Source of the DNA: a virus
Length of the DNA: 25,327 bases
Direction: 5' to 3' (one strand)
Virus record (IMG/VR): IMGVR_UViG_3300042090_001939
Coordinates: 1-25,327 of that record
This document shows positions 1-25,327 of this stretch, piece after piece. The translations under genes and the position numbers were made by a program. The notes beneath the pieces are model-generated. The model was given only the letters and a program-made list of their open reading frames with translations, was not told the DNA's origin and did not search any database. The number at the start of each line of letters is the position of its first letter. Position 1 is the first letter of the stretch.

Positions 1-2469
1 GTATTTGATGCCACTGTAGAACGAGACCGGCCGAAGCTGCGACGTTATGACGCTGCCGTTGTCATTCCCATAGACAGCCGACGCTTCGAGACTCCACGTT
101 CCACTTCCGTTCCATCCCGCATAGACAATGGACGATGTGAGATTGCTGGGGTCGGCGTAGAAGAAGAGCGCCGTCGCTACATTGTTGCTATGCAGACGTG
201 CAACTATCTTCTCGGCTGGAGAGCCTGCAATGCTATCTGGCATGACATTGAGGCAATACACCCCCGTGCTGCCATCACTGAACCAGTACTCGTCGCGACC
301 GAACGTCGAGGCAATAATCGTGCCAATGGGATTGTTGTTCTCGGCATGGTCGCCGCGGAACAATGGAAGTATCTGCGGGACAAGGCGTTCTGCAAAGTAT
401 CCATCAAATCCGTAGAGTCCATCTGGCCCTTGGTAGATGAGAGCATTTGGCGTGCTCTGGATGGAATAGGGCGCTGTGCATCCGGGCGCGCCTTGCTGCT
501 TAACGACAGTAAAGCCGGGCAAGAGAACGTTCACGGAAATGTTCACAACGAGCCACATCGCTCGTTGGGTGAACACATAAAGGTTGTCATTGAAGATGGC
601 AAACCCGGTCGTAGGGTCGTCGTCGTTCGTGATGTCGGTGTAGCCTGCAACACCTTCTGCATACCCGGGGGAAGAGTAGTAGATGCGCCCGCGGCTGCCG
701 GTTGCCGTATCACCGCAGAGGAACATCGTGCCTTGCCAGTAAATGGCTTGCGTGCAGGTTGTTGATGGTAGTACTTGGTTCTGGATAAGAGGCTCAATAC
801 CCAACGCGAGCGTGCTGCCAATGTTTTGCCATTGCGTGCCACCACCACCGATGGGGTCGTTCACGGTGGCGCCGACCGTTTGTGGGAAGGTCGGATTGCT
901 ACTGCCACTTGTGCCACTCGTGGTTGCAATGTAAACGTAGCCCCCGGCGTTGTTCGTTAGTGGCACGATGAGATTGCCTGCCACATATGCATGGGTCGCC
1001 GACCAGTTTGCGAGCGTCGTCGGATTCGGCCCGAACCCGATGTAGTCAGATGCAGCATCAACAAAGGTCGTTGGATAAGGCGCTGTGAGCGTTGCCAGCT
1101 TATAGAATATGCCGCCGTTGCCCATCGTGCGCCAGATGATAAGAGTCGTTGCTTGTGGGTCCGAAGATGCCGTGAAGTTACCCAGTGTCACGTACTGGCG
1201 GTTGACGTTGCTGACTGTCACCGGTGTTGGGTTCGGCTGCGAGTAACTGCCAGTCGTCGGATTGGCATACGTAAAGAGATACTGATAGGTGCCGAGCAAC
1301 CCTGTGCCGCCAACGTACTGCAGGTCGTCATAGTTCATGACCATGTTGACAGACGACTGATTGTTCAGGGCGCGGATTCGGAAAGCTGTGACGTTCGCCC
1401 AGCCCAGAGACGTGTTGCTGCCACGGCGGATGAAGCTGCCGATGGTCGCCTGCACGAGTTGCCACGCATCGTTGGCAGGTGCAATGACAGGCGTGCCAGT
1501 GCCGATTTCGTTCTGTGCGCCTTGTGAAGGAGAGAAGTAGGCCGGGGCCGGATTGCTCCCCATGTTGTTTACGAGCCACTTCTTATAGGTCGTGATGAAC
1601 TGCTGCGACAGTTGGTTGCTGCCGATAGGCGGCGGATTGGTGAACGGCTGACTCGTGATGACGGCACTCGCACTGTCGAGACCAGCGGCATCGTTCGGCG
1701 TGATGCTTGTGTTGGCAGCCGTGAAGTTGGCAACTGGTATACTGCAACTATAGTAGTCGGTCGTAAAGCTTGTCCCAAGGTCGAATTCGACTAATATGCT
1801 ATTGAGGTAGTTGGGTTTGTCTACAGCCACGTAAAATTGGATGAAGTCGTTGACGCTACCGCCAACGGGCGCAAGGTTGACGACACTGGCTCCAGTGATA
1901 CCGCCGTTAAGATGTCCCGAGATGGTGTTCTTGACGCTGCCTGTGCCTGTGATGAAGTTGGTGTTGTCGGTTGCGACAGTGCTCGTGTTGATGCCAGTAA
2001 TACCTGCAGCACTGTTGAGGGCTGCAATTGTTATTGTTATCGGATTGCCACCGACAGTTGCGGTCGGGCCGTTCGCCGGTGCGCCAATGCCCCAGTTTGT
2101 GATGTTACCGCTTTGGTCGATTTTATATTGCGAGCCGCTTCCTGCAACAAAACAATACGCGGAACTGCCGAAGTGTGGCGGCGCTTTCACGAAACTTCCG
2201 CGGGAACCGGCTGTCAATCCGGTCTTTATCGACGTGTAGTTCTTGTAGAGATTGCCACTGGCATCGAGTTGATAGACGTTGCCATAGAAGACGAACAATG
2301 AAATGGCGTTGACAGCACTCAGAAGCGAGTTGCCGTGGCGCTGCCGCCACGACTTACTATGGACCGGATTCGTCCCGCATGAGACGCGCACGCCATTTGT
2401 AGGAATCGCTTCACGGCCACTGAGCAGCCAAAGTCCGCTATCGAAATCATTGAGGGTCAGAATTGCCAT
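1..2469 (-). CDS. Tail nozzle / stabilisation-like beta-propeller protein, 3' end cut by window edge
   Basis: A single frame stays open for all 823 codons from the ATG at 2469 to base 1, so the stop lies outside the window. I found this by translating the minus strand. The protein starts MAILTLNDFDSGLW. It is rich in Gly, Asn, Thr and Ser. Around residues 590-600 it has GRIYYSSPGY, then a DDDPTTGF segment and an LYVFTQRAMW segment; near 680-690 comes LIYQGPDGLYGFDG. This succession (R-x-YYS-PG, D-PTG, GPDG-Y-FDG) resembles the podovirus stabilisation and tail-nozzle proteins that close the tail tube below the adaptor. That is a recalled family pattern, not a search. It starts four bases after the upstream structural gene stops, with a weak ribosome binding site, so it is probably coupled to it. 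A tail fibre or baseplate hub is the alternative. Confidence 0.75.
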   Translation of the reverse strand, partial: MAILTLNDFDSGLWLLSGREAIPTNGVRVSCGTNPVHSKSWRQRHGNSLLSAVNAISLFVFYGNVYQLDASGNLYKNYTSIKTGLTAGSRGSFVKAPPHFGSSAYCFVAGSGSQYKIDQSGNITNWGIGAPANGPTATVGGNPITITIAALNSAAGITGINTSTVATDNTNFITGTGSVKNTISGHLNGGITGASVVNLAPVGGSVNDFIQFYVAVDKPNYLNSILVEFDLGTSFTTDYYSCSIPVANFTAANTSITPNDAAGLDSASAVITSQPFTNPPPIGSNQLSQQFITTYKKWLVNNMGSNPAPAYFSPSQGAQNEIGTGTPVIAPANDAWQLVQATIGSFIRRGSNTSLGWANVTAFRIRALNNQSSVNMVMNYDDLQYVGGTGLLGTYQYLFTYANPTTGSYSQPNPTPVTVSNVNRQYVTLGNFTASSDPQATTLIIWRTMGNGGIFYKLATLTAPYPTTFVDAASDYIGFGPNPTTLANWSATHAYVAGNLIVPLTNNAGGYVYIATTSGTSGSSNPTFPQTVGATVNDPIGGGGTQWQNIGSTLALGIEPLIQNQVLPSTTCTQAIYWQGTMFLCGDTATGSRGRIYYSSPGYAEGVAGYTDITNDDDPTTGFAIFNDNLYVFTQRAMWLVVNISVNVLLPGFTVVKQQGAPGCTAPYSIQSTPNALIYQGPDGLYGFDGYFAERLVPQILPLFRGDHAENNNPIGTIIASTFGRDEYWFSDGSTGVYCLNVMPDSIAGSPAEKIVARLHSNNVATALFFYADPSNLTSSIVYAGWNGSGTWSLEASAVYGNDNGSVITSQLRPVSFYSGIKY

Positions 2470-2473
2470 GGTT

Positions 2474-3232
2474 TTACCGTGAAAGGTCTGTGCCTGCAAA
2501 GAGGCCGGTTACGCTCACGTTATGTCCCACAGGGTAAAGAAACAGATAAATGGCATTGGCGCCCGGCGTGAAGTTCTGCAATTCATAGAAGCCGCTCATC
2601 CAGCCATTGACGTCACTCGTCATTGAGAAGCCGCCAATGATGGACGAGCCAATAACGCCCGGAAGTGTGTTGTTGTTTCCAAACTCCACGTGATAGACAA
2701 TGTTATTGACACCGATTGCTGTGTAGCCGCTAACCGCTAGAATCACAACGTCAGTCGCGGCGTTGATGTTCACAGTGATATTGCCTATCAGTAGCCACGT
2801 ATTGCTCAGCAACGCAATCGTGTTATAGTTAATGGTTGGTGAGTTACTCACACTGCCAACAGTAAGAGAAGCCATCGTCGCAAGGTTGGTCACTGGCGAA
2901 ACGCTGCCCACGCGCCAATACGTGGTCGGTCCGTCTGCTATTTGGTCGAGAGTGCCATAGTCACCGGCAATGGTCGTGGCCTTTCCGTTGGCTTTCTGCG
3001 CCGAGGACTGTGCTTGCACCTGTGCCACGGACGGGGCAATGACCGTTCCAAGCGGCGTAAAAGTCGGTATATCAGGGAAGGCAAGGTTCTGTTGATGCTT
3101 TGCTGCGAGAATATCTACTTCGAGGCTCCGCAGTCGGGCGCTGATTTGGTTCAGCTTCGCGCTCGTATCGCGCTTGCGGCGCGGCGGCGACAGACTTGAC
3201 GACTGATACTGTGCTGGTGTGATGAGAGGCAT
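2474..3232 (-). CDS. Virion-associated protein with C-terminal beta-rich domain (hypothetical)
   Basis: The 252-residue product starts MPLITPAQYQ. I chose the ATG at 3232 because it overlaps the stop of the previous gene in a TAATG junction; the frame is open 44 codons further up, but that stretch is antisense-like and redundant. Residues about 15-50 are basic and then helical (NQISARLRSLEVDILAAK), a probable short coiled coil. The remainder is Gly/Asn/Thr/Val-rich and alternates hydrophobic residues as a beta-sandwich would. It sits between an adaptor-like gene and the nozzle-like gene, so a tail or head-tail junction role is likely, for example a fibre-attachment or carbohydrate-binding protein. 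I do not recognise the family. Confidence 0.7.
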   Translation of the reverse strand: MPLITPAQYQSSSLSPPRRKRDTSAKLNQISARLRSLEVDILAAKHQQNLAFPDIPTFTPLGTVIAPSVAQVQAQSSAQKANGKATTIAGDYGTLDQIADGPTTYWRVGSVSPVTNLATMASLTVGSVSNSPTINYNTIALLSNTWLLIGNITVNINAATDVVILAVSGYTAIGVNNIVYHVEFGNNNTLPGVIGSSIIGGFSMTSDVNGWMSGFYELQNFTPGANAIYLFLYPVGHNVSVTGLFAGTDLSR

Positions 3233-3825
3233 TACTTGAGCACCGCCTTCAACATCAACTGTCCCAGCATCGTGCAGGCTTTTGACATAGCCATGTTCTG
3301 ATGGTTGCTCTCTCGCGCATATTCTTCTCCGAGACAAAGAAGGGCAACGGGCATTTGCAGCCACGCAGGCAGTGTATCAGTCGGCGCATACGATGGCAGG
3401 TTGTTGGCTACCGATGGCACGTAGGTGAAAAGCGCATAGATATTGGCGGACGATGCAGGTACCGGGAAGATGTCACGTTGATTTCGGCTTTCCCGTACAA
3501 AGCTATAGACAGTTTGACCGTTTTGTGGAGAAGAAATATTGCGCCACGTCGGGAGTAGCCAGTCAGCCTCGCGCACTGACAGTTCCCCAAGCTGCTGATA
3601 GTAATGAAATCCTGTATTGCTAATGAAATAGAATAGCCCGGAGATACTTCCTTCGGGCAACGAAACACTATAGTCGCCGTTGGGAGAGAGCGCCTGTGTC
3701 GTAACGAGAATGGGCGGAATATTTATCTGCCCAAGAACGTCCTCATAAATGCCGGGCAGCACATTCGTGGTGTCTGCTTCGCCATTGGAGAGTTCCGTCA
3801 CATATGAGACAACGGTGGCATCCAT
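3232..3825 (-). CDS. Putative head-tail adaptor protein
   Basis: This 197-residue protein starts MDATVVSYVTELSNGEADTT. Its ATG overlaps the preceding stop in a TAATG junction. The middle has a READWLLPTWRN segment, then RDIFPVPASSANIYALFTY and a P-rich turn (LPSYAPTDTLPAWLQMP). The C-terminal third (residues about 155-197) is a helical hairpin ending KACTMLGQLMLK. The order 'L-W...P-x-P-x-x-x-x-Y-h-h-h-x-Y-h-P...LP...helices' matches what I recall of phage adaptor proteins that dock under the portal (P22 gp4 or T7 gp11-like in role). The context, just upstream of the nozzle-like gene, agrees. Family assignment is from pattern memory only. Confidence 0.6.
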   Translation of the reverse strand: MDATVVSYVTELSNGEADTTNVLPGIYEDVLGQINIPPILVTTQALSPNGDYSVSLPEGSISGLFYFISNTGFHYYQQLGELSVREADWLLPTWRNISSPQNGQTVYSFVRESRNQRDIFPVPASSANIYALFTYVPSVANNLPSYAPTDTLPAWLQMPVALLCLGEEYARESNHQNMAMSKACTMLGQLMLKAVLK

Positions 3826-4463
3826 TAGTCGGCCTTGCCCCCAGTATCGGACATCGCATCAACGAGTCGCATGTCTGCTTCGAGACTCTTCACTTTTGCT
3901 TCAAAGTCTGTGAACTGCCGGGTCTTGATACGGCAAATGAGTTCTGTGAGCCGTGCAACGTGTTCAGTCGTATCGTCGGGGACGGTCATGTTGCTCGCGC
4001 TGGTAATTGTCGGTGTGAGCGTAGTGTAGCGTGCGGTGATGGTACTGGCTGTAACGCTGGGCACAACCACGAGAAGGGTTTTTCCAACCATTGACCACGA
4101 AAGGATTTTTGTCCCTCTGTCAACCCACCAGCTACGACTGTTTTGACCCAGTGCGCCCGGATTACAAAAGGTTATTTCGTTGTTGTTGTTATCTGTGACG
4201 GAAAGGATGTTGCCGCAGTAGTCTGCCGGGCCGTTCTGCAGCATGTCATAGACAGTGCCGTTGACGTTGATTGTAAGCGTGAAGACGTTTGTTATGAGAC
4301 GTTCCGCGAGATTGACGAACTGCTGCGCAACGGTAAGCATTGCATACACGAATGCGACACCACTTGCGTTCGTCGGCGGTGACACTGTGCTGCACCCTGT
4401 CGCATTATAGTCGCGAATGCGATTGAGTACATCAGTATTAAGCGTGCTCGCGGCTATAGGCAT
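3825..4463 (-). CDS. Virion protein with C-terminal coiled coil (hypothetical)
   Basis: The 212-residue product starts MPIAASTLNTDVLNRIRDYN. Residues 1-60 are largely helical, including FVYAMLTVAQQFVNLAERL. Residues 60-165 are Thr/Asn/Ser-rich and beta-like, with a hydrophobic SWSMVGKTLLVVVPS stretch. Residues 165-205 (EHVARLTELICRIKTRQFTD, then EAKVKSLEADMRLVDAMSD) form a probable coiled coil. The gene overlaps the end of the membrane/coiled-coil gene by 26 bases and is coupled through TAATG to the next gene. It is presumably part of the tail or head-tail junction because of its neighbours. I recognise no named family. Confidence 0.7.
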   Translation of the reverse strand: MPIAASTLNTDVLNRIRDYNATGCSTVSPPTNASGVAFVYAMLTVAQQFVNLAERLITNVFTLTINVNGTVYDMLQNGPADYCGNILSVTDNNNNEITFCNPGALGQNSRSWWVDRGTKILSWSMVGKTLLVVVPSVTASTITARYTTLTPTITSASNMTVPDDTTEHVARLTELICRIKTRQFTDFEAKVKSLEADMRLVDAMSDTGGKAD

Positions 4464-4704
4464 CGTTCACTTTCCCATTCTTCACTTCGCGGATGATGTC
4501 TGTTTTAGCACTTTGAATGGCTGCCTTCACTTCTGCGATGGCGTCCTTCATGTCCTTGTGGCGCTCGTCATCTTGTTTGGTATGCATCTCAAACTCCTTA
4601 CGAGATGGCACGTAGCGGATAACACCGAACATAACCGCACCCATGACAATAGAGACGATAGCGGGCGCCGCGGTTGCAATAAAATTGAGAGTTAGTTCGT
4701 CCAT
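4438..4704 (-). CDS. Small membrane protein with coiled coil
   Basis: This 88-residue protein starts MDELTLNFIATAAPAIVSIV. Residues about 6-30 form one strongly hydrophobic segment, followed by basic YVPSRK. From residue 35 to the end the chain is charged and heptad-like (HKDMKDAIAEVKAAIQSAK), a probable coiled coil. The layout, one N-terminal membrane span and then a helical soluble domain, fits either a holin-accessory protein or the inner-membrane part of a spanin pair. It lies among the tail genes and far from the lysis cassette, so neither role is secure. It overlaps the preceding adaptor-like gene by 13 bases; GGAG lies about 13 bases before the start. Confidence 0.7.
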   Translation of the reverse strand: MDELTLNFIATAAPAIVSIVMGAVMFGVIRYVPSRKEFEMHTKQDDERHKDMKDAIAEVKAAIQSAKTDIIREVKNGKVNDAYSREHA

Positions 4705-5687
4705 CCGAGTATAGTCTCCTGCGTGATGGTTTCGATGTCTCCTTGGCTTCCACCGCGCTCTTCGAACATGTCGATGTCGAGCGCAACCTGATTATGAAAT
4801 AGAGCGTCTGTAACTTGTGCTTCCTGAATCTTCTTTTCCCAAATGGTCATCTGCCGGGCTTCCCTATTTGCATAGTAAGTGGCCATTTGGTCGCCATTGG
4901 GTTTCGCTGCCCACTGCTCAGCCTTATAGCGATAGACATCCACGAGGACGCCTTCGCGAAGAACATACTCATCTATCTCAGGCGGCAGAGTTGCAGTCGG
5001 CGAAAGGGTTGACGGTATCGTCCAATAGATATACGTGTAGGTCTCTTGCTGCGAGGATGGCGGGTACACTTCGAAAAACTTCTGCCCGCTCGTACCGAGA
5101 ATGGGCGAGATGTCCGTCTCGCCAATGAAGCGCGGTGCTTCGCTCCAGCACCACGGAGATGACGTAACAAGAGACCGTCCCGTGTATTGCGACTGGATTT
5201 GGTCGTAGGGCTTCCAATTGAGTTTGCGCCGTCGCCGCATGTGACCGACTTGCGAGACCCAGCGGCAAAGCGGGTCCGCAACGGGGATGAAGCGTTCAAC
5301 GAGTGTGCACGAAAGACCGGTGCCTGCCGTCTCGCTATAGTCACTCTCCAGCGTATACGGGCCTGCGCCACTGCCTGCAATGATAAAGTACCACTGCACG
5401 TTAATGCGCAGATGCCATCCGACTGGGTTGATATTCGCCCCAGTGACAACATCAACAGGCTGTGCGGAGAATGTTACTTGGTTAGAGCCGGTCGTTGCTG
5501 TGACAGTAACGGCCGTGATGGGAGAGGGCACGTAAACAGTGCCCCACCTTCGATTCTGATTAGTTCGAGCGCGAGCGCAGAATTCTGCATATCGCTGATT
5601 GAGCCAATTGATTGCAAGCTGGATTCCTGCATCACTAGCGGTGGCGGCGATAATTTGTAGTGCGGTATCAGCAACGGTGCCAGCCAT
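4692..5687 (-). CDS. Head-tail connector/adaptor-like protein
   Basis: The product has 331 residues and starts MAGTVADTALQIIAATASDA. The N-terminal 45 residues are helical (IQLAINWLNQRYAEFCARAR). The middle is beta-rich and contains GWHLRINVQWYFI and LNWKPYDQIQSQYTGR. The C-terminal part, from about 245, has LPPEIDEYVLREGVLVDVYR, then two charged helices (MATYYANREARQMTIWEKK). A beta core between helical ends, with a 'LP-x3-h-x2-h...A-x-h' helical hairpin, is typical of proteins that bind the portal. The final 13 bases overlap the next gene. It could instead be a tail-tube component. The position between capsid genes and the adaptor/nozzle pair supports a connector role. Confidence 0.6.
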   Translation of the reverse strand: MAGTVADTALQIIAATASDAGIQLAINWLNQRYAEFCARARTNQNRRWGTVYVPSPITAVTVTATTGSNQVTFSAQPVDVVTGANINPVGWHLRINVQWYFIIAGSGAGPYTLESDYSETAGTGLSCTLVERFIPVADPLCRWVSQVGHMRRRRKLNWKPYDQIQSQYTGRSLVTSSPWCWSEAPRFIGETDISPILGTSGQKFFEVYPPSSQQETYTYIYWTIPSTLSPTATLPPEIDEYVLREGVLVDVYRYKAEQWAAKPNGDQMATYYANREARQMTIWEKKIQEAQVTDALFHNQVALDIDMFEERGGSQGDIETITQETILGWTN

Positions 5688-5689
5688 GG

Positions 5690-5860
5690 TTATGCGCCTT
5701 CACGATTTGACCAGTAGTGTCCACCGTGAGACTTCTCGTTGCGCTTCTCGGAAAGCATTATCGCGATGGCCTGTTTCCGGTTCTTCACTTTCTTTCCGTG
5801 CTTGCTGCCACTGTGAAGTTCACCCTTCTTGAATTTGTGGAGAACTTCGGACGATGGCAT
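5690..5860 (-). CDS. DUF6496-like small basic phage protein
   Basis: A 56-residue basic protein, read by hand on the minus strand from ATG 5860 to TAA 5692-5690. It starts MPSSEVLHKFKKGELHSGSK and continues KKVKNRKQAIAIMLSEKR. The pattern 'h-x-x-F-x-x-G-x-L-x-S-G-S-x3-KKVK-x-R-KQAIAI-x-LSE' is the hallmark I recall for the DUF6496 family, common in phages and of unknown function. AGGT precedes the ATG by seven bases, inside the end of the 95-residue gene that stops two bases upstream. It lies directly before the connector-like gene. The highly basic composition may point to nucleic acid binding, which is inference. Confidence 0.8.
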   Translation of the reverse strand: MPSSEVLHKFKKGELHSGSKHGKKVKNRKQAIAIMLSEKRNEKSHGGHYWSNREGA

Positions 5861-5861
5861 G

Positions 5862-6149
5862 TTACTGACCTATGAGTTTGTTCATCAAGCCCTGCGCGCC
5901 GCCAGTCATGACATTGCGAAACTTATCAGCATACGACGTGCTCGCGCCATAGTTCTTTTCCGTAGACGCACTCGACGCGGCACTATGTTCAGTGTGCATC
6001 CCAGACGGTGCAGGCTTCAGGTTGTTGCTGTGCGCGCGCGACTCGGCTGCAGGTACCGTTGCACTTGCCCCCTTATGGGTAGGATGTCCCACGGGTACTT
6101 GCCCGCCGGGGAAGCGAGACATTCTGCGTGCGCTGCCTGTTCCTTTCAT
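5862..6149 (-). CDS. Hypothetical protein, Ala/Ser/His-rich
   Basis: The 95-residue product starts MKGTGSARRMSRFPGGQVPV. Most of it is low-complexity and hydrophilic (residues 20-70 rich in His, Ser, Ala, Pro), with a short C-terminal helix ending GLMNKLIGQ. The start overlaps the previous stop as TAATG but has little Shine-Dalgarno character; Met10 is a less likely alternative. A disordered protein with a terminal amphipathic helix in the head-gene cluster could be a minor virion or assembly protein. No family recognised. Confidence 0.6.
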   Translation of the reverse strand: MKGTGSARRMSRFPGGQVPVGHPTHKGASATVPAAESRAHSNNLKPAPSGMHTEHSAASSASTEKNYGASTSYADKFRNVMTGGAQGLMNKLIGQ

Positions 6150-6343
6150 TAGATTACGTTGCTATTGTAGCCACTGTTTTTGGCACGGTCGGTCGTCTCT
6201 TCGGGGTCGGTCTTTGGACGAGCAGCCCCAGATTTAGCAGCTTTCTGTGCAGCGTGTGCATCAGAGTTATCACCCTCTGCGCCACGTACTGCTTTGGCTG
6301 CCGCGAGTGCCTTCGTAATTTCTGCGAACGCCAACGCACCCAT
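6149..6343 (-). CDS. Hypothetical small Ala-rich protein
   Basis: The 64-residue product starts MGALAFAEITKALAAAKAVR. An N-terminal helix of about 20 residues is followed by a polar, Ala/Lys/Asp-rich, probably disordered tail. AAGGAACC lies five bases before the ATG and follows directly on the stop of the 237-residue structural gene. The end overlaps the next gene in TAATG. Together these support translation although the sequence itself gives no function. Confidence 0.65.
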   Translation of the reverse strand: MGALAFAEITKALAAAKAVRGAEGDNSDAHAAQKAAKSGAARPKTDPEETTDRAKNSGYNSNVI

Positions 6344-6352
6344 GACGGTTCC

Positions 6353-7066
6353 TTACAGTAGGTCGTAGTTAAAGTAGAGTCCAACACCAAGCAGCGAGTA
6401 AACGGCCGTGCCCGGGTTGACGATACTGATTTCGAGGAAATCCTGTACTTCGTTTGTTCCTAGCACGCCTGCATTACTACCAATGACGAAAGGCGTAGTG
6501 AGCGCCGTATTCGTGATGATGACGTTTGCAGACGTTGCCACGCCCAGTGCCTTTGCCGCATCCTTTACCACAACGGTCGGTGTGGATGCCGCGGAAGTAT
6601 ACGTGCTTTCCAGAATGGTGCCCGTATGAGTCGTCAAGGCGGCCGTAGCGAGCGTATAGATAACATCATACGCCACAAGCTGTACGCCGCGTATGATGTG
6701 ACCTTCGAAGTCACGCGTGACCTTGGTGCTACTAGTTACACCGGCAATGGTCTTCGGCGTCGGATAGTGGGTTGAGCCACCGGCAAGAAATTGGTTCTGC
6801 AGGAAAATGGGGTCGGCCCCAATCTTCTCCATGAGTTGCGTGAGGTTGACAACTGCAAACGAGGAGTTCGCCGCAGGCGTCAGCACTTCCGTGTAGAAGC
6901 CTTGTGCCACGCGAGTCGGTGTGAAGGTTCCAACAAAGAAGGAAATCTCACCACCGATTGCGGCATTTATCGGATAATACCCATCGGTGTCGTAGTCCTG
7001 TGAATAAACAGGGCCGCCGACAATCGATGGGATAAAATCCGCAAATCCATTGGCTTTGATTGCCAT
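6353..7066 (-). CDS. Head/structural protein of unknown role
   Basis: This 237-residue protein starts MAIKANGFADFIPSIVGGPV. It is rich in Thr, Val, Ala and Gly with few charges, which suits a beta-rich virion protein. Residues about 105-125 include TIAGVTSSTKVTRDFEGHII; the C-terminus ends LLGVGLYFNYDLL. It begins 13 bases after the major capsid protein stops, with AAGGAG upstream of the ATG. A gene in this spot is often a decoration, head-completion or minor capsid protein. I cannot choose among these from sequence. Confidence 0.7.
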   Translation of the reverse strand: MAIKANGFADFIPSIVGGPVYSQDYDTDGYYPINAAIGGEISFFVGTFTPTRVAQGFYTEVLTPAANSSFAVVNLTQLMEKIGADPIFLQNQFLAGGSTHYPTPKTIAGVTSSTKVTRDFEGHIIRGVQLVAYDVIYTLATAALTTHTGTILESTYTSAASTPTVVVKDAAKALGVATSANVIITNTALTTPFVIGSNAGVLGTNEVQDFLEISIVNPGTAVYSLLGVGLYFNYDLL

Positions 7067-7079
7067 TGCTCGCTACTCC

Positions 7080-7988
7080 TTAGCCCGTGCTCCCGTAAAC
7101 GCCACGCCAGTCAGTGAACCACGGAATGTGCCGCTGGAACACAGAGAACACCGCGTTCTTGGTCCACGGGTCATCCCACGCATCGAACAGCGGCGGGGTG
7201 CGCAGACCGAAGTTCATACCGTGCTGACCCTTCGGCGCAATCACAAACCAGTTCGTATTGGTCGTGATGAAGCGGTCAATGATATAGTTGAGTCCCTCGG
7301 GAATGAGAGAGTTCATTTCGTTGTTGGTGCTGTAAACGCGGCCCGAGCTACCAAGAATTTCGCGCGCGGCCCACAGGTTGACGGGGTGCACGAGAACGGT
7401 AGAGGGATGCGCATTCTGCGGAAGGTCGCGGTCGTTCAGCAGAGTATAGAACGACTGCAGCGCCGCCTGCAGACCAGTCACAGAAAAGCCCACATCCGGC
7501 GACGGACGGTTGGCCTGCTGCGTGCCCGTGGAAGGAGAAGTGTGCGTAGTGTAGCACAGCGACTCACCCGGGTTGAAGCCCACGACGGCCGTATTAAAGG
7601 CGTTGTTCACGGGAACGTGAGCATCGACTTCGAGACGGTACCGAGACGAGCGCGCCAGTTCGGCCGCCATGTCACGGAACACGCCATAGAGTTCGTCTTC
7701 CCACGCTTCCCAAGAGAAGATGACCGCAAGTCCGTATGCGACGGGAGTTGCAGTCTTCTGGTTCTCAAGGTTTGGCGCGTCAGTATTGAACGCAGCACCC
7801 TCAGCTTTCTGAGGAATAGTGCCCAGCCCTGCGACTTGCTGTGACTTCAGAGTACGCCACGGCATGTCTACTTCATTCATGAAGGCAGGGTAAATCAGAG
7901 GCACTTCCTGCCCAGTTTCGAGAATGACTTCCCACAGGTCTGGCGCGATTATCGCGCTGAATCCGGAAGTCGTTGAGGGTGCAGCCAT
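7080..7988 (-). CDS. Major capsid protein (HK97-fold, probable)
   Basis: The product has 302 residues and starts MAAPSTTSGFSAIIAPDLWE. The N-terminal arm leads into FMNEVDMPWRTLKSQQVAGL. A charged, Trp-containing helix follows near residues 90-110 (FSWEAWEDELYGVFRDMAAE), as in the E-loop/spine-helix region of HK97-type capsids. Later parts carry LVHPVNLWAAREILGSSGRV and NYIIDRFITTNTNWFVIAPK, the pattern 'h-h-x-P...W-A-x2-h...G...h...F-h-h...W-h-h' seen in the P and A domains of such capsids. Size is typical (about 300-350). The gene follows scaffold, a 221-residue gene and a small structural gene, and precedes connector genes, as expected for the capsid. The start is preceded by AGGAG about six bases away. 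Confidence 0.8.
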   Translation of the reverse strand: MAAPSTTSGFSAIIAPDLWEVILETGQEVPLIYPAFMNEVDMPWRTLKSQQVAGLGTIPQKAEGAAFNTDAPNLENQKTATPVAYGLAVIFSWEAWEDELYGVFRDMAAELARSSRYRLEVDAHVPVNNAFNTAVVGFNPGESLCYTTHTSPSTGTQQANRPSPDVGFSVTGLQAALQSFYTLLNDRDLPQNAHPSTVLVHPVNLWAAREILGSSGRVYSTNNEMNSLIPEGLNYIIDRFITTNTNWFVIAPKGQHGMNFGLRTPPLFDAWDDPWTKNAVFSVFQRHIPWFTDWRGVYGSTG

Positions 7989-8009
7989 TGCAATTACTCC
8001 TGTCTAGTA

Positions 8010-8597
8010 TTAGATGAAAACGGTCTCAGTGGCATTGAAGCAAACGAACACGCGCGCGCCGATGGTCGTACCAAGCACAATGTCTTGTACGTTCTTGATA
8101 CCGATGACAATCACGGAACCGGAAGTGGTCGTCTTCGAAACATCCACATACCAATAGCCGGAAGTCGCATCCTTCGAAAGACCAAACTTCGTGAACACAT
8201 AGTTGGCCAGAATGGCCGCATCGTTACCTGCGTTGGCAAGCGTCATTTCGAAGACAATCTTCGGAAGCGCGGGCACAACCAAAAGGGGGAAAACAGCTTC
8301 CGCCGTACCGGGGGCGGCCGCGCCCGCAGCGGAACTGCCTGACGGATACGTACCACCGTAGTTGGGGTAAGCAGGTGCCGCGGCATTGTTCTGTCCTGCC
8401 TGCACTGCCATCCCGAAAATCGAAGTCGTCGGACTGGCCGGGGTTGCTTCAATTAGCTCACCGGCGGTGCCGTTCGGCGAAAGAATAGCCCCGGCCTTGA
8501 AGGTCGCGCTATTCACTTCGTTGTAAGCAATCTGCGGGATGTCGAAGCCCCCGAGGATTGAAGAGGCAAAGCCTGCCTGAATTACTGAAATTGCCAT
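8010..8597 (-). CDS. Small head protein, possible decoration protein
   Basis: The 195-residue product starts MAISVIQAGFASSILGGFDI. Residues about 30-70 form a compact beta-like segment (FKAGAILSPNGTAGELIEAT). Residues 70-100 are an Ala/Gly/Pro/Ser-rich linker. The C-terminal half is beta-rich again (YWYVDVSKTTTSGSVIVIGI). It lies just upstream of the major capsid gene, the usual place for a decoration or capsid-stabilising protein, and the two-domain composition with a flexible linker fits. No family is named with certainty. The ATG follows GGAG by nine bases. Confidence 0.65.
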   Translation of the reverse strand: MAISVIQAGFASSILGGFDIPQIAYNEVNSATFKAGAILSPNGTAGELIEATPASPTTSIFGMAVQAGQNNAAAPAYPNYGGTYPSGSSAAGAAAPGTAEAVFPLLVVPALPKIVFEMTLANAGNDAAILANYVFTKFGLSKDATSGYWYVDVSKTTTSGSVIVIGIKNVQDIVLGTTIGARVFVCFNATETVFI

Positions 8598-8610
8598 TGT
8601 CTATTCTCCG

Positions 8611-9276
8611 TTATCCAAGCGAGTCTGCCGTCACCATGGGGCCACGTCCCGTATGGACGAGGGCATGGCCCGGATGTTCGCGGGCATATAGGTCACGAGG
8701 GTCTGCGTTCCCCTGCACTACTTTCACAAGTCCTTCATTTTGAAGCACGAAATCCGCAAGCGGCTGCGGGATATTCATTTCACGATAGCGCTGCGCGAGC
8801 ATCTGACGCTTATGCATGAGAGTGTATTCCTCAAGGTCCATACGCATCAGGAAAACGTCACCGATGAAACGGCGACCGTCTGTACTCTTCAGTTCAGGGC
8901 ATTCCGGCATGAGGTCAGAGAGTTCGTTCACAATCTCCCAACCACGGCCACCCTGCGCACCCAACCACATCCGAGCCTCGCCCTGCTTCTGCGCGATGGC
9001 ATTACGTTCGTCACGGCACCAGAAATACACTTTCCCTGTCACGGGATGAGACACTTTGAACTGCTGAGATGCGGGGTCGTAGTGACGGAGAATCTCAGGG
9101 ATTTCCTTGAGTTTGTTCGGGTCCACTGCATATACCTGCGTATCGGTATTGTTCAGCATGACTTCTGCGGCCATGTCAAGCGCTTCGCTGCGCCGCTTCA
9201 GGGTCTCTCGACGCTTGTGCCCTTTCGGGGGTAGCGCTTCGATTCCCGGACCGAGTTTGATTTCACCGTTTGCCAT
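8611..9276 (-). CDS. Hypothetical virion/morphogenesis protein, first gene after a consensus promoter
   Basis: The 221-residue product starts MANGEIKLGPGIEALPPKGH. It is mixed alpha/beta and charged. It contains two Cys (at YFWCRDERN and MPECPELKS) and a long helical segment LEEYTLMHKRQMLAQRYREM near residues 150-170. AGGAGAATCGAAC leads into the ATG, and a near-perfect sigma-70 promoter sits 14-42 bases upstream, so it is the first gene of the capsid transcript. I do not recognise it. Candidates are an internal virion protein or a capsid assembly factor. Confidence 0.65.
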   Translation of the reverse strand: MANGEIKLGPGIEALPPKGHKRRETLKRRSEALDMAAEVMLNNTDTQVYAVDPNKLKEIPEILRHYDPASQQFKVSHPVTGKVYFWCRDERNAIAQKQGEARMWLGAQGGRGWEIVNELSDLMPECPELKSTDGRRFIGDVFLMRMDLEEYTLMHKRQMLAQRYREMNIPQPLADFVLQNEGLVKVVQGNADPRDLYAREHPGHALVHTGRGPMVTADSLG

Positions 9277-9289
9277 GTTCGATTCTCCT

Positions 9290-9318
9290 ATTATAGCGCA
9301 TTCTCAATTGAGAGTCAA
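9290..9318 (-). promoter_or_regulatory. Consensus sigma-70 promoter with palindromic spacer
   Basis: On the minus strand TTGACT (9318-9313) is followed by a 17-base spacer and a perfect TATAAT (9295-9290). The spacer carries a 12-base palindrome, TCTCAATTGAGA, at 9313-9302, which overlaps the last base of the -35 element. A protein bound there would sit on top of RNA polymerase. The predicted start is near 9284, giving a short leader that contains AGGAGAATC and the ATG at 9276. Confidence 0.88.
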
Positions 9319-9324
9319 TATCAT

Positions 9325-10104
9325 TTAGGAAGCTTTTGTTCCAGTTTCCATTCGTCGGAACGGAATGATGCGCCGACCTTTGAACTTGGTCGCGCCGTCC
9401 CAACCTTGTTTCGACTTCACCCAATCGCCCCAGTTCTTGAAACGGCCGCCGCTGATGATTTGTGCAAACCGGTCAGGACCACCCCTACTGTTTATATCAT
9501 CTTGCTGCTCTTCTGTTAGGCCAAGAGTCTCCATAGTAGGCACGTCTGGGTCGCCACCAACTCCCCTGCCGTTGATACTGCCGGGCCGTGGCGCGTCGAT
9601 ACGTCCCTGTCGGATACCCTCGTCCCGGGCCTTGGCAGTGATTTCCGTCATGTGCCCTGCCACGACCGTATCATGAACGAGCTTCAGCGTGGTCGGGTTG
9701 GTACGCAGCACTGGCTCCAGTTCCGCCATGCGCGCGTCGATTTCGCTCTTGTAGTCATTATAGTAGGGCAGCTTCTTGGCTTCTACTTCAACGGTAATTG
9801 CACCGAGACGGTCAAGGCCAAATTCGCGAAACTGTCCCATCTCCTGCCGCAGCGGATGAAGAGCACGCGCCACTTCCTTTCGAATGGCCGTGACGTTATC
9901 ATCACCTTCGTCGGCGCCCGCTGGCTCAGGTTCGACCTGCCGCGGAACAGGCTGCGGCCGGGGACGTGTGGCGGTGATGGCCTTTTCAACGGCCCGTTCC
10001 ACCATGGTACTTACTTGGTCCAATGAAAAGGTAGGCTGCGGCGGGACCGCTTCCTCGTACCCTTCGTTGCCTTCGTTGGAGTTCCTGTCATCATCTGTTG
10101 GCAT
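9325..10104 (-). CDS. Scaffolding protein (probable)
   Basis: This 259-residue protein starts MPTDDDRNSNEGNEGYEEAV. The first 75 residues are acidic, Pro-rich and likely disordered. Residues about 75-165 are helical and charged (VTAIRKEVARALHPLRQEMG). The last 30 residues are basic (KGRRIIPFRR). An acidic disordered N-terminus, a helical middle and a basic C-terminal capsid-binding region, placed between portal and capsid, are the usual marks of scaffolding proteins. GAGGAAGACTAAC precedes the ATG. It directly follows the 76-residue gene. Confidence 0.72.
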   Translation of the reverse strand: MPTDDDRNSNEGNEGYEEAVPPQPTFSLDQVSTMVERAVEKAITATRPRPQPVPRQVEPEPAGADEGDDNVTAIRKEVARALHPLRQEMGQFREFGLDRLGAITVEVEAKKLPYYNDYKSEIDARMAELEPVLRTNPTTLKLVHDTVVAGHMTEITAKARDEGIRQGRIDAPRPGSINGRGVGGDPDVPTMETLGLTEEQQDDINSRGGPDRFAQIISGGRFKNWGDWVKSKQGWDGATKFKGRRIIPFRRMETGTKAS

Positions 10105-10105
10105 G

Positions 10106-10336
10106 TTAGTCTTCCTCTTCGGTTACGCTTTCATTAATGAAATGGGCGAGGCTTTCGTTCTCATCCAACGATGCCTGTATCCGCAGCACCTTTTCCCAAC
10201 TCACTGCTCCCCTCAATGACTGGAGCAACTGCAGGTTGCGTTGGGTCAGATACTCCCCCAGACGGCGCTTCAGTTCCGGATTGCCCGCCAGAATCTTGTG
10301 AATCGGGTGCGGCTTGCTGTTGGTCGGTTGCTCCAT
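10106..10336 (-). CDS. Small helical phage protein overlapping the portal C-terminus
   Basis: The 76-residue product starts MEQPTNSKPHPIHKILAGNP. It is helical and charged, with LQSLRGAVSWEKVLRIQASL and a C-terminal acidic helix ending VTEEED. The pattern 'W-E-x-h-L-R-x-Q-x-x-L' recurs in small proteins that I recall next to portal genes in other phages. AGAGGAACC lies eight bases before the ATG. The first 176 bases overlap the last 58 codons of the portal gene in another frame, so this stretch appears to encode two proteins. Function unknown; a head-assembly accessory is plausible. Confidence 0.65.
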   Translation of the reverse strand: MEQPTNSKPHPIHKILAGNPELKRRLGEYLTQRNLQLLQSLRGAVSWEKVLRIQASLDENESLAHFINESVTEEED

Positions 10337-12122
10337 TTTCTGGTTCCTCTTCAGGTTTCATTTGTGCGAACGAAGCCGGAATAAAAACATCCGGGTCGCG
10401 CACGTCATCAAAACATCGCAGATATGCGCGGATACTTTCGGTGGCCGCAACGGCCGTTTCCTTCGCCATTTTTTTGATGGTCTGCGGCGCTTGTGGATTC
10501 ATGAGCACCTGCGAGAGACCCATCATCTTCTCGTAGTAGCCACCCATTACTTGTATGCGCTCCATAGCATTTTGCTTATCGGCTTGGCGGTTGATGCTCT
10601 GCGAAGTCGCTGTCGTTTCAATGATAATCTGGTCGCGCATATCAGTGCTCTTCGCAGTCTTGAACACGGCTTCAATGAGTTCGGCATTCTTCAGCCCCAC
10701 AGTGTAGATAAGGAATTCGAGAACCGATGCACGCCACTGGCCGCCCTTCAGATACTCTTCACGAAGGCGCATGAAGCACTGTGTCATCGCATGTGCAAGG
10801 GCGCGACGAATGTTGTCGAATGGTCCTGTGAAGCGGCGGTTCTGCTGTTGTAGAGCAGTCATCGCGGTGGCAGCCGGGACGCGCTTTCCTGCCTGTATGC
10901 CCGCGGCCGGTCCCATGGCGGGAGTGCCGACGCGCATTTCGCAGAGCGCGATTACGGCAGCTTCATATTGTTGCGCGCTCGGATACATATCCGACATCTT
11001 CTTCTCAATAAGGTCATGCTCAGGGTCAGCCAACCCTATGGGCTTGTTGGGAGAGATTTTCATCTCCTCGCCAATGCCTACTGCTCCGAGTCGGTAGGCC
11101 CAGAGACGGCTATTGGCAAGGTGCGCGTTTTGCATTTTGAAGTTGTGCCATTCAGTGACTTCTCGCTGGAAGGGCCGGGCCATTTCCAGTACGCCCAAAC
11201 CGTAGAAGACATAAGGTCGCAACTGATACCGAGAAATAGCAAACGGCCGTGAATCGTAAGGGGCAAACGTGACAATCCCCACCGCTTTACTTGTACGGTC
11301 CCACACGCAGAACAAATCCTCAGCGAAGCCGTCTCCATCATAGTCATAGTAGAGGTGCACGCTGAACACTTCATAAAGGTTCCCCGTCGTCGTGGTATCT
11401 TGGTCTGACTTTTCTGTTTCAAGACGGCGCTGACGCACCCAGTCAATGTTGCCTGCTTTCTTGAATTGCGAGATGTCCCAGCCGTTTGCAGCAGCAATTT
11501 CGCGGAGTTCGGACTCGTCGTAGTACATGCGCTGTGCAATAAAGGGCATGGCATCAACATCAGGAAACGTGCCACCGGGAACAACAAGGTCTTCAGGGGG
11601 AACCGAAAAGACCCTTGGACCTATGTTAAGTTCCTTGACGGTGGCACGTTTCACAGTCTCTTTACTGTTTACGATATAGTATGCGCTTGTCCCAAGTTGC
11701 ACGGTGTCAGTGATAACATCGTCAGCGGCAGCGCGTATATTGGTGAAGTCATCAAGAAGAAGCTTGTCGGCAAGAAGTTGAAAAGCTGCGGCATTGTTGT
11801 GATAGCCAACGCTTCCTCGGCAACTAAAGACGGGCGCGGTGTTCCAGATAAGGTCATATACGGTGCTCGTGATGCTGTCGGCCATCGACGCGCCCACCGG
11901 TATTTCGATGATAAACTGCGGACTGTCTTTGGCAAAGTCCTTCGAAATGATTTCCGGGATGCCGTCGTACTGGCGGATGCAACTGCGCCACACAAGGTCC
12001 AGCCAATGGCGCTTGCTGATACCGTCTTCGATACGCAGCGAGAGATAGCTACCCAAAGCAAGGTCCGCATTCGATGTACGTTTTATTACGTCTTTGCCTG
12101 TCGTTGCTTCGATAAATCGCAT
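10161..12122 (-). CDS. Portal protein
   Basis: The 653-residue product starts MRFIEATTGKDVIKRTSNAD. The size and layout are those of podovirus portals. A helical N-terminal wing is followed by VFSVPPEDLVVPGG (about 171-184), the beta region EVFSVHLYYDYDGDGFAEDL, and the stem/clip-like segment GLGVLEMARPFQREVTEWHN (308-327). Later helices (ALAHAMTQCFMRLREEYLKG) give the crown. The last 60 residues are low-complexity Gln/Pro/Ser/Gly. The ATG is directly adjacent to the tailspike stop (TAAATG). The portal forms the dodecameric DNA gate of the procapsid and is followed here by scaffold, as expected. The low-complexity tail overlaps the 76-residue gene in a second frame. Confidence 0.82.
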   Translation of the reverse strand: MRFIEATTGKDVIKRTSNADLALGSYLSLRIEDGISKRHWLDLVWRSCIRQYDGIPEIISKDFAKDSPQFIIEIPVGASMADSITSTVYDLIWNTAPVFSCRGSVGYHNNAAAFQLLADKLLLDDFTNIRAAADDVITDTVQLGTSAYYIVNSKETVKRATVKELNIGPRVFSVPPEDLVVPGGTFPDVDAMPFIAQRMYYDESELREIAAANGWDISQFKKAGNIDWVRQRRLETEKSDQDTTTTGNLYEVFSVHLYYDYDGDGFAEDLFCVWDRTSKAVGIVTFAPYDSRPFAISRYQLRPYVFYGLGVLEMARPFQREVTEWHNFKMQNAHLANSRLWAYRLGAVGIGEEMKISPNKPIGLADPEHDLIEKKMSDMYPSAQQYEAAVIALCEMRVGTPAMGPAAGIQAGKRVPAATAMTALQQQNRRFTGPFDNIRRALAHAMTQCFMRLREEYLKGGQWRASVLEFLIYTVGLKNAELIEAVFKTAKSTDMRDQIIIETTATSQSINRQADKQNAMERIQVMGGYYEKMMGLSQVLMNPQAPQTIKKMAKETAVAATESIRAYLRCFDDVRDPDVFIPASFAQMKPEEEPENGATDQQQAAPDSQDSGGQSGTEAPSGGVSDPTQPAVAPVIEGSSELGKGAADTGIVG

Positions 12123-14600
12123 TTAGATGCCCAACCCAAACGTGCATGCGCTGCCAGCATAAGCCAGCGACGGTGGCGTAAACGTTGAAGGAAGAATACC
12201 CGAAGCCGACGTGCCGGTCGTCGCTGCGAATCCCGGAACAATCGCGGCGTTGGCACTGGCAGAAAGACAATTGAAGGCAGCAACCGCCGAGTTACCTGTC
12301 CATGCGAGCCAATAAAGTCCCGGTGAAAGAGTCACAGTGGACAAGCACGAGCCGCTGCTGCTTCCACTGCAACACTGTGCAGGTGTGTGGTTTGCTGTGC
12401 AAGCGGCGTTCGTCTGAAAGACTGAAGAGAACACGCCCGTTGCTGAAAGGGCTTGCGCGCCAGTATCGACAAGGAGCGTACCTGCGGACGTGTAGAGTCC
12501 CACGTCATAAGCATGTGCCGCATCAAGCGTAGACACCCATGTTTGGAACTTCGTAAAGGTGATGCTTGTTGGTAGGTAAAATGCTTCCACCATGAGCGTA
12601 TTGGCAGTAAGGTTAACGCCTGCGCCACTTGCTACCTGCGGACCACTGAAATAGGATGCCGGATTAGGAACGATTGAAACATCGAACAGATAGTTCGAGA
12701 CTGGTGCCAAGTATCCATAGTAAGGGTTGAGAAACGTTACTTGTGTCGAGTATTCCGCGTTCGAGTCAATCTGCACAAAGTAGTTCGTGAAGCTGTTACC
12801 ATTGAAGTTCGTGCCAACAAAAGAAGCTTTCGTCGGAGCCGACGAGTTGCCGTCGATGTAAACCGCAGGAGCCGAGACATCACCGATGCTGCCTGAGACG
12901 GCACCGCCGACCCATGTAAAGGTTTCCATGGAGTCAACGTGAACGTCGCCGAGGAAGTTCGGTCCGGGATTCTCGTTGTCAGCGCCGCACGAACTGCAAT
13001 TGAAGTAGCCGTAGCCGGTGTCACCGTATGCGATGTAGCCCCAGATGTTGCTTGACTGTAGCTGTACAGTGAGACCCGTGATAGACGTCCCATCGCCAAC
13101 TGTGGCGAAGCCGACGAGACCGCCAACGAGTTGGGTGTCCCCACCAAAGTTCTGCAGACCACTTTGGCCACCGTCATAAAAGTCAATGTTGTTTGCAAGA
13201 ACGTAAAGTTCGTCCCAACCATTCTCGAAATCGTTATCGAGTTCGTACACGCCATAGGTGCCACCCACGATGGTGACATCATGAAAGTGACAACCCTGCA
13301 TTTCTTGTCCGATGATGCCGACGCCGCCACGGCCCGGGTTCATACTCAAGTCGTACATCTCAACACCTTCCACACCATAGGTGCCACTGACGAAGATGCG
13401 GGGATACGTGAACATCACGTGGCCACCGGCGCTATAGAACTCAAGCTGAATGAGATTGTTGAATGTCGTACTCGGGTTGGCGATAACGATAGTTGAACTT
13501 GTCACTGTCGGGAACGTGCCGAGCGGCGTGAACACTTGCGTGCCAACTGTGGTTGACGCTGTGCTGAAATGCGAAGGAATTGCCGACTGCACTTGGACGC
13601 CATCAATGTAGCCGTTGATGTTGCTACTGGTCGCTTCCGGATAAGTGTACGGATAGTAGCCGCCGCCGATTGCGAGCACTTCCCAATAAGGCTGATAGAT
13701 GGTGCCAGTCATCGCAACGACGGATACGAGTAGTCCATTTGTGAAGAGACGTGCGTGTGCACCGTCGTAGGTGACAGTCTCCTCATAAATAGTACCCGTG
13801 GCAAAGGTCGTTGTGTTGTCACTCAATGCGATGTTGCCCGAGGAATTGGCAAGCTGTGCAGTTACTTTGCCCCCACTAAAGAGTATGTTCGCACAAGACG
13901 TATTACCGCGAGTAGTCGGACCATTGCCAGCGCCACCACCATTTCCCGAAGAAATGATTATGCTGCCGTTTGTGCTCGTGGAGTTCAGTTCAATATATGC
14001 GTCGAGGAGAAGTGCGCTCTTTCCGTTGAGAAGGTTCGGCCCGGGGGATTGATTGTCCACACCATCAATGACATCGTTCATGTTGATGTTATAGGCGTTT
14101 GTTGCCCCGGTGAAAGAAAGAGACTGCGTGCTACCTGTAACGAGCGATGGTCCGTATTGCGCGCCGGGTGTGGTCTTCGAACCATAGACGAAAACGGGTG
14201 TGCCATTGATGTTCTGAATTATCTGATAGTTGTTCGTCCCATACGATGGGCCTTGCAGCTTGATGCCACTGCACCACACATAAAGCGGGTAGCCGTTGTC
14301 GTTATAAAAGTTGCTGGGCGACGGCCAATAGACAGTGGACGAAATGGGAAAACCGTTACTCTTGGCGTTGCACGCGGCGTCAATGGCATTCTGTTCCGCA
14401 ACGTGGTCGTCGGTCACGCCATTCCCTTTTGCACCAAAGTCAGTGACTTGATAGACCTTCGAGATGAAGCCAGTTGTTATCCCGCCCCCGCCGATGGAAC
14501 CGATACCGACACCGCCAAGGTTAGAAGCTTGCCCAAGCACTTGTCCGACGAGGAACAAGACAATCAAAAAGGGCGCGATGATTTTAGATATAGTTCGCAA
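12123..14600 (-). CDS. Tailspike: signal peptide, pectate-lyase-type beta-helix and LamG-like domain
   Basis: The product has 825 residues if translation starts at TTG 14600 (GGAACC six bases upstream). No ATG lies in the first 170 codons. The N-terminus has a signal-peptide-like run (residues 1-24, KIIAPFLIVLFLVGQVLGQA). Residues 49-77 carry VTDFGAKGNGVTDD, the opening motif of pectate-lyase-3/GH28-type right-handed beta-helices. Residues about 155-345 look like a LamG/concanavalin-type sandwich (LLLDAYIELNSTSTNGSIII, LFTNGLLVSV, INGYIDGVQV). Residues about 380-650 continue the beta-helix, and 665-825 form a final beta domain with Cys pairs. Such proteins bind or cut host surface polysaccharide. 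A signal peptide is unusual for a virion protein. Confidence 0.8.
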   Translation of the reverse strand: MRTISKIIAPFLIVLFLVGQVLGQASNLGGVGIGSIGGGGITTGFISKVYQVTDFGAKGNGVTDDHVAEQNAIDAACNAKSNGFPISSTVYWPSPSNFYNDNGYPLYVWCSGIKLQGPSYGTNNYQIIQNINGTPVFVYGSKTTPGAQYGPSLVTGSTQSLSFTGATNAYNINMNDVIDGVDNQSPGPNLLNGKSALLLDAYIELNSTSTNGSIIISSGNGGGAGNGPTTRGNTSCANILFSGGKVTAQLANSSGNIALSDNTTTFATGTIYEETVTYDGAHARLFTNGLLVSVVAMTGTIYQPYWEVLAIGGGYYPYTYPEATSSNINGYIDGVQVQSAIPSHFSTASTTVGTQVFTPLGTFPTVTSSTIVIANPSTTFNNLIQLEFYSAGGHVMFTYPRIFVSGTYGVEGVEMYDLSMNPGRGGVGIIGQEMQGCHFHDVTIVGGTYGVYELDNDFENGWDELYVLANNIDFYDGGQSGLQNFGGDTQLVGGLVGFATVGDGTSITGLTVQLQSSNIWGYIAYGDTGYGYFNCSSCGADNENPGPNFLGDVHVDSMETFTWVGGAVSGSIGDVSAPAVYIDGNSSAPTKASFVGTNFNGNSFTNYFVQIDSNAEYSTQVTFLNPYYGYLAPVSNYLFDVSIVPNPASYFSGPQVASGAGVNLTANTLMVEAFYLPTSITFTKFQTWVSTLDAAHAYDVGLYTSAGTLLVDTGAQALSATGVFSSVFQTNAACTANHTPAQCCSGSSSGSCLSTVTLSPGLYWLAWTGNSAVAAFNCLSASANAAIVPGFAATTGTSASGILPSTFTPPSLAYAGSACTFGLGI

Positions 14601-14841
14601 TGAAGGTTCCGCTCGAAATGGTCGTCACGTTGAGTCCGTTGACGACGAGTGGGTTTGCAAGTGCCTTGGACATATCGTACACTGCAGAAGTGGCTTCAGC
14701 TTGCCAGACGATACGGCCGCTGTTATCAACGACGACGAGTTGGTCCCCAAGCGTGCCACTACCCATCCATTCGAATGAGGTGATGGTGACAGCGGCAATC
14801 GTAATGACGCCCGTTGCTGTTGCTTTCATGCTGGCGTTCAT
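14584..14841 (-). CDS. Small beta-rich protein, paralogue of the 16821-17105 product
   Basis: This 85-residue protein starts MNASMKATATGVITIAAVTI. Its core has GDQLVVVDNSGRIVWQAEAT, then VVNGLNVTTISSGTF. These match the 94-residue protein at 16821-17105 in order and spacing (GD-x-VV-x-D-x-G-x-hh-WQ-x-AT ... VNGL ... SGT), so the two are probably duplicates. The start overlaps the upstream stop as TAATG and the end overlaps the tailspike start by 17 bases. Being directly upstream of the tailspike gene suggests a virion surface or fibre-associated role. I recognise no family. Confidence 0.7.
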   Translation of the reverse strand: MNASMKATATGVITIAAVTITSFEWMGSGTLGDQLVVVDNSGRIVWQAEATSAVYDMSKALANPLVVNGLNVTTISSGTFIANYI

Positions 14842-15020
14842 TAGTCTTTCACCTTCTTTTTCTCAGCCTTCTCTAGTGTACGAATGCGTTGGTCTTGGCC
14901 ATTCGCAACGTGCAGAAGAAGGTCGAGCACGTCAAGGACGCGGGCGTCACTGCCAAAATTGGCAAGACTCTTGATTTGCAGGACAGCCAACTTGGCGTCA
15001 TCGATGTCATTAATGGACAT
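14841..15020 (-). CDS. Small helical protein (hypothetical)
   Basis: A 59-residue product read by hand from ATG 15020 to TAA 14843-14841. It starts MSINDIDDAKLAVLQIKSLA and continues through a leucine-rich segment (VLDVLDLLLHVAN) to a basic, lysine-rich end (EKAEKKKVKD). The whole chain could be helical, perhaps a coiled coil. GGAGAACGG precedes the ATG. The gene overlaps the stop of the lipoprotein gene upstream and joins the next gene in TAATG, which is good evidence that it is translated. No function can be assigned. Confidence 0.75.
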   Translation of the reverse strand: MSINDIDDAKLAVLQIKSLANFGSDARVLDVLDLLLHVANGQDQRIRTLEKAEKKKVKD

Positions 15021-15222
15021 ATCCGTTCTCCAGTATTGTGAGTTTGCGCTTCAGGGCATTGGCATTTGCGTCGTCAAAGCAGAGCGCATACGGACATGCA
15101 CGCGCCGGTTCGCTTATGACTTCAGGAGTAGAAGGCATTGGCGGGTACACTCGTACTGACGTGCATCCCGCCAATGTGCTCAGCCCGACTAGGAGACTAA
15201 AGATGAGTGCGACCTTCTGCAT
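15010..15222 (-). CDS. Small proline-rich lipoprotein, outer-membrane spanin candidate
   Basis: The chosen start is ATG 15222, preceded by GGGAGTGTCG, which gives 70 residues beginning MQKVALIFSLLVGLSTLAGC. This is a textbook lipoprotein signal with an LAGC lipobox (lipidated Cys20). The mature part starts CTSVRVYPPMPSTPEV and is Pro-rich at first; it ends in a basic helix. Small, Pro-rich lipoproteins in lysis cassettes are usually outer-membrane spanin subunits (Rz1-like), which fuse the membranes after lysozyme action. It overlaps the holin-like gene by 26 bases. The partner inner-membrane spanin is not obvious. Another lipoprotein role, such as superinfection exclusion, remains possible. 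Confidence 0.7.
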   Translation of the reverse strand: MQKVALIFSLLVGLSTLAGCTSVRVYPPMPSTPEVISEPARACPYALCFDDANANALKRKLTILENGYVH

Positions 15223-15406
15223 CGACACTCCCATCGGCAGCAGGTGGCGTCTGGTACAGATGGTAGACGCTCGCAACGAGAGTCACCACGGCTGCCCAAA
15301 CACCTGCGTACTGCGGCGGTATGGTGTTACCCACCAAGCTGGCCACAGACGGGGCAATTGCCACCGCCATGGACAGAAAGATGGTGATTTTGTTTTTCGT
15401 GCTCAT
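15197..15406 (-). CDS. Holin-like two-span membrane protein
   Basis: The 69-residue product starts MSTKNKITIFLSMAVAIAPS. Two hydrophobic segments, about residues 8-26 and 34-52 (YAGVWAAVVTLVASVYHLY), are joined by a short NTIPPQ turn and followed by a polar tail with acidic and basic residues. Size, two spans and a charged C-terminus are those of class II holins. It lies in the same cluster as the lysozyme and the spanin-like lipoprotein. The ATG directly follows the previous stop (TAAATG). Holin topology is inferred from hydropathy by eye. Confidence 0.65.
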   Translation of the reverse strand: MSTKNKITIFLSMAVAIAPSVASLVGNTIPPQYAGVWAAVVTLVASVYHLYQTPPAADGSVDAEGRTHL

Positions 15407-15838
15407 TTACTTGCTCACGGGAGCCGCGGTCACTGCAGGCGACGGAGCAGCAGTCGGAGCCGGTACGCCACTCTCAGTCGAAGCGCATCCGCCCAAAGCA
15501 ACAGTCGCCGGGACCACAAGCTGGTTGCTAGAGTTGGTGTAGCCATAAACTTGACAAGAGAACTGACTGACCGAAGTTGCGTAGGTAGTGCTGATGGACA
15601 GCGGCAGCGCCGGAGCCTTACCCTCGCAATAGAGGACCAACGCGGCGTAGTCAACCTGCGACTGTGCGTTGCAGTAGTTCTGCGCGCTCATAGTGAGAGC
15701 CGCAGCACTCGGGACGAGCGAGTTCTTCTGCGAGAGTTCCTGTTTCAGCGTAGGGGTTTTGAGACCACCACCCACCTGCGAACAGGCCACGAGAGAGAAC
15801 GCGAGCGCACCGAGTAGCATTGCTTTGAATAGTTTCAT
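15407..15838 (-). CDS. Phage-encoded lipoprotein
   Basis: The product has 143 residues and starts MKLFKAMLLGALAFSLVAC, a lipoprotein signal with lipobox LVAC (Cys19). The mature part is Ser/Ala/Gln-rich with four more Cys, spaced so that two disulphides are possible. It ends in a Pro/Ala repeat-like tail (PAPTAAPSPAVTAAPVSK), a likely flexible or wall-spanning segment. AGGAGAAAAGGAA precedes the ATG. It sits between lysozyme and holin, so it may serve lysis or block later infection. No family recognised. Confidence 0.75.
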   Translation of the reverse strand: MKLFKAMLLGALAFSLVACSQVGGGLKTPTLKQELSQKNSLVPSAAALTMSAQNYCNAQSQVDYAALVLYCEGKAPALPLSISTTYATSVSQFSCQVYGYTNSSNQLVVPATVALGGCASTESGVPAPTAAPSPAVTAAPVSK

Positions 15839-15849
15839 TTCCTTTTCTC

Positions 15850-16170
15850 CTAGAGGGCCAAAATGAATGGTTCGGCCAGTTGCATCACGGCAGACGAAAT
15901 GTCCCCGAGAAAGTTTGTGAGGCTTTGGTCAGTCGGAGTTGCCATGGGTGGCATCACGACAGCATCAGCGTTCATCGTGTCCCGACAGACCGTTGTAATA
16001 GTTGCTGGTGCAAACACCCGCGTCTGAATCTGCGTGCGTTCACAGTTGAGTCCATTAAAGGTGCCGTACTGATAGTCATGTATAATGGGCGTGCAGCCAA
16101 CTGGCCCTGTGAGAATCAGAAGCGTCAACGCCGCGGAAAGAAGGAAGCTGCAGATTATTCTGTCGGCCAT
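15850..16170 (-). CDS. Secreted or membrane-anchored small protein, possible lipoprotein
   Basis: This 106-residue protein starts MADRIICSFLLSAALTLLIL. The hydrophobic run extends to residue 24 and is followed by GPVGC, so Cys26 could be lipidated, although Pro at position -3 is unusual for a lipobox. The mature part is mixed and ends with a hydrophobic helix (SSAVMQLAEPFILAL). GGAGACAGGCGA lies before the ATG, within the end of the lysozyme gene (16-base overlap). The position straight after lysozyme suggests a lysis function, for example a spanin-type protein. This is inference. Confidence 0.65.
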   Translation of the reverse strand: MADRIICSFLLSAALTLLILTGPVGCTPIIHDYQYGTFNGLNCERTQIQTRVFAPATITTVCRDTMNADAVVMPPMATPTDQSLTNFLGDISSAVMQLAEPFILAL

Positions 16171-16577
16171 TCGCCTGTCTCCAATATGCTCATGTCACGC
16201 AGTGCCCGGTCTGAGCGTTCGGCTGCCCACTTCGACTGCAGGCCACAAGCCGCAGCCGTCTTGTAGTCACGCTTCAGAAGAGCCACTTGCATGTCTTTGA
16301 ATTCCATAATCCCGCCAATACCAATGTTGAACACCATGTCGATGATGGCCGCGCGCCGTACTTCATCCATGCGCTGAAACCAAACAAACGAAGCGAGCGC
16401 GCCACGCGCGACGTCAATATCGTTCTGCTTCAGAATGTTAATCTCGGACTGAGATAGTCCAGTGGCCGTAAGATTCCGTCCCACACCAATGGTGACGTTG
16501 CCAACCGTATCAAGATAAGGTTTGGCACGCCTTCCTTCGTGTAGTTCAATGAGGTCGTTTACGCTTCGTATCGGCAC
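16155..16577 (-). CDS. Endolysin, T4-type lysozyme (GH24 muramidase)
   Basis: With the GTG at 16577 (GAGGAACC just upstream) the product has 140 residues beginning MPIRSVNDLIELHEGRRAKP. The catalytic triad of T4-type lysozymes is visible: Glu14 (HEG), Asp23 (YLD) and Thr29 (NVTIGVG), with the same spacing as Glu11-Asp20-Thr26 of T4. The rest matches in order: NLTATGLSQSE, then RRAAIIDMVFNIGIGGIMEF, then the C-terminal MQVALLKRDYKTAA and RSDRALRDMSILETGEW. It cleaves the MurNAc-GlcNAc bond of peptidoglycan. No signal sequence is seen from this start, so release through a holin pore is expected. Longer starts (GTGs five and four codons upstream of the GTG) are possible. Confidence 0.9.
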   Translation of the reverse strand: MPIRSVNDLIELHEGRRAKPYLDTVGNVTIGVGRNLTATGLSQSEINILKQNDIDVARGALASFVWFQRMDEVRRAAIIDMVFNIGIGGIMEFKDMQVALLKRDYKTAAACGLQSKWAAERSDRALRDMSILETGEWPTE

Positions 16578-16599
16578 GGTTCCTCGCACCACGGGACAG

Positions 16600-16818
16600 T
16601 TATTTGCCTCGCGGTAGTGGATTGGGAAATTCGCTGCCAAAAGGATTGCCGGGAGTCTTTCCGTTGCCGGGGAACTTCCGCACCTTGTCGCGAAGGTCAG
16701 GATAACTCGTATCATAGTCAGCGAGAATGTCTAGCCCGAGAATGTTGCCACACTGCGGCGTGTGGTCCCGTCCTACCCGGCCACGAGTACTTCCTCGACT
16801 GTTGCTTGAAGATGCCAT
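16600..16818 (-). CDS. Hypothetical small polar protein
   Basis: The 72-residue product from ATG 16818 starts MASSSNSRGSTRGRVGRDHT. The N-terminal 20 residues are Ser/Arg-rich and disordered. A short ordered core (CGNILGLDILADYDTSYPDL) follows, then a Pro/Gly/Asn-rich end. GAGATAGAA precedes the ATG, in the overlap with the preceding stop. It lies directly before the lysozyme. No family recognised; a disordered small accessory protein is all that can be said. Confidence 0.6.
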   Translation of the reverse strand: MASSSNSRGSTRGRVGRDHTPQCGNILGLDILADYDTSYPDLRDKVRKFPGNGKTPGNPFGSEFPNPLPRGK

Positions 16819-16820
16819 TT

Positions 16821-17105
16821 CTATCTCAGGTAAATGTAAAGAGTGCCACTCGTAAGCGTTGCACAAATCAGGCCGTTTACAGGTGGTTCCTTTGAGAAGT
16901 CAGTCTCTTCGGACCACGTTACTGCAGCTGTGGCTGTTGCAAGCGACTGCCAAATGACGTTGCCGAAACCGTCCTGCACGACACAGGAATCGCCGGTGCC
17001 AACCGTAAGCGTGACCCAACGAAAGCGCGCGACAGCCCACGTATTCTTCGTGATAGTAGCCGGTGCCGTCACGAGGACGACGCGGCTGCTTTCAGTTACC
17101 GCCAT
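16821..17105 (-). CDS. Small beta-rich protein, paralogue of the 14584-14841 product
   Basis: The 94-residue product starts MAVTESSRVVLVTAPATITK. The core carries CVVQDGFGNVIWQSLAT (41-57), then PPVNGL (74-79) and SGTLYIYL near the end. The same elements occur in the same order in the 85-residue protein at 14584-14841. Alternating hydrophobic residues throughout suggest a small beta-sandwich. TAAGGAGAACCTTAG stands before the ATG. Possibly a virion surface protein, but the position next to the lysis genes gives no firm clue. Confidence 0.7.
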   Translation of the reverse strand: MAVTESSRVVLVTAPATITKNTWAVARFRWVTLTVGTGDSCVVQDGFGNVIWQSLATATAAVTWSEETDFSKEPPVNGLICATLTSGTLYIYLR

Positions 17106-17117
17106 CTAAGGTTCTCC

Positions 17118-17360
17118 TTAGTCCATCGGCTTGCGTCGGCTTCCGTGTGCACCTTTGTGCTGATTATACATCGGCCCCGAAGTGCCCATACCCTTTAGAG
17201 GACGATTGATGCCGCCACTCTGAGTCGGGTTGCTCACCTGAGACTTGTTGGGAAACTCCGCGGACGGGCCAAACATATCGTGCTGCCCGATAGCGACGTT
17301 GTGCTCTTTCTCAGCAATACGCGCGAACTCGTCAGCGTGCGTTCCAGTGGTACCAGCCAT
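17118..17360 (-). CDS. Hypothetical small hydrophilic protein
   Basis: The product has 80 residues and starts MAGTTGTHADEFARIAEKEH. An N-terminal amphipathic helix is followed by a Gly/Asn/Ser/Pro-rich region and a basic end (HKGAHGSRRKPMD), so most of it is likely unstructured. It is the first gene after the consensus promoter at 17402-17430, with GGAG 11 bases before the ATG, and would be made in large amounts. No known family recognised. Confidence 0.65.
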   Translation of the reverse strand: MAGTTGTHADEFARIAEKEHNVAIGQHDMFGPSAEFPNKSQVSNPTQSGGINRPLKGMGTSGPMYNQHKGAHGSRRKPMD

Positions 17361-17401
17361 TTTCTTAATGCTCCGAAGTTAAGGGTCTACAATCAACACA
17401 C

Positions 17402-17430
17402 ATTCTAGCACATCGCCAAAGGCTTGTCAA
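17402..17430 (-). promoter_or_regulatory. Consensus sigma-70 promoter
   Basis: Minus-strand TTGACA (17430-17425) is a perfect -35. It is followed by 17 bases and TAGAAT (17407-17402), preceded by TGC (extended -10). The -35 overlaps the stop region of the terminase nuclease ORF. Transcription should start near 17395 and serve the accessory and lysis cluster. Confidence 0.88.
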
Positions 17431-18041
17431 CGGGAGAATCCGCCGTAACGAGGGTCGCCGCGGAACTGGTTCTGCCAACGCGTTTCCTCGTTATAGATTG
17501 GGTCGTATTCCAGCTTGCCACGATTCGCGAGTGGGTCTCGCAACATGCGAAGACACTCCGAGAGAGCGTCAACCAAATCGACCATGAAGCCGGTCGGGTA
17601 CCGTTCGAGTTGCCGATAGAGCATCGGACACGACTCGTTCACATAAAGAAGGCCATTGTGCATCCACCGTTGAATGGTGCTCGTGAGACGAAACTCTTTG
17701 TTCTCAGTAGAGGGCATCTCACGCGGTACAAGAGCGATGCGCTCGCGCCGGATATTCGCTTCTTTCACGACATCTTGAAAATAAAGATTCTGTTGGCCGG
17801 TCGAGTCAATCCCAAAGCGATGACACCGCCACATTCTATTCATTAGAAAGATGTTGCGCGTGATGACATCGGTCGCGCATTTATCTGCCCATTCTGCAAG
17901 GGCAAATGCGCGTCCGTCTGGGATTTGTGCAACAATAACAATGGCCGACTGGCAGCCCTCTTTCGTGAGTTTGCCTGACGCAGGGTCGCACATTCCAACG
18001 ATGTCGGAGAACTCCGCTTTATTAATTGTTTCCAAGTTCAA
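17427..18041 (-). CDS. terL: Terminase large subunit, nuclease half (split gene)
   Basis: This ORF gives 204 residues from the first in-frame TTG (18041) and carries the RNase H-like nuclease domain of large terminases. Motif I is GMCDPASGK (Asp19), with the following strand SAIVIVAQIPDGRAFALAEW. Motif II is GIDSTGQQN (Asp98). Motif III is GFMVDLVDALSECL near residues 151-164. The domain cuts concatemeric DNA during packaging. It contains no ATPase motifs; these are in the separate ORF at 18267-19433. There is no ATG or GTG before the motif-I strand; only TTG codons at 18041 and 18035 are available and neither has a good ribosome binding site. Expression may therefore rely on coupling to the overlapping small ORF upstream. 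Confidence 0.85.
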   Translation of the reverse strand: MNLETINKAEFSDIVGMCDPASGKLTKEGCQSAIVIVAQIPDGRAFALAEWADKCATDVITRNIFLMNRMWRCHRFGIDSTGQQNLYFQDVVKEANIRRERIALVPREMPSTENKEFRLTSTIQRWMHNGLLYVNESCPMLYRQLERYPTGFMVDLVDALSECLRMLRDPLANRGKLEYDPIYNEETRWQNQFRGDPRYGGFSR

Positions 18042-18327
18042 TAAACACCGGCTCGATAGTGATGATACACGGCTTCAGAATTTGTATCAGGTCGCCCACG
18101 AACTCGTCGTCTACGCCAATAGACTGCGCGAGCATAATGGCATCGTCGTTCTCACCCACAACGAACCCTATGGATGCCTCTTGGTCTATGTGCGCCATCT
18201 CATCTTCTACTTCCTCTTTAGATAGCCATGATGGGTAATGAATAGCTCGGTGGTCACGCCACGTGACTAGCACCGCTCGATTTGACTTATTTTGTCCCTG
18301 TGCCAATTCGCCATGCTCTCGTTCCAT
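18022..18327 (-). CDS. Small phage protein inserted between the terminase halves
   Basis: From ATG 18327 (AGGAG 11 bases upstream, 61-base overlap with the ATPase ORF) the product has 101 residues. From GTG 18273 (7-base overlap, weak site) it has 83, starting at VTWRDHRAIHYPSWLSKEEV. The second start fits the recognisable domain better: 'V-x-W-x-D-H ... W-h-S-x-E-E ... S-h-G-F-h-h-G-x-x-D-D-A-h-h-L-A ... G-D-h-I-x-I-x-x-x-h-I'. I recall similar small beta-rich proteins in many phages, often close to terminase genes, with no known function. It has no HNH, GIY-YIG or LAGLIDADG motif, so it is not an intron-type endonuclease. It lies in a different frame from both terminase ORFs. Confidence 0.65.
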   Translation of the reverse strand: MEREHGELAQGQNKSNRAVLVTWRDHRAIHYPSWLSKEEVEDEMAHIDQEASIGFVVGENDDAIMLAQSIGVDDEFVGDLIQILKPCIITIEPVFIELGNN

Positions 18328-19433
18328 GCGGATGTTCGCTCCTCTGGTGTCATTTCGAAAAAGGTCTTGGGCCTACGTTTCTGCCCGGCTACTTCTTGTC
18401 CGCTTGCGATAACGTCAAGAATGTTCTGCGTGTTGTCATCGGTCGTGAAAATTAGGTCCGTTCCATCAAGACGGAACCGGCCACAGAATCGCATATCGAA
18501 AGCGGTAGTCCCAGCACCGACGCCCCGGTTCTCGTAATTGAGATAGTAGAGTTCTCCGTATTTTCGCTTAAAGCCTTCAAGACGGTCCCGAGTAAGTCGC
18601 TCGGGGAAGAGTAGGTCACGACCCGACCCGTCTGCGTTGTAACTCGTATAACAAGAGAGCATTCGAACATCATATTCGTGTTCATTCTCATCTATCCATG
18701 TGTAAAGGTCTTCAGATGCCCAGCGCGTACCAAAAACGAAGTCGAGCGACTTGTCCGGGTTGTTCATCAGCGAGTGCGATGTCTTCCACCACTCGATTGC
18801 AGCGAGCATCAGTTGTGGTTGCTTACGGCTGCGGAGTCCGATAAGGTCGTCCTTGATGAGAACGTCATAGTGGCCACCGGTGCTGCCGCTGTCTACGCCT
18901 GCAGCTTCGAAAGTGCTCTCGGGATAGTCTTCTGTGCGCGGCAGTGAAAAGTGGCTGTTGGTCCACGTATCGGCCGCGGTCTTGCTCTCCCAACACAGGT
19001 GCGGCCACAGGGCACGGAAGAGTTCGTTCTTCTCGTACTGGCGCCGAATCCAGCCAATGCGCGAAAGGGCGCGGCGCTCGTTCTCGGCCGCATAAAGCAT
19101 TCGAACGTTGTAGCCTTCGCGGCCGGGGAAGTACAGGTTGCTCGTGGCCGGTTGAATAGTAATGTGCATACCCAGACAACGCGCCATCGTGGTCTTAAAG
19201 GTGTCGCGTGGCGTCAAGAGCAGCTTACGTGTGTAGGGAATCGTTTGGAGCCAGTTACAAAGGTCACCGTGAAGGTGGACGACGAACTCGTTCATCCCCA
19301 TGATGCCTACGCAAAAGGCATAAAGGGATTCCTCGGCGCGCGTCTTTATCTGAGACGAACGGTCCATGTGCGCGTCGGCGCCAGCTTGGCGGACAGTGCC
19401 GTTATGCTGGACGATTAGCTCGCGGTGGTACAT
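18267..19433 (-). CDS. terL: Terminase large subunit, ATPase half (split gene)
   Basis: The 388-residue product starts MYHRELIVQHNGTVRQAGAD. The packaging-motor motifs are present: a deviant Walker A, TPRDTFKTT (74-82, Lys80), with Phe in place of the usual Gly as in many terminases; an adenine/lid strand with LYAAENERRALSRIGWIRRQ; Walker B YDVLIKDD (189-196); and coupling motif FGTR (234-237). After about residue 320 it has a 70-residue linker and a stop (TAG, 18269-18267) where an intact large terminase would run on into the nuclease domain. The protein overlaps the small subunit gene by 32 bases. Both halves, and the small subunit beside them, argue that this is a working terminase made as two polypeptides. 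Confidence 0.88.
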   Translation of the reverse strand: MYHRELIVQHNGTVRQAGADAHMDRSSQIKTRAEESLYAFCVGIMGMNEFVVHLHGDLCNWLQTIPYTRKLLLTPRDTFKTTMARCLGMHITIQPATSNLYFPGREGYNVRMLYAAENERRALSRIGWIRRQYEKNELFRALWPHLCWESKTAADTWTNSHFSLPRTEDYPESTFEAAGVDSGSTGGHYDVLIKDDLIGLRSRKQPQLMLAAIEWWKTSHSLMNNPDKSLDFVFGTRWASEDLYTWIDENEHEYDVRMLSCYTSYNADGSGRDLLFPERLTRDRLEGFKRKYGELYYLNYENRGVGAGTTAFDMRFCGRFRLDGTDLIFTTDDNTQNILDVIASGQEVAGQKRRPKTFFEMTPEERTSAWNESMANWHRDKISQIERC

Positions 19434-19863
19434 CGCCTGTCTCAGCGAGCGCGCGCTCGGCTCGCTTCTCTTGTTCGGGAGTTAGATGGTATTTGACGGT
19501 CGCTGTCACTTGCGGAACCGGTTGCGCCCGCGGCACGAGGGCTGCGTTTATCATCTCAATGGCACGAAGACGGTCCGAGAGCTTCGCAGTCGTGTCATCG
19601 CGGATGGCGATGAGAGCGCTGAGATTGGGCATTAGCTGCTCCGAGACCAGCTTCGAATATTCGTTGAGCCGTTCCCCGATGAGGGTCTTGCGCGCTTCGT
19701 CTACTTCGTATTGAAAGAGACCGCCTTTCAGGAGCACGTTTACGTATGTAACGGAAACGCCTAGCTGTTCTGCAGCTTCATGCGGCGAAGCTCCCAAGGC
19801 AAGAAGCGAGGCAAGAGTTTTCTGCCGGTTGCGGGTTGCGACGGTCGGTTCAGAATGCTTCAT
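19402..19863 (-). CDS. terS: Terminase small subunit (probable)
   Basis: The 153-residue product starts MKHSEPTVATRNRQKTLASL. Residues about 24-47 form a helix-turn-helix (SPHEAAEQLGVSVTYVNVLL), the DNA-recognition part typical of small terminases. Residues 50-110 form long helices suitable for oligomerisation (IGERLNEYSKLVSEQL, KLSDRLRAIEMINAALV). The C-terminus is Pro/Arg/Ala-rich. It directly precedes and overlaps the large-subunit ATPase ORF. The ATG lies six bases after a TATAAT, with no room for a Shine-Dalgarno leader, so the mRNA may be leaderless (see findings). Assignment rests on HTH plus position. Confidence 0.75.
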   Translation of the reverse strand: MKHSEPTVATRNRQKTLASLLALGASPHEAAEQLGVSVTYVNVLLKGGLFQYEVDEARKTLIGERLNEYSKLVSEQLMPNLSALIAIRDDTTAKLSDRLRAIEMINAALVPRAQPVPQVTATVKYHLTPEQEKRAERALAETGDVPPRANRPA

Positions 19864-19869
19864 CGTTCC

Positions 19870-19898
19870 ATTATAGCACGAAAGCGAACGATAGAAAA
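19870..19898 (-). promoter_or_regulatory. Extended -10 promoter; predicted start at the terS AUG
   Basis: Minus strand TGC-TATAAT (19878-19870) is an extended -10 element. The -35 position (TTTTCT, 19898-19893, 17-base spacer) is poor, as is common for extended -10 promoters. The ATG of the small terminase begins six bases after the -10, so transcription would start at or next to it. Confidence 0.75.
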
Positions 19899-19920
19899 GC
19901 GGGTTCGATTTTCCTTCGCC

Positions 19921-19940
19921 AATTTTTCTGAAAATTTTTT
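19921..19940. repeat. AT-rich inverted repeat in terminase upstream region
   Basis: On the plus strand AATTTT-TCTG-AAAATT-TTTT occurs in an otherwise GC-rich phage sequence. It lies in a stretch free of good ORFs (19864-20064) just upstream of the small terminase. It may mark a bent or easily melted segment, for example part of a packaging site. No function is shown by sequence. Confidence 0.45.
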
Positions 19941-20029
19941 ATCGAGTATCTTTTACGCCTTCGGCGGCTTTGCGCGATGGCTGGGGGGGTGCCTAGGGGT
20001 AGCCATTGCTTGCGGGATGGGAGTGCGAT

Positions 20030-20048
20030 GAGAATGAGAATCATTCTC
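20030..20048. promoter_or_regulatory. Fur-box-like palindrome
   Basis: The 19 bases read GAGAAT-GAGAAT-C-ATTCTC. They follow the three-hexamer layout of a Fur box (GATAAT-GATAAT-C-ATTATC) with 16 of 19 positions identical. The inner 15 bases TGAGAAT-C-ATTCTCA (20035-20049) form a perfect 7-1-7 palindrome. The site is non-coding, between a terminator and the terminase promoter. Confidence 0.5.
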
Positions 20049-20064
20049 AATTGGGCGAGTAGGC

Positions 20065-20105
20065 AAAAAAATACCCTGTGCCAGCTAGGTGCCAGCACAG
20101 GGTAT
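20065..20105 (-). terminator. Rho-independent terminator after the 126-residue gene
   Basis: On the minus strand ATACCCTGTGC (20105-20095) pairs perfectly with GCACAGGGTAT (20081-20071). A 13-base loop separates the arms and a run of seven T (20071-20065) follows. It lies about 20 bases past the stop at 20127 and should end transcription before the terminase genes. Confidence 0.92.
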
Positions 20106-20126
20106 CGGTTAGCGGTACATTCGCGC

Positions 20127-20507
20127 CTACTCTTTGACCGAAAGCTTGCCCGCGTCCGCCATGGCTTTGACAAAATCGCCAAACGTCATTTCCTTGCCCG
20201 CATGCAAGGGATTTGCGTTGGCGACCTTACACTTTGTCTCGCCATTAAGAACCCTCTTCACAATCTCCCACTGATTGATATAGAGAGTAGTCGGGAACCG
20301 TCCCAGTCCGTAGAGAACGATGGCGCCGTCGCTCCCCGTCTTTTCTTCCTTGGTTCTGGCGTCGATGTACTTCTCGCCTGTGGTCACCTTCAGGGTGAGC
20401 ACGCCAACGGCCGGTTTCTTGTTGGCCCGTTCTGCGACTAATTCCGCTTCCAATCGGGCTACCTTCTGTTCAAGAGTCTCGTTAGTCGGTACTGTTCCTT
20501 TTCCCAT
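20127..20507 (-). CDS. Conserved phage protein with YGLGRFP motif, single-gene unit
   Basis: The 126-residue product starts MGKGTVPTNETLEQKVARLE. GGAAGGAAAGGCA leads into the ATG at 20507; the frame is open 50 codons further upstream but that part has no site and overlaps the promoter. Residues 9-28 form a short coiled coil. Residues 36-50 and 61-88 are beta-like, with AIVLYGLGRFPTTLYINQWE, a motif (YGLGRFP-x-TLY-x-x-QW) I recall from uncharacterised proteins of unrelated phages. It ends in a helix (TFGDFVKAMADAG). The gene has its own promoter (20576-20603) and strong terminator, so it is probably made alone and in quantity. A small DNA- or RNA-binding beta-barrel protein is a guess. Confidence 0.85.
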   Translation of the reverse strand: MGKGTVPTNETLEQKVARLEAELVAERANKKPAVGVLTLKVTTGEKYIDARTKEEKTGSDGAIVLYGLGRFPTTLYINQWEIVKRVLNGETKCKVANANPLHAGKEMTFGDFVKAMADAGKLSVKE

Positions 20508-20549
20508 TGCCTTTCCTTCCTTGGCTTTCAATGAAGCCACGTTGTTAGA

Positions 20550-20565
20550 GCGGGGAAATTCCCGC
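20550..20565. promoter_or_regulatory. Palindrome near the transcription start, operator candidate
   Basis: GCGGGGAAATTCCCGC is a near-perfect palindrome (seven arm pairs, one of them G-T, around an A-A centre). It lies just downstream of the predicted start (about 20569) of the promoter at 20576-20603. It could be an operator or a 5' mRNA hairpin. Confidence 0.45.
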
Positions 20566-20575
20566 CGTCGAAACC

Positions 20576-20603
20576 AGAGTAGCAGAAACGCCGAAAAGGT
20601 CAA
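20576..20603 (-). promoter_or_regulatory. Sigma-70 promoter for the 126-residue gene
   Basis: Minus strand TTGACC (20603-20598), spacer of 16, then TACTCT (20581-20576) preceded by TGC. The -35 matches five of six, the -10 four of six with an extended TG. It lies in the non-coding gap 20508-20675, about 65 bases before the ATG. Confidence 0.65.
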
Positions 20604-20675
20604 TCGGCGATGCCATATAATGTATAGGTAGAGGCAGCCAACTTGCCCCCTACCCATTGAGCGAGAAGGCGCGAT

Positions 20676-20834
20676 TCAGCGTGTTAGCACAGAGAATGCC
20701 CACAGACACGCCACGAGTACTGCCACGGGCAAGCCAGTCAGCGGCTCAGCGATGGCACACAGTGCGCAGCCAAGCGCAATCAGCGTCAAATCGTAAAGGA
20801 AATGACGCAGCTTTTCCCTCGTGCGAGACTTCAT
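20676..20834 (-). CDS. Small two-span membrane protein
   Basis: A 52-residue product read by hand from ATG 20834 to TGA 20678-20676. It starts MKSRTREKLRHFLYDLTLIA. After a basic N-terminus come two hydrophobic segments (residues about 13-29 and 33-50, GLPVAVLVACLWAFSVL) split by a PLTG turn. GGGGAGATAAACAACC precedes the ATG and overlaps the previous stop, so translation is likely. It is the last gene of the block that begins at 22878. Size fits a holin- or pinholin-like protein or a small inhibitor of host functions, but nothing decides this. Confidence 0.75.
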   Translation of the reverse strand: MKSRTREKLRHFLYDLTLIALGCALCAIAEPLTGLPVAVLVACLWAFSVLTR

Positions 20835-20840
20835 GGTTGT

Positions 20841-21161
20841 TTATCTCCCCACGCATTGCGTTCGATGGCCACAAGACGGACAAGCAAATTCGCCGTCTCC
20901 CATGACTTGCGGCGGTTCATTCCCAGTGACCGGCACGCTTGGTAGCAGCGAACGGTCTCGATTGCCATTATCAGGAATAGTCTCAAGCTTCTCCTTTGCC
21001 TGCATCGCACGCAGGTAACGATACATTTGGTACGGTTTAATGCCCAGTCTCTCGCACGCAGCTTGCCGGTTGCCATTGCAAACAACAAGCGTGCCGCGAA
21101 TGAGTATCACGGCAGCATCGAATAGCCACGCATCAAGCCTTGTGCGGCAACGGGTAATCAC
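20841..21161 (-). CDS. Fis-type helix-turn-helix protein with C-terminal zinc knuckle
   Basis: The chosen start is GTG 21161, overlapping the upstream stop as GTGA, for 106 residues beginning MITRCRTRLDAWLFDAAVIL. The frame is open further up, but that part overlaps the coding frame of the zinc-finger gene. Residues about 31-55 (GNRQAACERLGIKPYQMYRY) match the Fis/NtrC-type HTH ('G-N-x-x-x-AA-x-x-L-G-I-x-x-x-x-h-Y-R-x-L'). The last residues carry CPSCGHRTQC, a possible zinc knuckle, after a disordered linker. A transcription or replication regulator is likely. It may act on the palindromes downstream (inference). Confidence 0.75.
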   Translation of the reverse strand: MITRCRTRLDAWLFDAAVILIRGTLVVCNGNRQAACERLGIKPYQMYRYLRAMQAKEKLETIPDNGNRDRSLLPSVPVTGNEPPQVMGDGEFACPSCGHRTQCVGR

Positions 21162-21799
21162 TGCGCCCAATCCGGCGGCCAACCGAAGAGCAATGCCGCC
21201 AACAGGACTGCGATGTGACCCTTGCCAAAGTGACGCAGGTACCACAGGAAAAAGCGTGGCTTCCACTTCGCGACACGTTTTGGACTGGTGTGTGCCATGG
21301 ACTGAATGCGTGCCGTCAAATTGCGGCTGCAGTCCCCACATAGCCATTGGTCAGTGCTGTTGTCGTACATGAGAGCAGGCTGCTGCGCAAAGCAAATGCC
21401 GCACGTTAGCAGCGGATATTCGCTTTTCCGTTCAGCGTCAATGCGTTCAGCCACACAGTCATCGCAATAGCAATGCGTGTGCTCGTAGTCGAGCATACTC
21501 ACATCCATGTGGACTTCGTTGTGCTCACGGTAGCAACGCTCACACACTTCGTTGTCACATCCCTCACAAAAGTGTTCTATGCTGCAGCCATCACTGCAAG
21601 TATCGCAGGTTGCCGTAAACGAAGGCATCACGCGAATGGTATGGTGAATAGCTGGCTGCGGGACAGCTATCTCATCAATGTCGGCCAACGTAAGGAACTG
21701 CGTGATGCGATGCCGTACTGGTGTCGGTCTGTAGCTCGCCGGTTGTTGTGGATTGCGTGGCACTCCACGGTTGCCATTGTTTCCCCAATCATAAACCAT
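21158..21799 (-). CDS. Multi-zinc-finger protein with C-terminal hydrophobic segment
   Basis: The 213-residue product starts MVYDWGNNGNRGVPRNPQQP. From residue 65 it is packed with Cys/His: C65-C68-C72, C78-C81, C86-C89, H93/H97, C110/C112-C115, C133-C136 and C154-C157. The first part (CEGCDNEVCERCYREHNEVH) resembles B-box/ZZ-type folds; the last pair of CxxC look like a zinc ribbon (TCGICFAQQP ... QWLCGDC). Residues 194-207 (GHIAVLLAALLFGW) are hydrophobic, perhaps a membrane anchor. Such fingers serve protein or nucleic acid binding. The ATG follows the previous stop by four bases; the ribosome binding site is weak. I know of no close phage homologue. Confidence 0.75.
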   Translation of the reverse strand: MVYDWGNNGNRGVPRNPQQPASYRPTPVRHRITQFLTLADIDEIAVPQPAIHHTIRVMPSFTATCDTCSDGCSIEHFCEGCDNEVCERCYREHNEVHMDVSMLDYEHTHCYCDDCVAERIDAERKSEYPLLTCGICFAQQPALMYDNSTDQWLCGDCSRNLTARIQSMAHTSPKRVAKWKPRFFLWYLRHFGKGHIAVLLAALLFGWPPDWAQ

Positions 21800-21803
21800 A
21801 GTG

Positions 21804-21992
21804 CTATGCTACCGCGTCCGGTATCTCCTCTGGTTGCTCAGCGATTGATTCATTCGCTGCGTGTTGTGTACCCGAGTAGATGGCTAAAACACCCGTTTTG
21901 CCATCCGCTTGCTTGCACTCGTGTTCGTTTATTGCAGCGATGCTAACGAACTTACCGTAACATCGCTGACAAACGAAGCGCCTTCTTTGCAT
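21804..21992 (-). CDS. C2HC zinc-finger small protein
   Basis: The start ATG 21992 is preceded by AAGGAGCGATAACG, giving 62 residues from MQRRRFVCQRCYGKFVSIAA. Cys8-x2-Cys11, then His24-x-Cys26, fit one zinc finger with an x12 loop, similar to the zf-C2H2 pattern but with Cys as last ligand. The C-terminal 30 residues are acidic and likely disordered. The frame extends 11 codons further up, without a site. It probably binds nucleic acid or a partner protein. It belongs to the zinc-protein block. Confidence 0.7.
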   Translation of the reverse strand: MQRRRFVCQRCYGKFVSIAAINEHECKQADGKTGVLAIYSGTQHAANESIAEQPEEIPDAVA

Positions 21993-22005
21993 CGTTATCG
22001 CTCCT

Positions 22006-22227
22006 TTAGGCTGTGAAGCCCGCACGGTCCCACGCTGCCTGTGCGATGCTATCGTGTTTACGGTTACCTTGCAAGTGACGCCGCAGTTTGCGCTTCTTGT
22101 TCTGCAGGTCGCGGCGAGTTAAGTTATACCGTAACCGTGATGGCCGCAGATGGTCGTTGACACGGCGAGCGTGCTTGTTGCTCTTGCCAAAACCACTCTT
22201 CTTGCCACTGGGTCCGTTGCCTTTCAC
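22006..22227 (-). CDS. Highly basic small protein
   Basis: From GTG 22227, which overlaps the previous stop as GTGA, this gives 73 residues starting MKGNGPSGKKSGFGKSNKHA. About a third of the residues are Lys or Arg (for example LQNKKRKLRRHLQ), spread over an N-terminal Gly-rich part and a helical middle. A nucleic-acid-binding role is likely, for example RNA or ribosome association. AGGGAG lies 10 bases before the start. No family recognised. Confidence 0.6.
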   Translation of the reverse strand: MKGNGPSGKKSGFGKSNKHARRVNDHLRPSRLRYNLTRRDLQNKKRKLRRHLQGNRKHDSIAQAAWDRAGFTA

Positions 22228-22460
22228 TGACAGTGCTCCCTGCAGTCACATTCAAACTGCTTTTGCGGTATGTGTGGCCACTCCGGACCACGCGGCTCGG
22301 TGACTATCACCTTGCAGGCGGCGTAAACGTAATGACCGTGCTGCCAACCAATGCGCTCATGCTGGTGTCGGCAACTGCTTCGCTTGCATGGCGGATTGAT
22401 AAGCCGGTCAAGGTTGCCCTGCAGCCGAAGTGCTTCGAAAACGTCGATAACTTCTGCCAT
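22224..22460 (-). CDS. Cys/His-rich small protein
   Basis: The product has 78 residues and starts MAEVIDVFEALRLQGNLDRL, an N-terminal helix. It then has C25/C30 with H32/H34, C49, and C70/C72/H76/C77 (FECDCREHC), enough ligands for one or two zinc sites. Its ATG overlaps the previous stop as TAATG. It is one of several metal-binding small proteins in the block 20841-23843. No function assigned. Confidence 0.65.
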   Translation of the reverse strand: MAEVIDVFEALRLQGNLDRLINPPCKRSSCRHQHERIGWQHGHYVYAACKVIVTEPRGPEWPHIPQKQFECDCREHCQ

Positions 22461-22750
22461 TACAGCTTGTCCTTTGCGAGATTGAGTATCTCGTCCTCAG
22501 TCAACGTGTGGACTTCGATAGCCTCGATAGCCTTCCGGCCAACCTCGCGTGTGTAGTTCAGAACGCAGTACTTGTCTGGCTCTGGGCACTCTTCGCGATG
22601 GGCGGCAAGCACTTCGTCGGATGCCTTGTCCCACGCATCCAGAAGAAACTGCTTTGTGATACCGTTCCGCATCGCAGTCTTGGCGACTTGCACGGTTTCT
22701 GGCACGATGAAAAGGTCGGCGAGCATCTTGTGTCTTTTGTCTACTGGCAT
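22460..22750 (-). CDS. Hypothetical helical protein
   Basis: The chosen start is ATG 22750, preceded by AGGAGTGAGACTATA and overlapping the upstream stop as TAATG. It gives 96 residues starting MPVDKRHKMLADLFIVPETV. Mostly helical and acidic, with ITKQFLLDAWDKASDEVLAA and a C-terminal LTEDEILNLAKDKL helix. Two Cys (ECPEPDKYC) may be incidental. The frame is open 41 codons upstream, but those codons overlap the membrane-protein gene in another frame. No family recognised. Confidence 0.7.
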   Translation of the reverse strand: MPVDKRHKMLADLFIVPETVQVAKTAMRNGITKQFLLDAWDKASDEVLAAHREECPEPDKYCVLNYTREVGRKAIEAIEVHTLTEDEILNLAKDKL

Positions 22751-22878
22751 TATAGTCTCACTCCTAAGAAAATTGCTGCGAACGTAACCGTAATGATTAC
22801 GGCCAGAATGACCGTGCGAACGTCCTGCCAGAATATCCGGCGGGACAATTCGCGCCCCACGCATCGTGAACATAACAT
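22750..22878 (-). CDS. Small single-span membrane protein
   Basis: From ATG 22878, with AAGGAGC nine bases upstream, this gives 42 residues starting MLCSRCVGRELSRRIFWQDV. A basic, Cys-containing (CSRC) N-terminus is followed by one hydrophobic segment (VILAVIITVTFAAIFLGV) and a two-residue end. Longer starts (TTG at 22971) would place the promoter at 22916-22944 inside the gene and are less likely. It is the first gene after that promoter and couples to the next gene by TAATG. Confidence 0.7.
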   Translation of the reverse strand: MLCSRCVGRELSRRIFWQDVRTVILAVIITVTFAAIFLGVRL

Positions 22879-22915
22879 GAAAGTAAGCTCCTTACGCCAT
22901 ATCGGCGATGGCGGA

Positions 22916-22944
22916 ATGATACCGCGACCGCCGAATTTCGTCAA
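22916..22944 (-). promoter_or_regulatory. Sigma-70 promoter for the small-gene block
   Basis: Minus strand TTGACG (22944-22939), a 17-base spacer, and TATCAT (22921-22916), each matching five of six consensus bases. It lies in the 89-base gap 22879-22967. The predicted start is near 22909, so the leader carries AAGGAGC for the gene at 22878. GGCGG/CCGCC arms flank the -10. Confidence 0.78.
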
Positions 22945-22967
22945 CGGCCGCGGGTTAAGGGTAATAC

Positions 22968-23129
22968 TCAAATAGCTGGTGGCGGCTTACCTGCCTTTAC
23001 GAATAGCGCAAATATGGCGAGTAGCATCCACCACGATACGGCATCTGCTAGGTGCGAGATAAGACCTACCGCGACAAGAAGCGCGATGGGCACACCGCAA
23101 TATAGCAGTACTGTGTGAAACATGACCAT
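22968..23129 (-). CDS. Small two-span membrane protein
   Basis: A 53-residue product read by hand from ATG 23129 to TGA 22970-22968. It starts MVMFHTVLLYCGVPIALLVA and has two hydrophobic segments (about 4-26 and 33-44, WWMLLAIFALFV) ending in KAGKPPPAI. AGGAACTG precedes the ATG, which shares one base with the upstream stop (TGATG), strong evidence of coupling. Found only from the nucleotide sequence. No function known; small membrane proteins next to zinc proteins are typical of early-gene host-takeover regions (inference). Confidence 0.75.
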   Translation of the reverse strand: MVMFHTVLLYCGVPIALLVAVGLISHLADAVSWWMLLAIFALFVKAGKPPPAI

Positions 23130-23368
23130 CAGTTCCTAATGACAACCACAATGACATCTCTTACATAGTCACCTTCCGGAGCGTGAGTCACTTTCGGATG
23201 AATCGCAAAGTTTGCCCGGTTGTGGTCTGCGCAAAAGCGTCGGGTTGTCGGCTTGCAGTGTTTACATGATGCCTTCTCTGCAATGGTCTTATTGTAGGCA
23301 AACGCATAGGCTCGTGCCTCTGAACGCCTACGAAAACCACTGACGACATCATACTGGTTGTTACTCAT
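23129..23368 (-). CDS. Hypothetical small protein with Cys/His cluster
   Basis: This 79-residue protein starts MSNNQYDVVSGFRRRSEARA. The middle carries C35-K-H-C38 with C46 and H49 (CKHCKPTTRRFCADHN), a likely single zinc site with C-x2-C ... C-x2-H spacing. The C-terminus is beta-like (GDYVRDVIVVVIRN). It starts 13 bases after the 153-residue gene ends, with TAGGAG upstream of the ATG. No family recognised. Confidence 0.7.
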   Translation of the reverse strand: MSNNQYDVVSGFRRRSEARAYAFAYNKTIAEKASCKHCKPTTRRFCADHNRANFAIHPKVTHAPEGDYVRDVIVVVIRN

Positions 23369-23381
23369 GAGAGACTCCTAA

Positions 23382-23843
23382 CTATCGGACGCTCGGAACG
23401 TAGCTCAGAAAGGGCACCATCGTGGCACGTCGCACACGGAACTTGCCGTTAGAATCGATGGGCATGCAAACGATGTCGCAGATACGGAACTCAAACTGGC
23501 GAATCACGTAGCAGGAATTTATCGCCGGTTTGCCCGTTTCCATAATATATAACCCGGCCTCTCGGAGAACCCAGTCTCTCGTTGCCAGATTGATGCCTGC
23601 GCCGCAGTCGTTGCACTCGTCGTAATCGCACTTGTTTTTGGGCACTGTAACGACCTGATTCATCGAATAGTTGATTTTCCGGTCAGCTACTGGCGACCAT
23701 TGGCCACCGTGTTCCTTCTTGAGATACTTGTAGGCCCGGTAAACTTGCACACTCTGCGGTTCCTTTTTGTAGTTGGCTTTCAAATGAACAAGGTCCTCAC
23801 GAGCATTTATCACGATGCCGGTTTCTCTTTGCCGATAACTCAT
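23382..23843 (-). CDS. Phage protein with DUF7666/RIIB-like C-terminal segment
   Basis: The product has 153 residues and starts MSYRQRETGIVINAREDLVH. Residues 72-87 carry CDYDECNDCGAGINLAT, and 121-142 carry ICDIVCMPIDSNGKFRVRRA. The pattern 'C-G-x-G-h-(H/N)-x-x-T ... h-x-h-x-h-x-D-h-V-x-h-P-x-D-x-x-x-K-h-R-x-R' is one I recall from phage RIIB-like and DUF5758/DUF7666 domains, which are widespread but unassigned. GGAGAAATCTCT precedes the ATG. A terminator sits only 24 bases upstream (23867-23905). Function unknown. Confidence 0.7.
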   Translation of the reverse strand: MSYRQRETGIVINAREDLVHLKANYKKEPQSVQVYRAYKYLKKEHGGQWSPVADRKINYSMNQVVTVPKNKCDYDECNDCGAGINLATRDWVLREAGLYIMETGKPAINSCYVIRQFEFRICDIVCMPIDSNGKFRVRRATMVPFLSYVPSVR

Positions 23844-23866
23844 AGAGATTTCTCCTTTCTTGCGAG

Positions 23867-23905
23867 AAAAAAGGGTGGCACCCCACGCTGTCGTGAGATG
23901 CCACC
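23867..23905 (-). terminator. Rho-independent terminator after the AAA+ ATPase
   Basis: On the minus strand GGTGGCA (23905-23899) pairs with TGCCACC (23880-23874); the stem can grow inwards with G-T pairs. Then one C and six T (23872-23867) follow. It lies 17 bases past the ATPase stop. The T run ends 24 bases before the next ATG. Confidence 0.85.
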
Positions 23906-23921
23906 GGGTTGCGAAACGTTG

Positions 23922-25327
23922 TTATGCAGTCTTTGCGAGCATGTTGTTGATTTCCGTGACTCGCTCGTGGCCGACGACTTCGGCGCCGACGATTTGCTCA
24001 GCACCTTGACGGATGGCCTGCGCATGGATATGCAGGATTGTATCCGGGGCCTTTACCACAGCAACCGCATTGCACAGCTTGAGATGCTGTTCCATCATTG
24101 CCATGGAAGCCATGATGTCTTCCTCGGTGATTTCACCGTTGATGGACTCACCCTGCAGCCGGTCAATGGCCGCGATTTTCGCTCGCTCCACGACTTCGCG
24201 GATGACTGCCGGGATTTGGCCTGCCAACGTGCGGCCAATTGCGTCGAAGTCCGCGTCGAACGCCAGCAAACCCCGACTGTACTGCTTTACGAGACGGCTA
24301 GCAGCTTCGGCATCCGGTGGCCGCACGCTGACGACGGTATCGAGTCGGCCGGGTCGCAGGAACGCTTTGTCCAGCTTCTCCACGAAGTTGGTGCTGAACA
24401 CCGTTATCACTTCGTCATGCTTCGTGTTGATGCCGTCCAGTTGATTGAGAATGCCATTGCTCTCAACACTGCGGCCACCCAGTGCCTTGTCCACATCTTC
24501 CACGAAGATGACGGCCGGTTCGTACATGGATGCGAACTTGAGACCTTCCTCAAGGTCGTAGATGCTCTTGAGATAGATGAAAGTCCAACCGTTACGGTTC
24601 GCTTTCGACGCTGTGACAAGTGCCGTCAGCGTCTTGCCGGTACCGTATGGGCCTTCGAGCAGTACACCGCGTTTCAGCGGCACCTGTGCTGCACGGCAGG
24701 CTTCGCTATGCTCGATAGGTGTGAACAGACCCAACTGAAGTGACTGTGCCACGCTCGCCGAGAAAATCAGGTTCTCTTCGTGAGCCTTCGACAAGTCAAG
24801 GTACTTCGGAGCATGCGCCATCGGGTCGAAGTCCATCCCCTGCCGCTTCCATTCCCAGTCGATGGTCACTGACTTGCCACGGTAAATGCTGTCGGTGAAA
24901 AGCATCTCCTTCGTCTTGTCAGCGATGCGGTCGAACGACGGAATGTACTTGCGCTTCGTCTTGCCTTGAACGACAAGACATGGCTCTTGTCCCCATGACA
25001 TAGAAAGCTGCAAGAAGCCCGTCACACCGGGGATTTTGAAGCGTCCCCACGGGACATCAACGAACATCTCCTTGCCATTCGCGTCGATGCCGGTTTGAAT
25101 GTGCAGCATTGTCGGCGGCATGTCGCCAAACATGCCGGGAACGGGCACACCGTCTACCCAGTCATAGATGGCTGCGAGTGCCTTGGAAAAGGCGACCGCG
25201 GCGTCGAGTGGAAAATAGCCCTTGATTTCGCTGGTGAAAACGACTTCGGTTTCTTCGTCGGCCTTCTTGCGATTGAGCCAGACCACTGCGTCATCGATGC
25301 TCATGCTTTCGGGGATGATGACCTTCA
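23922..25327 (-). CDS. AAA+ ATPase, 5' end at the window edge
   Basis: The in-window ATG at 25304 would give 460 residues, but the frame stays open to the edge (preceding codons read KVIIPES) and the last two bases (TG) would complete an ATG if base 25328 is T, so the real start is probably one base outside. Counting from 25304: Walker A GPYGTGKT (218-225), Walker B AVIFVEDVD (264-272), sensor 1 Asn306 (STN), and arginine fingers Arg317/Arg320 (AFLRPGRLD). This is a classic AAA clade, with the ED form of Walker B as in BCS1-like proteins. Residues 1-170 have no recognised domain. It probably remodels a protein or complex during phage replication or host takeover. A terminator follows. Confidence 0.88.
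   Translation of the reverse strand, partial: KVIIPESMSIDDAVVWLNRKKADEETEVVFTSEIKGYFPLDAAVAFSKALAAIYDWVDGVPVPGMFGDMPPTMLHIQTGIDANGKEMFVDVPWGRFKIPGVTGFLQLSMSWGQEPCLVVQGKTKRKYIPSFDRIADKTKEMLFTDSIYRGKSVTIDWEWKRQGMDFDPMAHAPKYLDLSKAHEENLIFSASVAQSLQLGLFTPIEHSEACRAAQVPLKRGVLLEGPYGTGKTLTALVTASKANRNGWTFIYLKSIYDLEEGLKFASMYEPAVIFVEDVDKALGGRSVESNGILNQLDGINTKHDEVITVFSTNFVEKLDKAFLRPGRLDTVVSVRPPDAEAASRLVKQYSRGLLAFDADFDAIGRTLAGQIPAVIREVVERAKIAAIDRLQGESINGEITEEDIMASMAMMEQHLKLCNAVAVVKAPDTILHIHAQAIRQGAEQIVGAEVVGHERVTEINNMLAKTA

Follow-up and report, generated by a model that had tools for sequence, protein, structure and literature searches.

The sequence analysed here, referred to as the window, is a virus contig of 25.3 kb from IMG/VR (IMGVR_UViG_3300042090_001939, 25,327 nt). 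On its minus strand, the ATPase and the nuclease of a large terminase (TerL) lie on separate genes, with a third small gene between them (Table 1). The ATPase and nuclease ORFs share one frame, interrupted by seven in-frame stop codons between the halves, and the third ORF occupies this stretch in another frame. A preliminary description of the locus had proposed a TerL encoded as two polypeptides, kept apart by stop codons and a small ORF. Both ORFs were indeed found where it had placed them, each matching a different part of the phrog_38 profile. The stop codons and the small ORF are also present, with the refinement that the three genes overlap one another and are not spaced apart. The most likely start of the middle ORF is the GTG at 18273, seven bases inside the ATPase gene, which gives an overlap of 7 nt with the ATPase end (61 nt if translation starts at ATG 18327); at its other end, the middle gene runs 20 nt into the nuclease gene.

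Table 1. Features of the terminase region of the window, with the evidence for each.
Feature	Position	Strand	Evidence and remarks
Helix-turn-helix protein, candidate TerS	19402..19863	-	HTH_23, E 0.0013 (below Pfam cut-off); directly upstream of ATPase gene
Large terminase ATPase chain, 388 aa	18267..19433	-	phrog_38 profile; AF2 model matches PhiV-1 terminase and T4 gp17 ATPase domain
Walker A, PRDTFKTT, residues 75-82	19188..19211	-	Alignment with relatives
Walker B, DVLIKDDL, residues 190-197	18843..18866	-	Alignment with relatives
Coupling motif, FGTRW, residues 234-238	18720..18734	-	Alignment with relatives
ATPase C-terminal extension, ~66 aa	18270..18467	-	AF2 pLDDT and secondary structure; conserved in L028
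Middle gene, 83 aa from GTG 18273 (101 aa from ATG 18327)	18022..18273	-	Homologous ORF at the equivalent position in L028
Large terminase nuclease chain, 204 aa, TTG start	17427..18041	-	phrog_38 profile; AF2 model
First nuclease acid, D19 in CDPASGK	17970..17990	-	Invariant column
Second nuclease acid, D79 in GIDSTG	17796..17813	-	Alignment column; Glu in most relatives
Third acidic site, D155/D158 in MVDLVDAL	17562..17585	-	Invariant columns
Sigma-70-like promoter, TTGACA-17-TAGAAT	17402..17430	-	11/12 matches, consensus match only; at nuclease stop codon

The candidate TerS gene overlaps the start of the ATPase gene by 32 nt, and the TerS candidate, the ATPase gene, the small gene and the nuclease gene follow one another in an operon-like row of overlapping or abutting genes. 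The putative promoter at the nuclease stop codon probably marks the border of this terminase unit, and its position suggests that the four genes form one unit ending there. A strong terminator-like hairpin of 16 pairs with a T run behind it lies upstream of the row on the same strand (20070–20106), possibly at its upstream border. Elsewhere in the window are genes for an SU10-like portal, a capsid protein, an SU10-like adaptor and a phage lysozyme. These virion genes look intact; the families of the portal and the adaptor hint at a short-tailed phage. The lysozyme gene and a gene for a large Laminin_G_3-containing protein (10161–17427, minus strand) separate the terminase genes from the portal gene. 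Towards the end of the window, an AAA-family ATPase (23922–25304, minus strand) strongly matches a phage family of unknown function (phrog_10440, E 3e-109).

In profile searches, the ATPase ORF corresponds to positions 266–509 of the 760 positions of the phrog_38 TerL profile (E 2e-23), and the nuclease ORF, of the RuvC/RNase H type, to positions 545–726 (E 6e-21). Two halves lying on either side of one TerL profile with such scores are far beyond chance and place the break, between profile positions 509 and 545, in the inter-domain linker. In L031, a relative with a single chain, the two profiles meet at residues 331 and 342. As the preliminary description had it, the Walker A, Walker B and coupling motifs are all found in the ATPase ORF, and the motifs CDPASGK, GIDSTG and MVDLVDAL all in the nuclease ORF. 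The locus thus has the ATPase domain of a TerL with its three motifs and an RuvC/RNase H-fold nuclease with an acidic triad, the second acid in the window being Asp, not Glu; the two domains are not on one polypeptide, which is the usual but not the universal arrangement.

The single-chain AlphaFold2 models have a mean pLDDT of 73 for the ATPase and 83 for the nuclease. In the PDB, the single-chain PhiV-1 terminase (8dgc_E) is the top match of both chains, although they were folded separately. Next come the T4 gp17 ATPase domain for the ATPase and the RB49 gp17 nuclease for the nuclease, which also matches the T4, P22 and G20c TerL nuclease structures. With the TTG start, about 11 residues precede the first strand of the nuclease, as in its relatives. 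The ATPase extension is modelled as a low-confidence stretch followed by a helix (residues 363–387); it is kept in L028, the nearest kin of the window, and missing from the other split branch. That it serves as a docking arm is a guess.

First scans of IMG/VR, with the window's own proteins or two-sequence alignments as queries, found no relatives. A degenerate, hand-made Walker B pattern led to six further IMG/VR contigs, and an alignment built from them to 45 loci. When all 45 were tested with the profiles, the 15 closest (L014–L028, which include re-fetches and near copies) had the ATPase and the nuclease on different ORFs. The more distant loci showed no separate ORF for the nuclease, and the nuclease profile, where it scored, did so on the ATPase ORF; other single-chain TerLs found by annotation likewise consist of one gene. 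No relatives were found in the scanned bacterial and archaeal genomes. The non-redundant split set comprises 13 members: the window, L028, MW202554.1 and ten further IMG/VR contigs. All but one are uncultured metagenome contigs, most of them partial; MW202554.1 also comes from an environmental sample but is complete.

MW202554.1 (Podoviridae sp. ctLwi270, Manatee Spring) is a complete circular genome in which a 62-aa ORF separates two ORFs that both bear the annotation "terminase large subunit". It belongs to the same clade as the window and shows the same split. It differs in that its middle ORF is unrelated to that of the window, its ATPase carries an intein-like insert of about 235 aa and lacks the C-terminal extension, and its portal gene lies directly downstream of the nuclease gene. 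No second TerL was found with phrog_38 or phrog_2 in five records, among them that of the window and this complete genome, and the weaker nuclease profile PF17289 yielded nothing beyond the known nuclease genes.

L028 has the same three genes as the window, its ATPase being 57% and its nuclease 50% identical. Its middle ORF (L028:1777-2067) is 36% identical over 67 aa to that of the window, and is thus less conserved than the other two. In all three genes, the differences between the two phages are most frequent at third codon positions (for the middle gene, mainly there), and synonymous changes are saturated in the nuclease and middle genes. The dN/dS of the ATPase is about 0.15. Both halves are complete domains, and the way in which they differ from their closest kin is indicative of purifying selection. 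The split could in principle stem from a sequencing error, a misassembly or the decay of an ordinary single-chain TerL, and the frame shared by the ATPase and nuclease ORFs is what two compensating frame errors would leave behind. The layout of L028, together with its third-position changes, rules out an error confined to one assembly and argues against decay; an error within 18022–18270, which the preliminary description had singled out as the possible source of a false split, is untenable, since the L028 middle ORF there is homologous. With the same layout recurring in MW202554.1 and ten other non-redundant contigs, the motifs intact and the ATPase dN/dS low, error or decay is extremely improbable. 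The earlier judgement that a functional split is likelier than decay is supported by the linker break and by the related phages with the same split.

In a maximum-likelihood tree of 39 TerLs, the 13 split members form one clade (support 97/94) among single-chain TerLs. Such a single clade indicates one old fission that was subsequently kept. One fission followed by long divergence would explain the tree, and no re-fusion was seen. The split clade spans identities down to 30%, and several of its members carry a gene in the gap. Single-chain TerLs of the phrog_38 type, as in ICP2, ANMV-1, SIO1 and RIO-1 type phages, have the same domains and motifs and are homologous by profile and tree, but form one polypeptide where the window has two.

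The gene junctions of the clade are tight. From the ATPase to the next gene, the stop and start codons form GTGCTAG in the window, GTGA in L028, TAATG in L015, L024, L025 and L026, TAGTG in L021, and ATGA in L017, L018, L019 and L027; gaps of 1–4 nt occur in L023, L016 and MW202554. From the middle gene to the nuclease gene, the junction is ATGA, TAATG or TGATG in L023, L016, L024 and MW202554, and a longer gap in L015. Stop and start codons overlap or abut at nearly all junctions. In one branch, the conserved last residues of the ATPase, LAEVG, are encoded by codons that read as a GGAGG-like ribosome-binding site of the following gene. These features suggest translational coupling, which would deliver the chains together.

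The same junctions bear on whether the ORFs might be joined into one full-length TerL before or during translation. Splicing has a precedent in Jug phages, whose terL is broken into two or three pieces that group I intron splicing brings together (PMC12363816). In contrast to these, no intron was found here: no Rfam family matched the window at gathering score, and in relatives the genes overlap by 1–4 nt, leaving no room for one. Programmed frameshifting would fit members without a middle gene, whose nuclease ORF overlaps the end of the ATPase ORF in the −1 frame. Yet no slippery heptamer was found within 150 nt of the ATPase stop in 13 members, and two shifts are needed where a middle ORF exists (−1 and then +1 in the window), this ORF being itself conserved with L028. 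Joining by either route is therefore highly unlikely. An intein or split intein at the break was also rejected, the break region consisting of stop codons and a separate conserved ORF. Intein-like inserts of about 235–239 aa do occur within the ATPase ORFs of MW202554.1 (L002:5938-7593) and L027 (L027:602-2386), at the same place in both (between FA and CQQ), before the break and about 40 residues from the split point; that of L027 has a LAGLIDADG_3 match.

Neither Pfam nor PHROGs nor phage records gave a confident match to the middle protein, although its position is shared by two distantly related phages, the window and L028. On one reading, the motor of this branch could not work without it as a third component, which would dock the nuclease to the ATPase. 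Its conserved position and the ATPase extension found only in this branch would fit such a role, and it is possible that the middle protein helps to dock the two chains. As a requirement, however, this is unlikely: the split itself needs no third part, since the middle genes of other split members are unrelated (MW202554, L015/L016, L023, L024) or absent (L017–L022, L025–L027), and the middle protein is the least conserved of the three. Since other branches have unrelated genes or none at this position, the small gene probably entered the gap as a passenger once the fission had happened, and small genes seem to establish themselves in the space that the fission left.

The general statement in the preliminary description that large terminases are almost always single proteins holds, with a published exception in the Arthrobacter cluster AY phages, whose large terminase spans two ORFs (PMC12820723, PMC11920828). 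A two-ORF TerL was thus already known, and the clade of the window is a further, independent instance. These and the Jug phages were the only precedents of a split terminase found in open-licence papers. In cluster AY (BillyTP, PP978841, genes 2 and 3; BlueShadow), as in the window, the ATPase and nuclease are on two neighbouring genes with the break in the linker. In the BillyTP record, the two halves are consecutive and overlapping, and follow TerS. Cluster AY has no gene between the halves, whereas the window and L028 have the middle gene and some members of their clade lack one. The cluster AY halves belong to the phrog_9 lineage (families phrog_19179 and phrog_21277), whereas those of the window belong to phrog_38. 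A common origin of the two splits was rejected by the AU test (p 0.004), in which a long branch is involved. The two splits are independent fissions, for which the family assignment is a stronger argument than the AU test.

Taken together, the TerL described here is very probably a genuine two-polypeptide enzyme that arose from one old fission at the ATPase/nuclease linker. In such an enzyme, the ATPase and nuclease chains would be made by coupled translation and would assemble non-covalently at the portal, where an ATPase ring would drive the DNA in and the separate nuclease would cut the concatemer as packaging begins and again as it ends. Translocation would then be coupled without a covalent hinge. 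T4 gp17 resembles the window in the fold of both domains but is one chain with a hinge, whereas here the chains are separate. When T4 gp17 was split at the linker in the laboratory, both enzyme activities were kept and translocation was lost (PMC3012670). A working split motor must therefore have something that T4 lacks, and the natural split deserves biochemical study.

How the chains share the work is less certain. The ATPase might translocate alone, as in phi29-type motors, with a detachable nuclease that comes in to cut when packaging starts and ends and at no other time. Consistent with this are the loss of the covalent link through the split and the packaging of linear DNA by a nuclease-dead T4 gp17 (PMC3012670). 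In the published T4 model, however, the translocation groove lies on the C-terminal domain, and no translocation was seen once the domains had been separated (PMC3012670); the coupled gene order also suggests that both chains are wanted together. Translocation by the ATPase alone is accordingly rather doubtful. Slightly more plausible, though still tentative, is a true hetero-oligomeric motor, in which the translocating ATPase ring would need no covalently attached nuclease domain, the nuclease would join in its own stoichiometry only at cutting, and, in the branch of the window, the middle protein and the C-terminal helix of the ATPase would help to hold both.

The interest of the two-polypeptide TerL lies in the contrast between a natural split kept throughout a clade and a laboratory split of T4 gp17 that abolished DNA translocation (PMC3012670). 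For annotation, it advises caution, in that a short "terminase" ORF covering one half only is not necessarily a broken gene. The separate chains offer small, individually expressible subunits for biochemistry, and a lineage in which they have been separate since its common ancestor is a natural experiment on the need for a covalent hinge.
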